Positions 1 through 57,427 of a stretch of DNA of 57,427 nt are shown here, piece by piece. The first letter of the stretch is position 1; each line of letters opens with the position of its first letter. The stretch lies in contig QCMN01000006.1 of assembly GCA_003213715.1 (NCBI GenBank), positions 1 to 57,427 of the forward strand. The letters are read 5' to 3'. This stretch comes from Pelagibacteraceae bacterium AG-422-B15. Its GTDB lineage: Bacteria > Pseudomonadota > Alphaproteobacteria > Pelagibacterales > AG-422-B15. The translations under genes and the position numbers were made by a program. The notes under the pieces were generated by a model. The model searched no databases. It was not told where the DNA came from and saw nothing but the letters and a program-made list of their open reading frames with translations.

Positions 1-247
1 TTAATGTTTTTATAGCAACATTTTCAAATTCATAAGTTAGCAAATCAACATTTTTTCTAAATTCATCTAACTTCTTATGATCATTAAAAGAACCATAAAT
101 AATTTTATTAGCATATTTTTTTGCAGGGGCATCATCTGTATCAGAATAGATATGTGTAATAAGCCCAATTTTTTGACAAGCTTGAGCTAAAAACATGCCA
201 AGTTGACCCCCACCGATTATGCCTACAGTGGAAACTTCAGCTTTCAT
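1..247 (-). CDS. purK: PurK, N5-carboxyaminoimidazole ribonucleotide synthase (partial, N-terminal part)
   Basis: Only the first ~82 codons are inside the window; the gene runs off the left edge. The translation begins [19 protein letters not shown], and the GIIGGGQLG start of the ATP-grasp-family PurK is clear, followed by a stretch ending in LTYEFENVAI, typical of the PurK pre-ATP-grasp domain. PurK carboxylates AIR to N5-CAIR with ATP and bicarbonate in cytosolic purine synthesis. Its ATG overlaps the purE stop codon by one base (TAATG), so the two are translationally coupled in the order purE-purK. The identification rests on the N-terminus and on the purE neighbour. Confidence 0.93.
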   Translation of the reverse strand, partial: MKAEVSTVGIIGGGQLGMFLAQACQKIGLITHIYSDTDDAPAKKYANKIIYGSFNDHKKLDEFRKNVDLLTYEFENVAIKTL

Positions 248-732
248 TATTTAGGTATATTTTTTACTGACTTAGTTTGTTTTGATCTCCATGAAGCGTA
301 TTTCTTTTTCAGTTTTGTGTTATTGCTGCTTAAAATTGATACTGCAAGTAATGCTGCATTTTTTGCTCCAGCTTCTCCAACAGCAAGTGTTCCAACTGGA
401 ACGCCTGCTGGCATTTGAGCGATCGATAGCAAACTATCTAAGCCTTTTAGTTTTTTTGACTCAATTGGAACACCTAGTACAGGAATATTTGAAATAGAGG
501 CTGTCATTCCAGGCAAATGAGCTGCTCCACCAGCGCCTGCAATTATTATTTCTATCCCTCTTTGTTCTGCTCTTTCAGCATATTCAAACATTCTTTTAGG
601 CGTTCTATGGGCAGAAACAATTTTTACTTCGTGTTTTATATTAAATAATTTTAAAATTTTTGAAGCATGCTTCATTGTGGTCCAATCAGATTGGCTGCCC
701 ATAATGATGCTTACCAGTGAAGGATTTTTCAT
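247..732 (-). CDS. purE: PurE, N5-CAIR mutase
   Basis: 161 residues, the usual length of class I PurE. It converts N5-CAIR to CAIR in de novo purine synthesis. The N-terminal [10 protein letters not shown] motif, the SAHRTP motif near residue 41 and the [13 protein letters not shown] motif near residue 65 form the nucleotide-binding active site of the family. It is followed directly by purK with a one-base overlap and lies 11 bp downstream of trcR on the same strand, so it may be co-transcribed with that regulator. Nothing in the reading frame looks degraded. Confidence 0.97.
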
Positions 733-743
733 TTTAATATTTA

Positions 744-1385
744 TTATCCATCGACAGCAGAAGTTTCTGACTCATTTATGTCTGAAACTTTTTCATCTGC
801 TTCTTGCAGTCTCAATCTCTCTTCTTTTTCTTTTTTCTTTTGAGCTCTTTTCATTGATCTTTCAGCTTTAGCTAAAGCCTCATCTAATTCAACTTGCCTA
901 CAAATTCCAAGTCCAATTGGATCTTGTGGACGGATATTTGCCATGTTCCAATGAGTTCTTTTTCTAATAGCATCAATTGTATTTTTCGTACTGCCAACTA
1001 GTCTTGCAACCTGTGAATCCTTTAGTTCGGGGTGATTTCTTATCAACCAATAAACTGCGTCTGGCCTATCCTGTCTTTTTGAAAGAGGAGTATATTTTTT
1101 TTTCTTTTTTGATTGCTCAGTCTTTTCAGAGATTTCATTTTCAATAATCTTCAGTGACTCATCTTCATTATCCGCACATCTATCGATTTCATCTTTTGTT
1201 AATTGACCACTGGTTATAGGATTTAATCCCTTAATTCCCGCACCAACTTCACCATCTGCTATACCTTTAATTTCTAATTCATGCATCCCACAGAAATCAC
1301 CTATCTGCCTGAATGACAAAGATGTATTATCAACAAGCCATATTGCAGTGGCTTTTGGCATTAATGGTAATTTTGCTGTTTTCAT
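744..1385 (-). CDS. trcR: TrcR/DUF1013-family cell-cycle transcriptional regulator
   Basis: 213 residues starting [20 protein letters not shown], the conserved N-terminus of the alphaproteobacterial DUF1013 family; Caulobacter members are annotated as cell-cycle regulator TrcR. A conserved block ([20 protein letters not shown]) is followed by a lysine-rich linker around residues 90-100, a helix-turn-helix-like region (residues ~110-145, containing [20 protein letters not shown]) and a charged coiled-coil tail. The family is essentially restricted to Alphaproteobacteria, which makes it a lineage marker here. The purE-purK pair follows on the same strand. The family assignment is secure; regulatory targets cannot be inferred from the sequence. 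Confidence 0.88.
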
Positions 1386-1439
1386 AATAATTATAGAGTG
1401 CCTCTTATAAGTTAATTTTAGAGTTTTTCAAAGGATATC

Positions 1440-2435
1440 CTAAAATTTAAGCAGCAATTTGCCAATATTCTTATTATTTTCCATGTATTGATGTGCTTTT
1501 TGAACATTCTCATAATCAAATTTTTGGTCAATATGCAATTTAATATTGCCATTTTCAATTAATGGCCAAATATGTTTCTTAAGATTATCGGCAATGAGTT
1601 TCTTTTCTTCATTACTTCTTATTCTTAAGGTTGAGCCAGAAACTGTTAATCGCTTCAACATAATTGGCAGTAAGTTTACTTCTACCTTAGATCCCTTTAG
1701 GTATGCAATATTTAGAAGCCTTCCAAGTCTATTTAGGACATTAATATTTTTTTGAAAATAATCCCCGCCTACCATGTCTAGTATTACATCAACTCCTTTA
1801 TATTCATTTTTAATTATGCTTTCAAAATCCTCAAGATTGTAATTAATTACTCTTTCTAAACCCAAATCCTTCAAATATTTATATTTTTCGTCTGATCCTA
1901 CGGTTGCCATGCATTTAATTTGCATGGCTAATGCAATAGAAATAGCAGTCAAACCTATACCACTAGCACCACCATGAATTAATAATGTCTCACCTTGTTT
2001 TAGCTTTGCTTGATCAAATAGATTTGTCCAAACTGTAAAAAATGTTTCGGGAATTGTGCAAGCGTCAATAATTGAAATGCCTTTAGGTATAGGAAGAATT
2101 GTTGATGTATGACATTTTACAAATTCTGCGTAACCTCCGCCAGGGACAAGTGCACAGACTTTTGTGTTGAGCAAATTTTTATTTACATCTTCACCAACAT
2201 CAACAATTTCCCCTGAAACTTCTAAGCCCAAAATTTCTGATGCACCGGGCGGTGGTGGGTAACCACCAGATCGTTGAAGAATGTCTGGTCGATTTATACC
2301 CGCCGCGTGAACTTGAATCAAAACTTCATGTTTTTCTATTTGAGGTATCTCAACATCATTAGTTACTACTAAAACCTCTGGTCCACCAAATTCTTTGTGT
2401 AATATTGCTTTCATTTTAATCTTAGGAGCCACCAT
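1440..2435 (-). CDS. Zinc-independent quinone oxidoreductase (MDR superfamily, PIG3-like)
   Basis: 331 residues of medium-chain dehydrogenase/reductase fold. The N-terminal GroES-like half contains HAAGINRPDILQRSGGYPPPPG, characteristic of the TP53I3/PIG3-type NAD(P)H quinone oxidoreductases. The Rossmann half has LIHGGASGIGLTAISIA near residue 155. No structural-zinc cysteine cluster is seen. The upstream ATG is preferred over Met-8 because an AGGAG lies about 9 bases before it. It lies 22 bp downstream of hsp20 on the same strand and may share its stress promoter. It is not a good match to AcuI acrylyl-CoA reductase despite the dddP gene elsewhere in the window. Substrate unknown. Confidence 0.85.
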   Translation of the reverse strand: MVAPKIKMKAILHKEFGGPEVLVVTNDVEIPQIEKHEVLIQVHAAGINRPDILQRSGGYPPPPGASEILGLEVSGEIVDVGEDVNKNLLNTKVCALVPGGGYAEFVKCHTSTILPIPKGISIIDACTIPETFFTVWTNLFDQAKLKQGETLLIHGGASGIGLTAISIALAMQIKCMATVGSDEKYKYLKDLGLERVINYNLEDFESIIKNEYKGVDVILDMVGGDYFQKNINVLNRLGRLLNIAYLKGSKVEVNLLPIMLKRLTVSGSTLRIRSNEEKKLIADNLKKHIWPLIENGNIKLHIDQKFDYENVQKAHQYMENNKNIGKLLLKF

Positions 2436-2457
2436 TTAAAGTGACTCCTAATTCTTT

Positions 2458-2886
2458 TTAGTTAATTTTTGAATTAATTTCAATTTTTCTAGGTTTTTGA
2501 TGTTCTGGTATTTCTCTTTCAAGAAAAATGTGAAGTAACCCATTTTCGTAATTTGCATCAGTAACTTTTATGGTATCAGCTAATCTAAATTTTCTTTCAA
2601 AATTTCTACCTGCTATACCTCTATGCAAAAATTCGATTTCCTTATTAGAGTCATTAGTTGATCCCTTAATAACCAACTCATTTTCCTGTACAGATATATC
2701 TAAATCTGATTTTGAAAAACCAGCTACAGCTACTGTTATAGTGTAATTATTGTCTGATTTAACAATATTATATGGTGGATAAGCTCCACTGGACTCATTT
2801 AAATTAAAAACCGAGTCAAAAATATTATCAAATGCATCGAAACCAACACTAGAGCGTAGTAATGGTGATAAGTCATATGTAGTCAT
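2458..2886 (-). CDS. Small heat-shock protein, Hsp20/IbpA family
   Basis: 142 residues. The N-terminus (TYDLSPLLRSSVGFDAFDNIF) matches the class A IbpA-type proteins of proteobacteria. The alpha-crystallin domain runs from about residue 35 to 125 and includes YTITVAVAGFSKSDLDIS and a GLLHIFLERE strand; a C-terminal I-x-I-type motif (IEI) is present. It acts as an ATP-independent holdase in the cytoplasm. An AGGAGG ribosome-binding site lies at 2894-2899. The 131-bp leader contains two hairpins (see 2918-2968). A weak TTGAAA element (2997-3002) with a CATATA-like box (2973-2978, spacer 18) could be a heat-shock promoter, but the match is poor. Confidence 0.95.
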   Translation of the reverse strand: MTTYDLSPLLRSSVGFDAFDNIFDSVFNLNESSGAYPPYNIVKSDNNYTITVAVAGFSKSDLDISVQENELVIKGSTNDSNKEIEFLHRGIAGRNFERKFRLADTIKVTDANYENGLLHIFLEREIPEHQKPRKIEINSKIN

Positions 2887-2917
2887 AATTTAATCCTCCT
2901 TAAGCGATTAAAAATTT

Positions 2918-2968
2918 GCTTACTCTTTAAGAGCTAAGCTTTGTTTGCTGACGCAGAATGCCATCAGC
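2918..2968 (-). promoter_or_regulatory. Hairpins in the hsp20 leader, possible RNA thermometer
   Basis: In the mRNA sense (minus strand) the hsp20 leader holds a first hairpin at 2947-2968 (GCTGA...TCAGC arms with an inner GCA/TGC pair). A second at 2918-2939 has GCTTA-g-CTC pairing with GAG-TAAGC. The CTCTTAA of the second hairpin can alternatively pair with TTAAGGAG, the Shine-Dalgarno region, leaving one bulged G. That resembles, in principle, the G-bulged SD pairing of ROSE-type thermometers known upstream of alphaproteobacterial small heat-shock genes. The hairpins are visible; the thermosensor role is inference. Confidence 0.35.
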
Positions 2969-3017
2969 ACCTTATATGTTGTGACTAATGATTAATTTTC
3001 AATACTAGAAATTTGAA

Positions 3018-3236
3018 TTATGTCTTGAGGTTACTGAACCTTTTTTTGAAACGACTAACTTGGCCTTTATCCTGAATTTTTTGCTGCCCACCAGTCCAAG
3101 CTGGGTGGGAAACGGGATCAATATCTAGAGACATTGTGTCACCTTCTTTTCCCCATGTAGACATAGTCTCAAATTTTGTGCCATCTGTCATCACGACTGT
3201 AATTTTATGATAATCAGGATGTTTATCTTTTTTCAT
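3018..3236 (-). CDS. rpmE: Ribosomal protein bL31
   Basis: 72 residues, [20 protein letters not shown] followed by a TWGKEGD segment and [10 protein letters not shown], the signature of alphaproteobacterial bL31. It binds the 50S central protuberance and bridges to the 30S head. It has no cysteine, so it belongs to the zinc-free (C-minus) form. A short 131-bp gap separates it from hsp20 downstream on the same strand. The divergent gene at 3306 shares its upstream region. Confidence 0.95.
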
Positions 3237-3305
3237 ATATGTTCTATTTTTTGTGAGTAGATATCCTATATAATATTATTGATCAACAGTTAATTGTTAA
3301 ATTTT

Positions 3306-3608
3306 ATGAATATAATTTCAATAATGATGAGACGGCTTAATATTCATAGTTTCTCTCAATTTATCGTAATCATGATTATTTTTGCTATTACAGGGTCATT
3401 GTCGCTTTATATCACTGTCGAATTATTTCAATTTATTGGTATTCAGGAAGAGAATTTAAATCCAATAATTTTTTGGCCGCTTAGAATAATATTACTTTTT
3501 GTAATCTATCAAATATTACTGCTACTTGTTGCACTGCCATTTGGACAATTTCAATATTTTTGGTCATTTGAAAAAAAATTTTTAAGTAGATTTGGACTTA
3601 AATTATAA
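3306..3608 (+). CDS. Small two-helix inner-membrane protein of unknown function
   Basis: About 100 residues from the ATG at 3306; an in-frame TTG 12 bases upstream and ATGs at 3324/3327 are alternatives. Two hydrophobic segments are visible, roughly residues 18-40 (FIVIMIIFAITGSLSLYI) and 56-78 (WPLRIILLFVIYQILLLLVA), followed by an aromatic basic tail (FGQFQYFWSFEKKFLSRFGL). The tail is reminiscent of small membrane families such as DUF6787, but I cannot confirm that. The gene overlaps the suhB end by six bases in convergent orientation. The frame is conserved-looking rather than random because the two helices and tail are coherent. Function unknown. Confidence 0.6.
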   Translation: MNIISIMMRRLNIHSFSQFIVIMIIFAITGSLSLYITVELFQFIGIQEENLNPIIFWPLRIILLFVIYQILLLLVALPFGQFQYFWSFEKKFLSRFGLKL

Positions 3609-4391
3609 TTCAATTATTTTTTTAAGCTTTTCATGTATTCTAAAATTAGATGCTAATATTCTTCCACTTTTGAGATAGTCCTCTTTTCCATCAAAATCAG
3701 TTACTTTTCCTCCGGCCTCTTTTACAATTAATGAGCCAGCTGCAATATCAACCAATTTTAAATTTTTTTCCCAATATCCGTCAAATTTTCCTGCAGCCAC
3801 ATAAGCTAAGTCGAGTGACGCTGCGCCAAATCTTCTAATGCCGCATACTTTTTCCATAACTTGCTTTAACCCAGGAACATATTCTTCATGACCTTTCATA
3901 CCTTTATGAGGAATGCCTGTACCAATCATACAGTCTTCAAGGTTTTCTTTTGAGGACACTCTGAGTCTCAGATTATTACAGTAGGCGCCCCTTCCTCTAA
4001 CTGCCCAAAAGAATTCATCAGTAAGCGGTTGATATACACCTCCAACTATTACCTCGTTATTCTTTTCAAGCGCAATTGATATAGCAAAGTGTGGTATACT
4101 AAAAACAAAGTTGCTTGTGCCATCAAGGGGATCAATAATCCATCTAATATTTTCATCAGAATTTTTTATAACACCTGTTTCTTCGGCAATAATATTTATT
4201 TTAGGATATGAATATGTTAGTTCTTTAATCAACATTTTTTCAGCTTTTGTATCTGCTAATGATACAAAATCAGAGACGCCTTTCAGAGACACTTGAAGTT
4301 TTTCAACTTCTCCAAAATCCCGAATAAGGCTTTTACTCGTTTTTCTACAGGCTAAAAAAATCGCATTGATATAAGGGTCTGAGTAACTCAT
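3603..4391 (-). CDS. suhB: Inositol monophosphatase family protein (SuhB-like)
   Basis: 262 residues. Metal-dependent phosphatase motifs are intact: EETG near residue 70, WIIDPLDGTSNF near residue 84 and AASLDLAYVAAGKFDGYWE near residue 191, the last including the third metal/substrate aspartate region. The family hydrolyses inositol-1-phosphate; SuhB also acts in rRNA antitermination in E. coli, and related alphaproteobacterial enzymes can act on other sugar phosphates. It is the last gene of a minus-strand run tkt-gap-pgk-fba-efp-suhB and its ATG overlaps the efp stop by one base, so it is probably co-transcribed with efp. Confidence 0.92.
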   Translation of the reverse strand: MSYSDPYINAIFLACRKTSKSLIRDFGEVEKLQVSLKGVSDFVSLADTKAEKMLIKELTYSYPKINIIAEETGVIKNSDENIRWIIDPLDGTSNFVFSIPHFAISIALEKNNEVIVGGVYQPLTDEFFWAVRGRGAYCNNLRLRVSSKENLEDCMIGTGIPHKGMKGHEEYVPGLKQVMEKVCGIRRFGAASLDLAYVAAGKFDGYWEKNLKLVDIAAGSLIVKEAGGKVTDFDGKEDYLKSGRILASNFRIHEKLKKIIEL

Positions 4392-4954
4392 TAGTCAACT
4401 CTTTTTGAATATGATAGGTCCTCTGTATTAATTTCTATCTTTTCACCCTGTTCTATAAAAGGTGGAACCATTACTCTAATACCATTTTCAAGAATGGCAG
4501 GCTTGTTCGATGAAGCGGCTGTTTGTCCTTTAACAACAGCCTCTGTTTCATTGACAATAAAAGATAAGGTTTTAGGAAGTTGAATTCCTATTGGCTTTTC
4601 ATTATACATTTCTAAGATGACCTCATCATTTTCACTCATTAAAACTAGCTTTTCACCAACTATTTCCTCATCAATTTCAATTTGTTCATATGAAGTACTG
4701 TTCATAAAGAAAAGCTTTTTATCTTGCTTGTACAGATACTGATATTTTTCTTCATCTACTCTAACTCTCTCTACTTCTTCAGATGCTCTGAAACGTTCAT
4801 TTAATTTTGTATTAGTTTTGATATTTTTCATCTCAACTTGATTAAATGCACCACCTTTACCAGGTTTTACAGACTGAGATTTATTCACAACCCACAATTC
4901 TCCCTTGTGTTCAACTATCATTCCTGGTTTAACAGCGTTTCCATTAATTTTCAT
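4391..4954 (-). CDS. efp: Translation elongation factor P
   Basis: 187 residues with the usual three-domain EF-P architecture: KOW-like N-terminal domain (residues 1-65), central OB domain, and C-terminal OB domain containing SSNKPAILENGIRVMVPPFI. It relieves ribosome stalling at polyproline stretches. The loop lysine that is beta-lysylated in EpmA-type systems is present as Lys33 in KPGKGGAF. It lies 6 bp downstream of fba and overlaps suhB. In many alphaproteobacteria efp and suhB are also neighbours. No modification enzyme is encoded in the window. Confidence 0.96.
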   Translation of the reverse strand: MKINGNAVKPGMIVEHKGELWVVNKSQSVKPGKGGAFNQVEMKNIKTNTKLNERFRASEEVERVRVDEEKYQYLYKQDKKLFFMNSTSYEQIEIDEEIVGEKLVLMSENDEVILEMYNEKPIGIQLPKTLSFIVNETEAVVKGQTAASSNKPAILENGIRVMVPPFIEQGEKIEINTEDLSYSKRVD

Positions 4955-4960
4955 TTTTTC

Positions 4961-5974
4961 TTAACCTTCGAGAGATTTATCCCACTGACCTTGTGCAGCT
5001 TTCATATTCATTAAAGCTCTATGACTAAAAGCTTTTTGAGCCGCTTCAAGATTGTCATCTTCGCCAGCCCATGTTTTGAGAGCTGCTTGTTGTAAAGCTC
5101 TTCCATAAGAAAAACTTAGCTTCCATTTGAAGCCACCTATTTTATTCATTGCATCGAGATGAGCTGTTGCATCTAGGTCTGACTGACCACCAGATAAAAA
5201 AACAATTCCAGGCAATTCATCTGGAACAGATGATGTGAGACATTGAAGAGTTTTTTCTGCAACTTCTTCAATGGGGGCTTGGTAGTTATTTTCTGTTCCT
5301 GATACAACCATATTTGGTTTGAGAAGGGTTCCTTTAATATTGACATTTTTTTTATCAAGCATTTCAAATAATACTAATAGTGTTTGATTAGTAACCTCAT
5401 GACACCTTTCCACAGAGTGGGACCCATCCATAATAACCTCTGGTTCAACAATCGGTACCATATTGTTTTGTTGAGCAATGAGCGCGTATTCAGCTAATGC
5501 ATTCATATTTTCGCTTATACAATTGTTCGATGGTATTTCATCACTTACATTTATAACGGCTCTCCATTTTGTAAATTTCGCTCCAAGCTTCTCGTACTCT
5601 TGACAGCGTTCATGAAGTCCGTCTAATCCTGTAGTAATTTTTTCTTCACTATCACCTTCAAGCTCTTTCACCCCTTGATCAACTTTAATTCCCGGAAGTG
5701 AGCCGTGATCAAGTATAACATTTCTTAAATAGTCTCCATCACTGGATTTTTGTTTGAGAGTTTCGTCAAACAGTATCACTCCGCCAATTGCCTCCGCCAT
5801 GACCGGAGATCTAAATAACATTTCCCTATACTTTCTTCTATTATCTTCGGTAGACTCAACATTAATTGATTTGAACCGTTTCTCAATGGTTCCTGAACTT
5901 TCATCGGCTGCCAGAATTCCTTTACCATCACTGACAATGTAATTTGCTATCTCTTCTAGAGTCTTTGGTATCAT
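4961..5974 (-). CDS. fba: Class I fructose-bisphosphate aldolase
   Basis: 337 residues, typical of the eukaryote-like class I enzymes. It cleaves fructose-1,6-bisphosphate to DHAP and glyceraldehyde-3-phosphate through a Schiff base. GKGILAADESSGTIEKRF near residue 17, KWRAVINVSD near 136 and the Schiff-base lysine Lys219 in GTLLKPNMVVSG are all present, as is a C-terminal SFSYGRALQQAALKTWAG block. No class II (zinc) aldolase motif is seen. It lies 13 bp downstream of pgk in the tkt-gap-pgk-fba cluster, an order common in Alphaproteobacteria. Confidence 0.96.
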   Translation of the reverse strand: MIPKTLEEIANYIVSDGKGILAADESSGTIEKRFKSINVESTEDNRRKYREMLFRSPVMAEAIGGVILFDETLKQKSSDGDYLRNVILDHGSLPGIKVDQGVKELEGDSEEKITTGLDGLHERCQEYEKLGAKFTKWRAVINVSDEIPSNNCISENMNALAEYALIAQQNNMVPIVEPEVIMDGSHSVERCHEVTNQTLLVLFEMLDKKNVNIKGTLLKPNMVVSGTENNYQAPIEEVAEKTLQCLTSSVPDELPGIVFLSGGQSDLDATAHLDAMNKIGGFKWKLSFSYGRALQQAALKTWAGEDDNLEAAQKAFSHRALMNMKAAQGQWDKSLEG

Positions 5975-5987
5975 TTTCTTCTCCTTT

Positions 5988-7184
5988 TTATAAAACTCCT
6001 AAGGCAACTAAACCCGGCAATTTCTTACCTTCTATTAGCTCAAGTAGAGCTCCTCCGCCAGTAGAAACATAAGAAAATTTTTCTTTAACAGCCGCCATAT
6101 CCAGCGCGGAAATCGTATCGCCTCCCCCAGCAAAAGATCGAAGACTATTTTTATCAGTAATTTCAGCAATGAATTTAGCGATCTCAAATGTGCCTTTATG
6201 AAATGGTTTAGTTTCAAAGACACCCACTGGTCCATTCCAAAATACTGTTTCACAATTTGAAATTTCATTCTTAATCAACTCGATAGTTTGTTTCCCAATA
6301 TCTAAAATCATTTGATTATCTTTTACAGCATCAACTGCACATTCGTTTATTTCTGTAGTTTCAGATACTTTCTCAGATGTAACGACATCTAAAGGTAAAA
6401 TTAGTTTACAGTTTTGTTCATTTGCAAAATTAATAATTTCTTTTACGAGGTGATCTACATCATTTTCAATCAATGAATTTTTTACATCATTTCCTAAATA
6501 TTTAAGAAAATTATTAGCCATCCCACCAGCAATGACAATTGAGTCCATTTTTTGCAGGAGATTTTTTATAACTTTAATTTTTGTAGAGATTTTTGAGCCA
6601 CCAATGATAGTTAATGCAGGAGTTTTAGGGTTATTAACTACATCATTTAAGTTTAATATTTCTTCATGTAGTAATTCTCCACAATAAGATGGTATGAAGT
6701 TTGTGATTGCTTCAATTGAGGCGTGAGCTCTGTGAGAGCATGCAAAAGCATCATTAATATAAACGTCTGCTAATTTTGATAGCTCGGATGCAAAAAATTT
6801 ATCGTTTTGCTCTTCGCCTTCATGAAAACGGCAATTTTCAAGAAGAATAATTGAATCCTGGCTTAAAGAATTTATTTTTTTTTCAATCTCATCTCCTATA
6901 CAATTTGAAAGAAATATTATTTTTTTTTGCAATACGTTTTCTAATGAGCTGATTATTTGATTAAGTGAAAGCTCATCATTTCTTTTTCCTTTTGGTCTTC
7001 CTAGATGAGACAGAATTACAACTTTATTATTCTTATTAAGAAGGTTTTGTATTGGATTTTTAATTCTCGTAATCCGATCGCTTATTGTAGAGGCTTCTTT
7101 ATTGAGCGGAATATTTAGGTCAAAGCGAATAAGTACGGTTTTATTTTTCTGATCAAATGTTTTTAGAGCTTTAACATTTAACAT
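5988..7184 (-). CDS. pgk: Phosphoglycerate kinase
   Basis: 398 residues, full length. It transfers phosphate from 1,3-bisphosphoglycerate to ADP. The N-terminal substrate-binding motif VLIRFDLNIPLN, the LSHLGRPKG motif near residue 59, and the C-terminal nucleotide-binding VFWNGPVGVFE and SFAGGGDTISAL motifs are intact. One base separates its start from the gap stop, so the two are almost certainly on one transcript. The coding region is lysine- and asparagine-rich, as expected for this AT-rich genome. Confidence 0.97.
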   Translation of the reverse strand: MLNVKALKTFDQKNKTVLIRFDLNIPLNKEASTISDRITRIKNPIQNLLNKNNKVVILSHLGRPKGKRNDELSLNQIISSLENVLQKKIIFLSNCIGDEIEKKINSLSQDSIILLENCRFHEGEEQNDKFFASELSKLADVYINDAFACSHRAHASIEAITNFIPSYCGELLHEEILNLNDVVNNPKTPALTIIGGSKISTKIKVIKNLLQKMDSIVIAGGMANNFLKYLGNDVKNSLIENDVDHLVKEIINFANEQNCKLILPLDVVTSEKVSETTEINECAVDAVKDNQMILDIGKQTIELIKNEISNCETVFWNGPVGVFETKPFHKGTFEIAKFIAEITDKNSLRSFAGGGDTISALDMAAVKEKFSYVSTGGGALLELIEGKKLPGLVALGVL

Positions 7185-7185
7185 T

Positions 7186-8196
7186 CTATCTTGATCTTTT
7201 CATCGCAACTGCAGTATCACACATTCGATTTGAAAAGCCCCATTCATTATCATACCAACTTAAAACTCTTCCAAACTTTCCATCAATTACTTGTGTTTGA
7301 GTTAAATCAAAATTTGACGAGGCAGGATTATGATTAAAATCAGATGAAACCAATGGTTTAGAATTTACATCTAGGACTCCATTTAGCTTATTAGATTTTG
7401 CTGCAGCCGACATAGCCTTATTAATACTATCGACTGTCATTCTTTTTTTAGAAACAAATTTAAAGTCGATTAATGAAACATTAGGTGTTGGTACTCTAAT
7501 TGCAGTTCCATCTAACTTACCAGAAAGTTCAGGCATAACGAGTCCTACTGCTTTTGCAGCTCCTGTAGATGTAGGTATCATTGACAATGACGCAGCACGA
7601 GCTCTTCTTAAGTCTGAGTGAAATGTATCCAGAACACTTTGGTCTCCAGTAAAGGCATGTATAGTTGTCATATATCCATGCACAATTTTGAATTTATCGT
7701 GTAAAACTTTTGCAACGGGAGCTAAACAATTTGTCGTGCAAGACGCATTAGACACAACTAGGTCTTCTTTTGTTATTTCATCTTCATTCACGCCATATAC
7801 AATGGTTTTATCAGCATTTGCACATGGTGCTGAGACTAAAACCTTTTTTGCGCCAGCCTTAATATGCATTGCCGCCTTATCTTTTGAAGTAAATAATCCA
7901 GTGCATTCAAGAGCGACATCAATTTTCATTCTTTTCCAAGGAAGTTTTTGAGGATCTCTCTGATTCAATACTGTAATATTTTTTCTGCCAACGATCATTT
8001 TATTGCGTTTGAAAGAAACTTTTTCATTAAGAGGGCCGTGAACAGTATCATTTGCAAGTAAAAATGCGTTTGTTTCTATTGGGGCTAAATCGTTTATAGC
8101 CACGACATTAATATCTTTTCTTTTACTCTCAATGATTGATCTTAAAACCAACCTTCCAATTCTTCCAAATCCACTTATTGCAACATTTACAGCCAT
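7186..8196 (-). CDS. gap: Type I glyceraldehyde-3-phosphate dehydrogenase
   Basis: 336 residues. The NAD-binding SGFGRIGRLVLRS motif is at residue 8 and the catalytic Cys153 lies in SNASCTTNCLAP. The C-terminal SWYDNEWGFSNRM motif is complete. It catalyses phosphorylating oxidation of glyceraldehyde-3-phosphate. Its neighbours are tkt upstream (12 bp gap) and pgk downstream, so three consecutive C3/C5 sugar-phosphate steps are encoded together; with no upper glycolysis genes nearby the operon could serve gluconeogenesis as much as glycolysis. Confidence 0.97.
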   Translation of the reverse strand: MAVNVAISGFGRIGRLVLRSIIESKRKDINVVAINDLAPIETNAFLLANDTVHGPLNEKVSFKRNKMIVGRKNITVLNQRDPQKLPWKRMKIDVALECTGLFTSKDKAAMHIKAGAKKVLVSAPCANADKTIVYGVNEDEITKEDLVVSNASCTTNCLAPVAKVLHDKFKIVHGYMTTIHAFTGDQSVLDTFHSDLRRARAASLSMIPTSTGAAKAVGLVMPELSGKLDGTAIRVPTPNVSLIDFKFVSKKRMTVDSINKAMSAAAKSNKLNGVLDVNSKPLVSSDFNHNPASSNFDLTQTQVIDGKFGRVLSWYDNEWGFSNRMCDTAVAMKRSR

Positions 8197-8208
8197 ATTT
8201 AGTATCTC

Positions 8209-10206
8209 CTATATTTTCTTACTTATTAATTTGAATATTTTTTTTGCCGTGATCCCATAAAAATCGTAGAGCTTTTGATAAGGAGCACTTGCTCCAAAAT
8301 CTTTCATACCGATGTTTATTGTATTTTCAGGGCATACTTGGCTCCACCCAAAATTAGTTCCCGCCTCAATCGAGACATTAATTTCAGAGTTTCCTCTAAT
8401 TTTTTTTTGATACGTTTTACTTTGGATTTTAAACTGCTCCATGCACGGTACTGAAATGACTCTTACTAACTTTTTCTTTTTTTCAAGCATAGTCATTAAT
8501 TGCAGTGCAATTTCGACTTCAGAGCCAGAAGCGAAAATAGAAATATTAGGTTTTTTTGAATTACTTTTTAATTCGTAAGCTCCTAGAGCACTAATATTTT
8601 TTGCATGATACTTTTTTCTTATCATTGGAAGTTTTTGCCTTGTAAGCGCAATTACACTTGGACCCTTTGAATTTGAAAGCGCTAATTCCCATGCTTCCGC
8701 AGTTTCAATTAAATCAGCAGGTCTAAAGACTTTTACATTTGGCGTTGCTCTTAATGATGCAAGCTGTTCAATTGGTTGATGCGTTGGGCCATCTTCACCA
8801 AGACCGATTGAGTCATGTGTTAATATATATATAGCTCTTTGTTTCATTAAAGCTGCAAGACGAAGAGATGGTTTACAATAATCTAAAAAAATTAAAAAGG
8901 TTCCACCAAATGGAATAATTCCTTTATGGAGTGACAACCCATTCATAATGGAAGCCATACCGTGCTCTCGTATTCCATAGTAAATATAATTGCCATTGTA
9001 ATTTGTAGAATTAATAACTTCCATTTTACTACCTTTGGTATTGTTAGAGCCTGTCAAGTCTGCTGAGCCTCCAACCAATTCAGGTAGTGATGATGAAATT
9101 ATATTTATTACCATTTCTGATGCTTGTCGTGTGGCAACATCAAGTGGTTTCTTAATATATTTCTTCCTAAACTGATTAAAGTTTTGAATTAATTTTATTG
9201 GAAGCTTTCCTTCGATTCTTCTTATGTAGTGAGCCTTTTTGCTTTTTGGAAGTTTCTCATAATTCAATTTCCAAGACTTATATGCATCTATTGATTTTTT
9301 ACTAAGATTTTTCCACTCCTCAAGTATATTTTTTGGAACTGTAAATGGTTTGTGTGGCCAATTCAGTTTAGTTCTAGTAAGTTTTACTTCATCCTCACCA
9401 AGTGGTGAACCATGAACTGATGATTTTCCTTGTTTGTTTGGAGATCCAAAACCAATTTTAGTTTTACAAGAAATTAATGTAGGTTTCTTAGATTTTTGAG
9501 CTTTCTTAATTGACTGTATTATTTCTTTAGGTTTGTGACCATTTATTTTAATTGTATTCCATCCATAGGCTTTAAATCTTTCAGCCGTATTTTCTGAGTT
9601 TGCCAGTTTAACAGGCCCATCTATTGAAATTCCATTATCGTCAAAAAAAACAATTAATTTATTTAGTTTTAGATGTCCTGCAAAAGATGCAACTTCATGA
9701 GAAATCCCCTCCATTATATCTCCATCACTTGCAATAACGTAAGTGAAATGATTTACAATTTTTTCGCCAAATTGGCTTCTCAGTATTTCTTCTGCTAACG
9801 CCATTCCAACTGCGTTGCCGATACCTTGTCCAAGTGGGCCAGTCGTCGTTTCTATTCCTTTAGCGTGCCCATACTCTGGATGACCTGCACATTTACTACC
9901 AAGCTGTCTAAATTTCTTGATCTCTTGAATAGTCATATCTTTATGACCGGTTAGATAGAGTAGTGAGTATAAAAGCATTGATCCATGACCAGCAGATAGT
10001 ACAAACCGATCCCTATCATGCCACCTTGGAACATTAGGATTGTATTTTAAAAACTTCGTAAAAAGAACAGTTACTACATCTGCCATACCCATTGGTAAGC
10101 CTGGGTGACCACTTTTTGCTTTTTCGACCGCATCGATTGAAAGAAACCTTATTGCGTTAGCTAAATCATCATGAGTAACTGCAGACTGATCTTTTTTGTT
10201 AGGCAT
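8209..10206 (-). CDS. tkt: Transketolase
   Basis: 665 residues, standard length. The N-terminal thiamine-diphosphate domain shows SGHPGLPMGMAD near residue 32 and the GDGxxxEG-type ThDP motif as ASDGDIMEGISHEVASFAGH; the pyrimidine-binding domain carries GIREHGMASIMNG and THDSIGLGEDGPTHQP. It transfers two-carbon units in the pentose phosphate pathway. It is the first gene of the minus-strand sugar-phosphate operon. The 165-bp AT-rich gap to the divergent DUF4164 gene must hold both promoters; a minus-strand TATAAT-like box is visible near 10309-10314 but no convincing -35. Confidence 0.96.
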   Translation of the reverse strand: MPNKKDQSAVTHDDLANAIRFLSIDAVEKAKSGHPGLPMGMADVVTVLFTKFLKYNPNVPRWHDRDRFVLSAGHGSMLLYSLLYLTGHKDMTIQEIKKFRQLGSKCAGHPEYGHAKGIETTTGPLGQGIGNAVGMALAEEILRSQFGEKIVNHFTYVIASDGDIMEGISHEVASFAGHLKLNKLIVFFDDNGISIDGPVKLANSENTAERFKAYGWNTIKINGHKPKEIIQSIKKAQKSKKPTLISCKTKIGFGSPNKQGKSSVHGSPLGEDEVKLTRTKLNWPHKPFTVPKNILEEWKNLSKKSIDAYKSWKLNYEKLPKSKKAHYIRRIEGKLPIKLIQNFNQFRKKYIKKPLDVATRQASEMVINIISSSLPELVGGSADLTGSNNTKGSKMEVINSTNYNGNYIYYGIREHGMASIMNGLSLHKGIIPFGGTFLIFLDYCKPSLRLAALMKQRAIYILTHDSIGLGEDGPTHQPIEQLASLRATPNVKVFRPADLIETAEAWELALSNSKGPSVIALTRQKLPMIRKKYHAKNISALGAYELKSNSKKPNISIFASGSEVEIALQLMTMLEKKKKLVRVISVPCMEQFKIQSKTYQKKIRGNSEINVSIEAGTNFGWSQVCPENTINIGMKDFGASAPYQKLYDFYGITAKKIFKLISKKI

Positions 10207-10371
10207 ATTATCAATAAATTGAATTTTGAGCTTAATATAAGCAATTATCTATAAAGAGTCTTAAATTTTAGCAAATTATTAACAAAAAAATAATCTGTTT
10301 ATTTGCTATATTATAAGTTGACTGAGAACAAAAAAGACAGTTAAACTCGATTAAAGTTTCAAGGGGTTTTA

Positions 10372-10635
10372 ATGTCGAGTTATCAAGATTCAAAAGTTAA
10401 ATTTAATGGTGCAATTGATAAACTTAGTGAGGAAATCGACAAATTAACAAAAAAGGCTCAAAGAGCTACAGAATTGGAAGCGCAAAATCAAAAATTACAG
10501 GAAAATAACTCTCATCTAGAGAATGAAATTAAGATTCTTAAGTCAGATTTTATGGAACTTAAAAACATTGCAGGCAATATTTCTTCTCAACTCGATGAAA
10601 ATATTTATACCATAAAAGATATATTAGATTCTTAA
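10372..10635 (+). CDS. DUF4164-like coiled-coil protein upstream of zapA
   Basis: 87 residues, almost entirely predicted coiled coil: heptad-like stretches run from about residue 14 to 70 (DKLSEEIDKLTKKAQRATEL, then ENNSHLENEIKIL). Small coiled-coil proteins of the DUF4164 family sit just before zapA in many alphaproteobacteria. The position suggests a role with ZapA at the division ring, by analogy with ZapB, but that is inference. An AAGGGG-like ribosome-binding site precedes the ATG, and zapA follows after three bases. Confidence 0.7.
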   Translation: MSSYQDSKVKFNGAIDKLSEEIDKLTKKAQRATELEAQNQKLQENNSHLENEIKILKSDFMELKNIAGNISSQLDENIYTIKDILDS

Positions 10636-10638
10636 TCA

Positions 10639-11001
10639 ATGCCTGAAATAATTGTAAATATTAATGATCAAGATTACGCAATTGTCTGCGATCCGGGTGA
10701 AGAAAACCATCTTAAACATTTAAGCTCAAAAATTGACTATAAAGTGAGAGAATTAACTAAGAGATTTGGAAAAATTGGAGAAACTAGATTAATGGTAATG
10801 GCTTCACTGTTAATAGCAGATGAAATACATGAGCTAAATAAAAAACTAGAGACAAATATTGAAAAAATAAATTCCCTTGAAGCAAACATCGGTTCAAAAG
10901 ATAAAGAATTGACTGACCAGAAAAAAGAGAGTCAGGAATATATAGACATTAGCAATGATAGATTAACAGATTTATTATCACGCTTGTCTCTCGTAAACTA
11001 A
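10639..11001 (+). CDS. zapA: Cell division protein ZapA
   Basis: 120 residues. The N-terminal beta strand VNINDQDYAIVCDPGEENHLK and the helix LSSKIDYKVRELTKRFGKIG, ending in RLMVMASLLIADEIHELNKK, match ZapA. A C-terminal coiled coil (residues ~80-115) follows. ZapA crosslinks FtsZ filaments at midcell. The downstream gap to fau is only 27 bases. In many proteobacteria the 6S RNA gene lies between zapA and fau, so it is not at this locus here. Confidence 0.88.
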   Translation: MPEIIVNINDQDYAIVCDPGEENHLKHLSSKIDYKVRELTKRFGKIGETRLMVMASLLIADEIHELNKKLETNIEKINSLEANIGSKDKELTDQKKESQEYIDISNDRLTDLLSRLSLVN

Positions 11002-11028
11002 TTTTAAAAATTAGATTTCATTTTATAC

Positions 11029-11604
11029 ATGACGAAAAGTGTGCAACTGAGAGAAAAAGAAGCATTAAGAAAGTTTTTAATGAATCGACGCTTAGAACTT
11101 GGTCCATCAATAAATTTTCAGAGTAATATACTTAATAACATTATGCCCCTCATAGAAGAAATAGAAAATGAATATATTGGAACTTATATAAGTTTCAGAG
11201 ATGAATTAGATACAAAAAAATTAAACCAATATTTACTTCAAAGAGAACTTAATTTAGCTTTACCAGCCATAGATTTTCAGACTAAAGAAATTAATTTCTT
11301 CATGTATAATAAAAACACTGAACTAATAGAAAATAAATTTTCGATTTTAGAACCTAAGAATAAAGATAAAGTTATTTTTCCAAAAATTATTTTAATACCA
11401 TTATTAGGTTATTCCAAAAATGGCTTTAGGCTGGGATATGGAGGCGGTTATTATGATAAGTATTTATCAAAGAATGGTGTCGGTGATGTAAAAAAAATAG
11501 GAATTGCATTTTCATTTCAAGAAGTAGAAGAAATTCCTGTCGAAGATCATGACGAAAGACTTGATTGGATTTTAAGTGAAAAGCATTTATATAAAGTCCA
11601 ATGA
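11029..11604 (+). CDS. fau: 5-formyltetrahydrofolate cyclo-ligase
   Basis: 191 residues. It converts 5-formyl-THF to 5,10-methenyl-THF with ATP. The N-terminal helix (REKEALRKFLMNRRLEL) and the diagnostic C-terminal RLGYGGGYYDKYL motif near residue 137 are present. Its stop codon overlaps the start of the next gene by four bases (ATGA). The zapA-fau-ymdB-yebC order is a common alphaproteobacterial arrangement. In this organism it may also support the C1-folate flow produced by betaine demethylation. Confidence 0.93.
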   Translation: MTKSVQLREKEALRKFLMNRRLELGPSINFQSNILNNIMPLIEEIENEYIGTYISFRDELDTKKLNQYLLQRELNLALPAIDFQTKEINFFMYNKNTELIENKFSILEPKNKDKVIFPKIILIPLLGYSKNGFRLGYGGGYYDKYLSKNGVGDVKKIGIAFSFQEVEEIPVEDHDERLDWILSEKHLYKVQ

Positions 11605-12401
11605 GAATTCTATTTTTAGGCGATGTAATGGGTCGATCCGGAAGACATGCTTTAAGAGATCATCTGCCAGATGCTATTAAAAATAATAATATAGATTTTG
11701 TTATTGCTAATGGGGAAAATTCAGCTGGTGGCTTTGGTATTACAGAGTCAATATGCAACGAATTATATTCTTATGGAGTTAACGTAATCACAACTGGAAA
11801 TCATTTGTGGGATCAAAAAGAGATAAATAGTTATATCGATAAAGATGATAAACTTTTAAAGCCATATAATTATGCTGAAGGCTCCCCAGGTTTAGGTGTA
11901 AATACTTACATGCATGAAAATGGACAAAAAATTGCAGTAATAAATTTAATGGGGAATCTATTTATGAGATCGTGTGATAATGCATTTTTCAAAATTGAAG
12001 AAGTTCTTAAAAATTTAAAAACTGAAGATCTATCATTTATATTTGTTGATTTTCACGCTGAAGCTACAAGTGAAAAAATGGCAATGGGACACCATCTTGA
12101 CGGAAGAGTAACTGCAGTTGTTGGAACTCATACTCACGTTCCAACGGCAGACGCAACAATTATGGAACATGGAACAGCTTTTCAAACTGATGCTGGAATG
12201 TGTGGTGACTATGACTCAGTTATTGGCACAAAAAAAGAGGAGTTCGTAAGAAAATTTGCTACACAAGACACTGAGCGAAAAAGGGTACCCCCGGCTGATG
12301 GTGTAGGAACATTATGTGGGGTTATTATAGAATCAAACACTGAAAACTATTTAGCAAAAAGTATAAGTTCAATCCGTATAGGAGGAAAAATCGGCAATTA
12401 A
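11601..12401 (+). CDS. ymdB: YmdB-family metallophosphoesterase (TIGR00282)
   Basis: 266 residues. All metal-binding motifs of the YmdB/TIGR00282 calcineurin-like family are visible: FLGDVMGRSGRHAL at the N-terminus, ANGENSAGGFG near residue 37, TGNHLWDQKE near residue 65, VDFHAEATSEK near residue 149 and GTHTHVPTADA near residue 175. Bacillus YmdB has cyclic-nucleotide phosphodiesterase activity; the role in alphaproteobacteria is unsettled. It overlaps fau by four bases and abuts yebC with no gap, so the genes are translationally coupled. Confidence 0.9.
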   Translation: MRILFLGDVMGRSGRHALRDHLPDAIKNNNIDFVIANGENSAGGFGITESICNELYSYGVNVITTGNHLWDQKEINSYIDKDDKLLKPYNYAEGSPGLGVNTYMHENGQKIAVINLMGNLFMRSCDNAFFKIEEVLKNLKTEDLSFIFVDFHAEATSEKMAMGHHLDGRVTAVVGTHTHVPTADATIMEHGTAFQTDAGMCGDYDSVIGTKKEEFVRKFATQDTERKRVPPADGVGTLCGVIIESNTENYLAKSISSIRIGGKIGN

Positions 12402-13145
12402 ATGGCAGGCCACTCTAAATTTAAAAACATTATGTACCGCAAAGGTGCACAAGATAAAAAGAGAGCTAGTTTATTTTCTAAACTTTCAAAGGAAATTACA
12501 GTAGCAGCTAAGTTGGGCGCACCTGATCCTGATCAAAATGCGAGATTAAGATCAGCTATACAATTAGCGAAAGCCTCAAGTTTCCCAAAGGAAAATATCG
12601 ATAGAGCGATAAAAAAGTCTTTGGATAAAGATACTGTTAACTATGATCAAATGAGGTACGAAGGATTTGGCCCAAACGGAACGTCGATAATTGTTGAGGC
12701 ACTTACGGATAATCGAAATAGAACAGCTTCAAATGTAAGATCTACATTTCAAAAATTTGGAGGTTCAATGGGTGAAACAGGTTCTGTCTCCCATGCATTT
12801 AATCATTATGGTTTTGTACGTTATAACAAAGATGTGACAAGCGAAGAAGATTTTTTCAACTTTTCGATCGAGGGTGGTGCTGAAGATTGTTTTATCGAAG
12901 AAGATTCTTATGAAGCAGTATCTAAGCCAGAAACTCTATCAAATTTATATAATTATTTAGATAAAAAATTTGGTGAGCCTGTATCATCAGGTTTCCAATG
13001 GAAACCTGTTACGTATGTAGCTATTGAGGGCGATAAACTTAAATCCCTTATTAACTTGCTCAATGAACTTGATAATGATGAGGATGTTCAACAAGTCTTT
13101 TCAAATTTTGAGGCATCAGACGAAGAATTAGCAAAGTTTGCTTAA
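12402..13145 (+). CDS. yebC: YebC/PmpR-family protein (TACO1 homologue)
   Basis: 247 residues. MAGHSKFKNIMYRKGAQDKK at the N-terminus, followed by an LFSKLSKEITVAAK block, is the canonical YebC signature. The family acts as a DNA-binding regulator in some bacteria, and recent work ties YebC proteins to translation of polyproline stretches, which would complement the efp gene here. In most alphaproteobacteria yebC is followed by ruvC-ruvA-ruvB; in this window those three genes are absent and a nuclease gene follows instead. Confidence 0.95.
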   Translation: MAGHSKFKNIMYRKGAQDKKRASLFSKLSKEITVAAKLGAPDPDQNARLRSAIQLAKASSFPKENIDRAIKKSLDKDTVNYDQMRYEGFGPNGTSIIVEALTDNRNRTASNVRSTFQKFGGSMGETGSVSHAFNHYGFVRYNKDVTSEEDFFNFSIEGGAEDCFIEEDSYEAVSKPETLSNLYNYLDKKFGEPVSSGFQWKPVTYVAIEGDKLKSLINLLNELDNDEDVQQVFSNFEASDEELAKFA

Positions 13146-13212
13146 TTTATTCACTTTCAAAAAAAATTTATATGAATTAATCTTAAACTATTAAGTAATT
13201 CTGATTCGCTTT

Positions 13213-13593
13213 ATGCCAGGTAGTTCTCCAAAAAGAAAAGGTGATGGGTACGAGAGAGAGCTTGCGAAGTACCTTAATGAAAAAATTTTTAATGGAGAAG
13301 ATAAAGTTCAACGTATGCCTTTGTCAGGTGGTGGCGCTATCAAATCTTCTGGAGGTAGTGATTTAAAAAATACTCCTCATATCTACGTCGAAGCTAAAAG
13401 AACTGAAAAGTTCAAAATTCATGAGTCAATGAGACAAGTTTGTGAAAATATTGAAACATCTAAATCAGACTCAATTCCTGTTGTTATAACGAGAAGAAAT
13501 CGAGAGGCAACAGGGGACTCGCTTTGTGTTTTGAAACTTGACGACTTTATAGAACTTTATCGAATATTAATTAATAGTAAAAAAGGACTTTAG
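13213..13593 (+). CDS. PD-(D/E)XK nuclease, archaeal Hjc-like putative Holliday-junction resolvase
   Basis: 126 residues. A KGDGYERELAKYLNE helix carries Glu14; QRMPLSGGGAIKSSGGSD carries Asp50; and IYVEAKRTEKF carries Glu60 and Lys62. This E...D...ExK spacing and the RxPxSGGG segment are those of archaeal Hjc resolvases and of the related PDDEXK endonucleases of marine phages. The C-terminal half (PVVITRRNRE, then LKLDDFIELYR) matches the phage-type branch. It stands exactly where ruvC-ruvA-ruvB normally lie, between yebC and tolQ. By position and fold it may resolve recombination junctions; this has not been shown, and a phage origin is plausible. Base composition does not differ from its neighbours. 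Confidence 0.75.
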   Translation: MPGSSPKRKGDGYERELAKYLNEKIFNGEDKVQRMPLSGGGAIKSSGGSDLKNTPHIYVEAKRTEKFKIHESMRQVCENIETSKSDSIPVVITRRNREATGDSLCVLKLDDFIELYRILINSKKGL

Positions 13594-13637
13594 GATTTGC
13601 CCTAATTAAGACAATATTTAATAATAATTGAAAAATT

Positions 13638-14342
13638 ATGGAAAACGAAGATTTAGTAAGTGTTAGCCAAGTAAACGATGAGTTCACATTAATTTCACTT
13701 TTTTTCAGAGCGGATATTGTCGTAAAGTTGGTGATTCTAATTCTATTTGCTTCTTCTATTTTCTCATGGACTATAATAATTCATAAAATTCGTTTATTTC
13801 GCTCTTTAAAAGAAATCAGTAAGCAGTTCGAGGAAGAATTTTGGTCGGGAAGATCAATAAAAGAAATCACTAGTAGCACGAGAGAGTTACCAGAAAGTCC
13901 AATTAAGTATGTTTTCAATGAAGCTGTTGATGAGATTGAAAAGTCTAATCAGGAAACTACAAAAAAAATAGATAGTTTAGTTGATAGATTAAATCGTGTT
14001 ATGGAGGCAGCAATAGATTTTCAAAATGAGAAGCTATCTGAATACTTTAGTTATTTGGCAACGATAGGTGCTACAACTCCATTTATTGGATTATTTGGAA
14101 CGGTATGGGGAATAATGAATTCTTTTCAATCTATTGCCATTTCAAGAAATACCTCCCTTGCAGTAGTTGCTCCTGGAATAGCTGAAGCATTATTTGCAAC
14201 TGCTCTTGGTTTATTAGCAGCAATACCTGCTGTTATTGCTTACAATATATTTACTAGTCAGGTGAATGATGAAAATGCACGAATGTATCGATTTAAAGAA
14301 CATTTTAATGTCATTTTCTCAAGAGGCTTGAGTACGAAATAG
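13638..14342 (+). CDS. tolQ: TolQ, Tol-Pal proton channel subunit
   Basis: 234 residues of the MotA/TolQ/ExbB family. One transmembrane helix lies near residues 30-50 (VKLVILILFASSIFSWTI), then a cytoplasmic loop, then two helices: YLATIGATTPFIGLFGTVWG near residue 140 and FATALGLLAAIPAVIAYNIF near residue 180. TolQ with TolR uses the proton gradient to energise TolA for outer-membrane constriction. It heads tolQ-tolR-tolA-tolB-pal-cpoB. The ybgC thioesterase gene that often precedes tolQ is absent. Confidence 0.95.
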   Translation: MENEDLVSVSQVNDEFTLISLFFRADIVVKLVILILFASSIFSWTIIIHKIRLFRSLKEISKQFEEEFWSGRSIKEITSSTRELPESPIKYVFNEAVDEIEKSNQETTKKIDSLVDRLNRVMEAAIDFQNEKLSEYFSYLATIGATTPFIGLFGTVWGIMNSFQSIAISRNTSLAVVAPGIAEALFATALGLLAAIPAVIAYNIFTSQVNDENARMYRFKEHFNVIFSRGLSTK

Positions 14343-14354
14343 AAACTTTAAATT

Positions 14355-14759
14355 GTGACACGTAACACACGATCAAAACCATTCAGTGAAATTAACGTAA
14401 CACCTTTTGTTGATGTAATGTTGGTTTTATTAATCATTTTTATGGTAACCGCTCCTTTATTAACAGTGGGAGTTCAGGTTGATTTACCTGAAACAAATGC
14501 TGATACTTTACAATCTGACAATGAACCACTTGAGGTAACGATTGATGCAAGTGGTAATATATTTATTCAAGAGACTGAGATAGGCATTTCTGAACTAGTT
14601 CCAAAAATGAAAGCAATAACAGAAAATAGGCTTGATACAAAAATTTATGTTAGAGGAGATGAAGCAATTGATTATGGGCAGATAATGATGGTTTTAGGAG
14701 AGCTATCTGGTTCTGGTTTTACAAAGGTTGCTTTGATTACTAAGCCATTAAGTAAATAA
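14355..14759 (+). CDS. tolR: TolR, Tol-Pal proton channel subunit
   Basis: 134 residues from a GTG start at 14355; no ATG fits the conserved N-terminus. The family signature INVTPFVDVMLVLLIIFMVT is present at residues 14-33, including the transmembrane aspartate that carries protons. The periplasmic domain ends with the KVALITKP motif. It lies 12 bp after tolQ. TolR/TolQ couples proton motive force to TolA movement at the division site. Confidence 0.95.
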   Translation: MTRNTRSKPFSEINVTPFVDVMLVLLIIFMVTAPLLTVGVQVDLPETNADTLQSDNEPLEVTIDASGNIFIQETEIGISELVPKMKAITENRLDTKIYVRGDEAIDYGQIMMVLGELSGSGFTKVALITKPLSK

Positions 14760-14775
14760 TTAAAGCTATTTATAT

Positions 14776-15588
14776 ATGAGAGTTTCTGTTTTAGGGTCAA
14801 TATTTCTACACATTTTTATACTTCTATTCACGGTCTTATCTTTGCCATTATTTAATAATAATGACTTGGAAATGCCACCAGTCATACAAGTTGAATTAAT
14901 AGAAATTGCAGAAAAAACAAATGTCCCACAAATTAGTAAAAAAATTGAAGAACAAAAAGAACCAGTTGAAAAAAAGAAGCAAGAAACAAAATTAAACCAG
15001 CCAATTAGTAAACCCAAAGATGAAAAATCCAACGAAAAAGTAAAAGACCCGAGCGATGAAGAAAAAATTGAAAAGACAAAATTAGAAGAAAAAATGATAC
15101 AAAACATGCCTTTACGAAAACCTGAAGTTAAGAAAAAAGACAAATTTGATCCTCTTAAATTAGCCGAGTTAATCGATAAACAAAAAGATACAAAAATGGA
15201 TAATCCTGAAGAAATTATAGAAAAAGATTATGAAGCGTTAGACTCAACACCTAGTCTCGACAAACGACTTACTTTATCTGAGGAGGATGCTATCAGAGCT
15301 CAATTTATGCAATGTTGGAGCATACCTCTTGGAATTCCATATGATGATACAATGATTGTTAAAATTAAAATTTATTTAAACATAGATGGTTCCTTGCTTA
15401 AACCACCGGAGGTTGTTCAACACGAAAGGATGAATAAGCCTAGCGAAAAATATTTTAGAACTCTTGCTGAAAGTGCCCTTAGAGCAGTAAGACGTTGTGA
15501 TCCAATAAAAGTTCCAGATGTTGAAAGATATGACAATTGGAAAAATTTACAGTTGAATTTTGATCCTAGAGAGATACTAAGAGGATAA
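14776..15588 (+). CDS. tolA: TolA, Tol-Pal inner-membrane to Pal connector
   Basis: 270 residues. A single N-terminal transmembrane helix (residues ~5-25, SIFLHIFILLFTVLSLPLF) is followed by a long lysine/glutamate-rich region (residues ~45-140), the extended periplasmic rod. A C-terminal domain around residues 165-265 (QFMQCWSIPLGIPYDDTMIV and RALRAVRRCDP-like segments) matches the TolA TonB-like domain of alphaproteobacteria. It bridges TolQR to Pal/TolB. Low-complexity lysine content is typical of the rod rather than a sign of decay. Confidence 0.88.
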   Translation: MRVSVLGSIFLHIFILLFTVLSLPLFNNNDLEMPPVIQVELIEIAEKTNVPQISKKIEEQKEPVEKKKQETKLNQPISKPKDEKSNEKVKDPSDEEKIEKTKLEEKMIQNMPLRKPEVKKKDKFDPLKLAELIDKQKDTKMDNPEEIIEKDYEALDSTPSLDKRLTLSEEDAIRAQFMQCWSIPLGIPYDDTMIVKIKIYLNIDGSLLKPPEVVQHERMNKPSEKYFRTLAESALRAVRRCDPIKVPDVERYDNWKNLQLNFDPREILRG

Positions 15589-15594
15589 TTTATT

Positions 15595-16917
15595 ATGAAA
15601 AAAATACTTTTATACATCGTAACAGCTCTTCATTTTTCATCTATTTCATTTGCTATTATTGAAATTGATATTACTGAAGGTAATAGAGAACCTCTACCAA
15701 TTGCAATTACTGAATTTTTTCATGACTCAGACAGTAATCTGGATGAACAAAATATACCATCAAACATCCGTAAGGTTATAGCTGATGATTTAGAGAGAAG
15801 TGGATTGTTTTTATCTGTAGATGAAAATGCATTTATTCAAAAAAATAGAGCTATGCATTTAAACCCACGTTTTGCAGATTGGAGATTGATAAAGGCTCAG
15901 GGCCTATTAACAGGAGAACTATCTATAGAAAATGAAAGGCTTCGAGTAGAGTTCAGACTTTGGGATACACTAGCAGAAAAGGAAATCGAGGGGCTTGTAT
16001 TAATTACGACAATTGAAAATTGGAGGAGAATTAGTCACATGATTGCAGATAAGATTTATGAGCGCCTAACTGGTGAGCAGGGCTACTTCGATACCAGAAT
16101 AGTTTATGTCGCTGAAGAAGGACCAAAAAATAAACGTATTAAGAAACTTGCGATAATGGACCAGGACGGAGCAAATCATAAATTTTTAACTACAGGTAAA
16201 GAACTTGTTTTGACTCCAAGATTTAATCCAGTAAGACAAGAGATTACCTATTTATCTTATTTTAAAAATCTTCCTCGAGTATATTTATTAAACATCCAAA
16301 CAGGTATTCAAGAAGTGGTAGGAGACTTTCCTGGTATGACATTCGCACCACGTTTTTCTCCTGATGGAAATAAGATTATCATGAGTTTAGCTAGAGAAGG
16401 TAATTCTGACATATATGTAATGGATTTAGTTTCCAGAGTAGTTGAAAGGTTAACAGACAGCCCCGCAATTGATACATCACCAAGTTATTCTCCAGATGGA
16501 AAAAGAATTACATTCAACTCTGATAGAGGCGGATCGCAACAAATTTATGTAATGGATAGTAATGGTAGAAACCAAAAAAGAATTTCAAAAGGAACAGGCA
16601 ATTATGCTACACCTGTATGGTCACCAAGAGGTGATCTTATTGCTTTTACAAAAAATTTTCAGGGACAATATTTTATTGGAGTTATGAGAACAGATGGAAC
16701 TGGAGAGAGACTTTTAACTGAAAATTGGTATCAAGAGGCTCCTTCTTGGTCTTCTAATGGAAGAGTTTTGATATTTTATAGAGAAACTAAATCTAATGAC
16801 GCGGGTCAGGGCCATTCCTCGGCAATCTGGTCAATTGATCTTACAGGATTTAATGAGAGAAAGCTTGAAACTCCAGTTGATGCGTCAGACCCATCATGGT
16901 CGAAATTGATACAATAG
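15595..16917 (+). CDS. tolB: TolB, periplasmic beta-propeller protein
   Basis: 440 residues with an N-terminal signal peptide ([20 protein letters not shown]). The TolB N-terminal domain runs to about residue 165; the WD40-like beta-propeller repeats follow, shown by repeated [20 protein letters not shown] and [10 protein letters not shown] elements between residues ~200 and 430. TolB binds Pal and is displaced by TolA. It starts 6 bp after tolA. A perfect inverted repeat lies just after its stop codon. Confidence 0.95.
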
Positions 16918-16925
16918 GCAATTTT

Positions 16926-16953
16926 TTGACTAAAATAGGTCCATTTTAGTCAA
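16926..16953 (+). other. Hairpin between tolB and pal
   Basis: Perfect 11-bp inverted repeat, TTGACTAAAAT then a six-base AGGTCC loop then ATTTTAGTCAA, nine bases after the tolB stop. No U-run follows it on the plus strand, so it is not a standard intrinsic terminator. It is more likely an mRNA-processing or stabilising structure that separates tolB from the highly expressed pal lipoprotein gene, or a symmetric protein-binding site. The repeat is seen directly; its role is inferred. Confidence 0.6.
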
Positions 16954-17038
16954 TTCGCAGCTATTTTATTATAGACTTGCGTAACTTAAATTAATAAAGT
17001 ACTAGATCTTGGGCGATCAAATATTACGGGAGTTTATA

Positions 17039-17554
17039 ATGTTATTAACATTTAAAAATTTAAATAGATTTTTAGTTTTATCTTTTGCAGCAATCATCCT
17101 AGCTGCATGTACAACAACACCGCAAGATACTGCATCTACATCATCATCAAGTTCAGCTTCTAAAGTTGAAGTCGTAGACGGAGTTTATGTTGGTACCGAT
17201 ACAGTAGAAATGCTTGCTGTTGATGTGCCGGACAGAGTATTCTTTGCATATGATAGTTATTCACTAACAAGCGCAGCTCAGGCAACTTTAGCTAAACAAG
17301 CAAAATGGTTAAAGGCAAATGGATCTGTAACTATTGCTATTGAAGGTCATGCTGATGAAAGGGGCACAAGAGAATATAACTTAGCCCTAGGTGATAGAAG
17401 AGCAAATGCAGCTAAAGATTATCTAATGACGCAAGGCATAAGTGCTAGTCGAATTACTACTATTAGTTTTGGTAAGGAAAGACCAGTTAACAGTGCATCT
17501 AATAATAAAGCATGGGCTCAAAATAGACGTTCTGTAACAGTAAGAACTAACTAA
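17039..17554 (+). CDS. pal: Pal, peptidoglycan-associated outer-membrane lipoprotein
   Basis: 171 residues from the ATG at 17039, preferred over an in-frame TTG at 17009 because a CGGGAG ribosome-binding site sits 7-12 bases before it and the signal peptide then has normal length. A lipobox (LAAC, Cys about 22) ends the signal peptide. A serine-rich linker follows, then the OmpA-like peptidoglycan-binding domain with IEGHADERGTREYNLALGDR and RITTISFGKERP. Pal anchors the outer membrane to peptidoglycan and is moved by the Tol system. Confidence 0.95.
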   Translation: MLLTFKNLNRFLVLSFAAIILAACTTTPQDTASTSSSSSASKVEVVDGVYVGTDTVEMLAVDVPDRVFFAYDSYSLTSAAQATLAKQAKWLKANGSVTIAIEGHADERGTREYNLALGDRRANAAKDYLMTQGISASRITTISFGKERPVNSASNNKAWAQNRRSVTVRTN

Positions 17555-17589
17555 TTTATAAGACGCCTTTTTTTAGACAAAAAGATAAG

Positions 17590-17613
17590 CTTAATCTTTA
17601 AATTAAGATTAGG
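17590..17613 (+). other. Hairpin between pal and cpoB
   Basis: CTTAATCTT and AAGATTAGG form a 9-bp stem (one G-U pair) around a six-base TAAATT loop, 35 bases after the pal stop and 13 bases before the cpoB start. No U-run follows, so termination is unlikely. It may set the stability of the abundant pal message relative to cpoB. Confidence 0.45.
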
Positions 17614-17626
17614 TCTGATTAATTTA

Positions 17627-18661
17627 ATGCTCAAAAGAATTCAATTTATTTTCTTTTTTATTCTTATCTCTTTAGTACAGATTGTTCATGTTCAATCTGA
17701 AGAACTAGATGTAGATCAGTTGTTGCAAAAATTGGACTCAATTGAAAGCAGAATAAAGGTTCTTGAAAAGGCAACATTTAGCAAAACGACCTCTGGCGTT
17801 GGCAATAATGTAAGTCTTGATGATTACCAATCAATTATTACAAAACAATCTATTCAGATAGCTGAATTACAAAATGAAGTTCAATCACTGACAGCAAAAA
17901 TCGAAGAAATGATATTTACAATGCAATCTACAGTGAATAATTTTAATACATTTAGAGAAGATACTGAATTTAGGTTTATCGATATAAATTCTAAAACTGA
18001 AAGTATAGAAAAAAACCAATTATCTATGGCATTACCCAATAATGAAACACAAACTAATAACTTAGTAGGTAACACGAGTGGGGAAGTAAATTTAGAACCT
18101 CAGTCACTTGGAACAATAAATGTGTCTTCAGAAGAGGAGTTGTCTGCTTCTCCATTTGAAATCAAAAAAGTTGATGAAGAAGAAGAGCAAGAAATTATAG
18201 ATACCATTTCTCAGGATAATATTGTCGCTTTTGAAGAACAAGAAATTGTACTAGCGGTGCTGCCTGAAGGAGATGAAAAAGGTCAATATGAATACGCAAT
18301 GGGTCTTCTCAAGCAAGGTGACTATGAACTTGCTGAAAAAGCATTTCAAGAATTTATGACTGTCGGAAATGATTCCAGTCTTTTAAGCAACGCAAACTTC
18401 TGGTTAGCAGAAACTTATTATGTTAGAGAAAATTATAAAGACGCAGCTAAAAATTATTTAAGCCTATACCAAGTTTATCCAAACTCAAAGAAAGCCGCAG
18501 ATGCACTTTTAAAACTTGGAATATCTTTAGTAAATATGGACCAAAAAGAACAAGGGTGTGTAACTTTTATACAATTAAAGGACACCTATCCAAACGCGAA
18601 TACTGCTGTATTAGACAGGGGTAAATTAGAAATCGAAAAAAATGGCTGTGAAATTAGTTAA
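17627..18661 (+). CDS. cpoB: CpoB/YbgF, Tol-Pal associated periplasmic TPR protein
   Basis: 344 residues. A signal peptide (residues 1-25, ending VHVQS) is followed by coiled-coil stretches (residues ~28-50 and 65-125), an acidic linker, and a C-terminal tetratricopeptide domain from about residue 225: EYAMGLLKQGDYELAEKAFQ, then ANFWLAETYYVRENYKDAAK and KAADALLKLGISLVNM. This is the coiled-coil plus TPR layout of CpoB, which coordinates Tol with peptidoglycan synthesis. It overlaps tilS by 20 bases. Confidence 0.9.
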   Translation: MLKRIQFIFFFILISLVQIVHVQSEELDVDQLLQKLDSIESRIKVLEKATFSKTTSGVGNNVSLDDYQSIITKQSIQIAELQNEVQSLTAKIEEMIFTMQSTVNNFNTFREDTEFRFIDINSKTESIEKNQLSMALPNNETQTNNLVGNTSGEVNLEPQSLGTINVSSEEELSASPFEIKKVDEEEEQEIIDTISQDNIVAFEEQEIVLAVLPEGDEKGQYEYAMGLLKQGDYELAEKAFQEFMTVGNDSSLLSNANFWLAETYYVRENYKDAAKNYLSLYQVYPNSKKAADALLKLGISLVNMDQKEQGCVTFIQLKDTYPNANTAVLDRGKLEIEKNGCEIS

Positions 18662-19727
18662 GCCAATTAATCATAAAAAAGTCGTAAAAATAACTAATCA
18701 AGATTTCGAAGCAAAGATGAGAGAACTTCGAGTTAATTCAGATATTGCCGTAGCAGTTTCTGGTGGTCCAGATAGTTTAGCGCTCATGCATTTGTCTAAT
18801 AGATATGCATCAAATAATAATATTAATTTAACTGTATTAAGTATTGATCATGGAATTAGAGCAGAGTCATCAAAAGAAATTGTATGGTTAAAAAAAGTCG
18901 CAAAAAAGAATAAAATTAACTTCTACTCAACTAAATTAAAAAAAAAGATCAACAGCTCGAATACCCTTTCCAAGGCAAGGACACTTCGCTATGAGGCCTT
19001 ATCAAAATATTGTAACAAGAAAAAAATTAAATTCTTATTAACAGCTCATCATCTTGATGACGAAATAGAAAATTTTTTAATGAGATTAATAAGGGGCAGT
19101 GGTGTAAAAGGACTTTCATCATTAAAAGTAAAATCTAGATATAAGAATACAAAGTTAATTTTAGTTAGGCCATTACTCGAGTACTCAAAAAAATCTCTTG
19201 TTGCGTATTTATCTGAGCAAAAGCAAGTTTATATAAACGACAGAACGAATTATAATAATAAGTATGATAGGTCTCGTATTCGAAAGTTATCTCAACAATT
19301 AATACATGAAGGTCTCAGTAAAGTTAGGTTTAAAAACGTATTAAAGAATTTAAAAAGCGCAGATACCGCAATTAATACTGCAGTTAGTAATTACCTAGAA
19401 GAACAAGTAAAACTCAATCAAAAGAAAATTATTAGTTTTAAGTCTCAGCAATTTATAAACTTACCCGAAGAAATTCAACATAGAGTACTTGTAAAACTGT
19501 GCAGATTTGCTGGAAAAAGCAATAAAGTGCCTAGATCGCGATCAGTACAAGAATTGATAAATTCAATTGTGAAAGAAAAAAGCTTTAAGCGTACATTAAA
19601 TAGTTGCACATTTGTTGGGCAGAAGGGAGTGGTAAATATTCATTCTGAGAACAACATATCTAAACCTAATAAGACTAAAAATTTGGCCATTTCTAAAAAT
19701 TGGACAAAATTTATCGAGCATTACTAG
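18642..19727 (+). CDS. tilS: tRNA(Ile)-lysidine synthase TilS
   Basis: 361 residues. The PP-loop ATPase motif AVSGGPDSLALMHL is near residue 39, with the SIDHGIRAES block and the TAHHLDDEIENFLMRLIRGSG block near residue 131, both diagnostic of TilS. The enzyme puts lysidine at C34 of tRNA-Ile(CAU) so it reads AUA codons, which should be frequent in this AT-rich genome. The start overlaps cpoB by 20 bases, so translation is probably coupled. The C-terminal domain is short and lysine-rich. Confidence 0.93.
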   Translation: MAVKLVKPINHKKVVKITNQDFEAKMRELRVNSDIAVAVSGGPDSLALMHLSNRYASNNNINLTVLSIDHGIRAESSKEIVWLKKVAKKNKINFYSTKLKKKINSSNTLSKARTLRYEALSKYCNKKKIKFLLTAHHLDDEIENFLMRLIRGSGVKGLSSLKVKSRYKNTKLILVRPLLEYSKKSLVAYLSEQKQVYINDRTNYNNKYDRSRIRKLSQQLIHEGLSKVRFKNVLKNLKSADTAINTAVSNYLEEQVKLNQKKIISFKSQQFINLPEEIQHRVLVKLCRFAGKSNKVPRSRSVQELINSIVKEKSFKRTLNSCTFVGQKGVVNIHSENNISKPNKTKNLAISKNWTKFIEHY

Positions 19728-19819
19728 ACTAAGCTATTGAATATAATGTTAAATTTTATTGATATATTTTCTTGTATGCTGAAAAATAGTAATTATCTAA
19801 TAATATCAATATCTTTATT

Positions 19820-21733
19820 ATGATGAATTTGCGAAATATAGTTCTTTGGCTCTTTATTGCTTTAATCGTTTTTGGACTGTTTAATTTATTTAGCAACACT
19901 AGCGGTGACAGAAATACTGTTGATTTAACGTACTCACAATTTTTAGATGAAGTTGAAGCAGGCTCAATTAAAGATGTAATTATTCGAGGTAATAATATCA
20001 ACGGAGCTTTTGAAGATGGTAGATCTTTTAAAACTTATGCCGCTAATGACCCAACACTCGTTGATAGACTTAATGATAGAGGTGTAAACATATCAGCTGC
20101 ACCACTAGACGACGGTTATCCGTCACTTCTTGGAGTTTTAATTTCCTGGTTCCCAATGCTCTTGCTTATTGGTGTATGGATTTTTTTCATGCGTCAGATG
20201 CAAGGTGGAAGAGGAGGAGCAATGGGGTTTGGAAGATCCAAGGCCAAATTACTAACTGAAAATAAAAATAAAGTTACTTTTAATGATGTAGCTGGAATAG
20301 ATGAAGCAAAAGAAGAGCTTGTTGAAATTGTTGAGTTTTTAAAGGATCCAAGAAAATTTCAAAAACTTGGCGGTAGGATTCCAAAAGGTGCCTTACTAAT
20401 TGGCCCTCCAGGAACAGGAAAGACATTGCTTGCTAGAGCTGTAGCAGGGGAGGCCGGTGTACCTTTTTTTACAATCTCGGGTTCTGATTTTGTTGAAATG
20501 TTTGTTGGTGTTGGAGCATCTCGAGTTAGGGATATGTTCGAGCAAGGAAGAAGAAATGCGCCATGCATAATTTTCATTGATGAAATTGATGCTGTTGGAA
20601 GAAGCCGTGGAGCAGGCCTTGGTGGTGGTAATGATGAGAGAGAACAGACACTTAATCAGATTTTAGTTGAGATGGACGGATTTGATACTCAGGAAGGTAT
20701 TATTTTGGTTGCCGCGACTAACAGACCAGATGTACTTGATCCTGCCCTATTAAGACCAGGTCGTTTTGACAGACAGGTTGTTGTTCCTAATCCAGATATC
20801 TTAGGCAGAGAAGCAATTCTGAAAGTTCATATTAAAAAAATCTCTGTCGCGCCTGATGTAGATATTAGAACAATAGCAAGGGGAACACCTGGTTTTTCTG
20901 GTGCTGATCTAGCTAACATTGTAAATGAAGCAGCATTGTTGGCAGCAAGAAAAAATAAGAAAATTGTTACTATGGTAGATTTTGAGGAAGCAAAAGATAA
21001 GGTAATGATGGGGTCTGAAAGAAGATCTCTTGTTATGAGTCAAGAAGAAAAAGAACTTACCGCTTACCATGAAGGAGGTCACGCTGTTGTTGCATTAAAT
21101 CAATCTGCATCAGATCCAATACATAAAGCTACAATAATACCAAGAGGTAGAGCCCTTGGAATGGTGATGAGGCTGCCCGAAAGAGACCAATTATCTTTAC
21201 CTAGGGAAAAAATGTTAGCAGACATCACAGTTGCTATGGGCGGTAGAGTTGCTGAAGAAATAATCTTTGGTGACAAAAAAGTTACTTCTGGTGCTTCATC
21301 AGATATCGAAATGGCAACTAAGATGGCTAGAAATATGGTTACTAAATTTGGAATGAGCGAAAAATTAGGACCATTACAATATGGTGAAAATGAGGAAGAA
21401 GTATTTTTAGGAAGATCAGTACAGAGACATCAAAATGTGTCTGAGGAAACAGCCAAACTTATAGATTCAGAGATCAGGCAAATTGTTGATAGCTGTTATG
21501 ATTTAGCAAAGAAAATTTTAAATGAAAAAATAGACGATTTGCATGCTCTTGCAAAAGGTTTAATTGAATACGAAACTTTAAATGGAGATGAAATAACTAC
21601 ATTATTAAAAGAGGGTAAGATCGACAGATCCAATCCTGAAGAAGAGATTAATAATGCCGGACCGTCTGTACCTAAAAGTGGTAAATCAGCTCCCGTTGGT
21701 CCTAGTTTCAAGCCGAAACCTCAAACAAGTTAA
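19820..21733 (+). CDS. ftsH: FtsH, membrane ATP-dependent zinc metalloprotease
   Basis: 637 residues. Two transmembrane segments (residues ~5-24 and 99-122) flank the periplasmic domain. The AAA module shows Walker A GPPGTGKT near residue 194, Walker [13 protein letters not shown] near residue 249 and the second-region-of-homology [20 protein letters not shown]. The zinc motif is HEGGH near residue 418. FtsH degrades misassembled membrane proteins and RpoH, whose gene is also in the window (25424-26317). The 92-bp gap after tilS suggests its own promoter. The order tilS-ftsH-folP-glmM is widespread in proteobacteria. Confidence 0.97.
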
Positions 21734-21742
21734 CTAATTACA

Positions 21743-22798
21743 GTGTCCCTTGTGCGTAATTCGAATAGATATTACGTGCGACCAATATTTAGTAAAATAA
21801 AAACAAAAGATTCACTTTTTCTTGGGTCCTCCAAATTATTCTTTAATGAAATTGAATTAATAACAAGAGGCAAAACCAAGACTCGATCAAAGTTTCTAAA
21901 AATTAATGAAATAAAATTTTTGGAACCTGACATTCAGAGAGACATAAATAAAAGAATTTCAAATATTACAAAGAAAAGAAAAAAATTAGGAAAGTTTAAC
22001 TTTGAAAGATCACTTGTGATGGGTATTCTTAATGTAACGCCTGATAGCTTTTTTGACGGCGGAAAATATTTATTACACGATAATGCAATTGAGCAGTTTA
22101 AAAAACTAATTAAAGAAGGCGCAGATATCATTGATATTGGCGGAGAGTCAACAAGGCCTGGATCAAAAGAAATTACAGTTAATGAGGAAATTAGCCGAAT
22201 TATTCCAATAATTTCTCAAATCAGAAAAAAATATAAGAAAGTATTTATCTCGGTAGATACAAGAAAATCTCAAGTTATGAAAGAAGCATGTAAATTTAAT
22301 ATAAATCTAATAAATGATGTTTCAGGACTGAGATTTGATAAAAACTCAAAAAAATTTTTAAACTCGAATAAAATTCCTTTTGTTTTAATGCATTCAATTT
22401 CAACTCCTGAAAAGATGCAAAAAAATATAAAGTACAAAGATGTACTTCTTGATATTTATGATTTCTTTGAGAAGCAAATCAGTCTATGCGAGAAAAATGG
22501 CATATCTAAAAGCCGAATTATAATAGACCCTGGAATTGGTTTTGGTAAAACTTTGCAACAAAATTTGAAACTAATTTCAAACATCGCATTATTTCATTCT
22601 TTGGGCCTTCCTGTGTTATTGGGAAGCTCTCGAAAAAGTTTTATTGGTAAGATTGAAAAAAATGAATTATACGAAGATCGATTAGGCGGTTCAATAGCAA
22701 CGGTTATGCATGGACTAGCTGAAGGAGTTCAAATATTTAGGGTGCACGATGTTTACGCAACAAAACAATCAATTAAGGTTTATTCTAAAATAAAATGA
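21743..22798 (+). CDS. folP: Dihydropteroate synthase
   Basis: 351 residues from a GTG at 21743. It condenses 6-hydroxymethyl-dihydropterin pyrophosphate with p-aminobenzoate. The catalytic domain begins near residue 90 with VMGILNVTPDSFFDGGKY, then GADIIDIGGESTRPGSKEI, NDVSGL and PVLLGSSRKSFIG. The first ~85 residues are a basic, otherwise featureless extension, longer than in E. coli FolP (about 280 residues) but seen in alphaproteobacterial homologues. It lies 9 bp after ftsH and overlaps glmM by four bases. Confidence 0.95.
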   Translation: MSLVRNSNRYYVRPIFSKIKTKDSLFLGSSKLFFNEIELITRGKTKTRSKFLKINEIKFLEPDIQRDINKRISNITKKRKKLGKFNFERSLVMGILNVTPDSFFDGGKYLLHDNAIEQFKKLIKEGADIIDIGGESTRPGSKEITVNEEISRIIPIISQIRKKYKKVFISVDTRKSQVMKEACKFNINLINDVSGLRFDKNSKKFLNSNKIPFVLMHSISTPEKMQKNIKYKDVLLDIYDFFEKQISLCEKNGISKSRIIIDPGIGFGKTLQQNLKLISNIALFHSLGLPVLLGSSRKSFIGKIEKNELYEDRLGGSIATVMHGLAEGVQIFRVHDVYATKQSIKVYSKIK

Positions 22799-24126
22799 AA
22801 AAGTTTTTTGGAACAGATGGAGTAAGAGCAAGTTCAAATAGTCAAAAACTTAATGGCCTAACGCTTATGAAGCTCGGAATGGCACTAGGTAAACATTTTA
22901 CTGTTGGAGAACATCGTCACAAAGTTGTTATTGGTAAAGATACAAGACTATCAGGTTATATGATTGAACAAGCATTAACCTCTGGATTATTATCTATGGG
23001 AATGGATGTCTTTCTTTTTGGGCCCATACCTACACCCGCAGTTGCAATGTTGACAAAATCTATGCGAGCAGACTTAGGAATAATGATAACTGCTTCACAC
23101 AACCAATATCAAGATAATGGTATTAAAATATTTGATAAAAATGGAAATAAATTATCAGACAAAACTGAAATTGAAATAGAGCATCTTATGGAGTCTGAAT
23201 TGGAAAATTCATTAGCGGGTCCAGAAAAAATAGGCAGAGCAAAAAGACTCGAAGATGCAAATGGTAGATATATAGAATTCCTAAAAGGTACTTTTCCTAA
23301 ATCACAACGGCTTGATGGTCTTAAAATTGTAATAGATTGTGCAAATGGGGCTTCTTATATTTCTGCACCTTTAATTTTATGGGAGCTTGGTGCAGAAGTT
23401 ATTCAAATAGCTACTCAACCAAATGGAACTAATATAAATTTTGAATGTGGGTCTACTAATACCAATAAACTTGCTAAAAAAGTATTAGAGGAGAAGGCTG
23501 ATATTGGTATTGCCTTAGATGGCGATGGCGATCGATTGGCTGTTATTGATGAAAAAGGACATTTAGTCAATGGTGACCAGATACTGGCATTACTAGCTAT
23601 TGAAATGTCAAAAGATAAAAAATTAAAAAATAATAATGTAGTTGGTACTTCAATGGCAAACATGGGCTTAGAAACTTTATTAAAGAAACATAACATTGGG
23701 TTAATCAGGACAAAAGTTGGTGATCGATATGTAAAGGAAAAAATGATTTCAGAAGATTTAAATTTAGGCGGTGAACAATCTGGACATATAATTTTACGTG
23801 ATTTTACTTCATCAGGAGATGGAATAGTAGTTGCTCTTCAAGTTCTATCTATCTTAAATAGAAAAAAAGGAAAAGCCAGTGACTGCCTTCATTTATTCAG
23901 TCCTCTACCACAAAACCTCATTAATTTCTCCGTAAAAGAAAGAAATATTTTAGATCACGAGGATACGAAATTATTTATCAAATCTTGTGAAGAAAAAGTT
24001 TCAGAAGACGGAAGAATCGTAGTTAGAATGTCTGGTACTGAACCTCTTTTAAGAGTTATGATTGAAAGTGGAAATCAGCATACAATTGATGAATTAACTG
24101 AAAGCGTAACAAAATATTTTTCATAA
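22795..24126 (+). CDS. glmM: Phosphoglucosamine mutase
   Basis: 443 residues. It interconverts glucosamine-6-phosphate and glucosamine-1-phosphate for peptidoglycan and LPS. FFGTDGVRA at the N-terminus, the catalytic phosphoserine motif ITASHNQYQDNGIKIF near residue 99, the metal-binding DGDGDRL near residue 241 and the C-terminal RMSGTEPLLRVMIE phosphate site are intact. It overlaps folP by the ATGA tetranucleotide, so the ftsH-folP-glmM unit is likely a single transcript. Confidence 0.97.
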   Translation: MKKFFGTDGVRASSNSQKLNGLTLMKLGMALGKHFTVGEHRHKVVIGKDTRLSGYMIEQALTSGLLSMGMDVFLFGPIPTPAVAMLTKSMRADLGIMITASHNQYQDNGIKIFDKNGNKLSDKTEIEIEHLMESELENSLAGPEKIGRAKRLEDANGRYIEFLKGTFPKSQRLDGLKIVIDCANGASYISAPLILWELGAEVIQIATQPNGTNINFECGSTNTNKLAKKVLEEKADIGIALDGDGDRLAVIDEKGHLVNGDQILALLAIEMSKDKKLKNNNVVGTSMANMGLETLLKKHNIGLIRTKVGDRYVKEKMISEDLNLGGEQSGHIILRDFTSSGDGIVVALQVLSILNRKKGKASDCLHLFSPLPQNLINFSVKERNILDHEDTKLFIKSCEEKVSEDGRIVVRMSGTEPLLRVMIESGNQHTIDELTESVTKYFS

Positions 24127-24140
24127 AATAAAGGCATTAA

Positions 24141-26317
<2,177 letters not shown>

Positions 26318-26348
26318 AATATGGTTACTTTTTTCTAGAAATCAATGT

Positions 26349-27320
26349 TCAGCTTTTAATTGAATTTACCAATTTGCTCAAGTAATCCGGCATAACAGAC
26401 TGAAAATGAAGCATTTTTTCTTTTTTAGGATGAAGAAACCCAAGAGATTGCGCATGCAGAGCCTGTCCTGGCAACATTTTAATCGATTGAACCGTGCTTT
26501 CTGAAAGTGATTTTAGTTTACTTTGAGGCGATCGCCCATAAGTACGGTCTCCTATGAGTGGATTTCCCTTTTCTGTTAGATGCACTCTTATTTGATGAGT
26601 TCTTCCGGTTTCTAAGCGACATTCTAATACTGTGGCAACAATTTGATTTTTTTTGTTCTTTAAATTTTCAAGTGTCTTGTAATGAGTGATAGCAACCTTA
26701 CCTCTACTCACAGAACTCATCATTTTTGTTCTATTTCTATTACTTCTAGATAAGAGTGACTTAATTTTTCCATTTGCTGGTGAGATTTTGTTCCAGCATA
26801 CAGCAATATAAACTCTTTCGATAGAGTGAGCAGCAAATTGGTCTGATAAATGTTTATGGGTAAAATCATTTTTAGCTATTACAACCAGTCCACTCGTATC
26901 TTTATCAATTCGATGAACTATTCCTGGCCTTTGAGCATCACCTACAAATTTTAATTCATCTCCACAATGATTGATCAATGCATTAACAATTGTACCTGTC
27001 TTATTTCCAGCGCCGGGGTGCATTACAATACCTGCAGGTTTATTGATAACTATCAAATCCTTATCTTCATAAACAATATTTAATTTTATGTTTTCACCAA
27101 TTATTGGTGTCTCATTTGCTAATTTTATATTCACTGAAATATGATCGCCTAATGAGATCTTATAATCAGGATCTACAATATTATTATTTACTGTAATATT
27201 GGAGGACTTTATTAATTGAATTATTTTAGACCTACTAAATTCTTTCAAATTTAAAGCAATATATTTGTCTATACGTTGGCCTACTTGCTTCTTATGGTTG
27301 ACTTTATATTGATAGAACAT
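26349..27320 (-). CDS. rluD: 23S rRNA pseudouridine synthase RluD
   Basis: About 323 residues from the ATG at 27320; the frame is open seven codons further, but MFYQYKVNHKKQVGQRIDKY is the conserved start region. An S4 RNA-binding domain (residues ~14-65) is followed by the RluA-family catalytic domain with GIVHRIDKDTSGLVVIAKN, carrying the catalytic aspartate, then a TGRTHQIRVHL motif. It modifies helix 69 of 23S rRNA. Its start codon lies only 12 bp from the divergent small membrane-protein gene, so the two genes have overlapping promoter regions. Confidence 0.94.
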   Translation of the reverse strand: MFYQYKVNHKKQVGQRIDKYIALNLKEFSRSKIIQLIKSSNITVNNNIVDPDYKISLGDHISVNIKLANETPIIGENIKLNIVYEDKDLIVINKPAGIVMHPGAGNKTGTIVNALINHCGDELKFVGDAQRPGIVHRIDKDTSGLVVIAKNDFTHKHLSDQFAAHSIERVYIAVCWNKISPANGKIKSLLSRSNRNRTKMMSSVSRGKVAITHYKTLENLKNKKNQIVATVLECRLETGRTHQIRVHLTEKGNPLIGDRTYGRSPQSKLKSLSESTVQSIKMLPGQALHAQSLGFLHPKKEKMLHFQSVMPDYLSKLVNSIKS

Positions 27321-27332
27321 TATGAGATAACG

Positions 27333-27620
27333 ATGTACCAAAAAATTATGTTATTTATAGTTATATTTCTCGGAATTGTAATTTTAATTGGTACCACGAT
27401 TGTTATTACTACTATTATTGAGCGATCATACAAGATTGATTTTTTTACTTCCACTGATAATTCTGAGAAGGATATAAATATTGAAAAAAAATGTGATCTT
27501 GTGGGTGAAAAAACTAAAGTTATTTCTCTAAGTGAGGACAAATTAGCTATTATTTGTGAGGGTCGTATTGAGGTAATGAATTTATCTAATAATCAAGTAG
27601 AAAAAGTAGTTAACTACTAG
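27333..27620 (+). CDS. DUF6476-like single-pass membrane protein beside rluD
   Basis: 95 residues from the ATG at 27333, the best start because it places the membrane helix at the N-terminus (IMLFIVIFLGIVILIGTTIVITTI, residues ~5-28). A soluble tail follows with GEKTKVISLSEDKLAIICEG and a short strand-rich end. Alphaproteobacteria commonly carry a DUF6476 protein divergent from rluD, and the strand pattern fits. No function is known. Its 3' end overlaps the convergent betA by four bases. Confidence 0.65.
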   Translation: MYQKIMLFIVIFLGIVILIGTTIVITTIIERSYKIDFFTSTDNSEKDINIEKKCDLVGEKTKVISLSEDKLAIICEGRIEVMNLSNNQVEKVVNY

Positions 27621-29251
27621 CTTGCTCTATAAAAACTGGTCTCTACATCAGGTAAAGTTTCTTTTTTGAGGATGAGATCAGATGCCTTTTCAGCGATCAT
27701 CACAGTTGTTGCATTGAGATTTCCTGTAATGATATTTGGCATTATTGAAGCATCTACAACTCTTAAATTTTCAACCCCATAAACTTTGAGCTCTTCATCG
27801 ACAACAGATAACTCATCTTTTCCCATCTTGCATGTACAAGAAGGATGATAAGCAGTATCACCTTTATTTTTAATGAATTCATTTAAATCACCCTCAGAGC
27901 TTGAATTTATTCCAGGGTTAATTTCTTTTCCTCGATATTTATCAAAAGCTTTTTGATGAAAAATTTCCCTTGCAATTTTAATACCATCTCTCATTTCTTT
28001 TAAATCATGCTCTGTCTGCATATAATTAAACTGTATAGCGGGTGAAGCTGAGGGATTGTTTGACTTTAATTTGACATGTCCTCTACTTGTTGGCCTCATT
28101 GGTCCTACATGCGCTTGAAAAGAATGAGAGCTTGGAGATTGTCTTCCATGATCCAATACAAGCGATGGAAAGAAGTGATACTGAATATTAGGATAATCAA
28201 CCATATCATTACTTCTCACGAAGCCGCCTGTCTCTAAGTTTGAATATGATGCCACTCCAGATTTAAAAATAAACCACTCTATCCCTATGAATGCCATTCT
28301 TATTGGATTATATGATGTGTAAAGTGTAACGGGCTTTGTACACTCATATTGTAAATAAGTTTCAAGATGATCCTGTAAATTTTCACCTACACCTCTTAGG
28401 TCATGTTGAACAGAAATATCTAATTTTTTTAGTTCTTCAGCATTTCCTATACCTGAAAGCATTAGAAGTTGAGGTGAATTTATTGCTCCAGCTGATAATA
28501 TCACTTCATTTTCAGCATGTATTTTTTTTCTCTCTCTTCCTGTAGTACATTCAACCCCAACGGCTTTATTATTTTCAATGATAACTTTGTTTACTATTGT
28601 GTTTGTAATGACGGTAAGATTTCTTCTGTTAATAACTGGATGCAAGTAAGTTACACTTGTACTTTGTCTTCTGCCTCCATAAATAGTGGTGTCCATTAGA
28701 CCAAATCCCTCTTGCTTATATCCATTCATGTCATTATTTATCTCATAGCCGGCTTGTTCTGCCGCTTCTAGGTAGACTTTACTCAATTCATTGCCTTCCG
28801 AAGATCGAGATAGTTTTAAAGGACCGCTTTTATTCCTATAAGTTTCATCTAATCCTTCAATTGACTCTGATTTTTTAAAATACGGAAGAACATTATTATA
28901 ATTCCATGACTTAAGATCTTTTTGAGCCCAGTTTTCAAAATCCATTGGATTTCCTCTTACATGAACCATACCGTTGTGTGATGAACTTCCTCCCAACATC
29001 TTTCCTCTTGGGCAAAACATTTTTCTATTGTTCATGAACGGTTCAGGCTCAGTTTCGTATAAATAATTATATTTTGGGTCATGCATTGTGTATAATAAAG
29101 CTGCTGGCATTGAGGTTTTCCATGTTTTATCCGATGGACCTGACTCTATTAACAATACATTTATCTCTGGATCAGCTGAAAGTCTATTTGCCAGAACACA
29201 ACCCGCACTTCCGGCACCAATAATAATATAATTATAAGAATTAAATTGCAT
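27617..29251 (-). CDS. betA: GMC-family FAD oxidoreductase, probable choline dehydrogenase
   Basis: About 544 residues from the ATG at 29251; a TTG five codons upstream is rejected because a TATAAT box at 29275-29280 would place the transcript start almost on it. The FAD-binding motif YIIIGAGSAGCVLANRLS, RGKMLGGSSSHNGMVHVRGN, SAGAINSPQLLMLSGIG and the C-terminal HPSCTCKMG and NATTVMIAEKASDLIL regions are those of BetA. It would oxidise choline to betaine aldehyde and possibly on to glycine betaine at the membrane. No betB or betI is adjacent; the aldehyde dehydrogenase at 41297 may complement it. Other GMC alcohol dehydrogenases are closely similar, so the substrate is likely but not certain. 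Confidence 0.8.
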   Translation of the reverse strand: MQFNSYNYIIIGAGSAGCVLANRLSADPEINVLLIESGPSDKTWKTSMPAALLYTMHDPKYNYLYETEPEPFMNNRKMFCPRGKMLGGSSSHNGMVHVRGNPMDFENWAQKDLKSWNYNNVLPYFKKSESIEGLDETYRNKSGPLKLSRSSEGNELSKVYLEAAEQAGYEINNDMNGYKQEGFGLMDTTIYGGRRQSTSVTYLHPVINRRNLTVITNTIVNKVIIENNKAVGVECTTGRERKKIHAENEVILSAGAINSPQLLMLSGIGNAEELKKLDISVQHDLRGVGENLQDHLETYLQYECTKPVTLYTSYNPIRMAFIGIEWFIFKSGVASYSNLETGGFVRSNDMVDYPNIQYHFFPSLVLDHGRQSPSSHSFQAHVGPMRPTSRGHVKLKSNNPSASPAIQFNYMQTEHDLKEMRDGIKIAREIFHQKAFDKYRGKEINPGINSSSEGDLNEFIKNKGDTAYHPSCTCKMGKDELSVVDEELKVYGVENLRVVDASIMPNIITGNLNATTVMIAEKASDLILKKETLPDVETSFYRAS

Positions 29252-29274
29252 AACTAATTTTACCAAAGTTTGTA

Positions 29275-29302
29275 ATTATAGTACAACATAAGCTTATGTT
29301 AA
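29275..29302 (-). promoter_or_regulatory. betA promoter with 16-bp palindromic operator candidate
   Basis: On the minus strand TTAACA (29297-29302) and TATAAT (29275-29280) are separated by 16 bp, a good sigma-70-type promoter about 25 bp before the betA ATG. The spacer and -35 are covered by the perfect palindrome AACATAAGCTTATGTT (29285-29300). The same palindrome includes the ATG (29296) of the divergent DMT transporter. A repressor bound here would block both genes. The sequence features are direct; operator function is inferred. Confidence 0.5.
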
Positions 29303-30174
29303 AAAATTTAAACCCCAATTATGCAATTGTACTTTCAACATTATTGTGGGGTACGTGGTGGTATCCATTAAGGCTACTTAATGAATATGCGTATAATAAT
29401 GCAATTCCGCTCACTTTAAGTTTCACTATTGCTGGGTTATTTTTATTATTTTTTTCATACAAAAATATATCAAAATTAACTAATCGAAATTTAATTCTTA
29501 CAATAGTCGCAGCTTCAGCAGGAGCGGCTGCAATGTGTCTTTATAATGAAGGTTTAATTAGAGGTAATGTTGCAAGAGTCTTAATCTTTTTTTATTTAAC
29601 AGCTGTGTGGAGCACTTTAATTGAAATTATTTTTCTAAGAGCGGCCTTAAACATTTATAGGTTTTTTTCAATTTCTTCAGGTTTTATAGGTCTGTTTATT
29701 ATAACTGGGTTGGATCAAGGAAATTTTATGCCTAGCACACTTGCAGATCTGTTTGGAATTCTCTCAGGATTTCTCTGGTCAATCTGTGCAACACTCATAA
29801 GAATAAATGAGGAACTTGATGTAAATTTCGGTACTTCAGTTTTTATTTTAATTGGGGGTCTTTTTGTTGTTATTGCAACATTCTTACCAGATGGGCAAAT
29901 ACTTTCAGGATTTAACAATGATATTTTAAAGAATACTATTTTGATAATTTTAATATTCGCATTTATCTGGTTATTGCCAGGTTACTGGCTTGTCACCTAT
30001 GGTCAGGATCAAGTTGATCCAGGACGCGCGGGGATCCTATTAATGTTCGAAGTTGTTATTGGCGTTATATCTGCCTATCTGCTTGCAAATGAAATAATCT
30101 CGATTAGAGAGTTTATTGGTGCAATATTCGTAATGAGCGCACCATTAATCGAGATCTATTCAGTAAAAAAATAA
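29296..30174 (+). CDS. EamA/DMT-superfamily inner-membrane transporter
   Basis: 292 residues with about ten hydrophobic segments in two EamA-like repeats of five helices. The first repeat includes LSTLLWGTWWYPLRLLNEYA and NEGLIRGNVARVLIFFYLTA; the second includes FGILSGFLWSICATLIRI and PGRAGILLMFEVVIGVISAYLL. The start codon is in the operator-like palindrome shared with betA and there is no visible Shine-Dalgarno sequence, so the message may be leaderless. Wedged between betA and proX, it may export or import a quaternary amine or its breakdown product, but no substrate can be read from the sequence. Confidence 0.8.
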   Translation: MLKNLNPNYAIVLSTLLWGTWWYPLRLLNEYAYNNAIPLTLSFTIAGLFLLFFSYKNISKLTNRNLILTIVAASAGAAAMCLYNEGLIRGNVARVLIFFYLTAVWSTLIEIIFLRAALNIYRFFSISSGFIGLFIITGLDQGNFMPSTLADLFGILSGFLWSICATLIRINEELDVNFGTSVFILIGGLFVVIATFLPDGQILSGFNNDILKNTILIILIFAFIWLLPGYWLVTYGQDQVDPGRAGILLMFEVVIGVISAYLLANEIISIREFIGAIFVMSAPLIEIYSVKK

Positions 30175-30197
30175 TTAAATCAGACATTTATCTAATT

Positions 30198-30214
30198 AAT
30201 TATGTAACATAATT
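30198..30214. promoter_or_regulatory. 17-bp palindrome upstream of proX
   Basis: AATTATGTAACATAATT has two 8-bp arms around a central A, about 45 bp upstream of a TATAAT box (30259-30264). Its ACATAA/TTATGT half-sites are the same as in the betA palindrome at 29285-29300, in inverted arrangement. A shared regulator of choline oxidation and betaine uptake is an attractive but untested reading. Confidence 0.35.
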
Positions 30215-30289
30215 TAATTTTTTTTTATGTGGAAGCACTTACGTATATATGTTTCAATTATAATGAAAGATATAAATTAGGAGATTAAA

Positions 30290-31306
30290 ATGAATAAATT
30301 TTTTAAAAAATCTGCAATTGGAATATTTTTAGCAGGTTTCGCAGTTATTTTTGCAGTTAGTTGCGACAGGAATCAGGAAGTAGCTGATTGTGGCACAATT
30401 ACTGTCGCAGAAATGAATTGGGCATCAGCTGAAATGTTTGCTCATGTAGATAAAATAGTATTAGAAAATGGGTATGGTTGTAATGTTGAACTTGTACCCG
30501 GCGATACTATGCCAACAGCAACATCAATGATGGAAAAAGGTGAGCCGGATGTAGCTCCTGAACTCTGGATTAATTCAGTTCGTATAGCTCTAGATAATGC
30601 AGTAGGTGAGGGTCGTTTGCATTATGCAGCTGAGGTACTGTCTGACACTGGTGAAGAAGGATGGTGGATTCCTCAGTACATGGCTGATGCAAATCCTGAT
30701 ATCCAAACGGTTTATGACGTTATAGAGCGCCCTGAACTTTTCCCTCATCCGGAAGGTGGAGATGGAGCAATTTATACATGTCCATCAGGCTGGAACTGTC
30801 AAATTAGTACCGGAAATCTCTTTAAAGCGTATGATATGGAAGCAAAAGGATGGAGACTAGTTGATCCTGGATCAGGTGGTGCATTAGCTGGTGCTATCGG
30901 TGAAGCATATAATAAAGAAGAGGGATGGCTAGGATACTATTGGGCTCCTACAGCAGTTCTTGGCAAATATCCACTTAAGAAACTAAGCTTTGGTGTTGAA
31001 CACAGTAAAGAAGAGTGGGACACTTGTACTTCTCAAGACGGATGTGCAGATCCAAAACCTAACGCATGGGTTGTTTCTGAAGTATACACTGTTGTAACTG
31101 ATAACTTTAAAAATAGTTCTGATCTTGGAATGGAATACATTTCAAAGAGAGCACTTCCAAACAGCACTGTTAATGCTTTATTAGCTTGGAAAGATGACAA
31201 TCAAGCATCTGGCGAAGACACAGCTATACATTTTCTGAAAAACTATACAGAATGGCACAGCTGGGTTGACGGTAATGCGAAAGCTAAAATTGAAGCAGCG
31301 TTATAA
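30290..31306 (+). CDS. proX: Glycine betaine/onium-compound ABC transporter substrate-binding protein
   Basis: 338 residues. An N-terminal signal peptide (residues 1-25, ending FAVSC, which could be a lipobox) is followed by an OpuAC-type binding domain: ITVAEMNWASAEMFAHVDKI, PDVAPELWINSVR, SGGALAGAIGEAYNKEEGW and AWVVSEVYTVVTDNFKNSS. Tryptophan-rich stretches such as EEGWWIPQYM and GWLGYYWAPTA could supply the aromatic cage that binds trimethylammonium groups. AGGAG at 30279-30283 precedes the ATG. proW and proV follow. Ligands could include glycine betaine, choline, carnitine or DMSP. Confidence 0.88.
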   Translation: MNKFFKKSAIGIFLAGFAVIFAVSCDRNQEVADCGTITVAEMNWASAEMFAHVDKIVLENGYGCNVELVPGDTMPTATSMMEKGEPDVAPELWINSVRIALDNAVGEGRLHYAAEVLSDTGEEGWWIPQYMADANPDIQTVYDVIERPELFPHPEGGDGAIYTCPSGWNCQISTGNLFKAYDMEAKGWRLVDPGSGGALAGAIGEAYNKEEGWLGYYWAPTAVLGKYPLKKLSFGVEHSKEEWDTCTSQDGCADPKPNAWVVSEVYTVVTDNFKNSSDLGMEYISKRALPNSTVNALLAWKDDNQASGEDTAIHFLKNYTEWHSWVDGNAKAKIEAAL

Positions 31307-31322
31307 TTAAAAAAATAATATT

Positions 31323-31346
31323 GCGGACTATAGAAATATAGTCCGC
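31323..31346 (+). other. Strong GAAA-loop hairpin between proX and proW
   Basis: GCGGACTATA and TATAGTCCGC form a perfect 10-bp stem closed by a GAAA tetraloop, ending eight bases before the proW start codon. No U-run follows. Such intercistronic hairpins in binding-protein ABC operons protect the 5' part of the message so the binding protein is made in excess of the permease. No Shine-Dalgarno sequence for proW is visible between hairpin and ATG. Confidence 0.75.
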
Positions 31347-31354
31347 ATATCTAT

Positions 31355-32251
31355 ATGAACTTTACCGAATTTTTTATTTCATTTCCTGAAATGAGTAAGG
31401 AGAGTCTTCGCCTATTTAAGAAGTCTCTTGATGGCGCTTACCGAAACTTTTCACGTGAATATGGCGATACAATTGAAGCGGTTTTTGATCCAGTGCTTTA
31501 TTTCTTAGTATGGTTTGAAAAAATACTACAAAATTCTCCATGGCCTGTCGTAATAATCGTTTTCTTATTATTGATTTATTATGGAAGTAGAAGCATCGCT
31601 CTAACTATTTCATCTTTAATTGCTTTTTTATTAATTGGATATTTTGGAATGTGGGATGATACGATGTCCACAGTCAGTATTATTGGTGTTTGCACACTAA
31701 TGTCTATCGGCCTAGGTATACCAATTGGCATATTAATGTCAGGATCTGATAGGGCGAGAGCCGCAATTACTCCAATTTTAGATATTATGCAAACGATGCC
31801 AAGTTTTGTGTATCTCATTCCAGTTGTTATGTTATTGGGTATTGGTAAAATTCCTGGTTTACTCGCAGTTATAATCTATGCAATCCCGCCAATAATTCGA
31901 CTTACTGATCTTGGTATTAGAGAAGTTAATAAAGAAGTTTTAGAAGCCGCAGATGCATTTGGTGCAAATAGAACTCAAAAATTATTTAGAGTACAGCTTC
32001 CATTAGCTTTACCAACAATTTTCGCTGGTATTAATCAAACAATAATGATGGCACTTGCAATGGTAGTTATTGCTTCAATGATTGGGGTTAAGGGATTGGG
32101 GCAACCAGTCTTAAAAGCCATCACCAATCAATATTTTACAATGGGCCTTCTCAATGGTTTAGCTATTGTAGCTTTGGCGATCATATTTGACAGGGTTTCT
32201 CAGTCATTTGGCAAAAGAATGCAGCAATATAGGGCTGGCGCAAATGAGTGA
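31355..32251 (+). CDS. proW: Glycine betaine/onium-compound ABC transporter permease
   Basis: 298 residues of the ProW/OpuAB family with about six or seven transmembrane segments. The start is MNFTEFFISFPEMSKESLRL. The EAA loop that contacts the ATPase is EVNKEVLEAADAFGANRTQK near residue 190. The core helices include TPILDIMQTMPSFVYLIPVV and LAMVVIASMIGVKGLGQPVL, both conserved in ProW. It overlaps proV by eight bases (ATGAGTGA). The start follows a strong hairpin with no visible ribosome-binding site, which suggests lower expression than proX. Confidence 0.92.
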   Translation: MNFTEFFISFPEMSKESLRLFKKSLDGAYRNFSREYGDTIEAVFDPVLYFLVWFEKILQNSPWPVVIIVFLLLIYYGSRSIALTISSLIAFLLIGYFGMWDDTMSTVSIIGVCTLMSIGLGIPIGILMSGSDRARAAITPILDIMQTMPSFVYLIPVVMLLGIGKIPGLLAVIIYAIPPIIRLTDLGIREVNKEVLEAADAFGANRTQKLFRVQLPLALPTIFAGINQTIMMALAMVVIASMIGVKGLGQPVLKAITNQYFTMGLLNGLAIVALAIIFDRVSQSFGKRMQQYRAGANE

Positions 32252-33269
32252 GATAAAGATTAAGATAGAAAATTTGTATAAAATTTTTGGATCAAGACCA
32301 AGAGAGTACACAGACATAGTTAGAGATGGTGTTGATAAAGACGAGTTATTATCAAAATATAATCATGTTCTTGGGTTGGATAATATTTCTCTAGATATCA
32401 AGGAGCATTCAATACAAGTTGTAATGGGATTATCAGGGTCAGGAAAATCTACTTTGATAAGACACATTAATAGATTGATTGAGCCAACCGAGGGAACGGT
32501 CACAGTTGATGGAGAGGATATTACTAAACTTAATAAAATGGATCTTCTAGAGTTTAGAAGAAATAAAACAGGGATGGTTTTTCAACGCTTTGCACTATTC
32601 CCTCATCAAAATATATTAGACAATGTCCAGTTTGGATTGAGCATAAAAAATCTAGATAAGTCAGACTCTATAGAAAGAGCAATGTACTGGATCGAAAAAG
32701 TTGGTTTAACCGGTTTTGAAAATAAATTCCCAAATCAATTGTCAGGAGGAATGCAGCAAAGAGTAGGTTTAGCTAGGGCGTTAGCTACTGATCCAGATAT
32801 ATTGCTAATGGACGAAGCCTTTAGTGCGCTTGATCCATTAATAAGAACTGATATGCAGGACCAATTACTGGACTTACAAAAGAATTTAAATAAAACAATT
32901 ATGTTCATAACTCATGACCTCGATGAGGCACTAAAATTAGGCGACCGAATAGCTATACTCAATGGCGGAAAACTTGTTCAAGATGGAAATGCAGAGGAAA
33001 TTCTTTTAAAACCCGCTGATCAATATGTGGCCAATTTTGTTAAGGATGTTAATCGTATAAAGGTTTTAAAAATCAAGACAATTCTTGACCAAGGAGGTGA
33101 ACGAGCAAATTCTAATCCAACTGTAAACGTAAATGATAGTATTGAAAATTGCTTGCCGGCAATACTTGAAAGTCAATCCGGTCTTAACGTAATTGATGAG
33201 AAAAACAATTTTGTTGGCTCAGTATCAAAAAACAAAATTATAGATATTTTGCAAAAATCTAAGGATTAA
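32244..33269 (+). CDS. proV: Glycine betaine/onium-compound ABC transporter ATP-binding protein
   Basis: About 341 residues from the ATG at 32244, chosen because MSEIKIKIENLYKIFG is the family start; a longer frame upstream lies inside proW. Walker A (MGLSGSGKSTLIRHINRL), the ABC signature (LSGGMQQRVGLARALATDPD), Walker B (ILLMDEAFSALDPL) and the switch histidine (ITHDLDEAL) are intact. A C-terminal extension from about residue 285 resembles the CBS-like regulatory region of ProV/OpuAA but is shorter than a full CBS pair. It energises ProW uptake of betaine-type osmolytes. Confidence 0.92.
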   Translation: MSEIKIKIENLYKIFGSRPREYTDIVRDGVDKDELLSKYNHVLGLDNISLDIKEHSIQVVMGLSGSGKSTLIRHINRLIEPTEGTVTVDGEDITKLNKMDLLEFRRNKTGMVFQRFALFPHQNILDNVQFGLSIKNLDKSDSIERAMYWIEKVGLTGFENKFPNQLSGGMQQRVGLARALATDPDILLMDEAFSALDPLIRTDMQDQLLDLQKNLNKTIMFITHDLDEALKLGDRIAILNGGKLVQDGNAEEILLKPADQYVANFVKDVNRIKVLKIKTILDQGGERANSNPTVNVNDSIENCLPAILESQSGLNVIDEKNNFVGSVSKNKIIDILQKSKD

Positions 33270-33284
33270 TTCTACTAAATTTTT

Positions 33285-35693
33285 TTATTGCCTTAAATTT
33301 TTACCAGTTTGGTCATAACAAGCATTATCAACAATTGAGGCATTATAAAACTCTCCATTTATTTCAACTTGCAAAAGTTCTTTGGATTTTAATAAATCAT
33401 TGTTCAAGTATGCAAAAGCAATACTTTTTTGCACATAGTGGCCGAAGCCTCCAGATGTTACATATCCGATACATACTTCATTCTGCATAACAGCTTCATT
33501 GCTAGTCGCATCTATGTTGTCAGTTTCAATTACCAAGGAAAATAATCTGTGATTGCTATCATCTTTAACTGCAGCGTCTTTACCAATAAAATCTTTATCC
33601 CAATTTATAAATGCAGAAAGGCCAGTTTCTTTTGGAGTATAGTCAGGTCTAAAATCTAGTGTCCATGCGCCCCAATTTTTTTCTAGTCTCATAGACATTA
33701 AAGCTCTTCCGCCAAAAGGTTTAATGTTGAATTCTTCTCCTGCATCCTCAATAGCCTCATACAGCTTGATTTGATAGTGTGGAGCTACATATATTTCATA
33801 TCCCAATTCTCCAGTAAATGACAACCGGTTGACTAATGCAGGAACACCAGCAACAAACATTTGTCTAGAATCTCTAAATTTAAATGACTCATTAGAAACA
33901 TCTTCTCTTACCAATAATTGCAGTAAATTTCTAGACTTTGGGCCAGAAATAGCAAGGCCGTGATAATCATCAGATCTGTTTTTATAAATGACCTCATATT
34001 GATCTAGATGTTGTTCAAACCATCGTCGATGCATTTCCTGAGCGGCACCAGATCCATAAACCATAAAATGATTTTCACTAATACACGAAACTGTAAGGTC
34101 TCCATATAATTTACCTTTTTTAGATAGCATTGGACTTAGTGCTATGCGTCCAACTTTAGGTATTCTACCTGCCAAAATATAATCCAAAAATTTTCTTGAG
34201 TCTTTTCCCTTAAATTCATGTTTAGAAAAATTAGCAATCTCTGTTACTCCAACGTTTTCTCTTACATTTTTTACTTCATTTGAAACATAGTTATGGGATC
34301 GAGAGCGCTTGATAGTTGGTTCTTCGTAAGCATCATCAGGATTATCAGCAAACCATAGAACATTTTCGAGTCCAAAGCTGTCACCCATAACTGCTCCCAT
34401 GTTAACGAAGCGATCATATAAAGCTGTAGTTTTTTGTTTCCTTCCTTTTGGCAAAGTCTCATTTGGAAATGTCATAATAAATCTTCGTTCATAATTTTCA
34501 GATGATTTAATTGTTCCATAATGTGGAGATGCATAATCACCAAACCGTGCGACATCCATCGCCCAAACATCTATGGAAGGTTCACCATCAATAATCCATT
34601 CTGCAATACATTTGCCAACACCTCCTCCTTGACAGAACCCGGCCATAACACCGACTGCCACCCAATAATTTCTCATACCTGGAACTGGTCCAATGAGAGG
34701 ATTTCCATCAGGACCAAATGTAAAAGGGCCGTTAACAATATTTTTAATTCCTGCTTTTTCCAAAGCTGGCATTCTCTCAAAACCAATGACTAATCGATCT
34801 TGAATATTTTCTAATTTTGGTTCCAACAGTTCATGTCCAAAATCTAATGGGGTTCCCTGAACTTTCCAAGGAGTAGACTTATGTTCATATGTGCCAAGCA
34901 ACATGCCTTGTCCTTCTTGTCTAAAATAGATATTACCATCAAAATCAGTTCCAACTGGTAGCCTTGTTCCCTTAGGCATCGCTGCTATTTCTGGAATTGT
35001 ATCAGTGATTAAATAATGATGCTCCATTGGCTGTACAGGCAAATTTAATCCAGCAAGTTTACTGACCTCTCTCGCCCAAAGTCCTGCAGCATTAATTACA
35101 ATTTCTGTATGAATATTGCCCTTATCAGTAAACACATCCCAGGTTCCATCTTCTCTTTGCTTAGTGTCTTTAACCTCAGTATTTGTGTAATAGTTAGCGC
35201 CATGAACTTTTGCAGATTTTGCAAATGCATATGTGACACCTGATGGATCTACTTCTCCATCGATCGGATCCCACAAAGCTGAAATATATTTATTGGGATC
35301 GATAAGAGGATTTTTTTTTGCAACCTCCTCTAATGAGATAAACTCTTGATCAAGACCCATATATCTGGCTTTTGTTCTTTCTCTTTTAAGATAATCAGAC
35401 CAAACTTCATTAGAGGCTAAATAAAACCCTCCACTTGGTTTAAAGCCAACTGAATGACCTGAAGTCTCTTCAATTTCCTTGTACAAGTTTATTGTATATG
35501 CCATCAGTCTGGATATGTTTGGATCTGAAGAAATGACATGAACGTTTCCTGCGGCATGCCATGAGGATCCTGCTGTTAATTCTTTTCGCTCAAGGAGAAC
35601 GCAGTCCTTCACCCCAAACTTTGCTAAATGGAAAAGAATAGAGCAACCTACAACTCCCCCGCCAATAACAACAACTTTAGCATGAGTTTGCAT
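33285..35693 (-). CDS. Dimethylglycine/sarcosine dehydrogenase-type FAD enzyme with folate-binding domain
   Basis: 802 residues. The N-terminal DAO/FAD domain starts KVVVIGGGVVGCSILFHLAK; TAGSSWHAAGNVHV carries His46, in the motif where dimethylglycine and sarcosine dehydrogenases bind FAD covalently. An FAO_M-type linker region around residues 390-450 is followed by the aminomethyltransferase (GcvT-like) domain and its C-terminal barrel, with ISGPKSRNLLQLL, LSFTGELGYEIYV and GRALMSMRLEKNWGAW. It would demethylate dimethylglycine to sarcosine and pass formaldehyde to tetrahydrofolate. It lies 2 bp after the betaine-homocysteine methyltransferase gene, which makes its product. Sarcosine is a possible second substrate. 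Confidence 0.87.
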   Translation of the reverse strand: MQTHAKVVVIGGGVVGCSILFHLAKFGVKDCVLLERKELTAGSSWHAAGNVHVISSDPNISRLMAYTINLYKEIEETSGHSVGFKPSGGFYLASNEVWSDYLKRERTKARYMGLDQEFISLEEVAKKNPLIDPNKYISALWDPIDGEVDPSGVTYAFAKSAKVHGANYYTNTEVKDTKQREDGTWDVFTDKGNIHTEIVINAAGLWAREVSKLAGLNLPVQPMEHHYLITDTIPEIAAMPKGTRLPVGTDFDGNIYFRQEGQGMLLGTYEHKSTPWKVQGTPLDFGHELLEPKLENIQDRLVIGFERMPALEKAGIKNIVNGPFTFGPDGNPLIGPVPGMRNYWVAVGVMAGFCQGGGVGKCIAEWIIDGEPSIDVWAMDVARFGDYASPHYGTIKSSENYERRFIMTFPNETLPKGRKQKTTALYDRFVNMGAVMGDSFGLENVLWFADNPDDAYEEPTIKRSRSHNYVSNEVKNVRENVGVTEIANFSKHEFKGKDSRKFLDYILAGRIPKVGRIALSPMLSKKGKLYGDLTVSCISENHFMVYGSGAAQEMHRRWFEQHLDQYEVIYKNRSDDYHGLAISGPKSRNLLQLLVREDVSNESFKFRDSRQMFVAGVPALVNRLSFTGELGYEIYVAPHYQIKLYEAIEDAGEEFNIKPFGGRALMSMRLEKNWGAWTLDFRPDYTPKETGLSAFINWDKDFIGKDAAVKDDSNHRLFSLVIETDNIDATSNEAVMQNEVCIGYVTSGGFGHYVQKSIAFAYLNNDLLKSKELLQVEINGEFYNASIVDNACYDQTGKNLRQ

Positions 35694-35695
35694 TC

Positions 35696-36736
35696 TTAAG
35701 GTGTGAATTCTTTATTTACCTGCTTAAGAGTTTCGTCTGTTCCATGGTGAAAATGTTTTCTCATGTCCGGCATATATTTCATCGAAATTGGTTTTTTACC
35801 AACTGCAACTGACATTTCTCTCACGTGATGTGCTTCGGCGCCACAACAAATTCCAATAAAGTTGATATTTTTTTCCATACAGTCTGCAGCAAATTTAGCC
35901 ATTTCAAAACGATTACAAAAAAGATTATCCAAGGCTACAGGAAATGCATTATTTCCAGGAATACAATCACATCCATCATCAGAAATATTTAAAAAACCAG
36001 GTTCCTTTTCTGTTGTTCGATAAGGCACTGGCAATCCAGCAACATGGCAAGATACTTTATCTCTTACTTTTTCTAGAAGTTTCATAGTCATGTCTGGCCC
36101 TCTATAACAGTTTAAACCAACGACATTTGCACCCAAGTCTTCCATCATTTTACATGCATCTTCAGGTGTATGTCCTTCTCTTGTCTTATCTCCCCTGGGT
36201 ATCGCAAAATTTGTAACTGCAATCATGCCTTCATCTTTGATTGCTTTTAGAGCAATTTTCATTTCCTCAGTCCAATTAATTGTCTCAGCGACAATAAAAT
36301 CAACTCCCGCTTCCTTTGCCCACGCCACTTGTTCCTCATACATTTTCTGACATTGAATAAGAGATTGTTTATCATTTGGATCATAAATATTTGTATTTGC
36401 TACATCTCCACAAACCATAAGATCTAAATCTTTATATTCATTAGCTGCATCTTTTGCAATTTGAAGAGCATTTTTCTGTAAAGACTCTAATAAATGTTCT
36501 TTCCCAATTATTCTTAATTTTTCTCTATGGCCATAATAAGTGAAAGCTTGGACAACATCAGATCCTGCTCTTATAAATTCTCTATGTAATTGAGTAACAA
36601 CTTCTGGGTGCTCTAAAACAACTTCAGGAACAAATCCTCCTGCGGATAAGTAACCTCTTCGTTCCATGGCGAATAAATAACCTTCAGCACAAATGATTGG
36701 TCCCTCATTTAATCTCGTTATCAGATCTTTTTTCAT
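35696..36736 (-). CDS. Betaine-homocysteine S-methyltransferase-like protein
   Basis: 346 residues of the homocysteine S-methyltransferase family. The zinc-binding cysteines are Cys210 in VVGLNCYRG and Cys297/Cys298 in FIGICCGAEAHHVREM, with spacing close to mammalian BHMT. The N-terminal block PIICAEGYLFAMERRGYLS and the AFTYYGHREKL segment are BHMT-like. It would move a methyl group from glycine betaine to homocysteine, giving methionine and dimethylglycine. The dimethylglycine dehydrogenase gene follows after 2 bp. A possible promoter lies in the 111-bp gap upstream (TCGACA/TATAAT on the minus strand, spacer only 15). Other methyl donors such as DMSP are possible. Confidence 0.88.
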   Translation of the reverse strand: MKKDLITRLNEGPIICAEGYLFAMERRGYLSAGGFVPEVVLEHPEVVTQLHREFIRAGSDVVQAFTYYGHREKLRIIGKEHLLESLQKNALQIAKDAANEYKDLDLMVCGDVANTNIYDPNDKQSLIQCQKMYEEQVAWAKEAGVDFIVAETINWTEEMKIALKAIKDEGMIAVTNFAIPRGDKTREGHTPEDACKMMEDLGANVVGLNCYRGPDMTMKLLEKVRDKVSCHVAGLPVPYRTTEKEPGFLNISDDGCDCIPGNNAFPVALDNLFCNRFEMAKFAADCMEKNINFIGICCGAEAHHVREMSVAVGKKPISMKYMPDMRKHFHHGTDETLKQVNKEFTP

Positions 36737-36847
36737 GAATGCACTCCTAATTTATTCAAACAATAAATAAAAAATTATACCTAATTTAATATTCTGTCGA
36801 ATTAAAAAAATGACAAGGCTATTCTTTTTTGGAATGAATAAGCATTT

Positions 36848-38218
36848 CTAATTTGAAAACAAACGCTCATCAAGCGGATAAGTAGAAATCGTTTCGTAAC
36901 CATTATTTGTTACGACACCCTGATCCTCAAGCTTGACCATGTGGTCCCCATTAACTTCACCCACCAAAGCCTCGACACAAAGTGTCAGTCCTGGTTCCAG
37001 AACAGCGTCAAAGGCATTTTTAACCAAACGGTCTGGGTAGGCGATCAATGGCCATTCGTCACACATCCCGACACCATGCATAGGTGATGAATACTTGAGC
37101 GCCTGATACTTGTCCTGCAACACGTGCAAAGAATGAGTTAAGTCTTCCATGTGGAGGCCGGGCTTGAGAAGCCTTGTGTTATAGCGAATGTGTTCTACTG
37201 CCTCTGCATAACTCTCGCGCATATTAGCTGGCGCTAAACTATCTCCAATCCACCAGGTACGACTGAGATCTGCACAAATCCCATAGGGGCCGATCAAATC
37301 AGTATCAAAAGCAAGAATTTCGTTCTCAGATATGATCCTTGGCCCACATTCTTGAAACCATGGGTTGGTGCGTGGCCCTGAAGTAAGCAGTCTTGTCTCA
37401 ATCCACTCGCCACCTCTTTTAATATTTTCTGCATGGAGTACCGCCCAAACATCATCCTCTGTCACACCACCTTTTGGAATTTCTGCGCGTGCAAACTCCT
37501 CCATAACTGCCATCGAGCGTTCACAAGAATAAATAGAACAGCGCATTGCTCGTAATTCGTGCTCGGTTTTGATAGCTCGTGCACGTTCTGTCACTTCCTC
37601 ACCGTCACAGTACTCAAGCCCTGCTCGACGGACCGCATCTAAACCTGCAGGCTGAATTTTGTCTATACCGACTTGTGTACAACCTGGAGCGTGAGTGGCA
37701 ATTAAGTCTAGTACCTCAGCTGCGAAAGCGTCAGCTGCTGGCCCAATCCGGTCACCACGGGCGAAGTAAAACATGTCCGCACCTGAGCGGCTCTCCCGAA
37801 CAAGTGGATTGTATTGGGCGAGGAATGGTGCGTTTTTATAATCCCAGAGTACCATATACCCATCAGCACAAAGCAAGCACGCCCGGAACGGATTGTGGGT
37901 GTTCCACAACTGCATATTTGTCGTGTCAGTTGCATAACGAATATTAAGGGGATCAAACATCAATAAGCCCCCATAACCCCTGGCTACAATTGCATCAGTC
38001 AAGCGTTTGTGTCTGGCTTTGCGCATCTCAGTCAGATCTGGCAATATAAGCCCTGCATCTTGCCATTCAGCATAGGCTAATGCAGTTGGGCCAATTTCGA
38101 TACGATCGCCATCATTGATTGTTCCATCGCCCAGATGCACCCCCTGGCTTGGGTCTATCTTATGATTATCGCTGTAGTAATTATTTATATTTGGTAATAT
38201 TTTACGATTTATCTTCAT
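36848..38218 (-). CDS. dddP: DddP, DMSP lyase of the M24 metallopeptidase family
   Basis: 456 residues. It would cleave dimethylsulfoniopropionate to DMS and acrylate. The pita-bread fold metal ligands are all present: Asp305 and Asp307 (FDTDLIGPYG), Asp317 (CADLSRTWWIG), His381 (SPMHGVGMCDEW), Glu416 (CVEALVGE) and Glu431 (KLEDQGV). As I recall the Ruegeria DddP structure, its six ligands are numbered exactly ten lower, so this protein has about ten extra N-terminal residues. NMQLWNTHNP and RTNPWFQECGPR are also DddP hallmarks. Local G+C is near 50 percent against about a third around it, except the first ~20 codons, which are AT-rich. It starts 8 bp after the BBOX gene as last member of the carnitine operon. 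No acrylate-degradation gene is nearby. Confidence 0.92.
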   Translation of the reverse strand: MKINRKILPNINNYYSDNHKIDPSQGVHLGDGTINDGDRIEIGPTALAYAEWQDAGLILPDLTEMRKARHKRLTDAIVARGYGGLLMFDPLNIRYATDTTNMQLWNTHNPFRACLLCADGYMVLWDYKNAPFLAQYNPLVRESRSGADMFYFARGDRIGPAADAFAAEVLDLIATHAPGCTQVGIDKIQPAGLDAVRRAGLEYCDGEEVTERARAIKTEHELRAMRCSIYSCERSMAVMEEFARAEIPKGGVTEDDVWAVLHAENIKRGGEWIETRLLTSGPRTNPWFQECGPRIISENEILAFDTDLIGPYGICADLSRTWWIGDSLAPANMRESYAEAVEHIRYNTRLLKPGLHMEDLTHSLHVLQDKYQALKYSSPMHGVGMCDEWPLIAYPDRLVKNAFDAVLEPGLTLCVEALVGEVNGDHMVKLEDQGVVTNNGYETISTYPLDERLFSN

Positions 38219-38226
38219 TTTATTAA

Positions 38227-39369
38227 TTAAGGATTAATTCTATTCAAATAATTTAATCTACCTACGATCTCATCCCTATCAATATAATATCCTTGGAGGT
38301 GTCTATTACCTGAATTGGCATCGTATTCTTTTCTGCCATGCAAGACTCTTCTGTTATTAAAGCTAAAAATATCTCCAGCTTCTAATCTGAAATTGATTTC
38401 AAACATAGGGTCATGTAGCAATGAAAGAAGTTTACGATATGCTTCATAGAAGCTATCCATAACTTCAGGACTGCAATCCATTATTCCCATATAAGCAACG
38501 CTGAACCGTATATCATTAAAATCATTGTTGTGATCTAGAGTAAATATGGGTTTATGCATTACTCTAATTGTGTTTGCGGTGTAATCTCTATTTACAAATT
38601 TTACAGGTGTACCAAGAAGAATCTTGAAATATTCAGTAAAATTTTCTTTCATATAGCTTGCAACTTTAAATCCATCTAACGCAACTGATTCACCACCGGT
38701 TGCATCGTTTATTAAACAATGAAGGAACTGGTAGCCAGGAGCAATTTCATAATATGGTAAGTCGATGTGATTTCTTAGAGCTGCAGCTGTATATGCTGAA
38801 TTATTTGGATTAGGAATGTCGATTACTTCAAATGGTGTTTTAAAAAAAGTTTCTCTATGATGACTTATATTAGATAGAACATCAAAACCTGACTCTTTTT
38901 CAGTGGGTGCATTTTTTACAATTGAAATGCCCTTATAGTGAAGTTGTTCTAACCATTTTTTTATTCCTTCATCTCCACTAATAATTTCTTGATAATCTAT
39001 TTGAATATCTTCAAAATTTGATTGCATACTATTATCCCACAAAAAATAAGGTGAACTATATTTTTTCTTACTTTTCATCGTGTAACAGTTATGTCGAAGC
39101 CATTCGACGTCATAGTGACTTATATGGCTTCCTTCACTCCACTCAATCTCCAACTGCCCTTTATCATTTATTGTAAACGCTTTTGGGTGAATATTTTCTG
39201 AAACATTTAGCAAGTTAAAGGTTCTCTCCCTTGCAGTAGGGTGAACTTCTGAAGGACAATTATCCCTTAACCATAAAAAATTAAATTTACTCTGCTCACC
39301 ATCACTCCAATCAATTAGAATCGATTTACCATTCTTTTTTAATGATGATATTGATGGATTCTCATTCAT
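38227..39369 (-). CDS. TauD-family 2-oxoglutarate/Fe(II) dioxygenase, probable gamma-butyrobetaine hydroxylase
   Basis: 380 residues. An N-terminal DUF971/GBBH-like domain (SFNFLWLRDNCPSEVHPTARERTF in related order near residue 30) precedes the catalytic double-stranded beta helix, with iron ligands His201 and Asp203 (RNHIDLPYY) and His344 (VLHGRKEY) and the 2OG arginine near 356 (NRHLQGYYID). It would hydroxylate gamma-butyrobetaine to L-carnitine. The usual zinc cluster of this N-terminal domain (C-x-C-x-x-C) is reduced to one cysteine, Cys38. It lies three bases after the carnitine dehydrogenase gene, which uses its expected product, and this context supports the assignment. Confidence 0.8.
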   Translation of the reverse strand: MNENPSISSLKKNGKSILIDWSDGEQSKFNFLWLRDNCPSEVHPTARERTFNLLNVSENIHPKAFTINDKGQLEIEWSEGSHISHYDVEWLRHNCYTMKSKKKYSSPYFLWDNSMQSNFEDIQIDYQEIISGDEGIKKWLEQLHYKGISIVKNAPTEKESGFDVLSNISHHRETFFKTPFEVIDIPNPNNSAYTAAALRNHIDLPYYEIAPGYQFLHCLINDATGGESVALDGFKVASYMKENFTEYFKILLGTPVKFVNRDYTANTIRVMHKPIFTLDHNNDFNDIRFSVAYMGIMDCSPEVMDSFYEAYRKLLSLLHDPMFEINFRLEAGDIFSFNNRRVLHGRKEYDANSGNRHLQGYYIDRDEIVGRLNYLNRINP

Positions 39370-39372
39370 ATC

Positions 39373-40347
39373 TTATTTAAATGTATTATATTTTCTGTCC
39401 CAATTCGGAAACTTACCTTTTTGATTCTTATTTAAAGTTTTCATAATTTCAATCAAAAACAAATCTCTTTGTTTTTCTAGTTCTTTAATATTGAATTTTC
39501 CTGCTTGTTTTTTTGTTCCTGAAACCATTGCTTTTTTAAGTTTGTTGGTTAATTCAGGCGCTTTCAATTTTGTCCAAGGGAGTTTCAGTGCAGGACCAAA
39601 TTGTTCCAGCATGTGTTTCATGCCAGTTTCTCCGCCAGCTAAATGGAACGTTAGACAAACCCCCATAAAAGCCCATCTCAATCCAGGACCATAAACAATT
39701 GCATCATCAACTTCATCCGTTGATGCTACCCCGTCATTTATAATATGCAAGGCTTCACGCCATAACGCTTCTTGTAGTCTGTCTGAAATATATCCTTCTA
39801 TTTCTTTTTGAACAATAAGTGGTCGCATTCCAATATGTTCATATAATTTTTTTAATTTCTTAACGCTTGTATGACTAGTTTTCTTGCCAGCTACAATTTC
39901 TACCAACGGTAATAAGTATACAGGATTGAATGGATGTCCTATTAAAACTCTCTCAGGAAACTTACAAACCGATTGAATTTTCGATGGCAATAAGCCTGAC
40001 GAACTAGATGCGATTATAACTCTCTTATCAACTAAATTATCAATTTGTTTGAGTATATTTTTTTTAATCTTTTCGTTTTCTGGTGCATTTTCTTGAACAA
40101 AAGTTGTATCCTTCAATGCACTGGGTAATTTTGAATAGACCTTAAGATTTCTTAATGAGGCATTTCTATTCAAACCAATTTTCTTTAAGCTTTTAAAAGC
40201 AGTTCGAACATTTATTTTTAGCTGCTCACGTGAAACACTATTTGGGTCATATGCTTTTACAGTATAACCTTTAGCTAGAAATCTTGCAGCCCAGCCTGCG
40301 CCAATTACTCCAGTACCTACAATAGTGATGACTTTATTTTGTTTCAA
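39373..40347 (-). CDS. L-carnitine 3-dehydrogenase-like protein (3-hydroxyacyl-CoA dehydrogenase family)
   Basis: 324 residues. A Rossmann motif ([20 protein letters not shown]) opens the protein; the catalytic region [12 protein letters not shown] and [20 protein letters not shown] near residue 135 follow the HAD/carnitine-dehydrogenase pattern, and a helical C-terminal domain carries the [18 protein letters not shown] block. It would oxidise L-carnitine to 3-dehydrocarnitine with NAD+. It overlaps the DUF849 gene upstream by four bases and precedes the BBOX gene, so hydroxylation, oxidation and cleavage are encoded together. It lacks the fused thioesterase domain that some carnitine dehydrogenases carry. 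Confidence 0.85.
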
Positions 40348-41228
40348 ACTTTAAGCCCAAGTTTTTTTCTGGCTTCATCTGGCCCCATCACATTAGCACC
40401 AAGATTATTAATTATTGTCGTCGCTTTTTCAACAAGTTGACCGTTTGAGGCGTATACACCTTTTTCAAGATATAAGTTGTCTTCAAGACCAACTCTAACA
40501 TTGCCGCCCAAGAGAACCGCTTGAGCAACCATCGGCATTTGATGAACCCCAATTCCAAAAGCTGCCCAGTTACTACCCGATGGTAGCATGTCTACCATAT
40601 TTTTCATTGAACCGGTATTAGCTGGTGCCCCATAGGGAATGCCAAGACAAATTTGAAATAGAGGAGGGCTGTCAAGCAATCCCTCATCGTACATTTGATT
40701 TGCAAACCACATATGCCCTGTATCAAAAACTTCTAATTCAGGTTTTACGCCTAATTCTTGTATTCTTTTTGCACCAATTCTTAATTGTTCAGGTGTACTA
40801 ACATAAATCATGTTGCCATCACCAAAATTAAGAGTTCCACAATCAAGGGAACATATATCTGGTAATATTTCTTCAACGTGACTTAGTCTTTCAATTGCAT
40901 TAACAAAATCAGTATTAGGTCCAAACTTTAACAGATCATCCTCAGGTCCAATTTCTATATCACCACCCATACCACTGGTAAGATTTATTATGACATTTGT
41001 GCCGCTATCTTTTATGCGGCTCACAACCTCTTTATAAAGCTCATCGTCTCTTGATCCCTTTCCTGTATTTAAATCTCTGACATGGATATGCGCTATTGCA
41101 GCTCCAGCTGACGCTGCTTCAATTGCTGCATTAGCAATTTGCTCTGGCGTCACCGGTATGTTTGGATGTTTGTTGACTGTATCTCCTGATCCAGTAACAG
41201 CACATGAAATAATGACGTCTCTGTTCAT
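40344..41228 (-). CDS. DUF849/BKACE beta-keto acid cleavage enzyme, probable dehydrocarnitine cleavage
   Basis: 294 residues of the beta-keto acid cleavage enzyme family. [20 protein letters not shown], then [46 protein letters not shown], and the C-terminal [17 protein letters not shown] are family hallmarks, and the zinc-binding HIHVRD is present. With acetyl-CoA such enzymes cleave 3-dehydrocarnitine to acetoacetate and betainyl-CoA. It heads the operon BKACE-carnitine dehydrogenase-BBOX-dddP. The dedicated thioesterase that releases glycine betaine (cdhB in Pseudomonas) is not found nearby. Confidence 0.85.
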
Positions 41229-41267
41229 ATTTCCTTTACTAGTGAAAAAAAATTAATTTACAATTAC

Positions 41268-41281
41268 CATACTATAGTATG
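41268..41281. promoter_or_regulatory. 14-bp perfect palindrome between divergent carnitine and ALDH operons
   Basis: CATACTATAGTATG reads identically on both strands and is flanked by TTAC and TAAT, which extend the symmetry with one extra base. It lies in the 68-bp gap between the divergent BKACE start (41228) and ALDH start (41297), so both operons could be controlled by one dimeric regulator bound here. The element also contains -10-like TATAGT sequence. No regulator gene is present in the island. Confidence 0.45.
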
Positions 41282-41296
41282 TAATCATCATCTGAA

Positions 41297-42721
41297 ATGC
41301 AAAATCTACAAAAATTTTATATTGATGGTCAATGGGTAGCGCCACAATCTAGTAAAAAAATGCCTGTAGTAAATCCAGCCACAGAGGAAGTTATCGGTGA
41401 AGTCATATTAGGTAATGAAGAAGATGTAAATATCGCAGTAAAAGCCGCTAAAAATGCATTTATGAGTTTTTCAAAAACTTCTAAAGAAGAGAGAATGAAT
41501 ATTTTGAAAAATATAAGAAAAATTTCAGAAGAAAGATTTGATGACTTAGCTGATGCTATGACAATGGAGATGGGTGCACCAAGAAAAATGTCACGTGAAG
41601 CCCAAGCTGATGCAGCTATAGGTCATTTGGATGGTTTTATTAGTGCATTAGAAAAACATGAAGAAAAAATTGAGTTATCCAATACAGATATTTTATTAAA
41701 AGAACCAATTGGAGTATGTGGTCTAATCACTCCATGGAATTGGCCAATAAACCAAATCACATTAAAAGTTTTGCCAGTCATTGCAACCGGCTGTACTTGT
41801 ATTTTAAAACCATCAGAACATACGCCATTATCAGCAATGGTTTATGCCGAAATACTTGATAAAGCTGGTGTCCCTTCAGGCGTGTTCAATTTAGTTCATG
41901 GTGATGGCGAGGGTGTGGGCATAGCCATGTCAAGACATCCAGATATTGAGATGATGTCGTTTACCGGTTCTAAAAGAGGTGGAAAGTCGGTTACAATAGA
42001 GTCTGCTGAAACTGTCAAAAAAGTTACACTTGAGCTTGGAGGCAAGTCACCAAATTTAGTTTTTGCAGATTGTGATCTTGAGGAAAAAGTAACCGCATCT
42101 GTAAATGAATGTATGTTTAACACCGGACAATCATGTGACGCTCCTACCAGATTACTGGTTGAAAAAAAATGCTACGATGAAGTCGTTTCAATTGCAAAAA
42201 AGGCGGCTGAAGAAATAAAAGTTGGAGACCCACAAGAGGATGGAGATCATCTAGGACCTTTATTTGATAAAATCCAATTTGATAGAGTTCAAAACATGAT
42301 TCAGGTAGGAATAGATGAAGGTGCCGAGCTGCTTGTTGGTGGACTGGGTAAACCTGAGGGGTTAGAAAAAGGTTGGTTTACTAAACCAACTATATTCATA
42401 AATGTTAATAACAGCATGCGAGTAGCTCAAGAAGAGATTTTTGGCCCCGTACTTGTAATAATTCCATTTGAAGATGAAAAAGAAGCTATTGAAATAGCTA
42501 ATGACACACCTTACGGACTTGCCGCATATTTACAAACAGGCGACACCGAAAGGGCAGAAAGAGTTTCAAGACAACTTAGAGCTGGCGGTGTACATGTAAA
42601 CGGAGGCGGTTATAACTACGGCTCTCCTTTTGGCGGTTATAAAGAGTCTGGAAATGGCCGCGAAGGCGGTGATATGGGGCTTGAAGATTATCTTGAAACA
42701 AAAGCATTACATATTGCTTAA
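41297..42721 (+). CDS. NAD(P)-dependent aldehyde dehydrogenase, possibly for a trimethylammonio-aldehyde
   Basis: 474 residues of the ALDH superfamily. The catalytic Cys280 lies in MFNTGQSCDAPTRL and the general base Glu246 in VTLELGGKSPNL; PWNWPINQITLK near residue 146 and the cofactor loop FTGSKRGGK near residue 222 are normal. Given its neighbours it may oxidise 4-trimethylaminobutyraldehyde to gamma-butyrobetaine or betaine aldehyde to glycine betaine (complementing betA). Sequence alone does not identify the substrate. It is first in a plus-strand operon with acetoacetyl-CoA synthetase and the oxygenase pair, divergent from the carnitine operon. Confidence 0.85.
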   Translation: MQNLQKFYIDGQWVAPQSSKKMPVVNPATEEVIGEVILGNEEDVNIAVKAAKNAFMSFSKTSKEERMNILKNIRKISEERFDDLADAMTMEMGAPRKMSREAQADAAIGHLDGFISALEKHEEKIELSNTDILLKEPIGVCGLITPWNWPINQITLKVLPVIATGCTCILKPSEHTPLSAMVYAEILDKAGVPSGVFNLVHGDGEGVGIAMSRHPDIEMMSFTGSKRGGKSVTIESAETVKKVTLELGGKSPNLVFADCDLEEKVTASVNECMFNTGQSCDAPTRLLVEKKCYDEVVSIAKKAAEEIKVGDPQEDGDHLGPLFDKIQFDRVQNMIQVGIDEGAELLVGGLGKPEGLEKGWFTKPTIFINVNNSMRVAQEEIFGPVLVIIPFEDEKEAIEIANDTPYGLAAYLQTGDTERAERVSRQLRAGGVHVNGGGYNYGSPFGGYKESGNGREGGDMGLEDYLETKALHIA

Positions 42722-42746
42722 AATTTAATTCAAAGCAGTAAAATTT

Positions 42747-44687
42747 ATGGAAAAATTACTGTGGCAAGCCTCCGAAAAAAGACGAAAACAATCGAACTTA
42801 GTCAAATACCATTCTTATCTCAAAAAAAGTTACTCAATAAATTTTGATTATGAATATGACTCCTTATTCAACTGGAGTATAGCAAAGCCTAATTTATTCT
42901 GGACGAGTCTTTTGAGTTATTTAGATATAAGCTATAGCGGCAATGAAAACCCTGCTATTAGTGAAAGTGAAAATATTTATGACAAGAAATTTTTTCCAAA
43001 CTTAAAGCTTAGCTATAGTGAAAATATCATTAATAATTTAAATTCTATTCCTATACTCTATGTAAATGAAATTGGATTTAAAAAATATTACAGCAAAGAA
43101 GAAGTTATTCATAAAGTAAATTTAGTCGCAAAATATTTGAGATCTATCGGTGTTAAAAAAGGTGATAGAGTTGTAGGCATTGTAACTAATAATGCGGAAA
43201 CATTGATTTCATTTCTTGCAGTAAATTCAATTGGTGCGGTATGGTCTTCTTGTTCACCAGATTTTGGTGAACAGGCTATATTAGATAGGTTTAGTCAAAT
43301 AGAGCCCAAAATTTTATTTTATTCCAGCAGCTATATGTATGGAGGAAAGAAATTTAAAATTTTAGAAAAAATAAAAAATGTTGAGAGTAAGCTTAATACA
43401 TTGGAAGTATCCATATGCATTGATTATTCTCAAAAAGACAAAAGTTTCATCGATGAAAAATTAAATTTTTTTGAAGAAAACAATAGAGAATTGAGTGAGC
43501 TCTCTTTTGAAAGATGTCAGTTTAATGACCCAATGTATATATTGTATTCCAGCGGTACAACTGGAAAACCAAAATGTATTGTACATAATACTGGAGGTCC
43601 ATTAATCCAACATTTGAAAGAACAGCAACTTCACTGTGAAATTTGTGAAAACGATAAGCTTTTCTATTTTACTACTTGTGGATGGATGATGTGGAATTGG
43701 CTTATTTCTGGTCTTGCTTCTAAGGCAACAGTTGTTCTTTATGAGGGGTCTCCTTTTTTTCCACATCAGGACTCACTTTTTAAAGTGGCGGAAGAAGAGG
43801 AAATTACTTGCTTTGGCACAAGTGCAAAGTTTATTGATGCGCTAAGAAATAGCCAAATTCAAATTTCAAATAAATATAAACTATCAAAATTAAAAACAAT
43901 TTTAAGCACTGGATCACCACTAGTTAGTGAGAGTTTTAATTATGTTTATAGCAATATTAAGCAAGACGTACATTTAGCCTCTATTAGTGGTGGTACTGAC
44001 ATTGTTTCATGTTTTGTTGGAGGAGATCCAACTGGCGCAGTATTTTCAGGAGAAATTCAATGTGAATGTTTAGGAGTTGATGTAGATATATTTAATGAAG
44101 ATGGGGTTAGTACTCAGCAAAAAGGAGAACTAGTCTGCAAATCAGCAAGTCCTTCAATGCCAATTGGGTTCTGGGATGATGTTAATAAAGAAAAATATAT
44201 AAAATCATATTTTTCAAAATTTCCCAATATTTGGACACAAGGTGACTATGCAATCAAAACAGCAAATAAGGGTTTCATAATCTTTGGGCGCTCCGACTCA
44301 ACTCTCAATCCTGGAGGTATTAGAATTGGTACTGCAGAAATATATAGGTCTGTTGAAAAACTAAAAGATATCAATGAATCGATTGTGGTTGGGCAAGAAT
44401 GGAATGATGATGTCAGAATTATTTTATTTATAACCCTTAAAGCCAAAAGTCATCTAAATGATAAATTAGTTGCCAATATCAAGGAAAATATTAAAAACTC
44501 AACCTCCATCAGACATGTGCCCGCAAAGATTATTCAAGTTACTGATATTCCAAGAACTCGAAGCGGTAAGATAGCTGAATTGACTGTAAGAGATATTATA
44601 AACGGTAAAAAAGTTAAAAATATGGAGGCTCTTGCAAATCCAGAATGTCTTGCAGAATATGAAAATATTGAAGAATTAGACTATTAA
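42747..44687 (+). CDS. Acetoacetyl-CoA synthetase
   Basis: 646 residues, the full length of the AACS branch of the AMP-forming acyl-CoA synthetases. An N-terminal ACAS-type domain precedes VWSSCSPDFGEQAILDRFSQ, the P-loop-like YSSGTTGKPKCIVHNTGG near residue 269, TTCGWMMWNWLISGL and the C-terminal GRSDSTLNPGGIRIGTAEIY and PRTRSGKIAEL. It activates acetoacetate with ATP and CoA. The DUF849 enzyme in the divergent operon releases acetoacetate, so this gene would recover that carbon as acetoacetyl-CoA. It lies 25 bp after the ALDH gene. Confidence 0.92.
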   Translation: MEKLLWQASEKRRKQSNLVKYHSYLKKSYSINFDYEYDSLFNWSIAKPNLFWTSLLSYLDISYSGNENPAISESENIYDKKFFPNLKLSYSENIINNLNSIPILYVNEIGFKKYYSKEEVIHKVNLVAKYLRSIGVKKGDRVVGIVTNNAETLISFLAVNSIGAVWSSCSPDFGEQAILDRFSQIEPKILFYSSSYMYGGKKFKILEKIKNVESKLNTLEVSICIDYSQKDKSFIDEKLNFFEENNRELSELSFERCQFNDPMYILYSSGTTGKPKCIVHNTGGPLIQHLKEQQLHCEICENDKLFYFTTCGWMMWNWLISGLASKATVVLYEGSPFFPHQDSLFKVAEEEEITCFGTSAKFIDALRNSQIQISNKYKLSKLKTILSTGSPLVSESFNYVYSNIKQDVHLASISGGTDIVSCFVGGDPTGAVFSGEIQCECLGVDVDIFNEDGVSTQQKGELVCKSASPSMPIGFWDDVNKEKYIKSYFSKFPNIWTQGDYAIKTANKGFIIFGRSDSTLNPGGIRIGTAEIYRSVEKLKDINESIVVGQEWNDDVRIILFITLKAKSHLNDKLVANIKENIKNSTSIRHVPAKIIQVTDIPRTRSGKIAELTVRDIINGKKVKNMEALANPECLAEYENIEELDY

Positions 44688-44703
44688 TCATATATTTTTA
44701 AAT

Positions 44704-45798
44704 ATGAAGCTAGATTTTGACTCAAAAGAATTAAGAGTATTTGATAAAGAGGAAATTTTTAAAATACATCCCTTGTGGATACGGGAACGATCAATTGAAA
44801 AAGGGGAAGTTGATCAAAATTCTTTCCAAAGATTATATGATCCTGAAAAGATTAAACCTGATTTGCAAATAAAGAATGCTCAGCTGCTAGCAGATAACAA
44901 AATGCTTGTAGAATTTTCTGATAACCATAGTGCAACTTATTGTTTAGATAAGTTAATAACAGAAATTACAAGATCAAATGTCCTACCGCCAAAGATTTAT
45001 TGGAATAAAAATGATGCTGAGTTAAAAAAATTTAGTTTTGCCTATGGAGCAAACGAAAGTCAGCAATTGTTTGAAATTTTAAAATTTTATCATCAGTATG
45101 GCTACGTTGTAGTCGAAGATTTGCCAGCTAAGGATGGAGAAGTTATAAAATTTGCTGAAAAAATTGGGTTTATTCGAGAAACTAATTTTGGAAAGCTATT
45201 TAATGTGAGGTCACAAAAACAACCTAATGACTTAGCTTATACATCCATTGAATTAGAATCGCATACTGATAATCCGTACAGAAAACCAGTACCATCAATT
45301 CAATTTTTATTTTGTATTGAAAACAGTTGCAAAGGCGGAGATTCCACAGTTGTTGATGGTTTCAAAGTTGCAGAGGATCTAAAAAAAGAAAATCCTCAAG
45401 CTTTTAATATCCTAGTAAATACTCTAATAAATTATAAATTTGAAGATAATGATGCTATTTTAGAAAAAACTGGAAAAATTATAAAATTAAGTGCAAGAGG
45501 AGAACTCAAACAAATAAAATATAGTAATAGATTAGACTTTGTATTTTACGATGAGCCAAAGGTTTTGGAAGAATTTTATGCTGCTAAAAGAGTTATGCAT
45601 CAAATGATCAATTCAGATAAATATATATTACAATTTCATTTAGAGCCTGGTAACTTATTAGTTATGAATAATTACAGAACTTTACATGGAAGAAGAAGCT
45701 ACAATACATCTGAAGGAAGTCGGTGGCTTCAAGGGCTATATATTGACCATGACTCTGCTGAAAGTAAATATAAACTACTCTCTAAGGAAGTAGAATGA
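44704..45798 (+). CDS. TmpA-like 2-oxoglutarate/Fe(II) oxygenase of the TauD family
   Basis: 364 residues. An N-terminal domain (IHPLWIRERSIEKGEVDQNS near residue 21, with the RLYDP element) precedes the catalytic domain, with ligands His187 and Asp189 (LESHTDNPYRK) and His328 (RTLHGRRSYN) and arginine Arg340 (GSRWLQGLYID). This N-terminus differs from the BBOX protein at 38227. Homologues called gamma-butyrobetaine hydroxylase include TmpA, which hydroxylates (2-trimethylammonio)ethylphosphonate. The next gene overlaps by four bases and encodes the HD-domain partner expected for TmpA. Alternatives are a second gamma-butyrobetaine or trimethyllysine hydroxylase. The pairing favours TmpA. Confidence 0.6.
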   Translation: MKLDFDSKELRVFDKEEIFKIHPLWIRERSIEKGEVDQNSFQRLYDPEKIKPDLQIKNAQLLADNKMLVEFSDNHSATYCLDKLITEITRSNVLPPKIYWNKNDAELKKFSFAYGANESQQLFEILKFYHQYGYVVVEDLPAKDGEVIKFAEKIGFIRETNFGKLFNVRSQKQPNDLAYTSIELESHTDNPYRKPVPSIQFLFCIENSCKGGDSTVVDGFKVAEDLKKENPQAFNILVNTLINYKFEDNDAILEKTGKIIKLSARGELKQIKYSNRLDFVFYDEPKVLEEFYAAKRVMHQMINSDKYILQFHLEPGNLLVMNNYRTLHGRRSYNTSEGSRWLQGLYIDHDSAESKYKLLSKEVE

Positions 45799-46346
45799 AG
45801 ACAGTCAAGTTTACCGAAATGAAAAAGGGGTCAAAAGAAGATTATGAACTTTTGGCTGAATATGAAAAAAACTATGTAAATGAACTTCCTGATCGAATTT
45901 TGGAATCATTAAAAAACTTAGATAATTCAGTTGATGGGTACCAAGTATCAAGACTAGAGCATTCTTTGCAATCAGCAACCAGGGCTGAAAAAGATGGGGC
46001 AGATGAAGAAATGATTGTTGCTACATTGTTGCATGATATAGGAGACAGTCTTGCTCCTTACAATCACAGTCAGCTCATAGCCGCTGTTTTAAGGCCGTAT
46101 GTTTCTGAAAAGGTTCATTGGATTATGTTGCATCATGGCCTTTTTCAAGAATATTATTATGCTCATCATTTAGGCAAGGATAGAAATTCACGAGATAAAT
46201 TTAAAGACCACCCATACTATCAAGATGCGATTGATTTTTGTGAAAAGTGGGATCAAAAATCTTTTGATCCTAATTATGAATCCTTCCCGTTAGATCATTT
46301 TGAACCAATGGTGAGAAGGTTATTCTCTAAAGAGCCAAATTTTTAA
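45795..46346 (+). CDS. TmpB/PhnZ-like HD-domain mixed-valent di-iron oxygenase
   Basis: 183 residues. HD-domain metal ligands are inferred at His56 (RLEHSLQSATRAEKDGA), His80-Asp81 (TLLHDIGDSL), His91 (YNHSQL), His113/114 (MLHHGLFQEY) and Asp153 (KWDQKSFDP). This set matches PhnZ and TmpB, which oxidatively cleave 1-hydroxyphosphonates to phosphate and a carboxylic acid; TmpB yields glycine betaine. The Tyr/Glu pair that PhnZ uses near its first histidine is not obvious here (a Tyr lies seven residues before His56), so the substrate remains open. It overlaps tmpA by ATGA and the convergent KAS III gene by four bases. Confidence 0.6.
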   Translation: MKTVKFTEMKKGSKEDYELLAEYEKNYVNELPDRILESLKNLDNSVDGYQVSRLEHSLQSATRAEKDGADEEMIVATLLHDIGDSLAPYNHSQLIAAVLRPYVSEKVHWIMLHHGLFQEYYYAHHLGKDRNSRDKFKDHPYYQDAIDFCEKWDQKSFDPNYESFPLDHFEPMVRRLFSKEPNF

Positions 46347-47470
46347 GCTATCTTTTTTACAATTACATTTCCAACTGAATAGCCAGCTCCAAATGAACAT
46401 ATAATTGCTAAATCATTTTTATTTAATGATTTATTGTATTTATGAAAGGCAATAATTGAACCAGCTGAACTTGTATTTGCATATTCATCCAAAACTACAG
46501 GTGCTAATTCTTTTGGGGCATCTTTTCCCAATACATACTTTGAAATTAAAACATTCATATTCTCGTTTGCTTGATGAAGATACATGCCTTTGAGATCATT
46601 GGCTGATAAGTTATTTTCTTCTAAATGAGATTTAATCAAGTTAGAAACTTCTGGAACAACTTCCTTAAATACTTTTCGTCCATTTTGATGAAATAATTTG
46701 TCTGACTGACCAACGCCATCAGGCGATGAATTATTTAAAAAGCCGTAATTATTTCTTATATTGTTTGAAAACTTAGTTAATAATCTCGTACCAATTATTT
46801 CAAAGGAGTTTTCTTTAATATTTTCTTCATTAAGACGTTCTAAAATAACTGCAGTCGCAACGTCTCCAAAAATAAAATGACAGTCTCGATCTCTGAAATT
46901 TAAATGTCCGGTACAAATTTCAGGATTAATCATGATAGCAGATTTTATACTTCCAGACTTTACCATGTCGAAGATAGTTTGAATTCCAAAAGTTGCTGAT
47001 GAACACGCAACATTCATATCAAAAGCAAAACCTTTGATACCCAAAGCATTTTGTATTTCAATTGCAATTGCTGGGTAGGCACGTTCAAGATTTGAACAAG
47101 CTACAATTACTGCATCAATTTCTTCTAAATCGATATTTGAATTTTTAATTGCATCTTTAGCCGCAATGACCCCCATTTCAGCTAAATTAGATAATTCTTC
47201 TTCTGACCTTTCTCTCAATTTAGGCCTCATAAAAGAAGTATCTAGAATTCCTGTTTTATTTTGTACATATCTTGATTTAACACCTGATGCTTTTTCTATG
47301 AATTCAGCGCTGGATTTTTCCAAAGGTAGGGTTTTTCCATCTTTAATATCTTCTGAATTTATTTCATTAAATTCATCAACATATTTATTGAATGATTTTA
47401 CCAATTCCTCATTAGAGATTTTTTCCTTAGGAGTGTAAAGACCGGTCCCAGAAATTTGAACTTTATGCAT
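46343..47470 (-). CDS. Stand-alone 3-oxoacyl-ACP synthase III-type condensing enzyme
   Basis: 375 residues of the KAS III/FabH family, longer than E. coli FabH (about 317) because of an insertion around residues 30-85. The catalytic triad is visible: Cys156 (NVACSSATFG), a histidine near residue 296 (YLHQANENMNVL) and an asparagine near 332 (EYANTSSAGS). It condenses an acyl-CoA with malonyl-ACP or a related extender. It is not next to other fatty-acid genes; it sits between the onium island and a tiny lipoprotein. Whether it is the sole initiating FabH or a specialised one cannot be told from the sequence. Confidence 0.8.
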   Translation of the reverse strand: MHKVQISGTGLYTPKEKISNEELVKSFNKYVDEFNEINSEDIKDGKTLPLEKSSAEFIEKASGVKSRYVQNKTGILDTSFMRPKLRERSEEELSNLAEMGVIAAKDAIKNSNIDLEEIDAVIVACSNLERAYPAIAIEIQNALGIKGFAFDMNVACSSATFGIQTIFDMVKSGSIKSAIMINPEICTGHLNFRDRDCHFIFGDVATAVILERLNEENIKENSFEIIGTRLLTKFSNNIRNNYGFLNNSSPDGVGQSDKLFHQNGRKVFKEVVPEVSNLIKSHLEENNLSANDLKGMYLHQANENMNVLISKYVLGKDAPKELAPVVLDEYANTSSAGSIIAFHKYNKSLNKNDLAIICSFGAGYSVGNVIVKKIA

Positions 47471-47532
47471 ATTGGAAACTATAAAATTTAAGTAGGCGCT
47501 TTGACTAATTAACTTTTTTTTCTAATTATTAC

Positions 47533-47565
47533 AAAAAAAGAAAACTGACCCTAAATAAGGGCCAG
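47533..47565 (-). terminator. Rho-independent terminator after the small lipoprotein gene
   Basis: On the minus strand CTGGCCCT and AGGGTCAG form an 8-bp stem (one G-U pair) with a five-base TATTT-type loop, followed at once by TTTTCTTTTTTT. It lies about ten bases after the stop codon of the lipoprotein gene at 47576 and stops that transcript before the KAS III gene. Confidence 0.85.
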
Positions 47566-47575
47566 CTTCTAATAT

Positions 47576-47692
47576 TTATATTCCTGGAATATAAGGAACG
47601 CCATCACCTTTAATGGTTTCATTTATGCTTTGTAATGTAGTACAAGCTGAAATCATAAAACTGAAAGCTAAAACTGTAAGAGTAGTACGCAT
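47576..47692 (-). CDS. Tiny lipoprotein of 38 residues
   Basis: The translation is MRTTLTVLAFSFMISACTTL followed by an 18-residue tail that includes GDGVPYIPGI. A signal sequence with lipobox ISAC (Cys17) is clear. A strong AGGAG ribosome-binding site lies about eight bases before the ATG and a good terminator follows, so this is a real independent gene. The mature part would be only 22 residues. It is reminiscent of entericidin-size lipoproteins, but I recognise no family. Confidence 0.75.
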   Translation of the reverse strand: MRTTLTVLAFSFMISACTTLQSINETIKGDGVPYIPGI

Positions 47693-47763
47693 GCTTTTTC
47701 TCCTATTTATTTAAAGATACTATATTTAATTAAGTACTAATTACAATTATTATGTTTAGAATC

Positions 47764-48012
47764 ATGAAATTCTATGTGTATATCATTGGCACAACCAACC
47801 CTAAGCCTAGAACATATGTTGGTTGGAGTAATAATATTGATAAAAGAATAAGGGCTCATAACACCTCAAAAGGTGCAAAATACACTAGAGGTAGCAAATG
47901 GAAACTTTTGTATAAAGAGATTTTTGAGTCTAAATCAGACGCAATGAAAAGGGAAATTGTTTTAAAAAAAGATCGTAAACTCAGAACGCAACTTAGAAAG
48001 AAATTAGTTTAA
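47764..48012 (+). CDS. GIY-YIG nuclease-domain protein (UPF0213-like)
   Basis: About 82 residues from the ATG at 47764; an ATG at 47752 is an alternative. MKFYVYIIGTTNPKPRTYVGWSNNIDKR contains the family GIY-YIG-like pair as YVYI...TYVG, then arginine-containing helix IRAHNTSKGAKYTRGSKWKL and EIFESKSDAMKREIVLKK, with the catalytic glutamate. It is the small single-domain type of DNA-repair-like nuclease common in bacteria; its role is unknown. It overlaps the convergent cupin-like gene by nine bases. Confidence 0.85.
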   Translation: MKFYVYIIGTTNPKPRTYVGWSNNIDKRIRAHNTSKGAKYTRGSKWKLLYKEIFESKSDAMKREIVLKKDRKLRTQLRKKLV

Positions 48013-48426
48013 AGTTCCGTATTCACTTCTTCCTTTTTTTCTTAGTCCGTAAGGACCAGCAATATAAATTGTAATTGGCTTAATGCCTGGCTCTAGGTCA
48101 ACCCGGTGCAAATTATCAGCACTTCTAAAGCCTATATAAAATTTTCCACGCCATTTTCTTTCTTCTTTGATGTTTGTCTCCCAGTAACCACCACTTAAAA
48201 TAATTGTAATATATGGAAAGGGATGATTGTGTAGTCCAATTCCATGATCATTATCTAAAATATGATGAATAAGTATATTGAAAGGAAACCATTTCGGTCT
48301 TTTTCTAAACAGCAAATAATACCTAGCTGTCCATGGCTTAGCTAAATAATATTCTGGATGTGAAGGGCCTCTGTCCATCACAACTTTTTTTCGTCCTAAT
48401 TTCTCTAGTATCTTAAGAAAAAGCAT
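48004..48426 (-). CDS. Cupin-fold protein of unknown substrate
   Basis: 140 residues from the ATG at 48426. The frame is open further upstream, but that part runs through the tRNA-Arg gene on the other strand, so the internal ATG is chosen. The HNHPFPYITIILSGGYWETN stretch has a metal-binding HxH and the glycine-rich turn of a cupin; the C-terminal strand PITIYIAGPYGLRKKGR follows. Related cupin-like proteins occur in marine bacteria and their phages. No signal peptide is seen. Function unknown. Confidence 0.65.
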   Translation of the reverse strand: MLFLKILEKLGRKKVVMDRGPSHPEYYLAKPWTARYYLLFRKRPKWFPFNILIHHILDNDHGIGLHNHPFPYITIILSGGYWETNIKEERKWRGKFYIGFRSADNLHRVDLEPGIKPITIYIAGPYGLRKKGRSEYGTLN

Positions 48427-48449
48427 GGTACGTGAAATATAATATAGAT

Positions 48450-48526
48450 GCGTCCGTAGCTCAACTGGATAGAGCATCAGACTTCGGATCTGAGGGTTGA
48501 GGGTTCGAATCCTTCCGGGCGCACCA
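48450..48526 (+). tRNA. tRNA-Arg (anticodon TCG)
   Basis: 77 nt with an encoded CCA. The acceptor stem GCGTCCG pairs with CGGGCGC (one G-T), the anticodon stem is TCAGA/TCTGA with the loop CTTCGGA giving anticodon TCG, and the T-arm contains GGTTCGAATCC. It would read CGA and, by wobble, other CGN codons. It is a typical phage integration target, but no integrase or attachment repeat is visible in the window. Confidence 0.96.
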
Positions 48527-48535
48527 GAAAAAACT

Positions 48536-49135
48536 ATGAAGATATATAAACCATTTGGGCCAACAATAGGCAAAACAAAGCTCTCATCGAGAACAGTTAC
48601 AAACTTAAACAAGTTTTCAGATCAAGTGTCAAAAAATAAGTCCTTGTCTAAAAAGTATGATTATGATCATAGGCTCATAGGAAGTATGAAACAGCAGTTT
48701 AAAATACCAAATAAGATTCTAAAAGCTGGAATAGAAAAACAGATAATTAATTCAATAAAAGATTATTATAAGCAAACATTAAATATAAAAGTTAAGAAAA
48801 TTAAAATTGAAAGAGCTTGGATAGTAAGTCAGTATGCTGGAGATTTTAATCCACCCCATTTACACAGAGGCAACATCAGTGGTGTGGGTTATTTAAAAAT
48901 TCCCTCGTCTATAAGATTAAATAAAGAAAAAGATTTAGCGGGTTTAATATCATTTTTTGATGGCCGTGTTTCGATGCCCAGGAATAGCCCTCCGCTAGTA
49001 AAGCACCGCGAAACATTTAAGCCCAAGGTAGGAGATTTGTATATTTTCCCTTCTTTTTTAATGCATGATGTCCATCCTTTTAGAGGAGATGGTGAGAGAC
49101 GGTGTTTTTCATTTAACGCATTCGTAGATGCTTAA
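48536..49135 (+). CDS. Putative 2OG-Fe(II) oxygenase-like protein (phage-type)
   Basis: 199 residues from the ATG ten bases after tRNA-Arg; the longer open frame starts inside the tRNA and is rejected. Motifs are NPPHLHRGNISGVGYLKIP near residue 108, probable iron ligands with His113/His115, then GDLYIFPSFLMHDVHPF near residue 167 and GERRCFSFNAF with the likely 2OG arginine. This arrangement is shared with putative 2OG-Fe(II) oxygenases of cyanophages and marine bacteria. The substrate is unknown. No ribosome-binding site of note is visible. Confidence 0.65.
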   Translation: MKIYKPFGPTIGKTKLSSRTVTNLNKFSDQVSKNKSLSKKYDYDHRLIGSMKQQFKIPNKILKAGIEKQIINSIKDYYKQTLNIKVKKIKIERAWIVSQYAGDFNPPHLHRGNISGVGYLKIPSSIRLNKEKDLAGLISFFDGRVSMPRNSPPLVKHRETFKPKVGDLYIFPSFLMHDVHPFRGDGERRCFSFNAFVDA

Positions 49136-49770
49136 TAGTGTTTCTTGTTAAAATTTTTTAATTCTTCATTAATTAATTTTTTAGACAGACAACCTTCGCG
49201 TATAATATTTATTTGATTATTTTTAGTTTCAACTAAAGTTGACTCTTTAAAGCTCATTTTACCTTTTTTTTCGATTGCATAAGCGACATCTTCTGATTTT
49301 ATTATTCCTAATTGATTTAATGATTTTATATTTATTTCTCCATGAATATTAGCGCTTGTAGTTGCAAGTGGCTTTTGAATGTACTCGAGAATTTTTATAA
49401 CGTCTTTATTTTTTGGAATGCGTATACCTACCTTAGACAATCTTTTGTCCCCATTGTAAAACTTTTTTCCTTTCTTTTTTAATATCAAAGTAAGTGGTCC
49501 GGGCCAATATTTTGATGCCAAATATTCTTCAAAGGGTGAAAATATTGCTAGCTTTTTAGCTTCAGCAATTGAATGAGTAAACAGAATAAGAGGTAATCTT
49601 TTGGGTCTTTTTTTAATCTTAAATATATTTTCAACGCCTTGAAAACTCTTTGCATCGGCTGCAATACCATAAACGGTATCTGTTGGGATTATTATAGTTT
49701 TTCCTATGAGTAGACTTCTAGTTATAATTTTAATATTATTTGAATTTAGATTTATTATTTTAGATTTCAT
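49132..49770 (-). CDS. tsaC: L-threonylcarbamoyladenylate synthase (Sua5/YrdC family)
   Basis: 212 residues from the ATG at 49770 (the frame extends 16 codons upstream). GKTIIIPTDTVYGIAADAKS near residue 23 is the N-terminal substrate motif; KIKKRPKRLPLILFTHSIAE, FEEYLASKYWPGPLTLILKKK and PLATTSANIHGE complete the YrdC fold. It makes the threonylcarbamoyl-AMP used for t6A37 of ANN-decoding tRNAs. It stands head to head with the HDAC-like gene with three bases between the starts. It lacks a long Sua5 C-terminal domain, so the short TsaC type is indicated. Confidence 0.92.
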   Translation of the reverse strand: MKSKIINLNSNNIKIITRSLLIGKTIIIPTDTVYGIAADAKSFQGVENIFKIKKRPKRLPLILFTHSIAEAKKLAIFSPFEEYLASKYWPGPLTLILKKKGKKFYNGDKRLSKVGIRIPKNKDVIKILEYIQKPLATTSANIHGEINIKSLNQLGIIKSEDVAYAIEKKGKMSFKESTLVETKNNQINIIREGCLSKKLINEELKNFNKKHY

Positions 49771-49773
49771 TAA

Positions 49774-50709
49774 ATGACTCAAACACAAATATATTTCGAT
49801 GATAGTTTTAAAGATCATGTATCATCTCTCGATTATCCAGAGAGAACTGATCGAGTAAAAAATATCATCGATTTAATAAATAATGAAGAATTTAAAAATA
49901 TATCAATAATTAAACCGAATAAGGTAGATTACTCTCATATTTATGAAGCACATGATAAAAGTTTTGTAGATGAAACTCTTGATCGTTTTCCAAAAGATGA
50001 ACAGATAGTTTTTCTGGATCAAGAAACACCTGTATCTCGTGGTTCTTTTGAGGCGACATTAAAAGCTGCAGGCGCTGGCATAGACGCTGCAGATAACGTT
50101 ATAAATAAAAAATGTACGAATGCGTTCTGTATTGTAAGGCCGCCAGGCCATCATGCATGTTATGACCGTTCAATGGGTTTTTGTGTATTTAATAATGTAG
50201 CTATATCTGCAAAGTACTTGATCAATAGGTATGGTTTGGAAAATATTGCCATTATCGACTTTGATGTTCATCATGGAAACGGAACGCAAGATATATTCTA
50301 TAAAAATTCTAAGGTACATTACTATTCAACTCATCAATATCCATTGTATCCTGGAACAGGTGATACAAATGAAAAGGGAGTAGGTAATATTGTTAATGTA
50401 CCTCTTCAAGCGGGAACAAATTCATCTCAATATCAATCGGCATTTGATGAGATGATTATAAAAAAATTACATGATCAAAAACCAGATTTTTTAATTTTAT
50501 CAGCGGGTTTCGATGCTCACGAAAAAGACCCATTGGCATCGCTAGAACTTTTAGAAAATGATTTTAAATTGATTACACAAAAGTTGATGAGTATTGCAGA
50601 TAAATATTGTGATAACCGAATTATTTCTATGCTTGAAGGTGGATATGATATACAAGCTTTAGAAAATTCAATGATTACCCATATAAGAGAGTTACAAAAT
50701 AATGACTAA
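49774..50709 (+). CDS. Histone deacetylase-family amidohydrolase
   Basis: 311 residues of the class II HDAC/acetylpolyamine amidohydrolase fold. The charge-relay RPPGHHACYDRSMGFCVFNN lies near residue 122; zinc ligands are in IIDFDVHHGNGTQDIFY near residue 165 and LSAGFDAHEKDPLASL near 249, and the catalytic SMLEGGYD is near the C-terminus. In bacteria such proteins deacetylate polyamines, acetoin-metabolism proteins or small amides. In alphaproteobacteria an HDAC-like gene often precedes xseB, as here with an eight-base overlap. Substrate not determined. Confidence 0.92.
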   Translation: MTQTQIYFDDSFKDHVSSLDYPERTDRVKNIIDLINNEEFKNISIIKPNKVDYSHIYEAHDKSFVDETLDRFPKDEQIVFLDQETPVSRGSFEATLKAAGAGIDAADNVINKKCTNAFCIVRPPGHHACYDRSMGFCVFNNVAISAKYLINRYGLENIAIIDFDVHHGNGTQDIFYKNSKVHYYSTHQYPLYPGTGDTNEKGVGNIVNVPLQAGTNSSQYQSAFDEMIIKKLHDQKPDFLILSAGFDAHEKDPLASLELLENDFKLITQKLMSIADKYCDNRIISMLEGGYDIQALENSMITHIRELQNND

Positions 50710-50935
50710 AATACCTGATGACATAAAAAAATTTTCTTTTGAAAAAGCTATGGAAGAACTATCTGAGATTGTAGAAAATTTAGAGAGTGGAAACATTGAT
50801 CTTGAAAAGTCTATTGAGTATTATACGCGTGGATCGCAATTAAGAGCCCATTGCCAACAAAAATTAGACGATGCAGTTTTAAAACTTGAGGAAATCAAAG
50901 TGCTGCCAGATGGTAAAATATCTAAAAAAAAGTAA
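50702..50935 (+). CDS. xseB: Exodeoxyribonuclease VII small subunit
   Basis: 77 residues. The sequence FEKAMEELSEIVENLESGNI, then LEKSIEYYTRGSQLRAHCQQ and KLDDAVLKLEEI, is the conserved two-helix XseB hairpin. XseB multiplies around XseA to degrade single-stranded DNA. It overlaps the HDAC-like gene by eight bases and abuts ispA. The xseA gene is not in this window. Confidence 0.95.
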   Translation: MTKIPDDIKKFSFEKAMEELSEIVENLESGNIDLEKSIEYYTRGSQLRAHCQQKLDDAVLKLEEIKVLPDGKISKKK

Positions 50936-51754
50936 ATGAAACATCAAATCATAAATAACGATTTGAAAAAATTTACCATTAAATTCAATAAATTTTTAAA
51001 AAAAAAACTTAGCAAAGATAAAAATCTATTAAATCAAGCTATCCTGTATTCAATTAATACAGGAGGTAAAAGATTTAGACCATATCTAGTATATATTTTT
51101 GGTAAAGAATTGAATTTATCAAACAGTATTATTTTTAATTTAGCCTCAGCAATTGAGATGTTACATAATTATTCTCTTGTGCATGATGATTTACCTTCTA
51201 TGGACAACGATCAATTTAGAAGAGGAAAAAAAACAACACATTATAAATTCAATGAATATACTGCAATTCTCGCGGGATGCGCTTTATTGACTAAAGCATA
51301 TCAAATTTTATCTAGTAGTTCTTTTAAAATATCAGATAAGAAAAAAACAAAGCTGATTGAAGTAATGAGCAAAGTTTCAGGTGAAAAAGGGCTTCTTTTA
51401 GGACAATACTATGATTTGAGTTTAAAATCACCTACTGTAAGTGGAAGATTAGAATTAAACAAATTAAAGACTGCAAGATTAATGTCTTATTGCTGTCAAG
51501 CAGTTGCAATTTGTGCAAATAAAAATAAGAGTATCGAAGTTAGTATGAAAAAAATTGGAGAGTACATCGGAGAAATTTTTCAAATCAATGATGACTTTGC
51601 AGATTTTCAAAGAATGTCAAAGGTAAATACTGAGATTTTACTAAATTACAAAAAAAAACTAGCTGAAAAGACGTTAAAGAATTTGAAGAAACTTAAATTA
51701 AAGAAAAAAAAGACTTTGTTGCTTATTGATTTTTTAGTTGATCTAAAAGTTTAG
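50936..51754 (+). CDS. ispA: Polyprenyl (probably farnesyl) diphosphate synthase, truncated after the second Asp motif
   Basis: 272 residues. [13 protein letters not shown] near residue 44 and [20 protein letters not shown] near residue 81 (first aspartate-rich motif DDxxxxD) match IspA. A second motif is seen as [10 protein letters not shown]. After it, the segment that normally carries the G-K-x-x-x-x-D/K-x-T element (about 20-25 residues) is missing and the sequence runs directly into a lysine-rich helix. The final lysine-rich tail is unusual. It would make FPP from IPP and DMAPP, but the missing loop could affect activity. The dxs gene that usually follows xseB-ispA is not here; aroC is convergent with a four-base overlap. 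Confidence 0.85.
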
Positions 51755-52836
51755 CCACATTGCGCTCTATTGCGCAATATATGATCTGCTAAAACACACG
51801 CCATCATAGCCTCAGCAATTGGGACAGCTCTCAAACCTACACATGGATCATGACGGCCTTTTGTTGAAATCGATGTATTTTGAAATTTATTATTAATTGT
51901 TTTTTTTGCCTTTAAAATCGATGAAGTTGGTTTGATCGTTATTGATAAATTTAAATCTTGGCCACTTGATATACCACCTAAGATTCCGCCAGAATTATTA
52001 GAAGAAAAGATAATTTTTTTATTTTTATTAGCTCTTATTTCATCGGAGTTCTCATCTCCTGATAATTCAACAGCCTCATTACCAGCTCCTATTTCAACTC
52101 CTTTAACAGCGTTAATGCTCATCATTGCACCTGCAAGGTCAGCATCTAATTTACCATATACAGGTTCTCCAAGTCCGGCAGGAACATTTCTTGCATTTAT
52201 TAATAATTTTGCACCCAATGATGACCCTTTTTTTCTAGTTTCATCTAGGTACTCCTCCCAAACTTTAACTATTTTTTTATCAGGACAGAAAAATGAATTT
52301 TTCTTTACATCATTCCAATCAAAATTTCTTTGATTGATGGCAAGCTTACCAACTTGAGTAACTGCGCCTTGAATTAAAATTTCTTTTTTTAATATATGTC
52401 CAATTACCTTTCTTGCAACAGCGCCAGCAGCTACTCTACTCGCAGTTTCTCTTGCGGAAGAACGACCTCCACCTCTATAATCTCTTATTCCATATTTCAA
52501 ATAATATGTTAGGTCAGCATGTCCAGGTCTAAATTTATTTTTTATATCACTGTAGTCTTTTGATTTCTGATCTTTGTTCCATATTATCAGCATTATCGGA
52601 GTTCCAGTTGTTTTTCCCTCAAAGACACCAGATAAAATTGAAACTTTATCATCTTCTCTTCTTTGTGTAACAAATCTATTTTTTCCTGGCTTTCTCATAT
52701 CTAAATATTTCTGAATATCCTTTTCCTTAAGTGGTATTAACGGAGGACAACCATCAATTACACATCCAATAGCTTCCCCATGAGATTCCCCCCATGTTGT
52801 AAATCGAAAATTTTTTCCAAAAGTATTAAATGACAT
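51751..52836 (-). CDS. aroC: Chorismate synthase
   Basis: 361 residues. [20 protein letters not shown] is the N-terminal signature, [20 protein letters not shown] and [20 protein letters not shown] are the FMN/substrate-binding blocks, and the C-terminal [19 protein letters not shown] is complete. It converts EPSP to chorismate in the shikimate pathway. It lies nine bases after the ispB gene on the minus strand. No fused reductase domain is present, so an external reduced flavin is required, as in most bacteria. Confidence 0.97.
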
Positions 52837-52845
52837 ATTTATTTT

Positions 52846-53826
52846 TTATTTGTCTCTGATTATTAAATGATCCACCAATTCATCAAGATACACTTTATCT
52901 TTATTTCCTTCAAATTTATTAATATTAGTTTTAGCTTTTTCTGCGTATTTTCTAACAAATTCGATTGAACTCTTATAAGTATTAGTTTTGTTCATTAGAT
53001 TTAGAAGTACTGCCAGATCTTTTTTACTTCTTTTTCTCTTAAAAAAGAGTTTAGCTATAATTTTTTTTGACTTTTTATCAGATTTTTTGAAACAATGAAT
53101 GACTGGATATGTTACTTTACCCTCAAAAAAATCTTTCCCAACACTTTTCCCCATTTTGCTTGAGTCGCCAAAATAATCTAATACGTCGTCAGATAATTGA
53201 AAGGCCATGCCAAAATTAAAACCAAAATCATTAAATATTTTTTGAGTTTTTTTATTTTGGTCAGTAATGATGGTTGGTAAGAAACAAGATATCCTAAAAA
53301 GCTCAGCAGTTTTAGCATTTATGATAGATAAATACTTCTTTTCTGTTAAGTTGACATTTTGATTGTTGCCTACGTCTTGTATTTGTCCTCTTGCTAAAAT
53401 GAGTGATGTTTGGGATAATATCTCTAGTAACTTCAGTGATTTATTTTTTACCATTAGCTTAAAAGCTCTACTTAAAAGGTAATCTCCAACTAAAACACTT
53501 ACTTTATTTCCCCATATTTGATTTGCGCTTAATTTTCCTCTTCTGATCTTTCCTGTATCAATTACATCATCATGCAACAAAGTAGCGTTATGAATAAACT
53601 CTATGCAGACAGCAAGTGTTACATCTGCGTTACCTTTGTAATTTAGCATTTTTGATACAAGCAAGGTAAGAAGGGGCCTTATTTTTTTTCCCTTAGCTTT
53701 AATGAGATGGCCTGCTGTTAATGTAATTAATTTTTCTTCATCCTTTATGTTCTTACTGATTTCTCTTTCAACTCTCTTTAGAGAGCTTTTAAGTAAATTC
53801 GATAATGATTTTACTGGGGTATTCAC
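52846..53826 (-). CDS. ispB: Long-chain polyprenyl diphosphate synthase (octaprenyl/decaprenyl type)
   Basis: 326 residues of the E-polyprenyl synthase family. KKIRPLLTLLVSKMLNYKG and FIHNATLLHDDVIDTGKIRR carry the first DDxxD; a second motif lies in FQLSDDVLDYFGDSSKMGKSVGKDFFEGK, where the GKD and K-x-T elements are intact, unlike the ispA homologue nearby. It supplies the ubiquinone side chain. The short product-chain residues at the first motif suit a long-chain enzyme. It precedes aroC on the minus strand. Confidence 0.92.
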   Translation of the reverse strand: MNTPVKSLSNLLKSSLKRVEREISKNIKDEEKLITLTAGHLIKAKGKKIRPLLTLLVSKMLNYKGNADVTLAVCIEFIHNATLLHDDVIDTGKIRRGKLSANQIWGNKVSVLVGDYLLSRAFKLMVKNKSLKLLEILSQTSLILARGQIQDVGNNQNVNLTEKKYLSIINAKTAELFRISCFLPTIITDQNKKTQKIFNDFGFNFGMAFQLSDDVLDYFGDSSKMGKSVGKDFFEGKVTYPVIHCFKKSDKKSKKIIAKLFFKRKRSKKDLAVLLNLMNKTNTYKSSIEFVRKYAEKAKTNINKFEGNKDKVYLDELVDHLIIRDK

Positions 53827-53919
53827 TTATTAATTATGATTTTGTTTTATATTTAGATGTACTTATAATATAGTCTCATATAATTAAAAGTTATTGATTT
53901 CAGACAAGAATTAAAAAAA

Positions 53920-54726
53920 ATGAGCTTAATATCCTCTAAAACAAGAATAAATATAGTTGGCTTGCGAGGTGTTATTGGAGATCTCGGTAGATTTCAAAAG
54001 GGTCTTACACTTGAGAATTGTGCTGCTATTCTTGAGAAAGCTTTTAGCTTTAAAAAGCCATCTATAGTAGTCATTAAGATCAACTCACCAGGTGGGTCAC
54101 CGGTACAATCTGAGCTTATACACAACCGTATAAGAAATTTATCAAAGAAAAACAATGTAAAAGTGATTACGATCGCGGAGGATGTTGCTGCCTCAGGAGG
54201 TTATATGCTGATGTGTGCAGGAGATATTTTAATCGCCAATAAAAGTTCTATAGTCGGATCAATAGGTGTGATCAGTGCCTCTTTTGGATTCAAAAAATTA
54301 ATAGATAAACTAGGCATTAAAAGGAGAGTTTTTACAAAAGGAGATAGAAAATCTTTTCTCGATCCATTTGAAGAAGTTTCTAAAAAGGACACTGATAAGC
54401 TGATCAAAGTTCAGGATAGCATATTTGAAAATTTCAAAGATTTAGTATCAAAAAATAGAAAAAAGAAAATAGACCCAAAAAAAGTTTTTAATGGGGAGTT
54501 TTGGACAGGCGAACAAGCAAAAAAACTCGGTTTAGTAGACTCTAATGAAGAACTAAACTCATACATTGAAAAACATTATGGGAAAAAATTAAAGATTAGG
54601 AACATAGAGGAAAAAAAATCATTCATTAAAAATATTTTAAATAATCAGATTTCAAATAACGATATTGTTGACCGGCTTACAGAAGCTCTAAGGGAAAATT
54701 CTTTCTGGAGTCGATATGGCCTCTAA
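53920..54726 (+). CDS. S49-family (SppA/SohB-like) serine peptidase
   Basis: 268 residues, a single catalytic domain. [20 protein letters not shown] near residue 50 and [20 protein letters not shown] with nucleophile Ser92, then [10 protein letters not shown], are the S49 hallmarks; the catalytic lysine is probably Lys144 in [15 protein letters not shown]. There is no N-terminal transmembrane helix or signal peptide, so it appears cytosolic. In many alphaproteobacteria a S49 peptidase precedes glyQ; here it overlaps the GlyRS gene by eleven bases. Confidence 0.9.
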
Positions 54727-56074
54727 AAACATGGAAGACCTCGTTTCATTGTGTAAAAGACGGGGGTTTATTTTTCAATCAAGTGAAATTTATGGTGGCT
54801 TGCAAGGAATATATGACTATGGTCCACTCGGAGTAGAATTAAAAAATAACCTTAAATCCTCGTGGTGGAAATCAATGATCTATGATCGAGATGACGTTGA
54901 AGGACTTGATGCATCAATTTTAACAAGTAGACATGTATTAAAATATTCAGGCCATGAAGATACTTTCTCTGATCCTTTAGTCGATTGTAGAAATTGCAAA
55001 AATAGATTTAGATCTGACCAGGCCACGGATGGAAAATGCCCAGCATGTGGGTCTAGCGATCTAACTGAACCTCGACCATTTAATCTTATGTTTAAAACAA
55101 CAGTTGGCCCTGTAGATGATGGCAGTAATTATGCTTACCTAAGACCTGAAACCGCACAGCAAATTTTTACAAATTTTAAAAATATATTGGACTCAACAAG
55201 TAAGACTATTCCTTTTGGAATCGCGCAGATAGGCAAAGCTTTTAGAAATGAAGTCACACCAGGCAAATTCATATTCAGAGTTAGAGAGTTTGAACAAATG
55301 GAATTAGAATTTTTCGTTGAACCAGGTAAAGATGACGAGTGGCATAAATATTGGGTAGACAAGAGGTATTCTTGGTGGATTGATCAAGGCATATCTGAAA
55401 AAAGATTAAAGAAACTAAATGTTGAAGATGCTGACCTATCTCACTACTCAAAAGCCACTGTAGATCTTATGTATGAATTTCCACATGGACTTGAAGAATT
55501 AGAAGGTATAGCAAACAGAACTGATTTCGATCTTGGCTCTCACACTAAAAATCAAAATGACTTTAAAATATCCGCAGATGTAATGAAAAATAACCAATCA
55601 ACAACAAAATTGAGTATTCAAAATTTAGAAAGTAAAGAATGGTACATCCCGTATGTTATAGAACCCTCCGCTGGTGTTGATCGAGGTGTATTTGCGCTAC
55701 TCAATGAAGCTTACAAGGAGGAGGATTTAGAAAACGGAAATAAAAGAATTGTATTAAGTTTGAAACCACATTTGTCTCCAATTAAAGCGGCCGTAATTCC
55801 TCTAAAAAGAAATAATGAGGATTTAGTTAATAAAGCAAGCAAGATTAAGAATGATCTTCAAGCACTAGGTATGGGAAGGGTCATTTTAGAAAACTCTGGT
55901 AATATTGGAAAAGGTTATAGACGTCATGATGAGATTGGTACACCTATTTGTATAACAGTTGACTTTGAAACAATCGAAAATGATACAGTAACTATAAGAG
56001 ATAGAGATACTATGTCACAAAAAAGAGTTTCATCTCAAGACTTAAACCTTGAATATAAAAAAGTTTTTAATTAA
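54716..56074 (+). CDS. glyS: Glycyl-tRNA synthetase, single-chain (alpha-2) type
   Basis: 452 residues, homodimeric class II type. [20 protein letters not shown] and [20 protein letters not shown] open the catalytic domain; a zinc-ribbon [11 protein letters not shown]...CPACGSSD lies near residues 92-115; motif 2 is [20 protein letters not shown] and motif 3 is the C-terminal [13 protein letters not shown]. The anticodon-binding domain follows. Most alphaproteobacteria instead carry the alpha2beta2 glyQ-glyS pair at the S49 peptidase locus. It charges tRNA-Gly. Its start overlaps the peptidase gene. Confidence 0.93.
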
Positions 56075-56536
56075 CTATATATCTCTTCTCGGAAATTCTA
56101 TTTTGCTAAATGGCCAAGATTTTTCTAACCATTCCCTAAATGTTTTTCCTAATTCATCCTCTAGGCCGCTATCAAGTAAATCCTGTCTTATCCAATAGTA
56201 TGCCTGTACCTCGTACTCAGGGTTATCGGAGGGATAAATATAGCAACAACCAATTACATCATTCCCTTCTTTTTTTGATAGAACTGTGTAAGCGAAAGAA
56301 TGTCTAAGAGAAAACTCCACTTCATGCCATCCCAGATCAGCAAGATTTTCATTTATTGTCATTCCTTTTGGCCATTCACTATCGTCCATTAGTTTATACA
56401 GATGATCTACACTTCTCATCACTGCCTCATAGTCTTTATCGATATATTTTATTGTAAGTGGTCTTAAGACAAAATTTTTAGTTACCAATTCTGTAGGAAC
56501 TTTAAAGCTGTCTTTAACTATTGGACGGCTGTACAT
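56075..56536 (-). CDS. GNAT-like N-acetyltransferase
   Basis: 153 residues. The N-terminal strand and helix (LVTKNFVLRPLTIKYIDKDY) and the central GNDVIGCCYIYPS segment followed by YEVQAYYWIRQDL resemble the acetyl-CoA binding and beta-strand core of GNAT enzymes. The pyrophosphate-binding Q/R-x-x-G-x-G/A loop is not clearly preserved, so catalytic status is uncertain. It abuts nadC with no gap. Substrate unknown. Confidence 0.6.
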   Translation of the reverse strand: MYSRPIVKDSFKVPTELVTKNFVLRPLTIKYIDKDYEAVMRSVDHLYKLMDDSEWPKGMTINENLADLGWHEVEFSLRHSFAYTVLSKKEGNDVIGCCYIYPSDNPEYEVQAYYWIRQDLLDSGLEDELGKTFREWLEKSWPFSKIEFPRRDI

Positions 56537-57376
56537 TTAAATTTCAAGTCCAAAATCAACGTTTTCTATACTATGGGTAAGTTGTCCGATTGAAATTCTA
56601 TCAATTTTTGTTTTCGCATAAGACTTAATATTTTTTAAATTAATATTTCCAGATGCCTCACAAAGAAACCTTTTTTTAATAATTTTTAAGCATTGAGAAA
56701 TTTGTTTCTCAGTCATATTATCGAGAAGCACAATATCTATTTCCTGATTTAAAATTTTTTTCAGTTGTTTAATTGTGTCAATTTCTACCGTAATTTTCTT
56801 TTTTAATTTTGATTTTTTTATTTTTTTTATATTCTCAACCAATTCTTCTTTGTTTCCAAGATGGTTATCTTTTATGAAATAAAAATCTGACAAAGAAGCC
56901 CTGTTTACATGCGCACCACCAATCGTAAGAGCATATTTTTGTATCTTTCTCATCCCAGCAATTGTTTTTCTAGTTGAATAAATTTTAACTCCATAAGGTG
57001 TTGCAATATCAACAAATTTTCTTGTTTTTGTTGCAATGCCAGACATGAACCCTAAAAAGTTTAGAGCTGTCCTCTCTGCAATTAATATACTTTGTGCATC
57101 ACCATTAACGTCAATAATTTTATTTCCTTTAACTACTTTACTTCCATCTTTTTTTAGAACTTTTATTTTAATTTTACTATTGATTGCTTTAAATGTTTGA
57201 ACAGCAAACTCAGTTCCACAGACAATCGCATTCTCTTTTGCGACTATAGATGCTTTGATCTTAGTTTTTTTGGAAATTATAACTTTCGAGGTTATATCGC
57301 CGTATCTACCAAAATCTTCTCTCAAAGCAATTTTGATTTTTTCCTTAATATCTCTTTTAGCTAACAAGTTTTTCAT
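56537..57376 (-). CDS. nadC: Nicotinate-nucleotide pyrophosphorylase (quinolinate phosphoribosyltransferase)
   Basis: 279 residues. It converts quinolinate and PRPP to nicotinate mononucleotide in NAD synthesis. KIALREDFGRYGDITSKVII at the N-terminus, RTALNFLGFMSGIATKTRKF, STRKTIAGMRKIQKYAL and the C-terminal LCEASGNINLKNI form the family's active site. It is followed on the minus strand by the GNAT-like gene. A possible upstream gene end overlaps its start (see 57357-57427). Confidence 0.96.
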   Translation of the reverse strand: MKNLLAKRDIKEKIKIALREDFGRYGDITSKVIISKKTKIKASIVAKENAIVCGTEFAVQTFKAINSKIKIKVLKKDGSKVVKGNKIIDVNGDAQSILIAERTALNFLGFMSGIATKTRKFVDIATPYGVKIYSTRKTIAGMRKIQKYALTIGGAHVNRASLSDFYFIKDNHLGNKEELVENIKKIKKSKLKKKITVEIDTIKQLKKILNQEIDIVLLDNMTEKQISQCLKIIKKRFLCEASGNINLKNIKSYAKTKIDRISIGQLTHSIENVDFGLEI

Positions 57377-57427
57377 CAGCTATTGATATAGTAGAGCTCA
57401 AGATAGTTTTGATATAATCATTTATTT
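57357..57427 (-). CDS. Possible 3' end of a gene upstream of nadC
   Basis: A minus-strand frame is open from the window edge to a TAA at 57357, reading INDYIKTILSSTISIADEKL and two more residues, and overlaps the nadC start by 20 bases. nadB or nadA often precede nadC and would explain it, but the 23 codons do not identify any family. It could equally be the nadC promoter region. Confidence 0.25.
   Translation of the reverse strand, partial: INDYIKTILSSTISIADEKLVS

Follow-up and report, generated by a model that had tools for sequence, protein, structure and literature searches.

The yebC-tolQ slot and its single gene

The window, the whole stretch of 57,427 nucleotides analysed here, is a contig of the genome of Pelagibacteraceae bacterium AG-422-B15 (G000; 1.09 Mb, 85.5% complete). 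Its family, the AG-422-B15 family (f1), belongs to the SAR11 order, and the larger sister family of the same order (f2) is taken to be Pelagibacteraceae proper. Between yebC and tolQ the window contains one open reading frame, which encodes a PD-(D/E)XK nuclease and begins at a Met with which its relatives also begin; the interval listed in Table 1 is the entire gap, and a reading of this DNA made earlier from its letters (hereafter the sequence-only reading) was correct in counting only one gene there. Scans of the nuclease locus for promoters, terminators and Rfam families returned nothing above chance.

What does the slot hold in other alphaproteobacteria? Of 20 ruvB regions from other alphaproteobacteria, 11 show the order yebC-ruvC-ruvA-ruvB-tolQ (with ybgC in ten), and others show parts of it. 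This is the class order that the sequence-only reading had given as yebC-ruvC-ruvA-ruvB-(ybgC)-tolQ, and given this order the nuclease gene stands in the exact place of ruvCAB.

Table 1. Features of the yebC-tolQ slot in the window, and PHROG 2002 genes in the same slot of other families (positions preceded by an L number refer to that locus)
Feature	Position	Strand	Remark
yebC, left flank of ruvCAB slot	12402..13145	+	NCBIfam NF001030, 2e-90
yebC-tolQ slot	13146..13637	no strand	place of ruvC-ruvA-ruvB(-ybgC) in other alphaproteobacteria
PD-(D/E)XK nuclease gene	13213..13593	+	126 aa, ATG start; predicted stand-alone Holliday junction resolvase
Glu14 codon	13252..13254	+	motif I, first helix; invariant in 55-row alignment
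Asp50 codon	13360..13362	+	motif II, metal ligand by analogy; invariant in 55-row alignment
Glu60-Ala61-Lys62 codons	13390..13398	+	motif III, EAK; invariant in 55-row alignment
tolQ, right flank of slot	13638..14342	+	NCBIfam TIGR02796, 3.2e-75
PHROG 2002 slot nucleases	L277:2265-2558(+), L278:2263-2571(+), L282:1134-1472(-), L289, L290, L291		f142, f25, f32

Family, predicted fold and phage kinship of the nuclease

To which family does the nuclease belong? It matches PF24608 (PDDEXK_15) at 35.5 bits against a cut-off of 27 (1.2e-8), and it matches PHROG 244 (phrog_244), labelled Holliday junction resolvase, at 4e-21, PHROG function labels being computed. The Hjc Pfam model PF01870 scores 14.9 bits (E 0.026), under its cut-off of 21.1 bits, and the RuvC model PF02075 gives no match to the window nuclease. 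By sequence comparison the nuclease is a PDDEXK_15/PHROG 244 protein, outside Pfam Hjc. Glu14, Asp50, Glu60 and Lys62, the four residues that the sequence-only reading had singled out, are all correctly placed and do not vary across the 55 bacterial and viral rows of an alignment; the same holds for Lys9, Gly10, Arg34, an LSGGG stretch and Arg63.

The order of these motifs, E...(S/P)D...ExK, is also that of archaeal Hjc and Hje; the Asp-Glu spacing of archaeal Hjc is 13. Hjc motif III follows the pattern hhh(E/D/Q)hK and motif II the pattern hDhhXp (PMC8805305). Motif III of the nuclease, IYVEAK, fits the Hjc pattern, and its motif II is SDLKNT, with Lys at a hydrophobic position, where the phages have ADLLGT. 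Hjc_15-6 of Thermus phage Tth15-6, an archaeal-like resolvase for which junction cleavage has been proved, has the signature E-SD-EVK (PMC8805305), which resembles E14-S49 D50-E60 A61 K62 of the window nuclease. In a profile search the Hjc_15-6 structure (PDB 7bgs; 7bgs/7bnx chain, named Holliday junction resolvase) was matched weakly (E 0.38) and in the N-terminal part only, KGxxYExEL...RxPLSG. The kinship is remote. The Asp-Glu spacing is 10 in the window nuclease and 13 in Hjc_15-6, and Hjc_15-6 is a phage protein, whereas the window nuclease would be a cellular replacement.

The predicted fold points the same way as the motif order. An AF2 model computed from the 55-row alignment reaches a pLDDT of 86.7, and an earlier AlphaFold model from 18 sequences (pLDDT 56.6) was set aside in its favor. 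The predicted fold is nearest to those of A. fulgidus Hjc and S. solfataricus Hje: archaeal Hjc and Hje proteins fill the first 12 places among the Foldseek matches in the PDB, and the top one (2wcw) has a probability of 1.00 but a weak E-value of 6.7e-3 and a TM score of 0.48. Among viral predicted structures in BFVD a phage protein scores best (4e-11), followed closely by phage 'Holliday junction resolvases', and a sequence search of the PDB with the single nuclease protein gave spurious matches only, mostly helical designs. The PD-(D/E)XK motifs and the predicted Hjc-like fold set the nuclease apart from the RuvC family, which has an RNase-H type fold. The earlier description of the protein as an Hjc-like nuclease is therefore upheld by motif order and predicted fold but not by PF01870, whose cut-off it does not reach; the nuclease probably works like Hjc.

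The nearest relatives of the nuclease are proteins of marine tailed phages. Phage proteins 45-57% identical to it are frequent in contigs of marine viruses and share with it the motifs and size class of the PF24608/PHROG 244 families, and no archaeal sequence is found among its close relatives, which distinguishes it from archaeal Hjc. The homologue in Roseobacter phage CRP-810 is annotated as a Holliday junction resolvase and adjoins primase/polymerase; alongside that in viral contig L092 are primase/polymerase, a Cas4-type exonuclease, a Sak4-like annealing protein and an integrase. A maximum-likelihood tree places the f1 proteins in a single clade (99/92) within viral diversity. When 84,980 species of bacteria and archaea were scanned, a search limited by its exact-peptide seeding, the only carriers besides f1 were four marine MAG contigs, possibly phage. 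The simplest reading is that the gene moved from phage to host. Of the "archaeal/phage-type" resolvase proposed at first the phage part stands; the protein is only archaeal-like, its source resembling phage and not archaea.

Unlike the phage members of PF24608 and PHROG 244, the window gene is chromosomal, is fixed in a bacterial family and occupies the ruvCAB slot, and its neighborhood lacks phage genes. The 147 genomes sampled from the order include 53 of f1, of which 43 have the gene; it is present in all 12 f1 genomes that are at least 90% complete, the f1 genomes lacking it being 53-79% complete, and the f1-type nuclease is found in none of the f2 genomes. It is fixed and syntenic across four genera, with yebC, nuclease and tolQ on one strand in 42/42 f1 loci checked. 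Identity rises to 98% in close relatives, dN/dS against other species is mostly 0.02-0.08, and the nuclease is under strong purifying selection.

RuvABC in the order and other phage-type nucleases in the slot

Is RuvABC encoded elsewhere? Across the same 147 genomes (f1 and f2 together, the majority assembled from single cells or metagenomes and 106 of them at least 90% complete), the models for RuvB (TIGR00635), RuvA (TIGR00084) and RuvC (PF02075) return nothing over cut-off; the same RuvB model is positive in 217 of 234 near-complete alphaproteobacteria. The PF02075 genome search gives a false negative for f2, where it mostly misses a RuvC-like gene in the slot, and divergent proteins can escape such searches. 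For this reason the negatives were backed by reading whole the 100%-complete genome of a relative, G002, in which nothing convincing was found for RuvA, RuvB or RuvC. G002 has a protein 70% identical to E. coli RecA, as well as YqgF, and RecG is full length in f1. The loss of the standard RuvABC system suspected from the window is therefore seen both in the sampled genomes and in the complete relative, with RecG retained. A tblastn search of G002 with E. coli RadA matched best only in the Lon-like C-terminal stretch, and a second branch-migration factor, RadA/Sms, may be missing from G002 too.

The sister family fills the slot differently. In 15 of 15 f2 genomes inspected (L057-L071; for example L063:906-1397(+)), a gene for a RuvC-type protein of 162-165 aa, matching PHROG 1770 at 5e-36 to 9e-38, is the lone occupant of the yebC-tolQ interval, with neither RuvA nor RuvB, and its nearest phage relatives include epsilon15-type phages. 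The f2 protein has the slot, the absence of RuvA and RuvB, and phage kinship in common with the f1 nuclease; it is a member of the RuvC (RNase-H type) family and unrelated to the f1 enzyme. Absence of RuvC from the whole order was considered and rejected, the f2 slot gene being a phage-type RuvC. Nor do loss and gain coincide, as had been envisaged: RuvAB is missing order-wide, including in f2, which lacks the f1 nuclease.

Outside the order, a survey of the class yielded 30 genomes without a RuvB match at 1e-40, and several RuvB-less families among them have a phage-type nuclease gene directly behind yebC. In f51 (G195, G319) it encodes a 168-aa PDDEXK_15 protein (2e-21; L272:960-1466(-), L287:1745-2251(+)), nearest to proteins of jumbo Pseudomonas phages and distant from the f1 nuclease in the tree; in these two loci tilS directly follows the nuclease gene, the tol-pal genes that intervene in the window being missing there. 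Likewise, f142, f25 and f32 have nucleases of about 100 aa in the slot that match PHROG 2002 (2e-6 to 3e-10) and no Pfam family over cut-off, that of f142 being nearest to Bacteroides phage BS162P1. In f119 (G263) a divergent PHROG 1770 RuvC-like gene lies between yebC and ybgC-tolQ (L281:987-1487(-)). PF24608 is over cut-off in only 3 of 289 class genomes, and all three lack RuvB and have the match in the yebC slot.

There are exceptions. Four genomes scored as RuvB-less (G253, G264, G190 and G230; L275, L280, L279 and L283) keep a canonical ruvC behind yebC, the explanation being either assembly gaps or true loss of RuvB alone, and some other RuvB-less genomes of the class have neither canonical ruvC nor a phage-type nuclease beside yebC. 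The pattern thus holds as a tendency of streamlined lineages and falls short of a law. A tree of YebC and YmdB groups all replacement lineages with modest support, but composition bias is likely, so this tree cannot separate one loss of RuvAB from several.

RuvC seems to have repeatedly given way in this slot to phage resolvases that stand alone, RuvAB being absent. Takeover of junction processing by a resolvase after RuvABC loss, as the sequence-only reading had it, is largely supported; the case is not isolated, since other RuvB-less families hold other phage-type nucleases in the slot. More broadly, and with somewhat better than even confidence, we propose a resolvase exchange site: streamlined alphaproteobacteria, including SAR11, would process Holliday junctions without RuvAB by means of stand-alone phage-derived resolvases, at least four unrelated or remotely related enzymes (a RuvC-like protein, two PDDEXK_15 types and the PHROG 2002 nuclease) having been exchanged at this site, either for each other or for RuvC.

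Proposed Holliday junction resolution without RuvABC

What does the nuclease do? We consider it likely that, in an organism lacking RuvAB, it has taken over from RuvC as a stand-alone Holliday junction resolvase derived from phage. This proposal is supported by the PDDEXK_15 and phrog_244 matches, the invariant catalytic set, the Hjc/Hje fold matches, the slot, fixation and low dN/dS, together with the absence of RuvABC, the presence of RecA and RecG, the different resolvases in the slot of other RuvB-less lineages, and the neighbors of the viral homologues. We propose that RecA would make four-way junctions, whose branch point would most likely be moved by RecG in place of RuvAB. By analogy to Hjc and to the Hjc of phage Tth15-6, a homodimer of the nuclease would then bind the junction and nick two opposed strands, one per subunit, by Mg2+-dependent catalysis at an active site composed of Asp50, Glu60 and Lys62 with Glu14, and the nicked duplexes would be ligated. 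In the AG-422-B15 family the nuclease very probably cuts junctions.

Enzymes resembling T7 endonuclease I cleave many kinds of branched DNA, PD-(D/E)XK folds have many functions, and the junction specificity of the window nuclease is anchored only by archaeal and phage Hjc-like proteins of low similarity. A domesticated phage nuclease for branched DNA, flaps or forks, serving repair or fork rescue and not dedicated to junctions, would fit these facts. However, its best structural neighbors are all dedicated junction resolvases, the gene lies exactly at the place of ruvC, and the alternatives found in the slot are all of resolvase families; we judge such a general role unlikely. A little less probable still is that junctions are resolved by YqgF or an unrecognized protein and that the window nuclease has another role. 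YqgF is present in G002 and has been proposed as a backup resolvase, but in most genomes it is found together with RuvC or RecU, which argues against simple substitution (PMC1193525), and the presence of phage resolvases in the ruvC slot of RuvB-less lineages would be left unexplained.

A restriction enzyme, defence nuclease or prophage remnant located here by chance would account for the viral kinship, but we find this very improbable: no phage genes or methyltransferase adjoin the gene, it is fixed and syntenic over four genera with dN/dS mostly under 0.1, and the other PF24608 cases over cut-off are confined to the slot of RuvB-less alphaproteobacteria. As a candidate defence system the nuclease was rejected, PADLOC giving a weak REase_II match only (0.022). 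Least credible of all is that RuvABC exists but was left unassembled or has diverged too far, nothing having been replaced: G000 is 85.5% complete and PF02075 missed the RuvC-like protein of f2, but none is found in the 106 genomes at least 90% complete or in G002 read whole, and for RuvB the idea is already refuted, the same model succeeding in 217 of 234 near-complete alphaproteobacteria.

The proposed replacement of RuvC by a phage-type resolvase has a precedent in RecU, whose fold is of the PD-(D/E)XK type. RecU replaces RuvC in Firmicutes, where RuvAB is kept and recU is rarely near ruvAB (PMC1193525); in the AG-422-B15 family, in contrast, RuvAB is gone and the nuclease gene lies in the ruvCAB place. 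RuvAB is close to universal in RecA-positive bacteria, only two RecA-positive genomes without it appearing in a survey of 117 species (PMC1193525). Titles and abstracts of the literature on SAR11 or Pelagibacter and ruvABC or Holliday junctions contain no report of the case, most subscription journals being outside that scope. Beside the known RecU precedent, the present case would be one in which single phage-type resolvases have taken the place of the entire RuvABC resolvasome in situ, and it may be new.

RuvAB is absent from a whole order of very abundant ocean bacteria, and phage-type resolvases lie in the vacated slot. A core recombination step in this order would thus have passed to borrowed viral parts, probably together with RecG. 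Whether RuvC can be replaced without RuvAB becomes an ordinary complementation question. Finally, a single slot taken repeatedly by unrelated resolvases would constitute a natural experiment in non-orthologous gene displacement.
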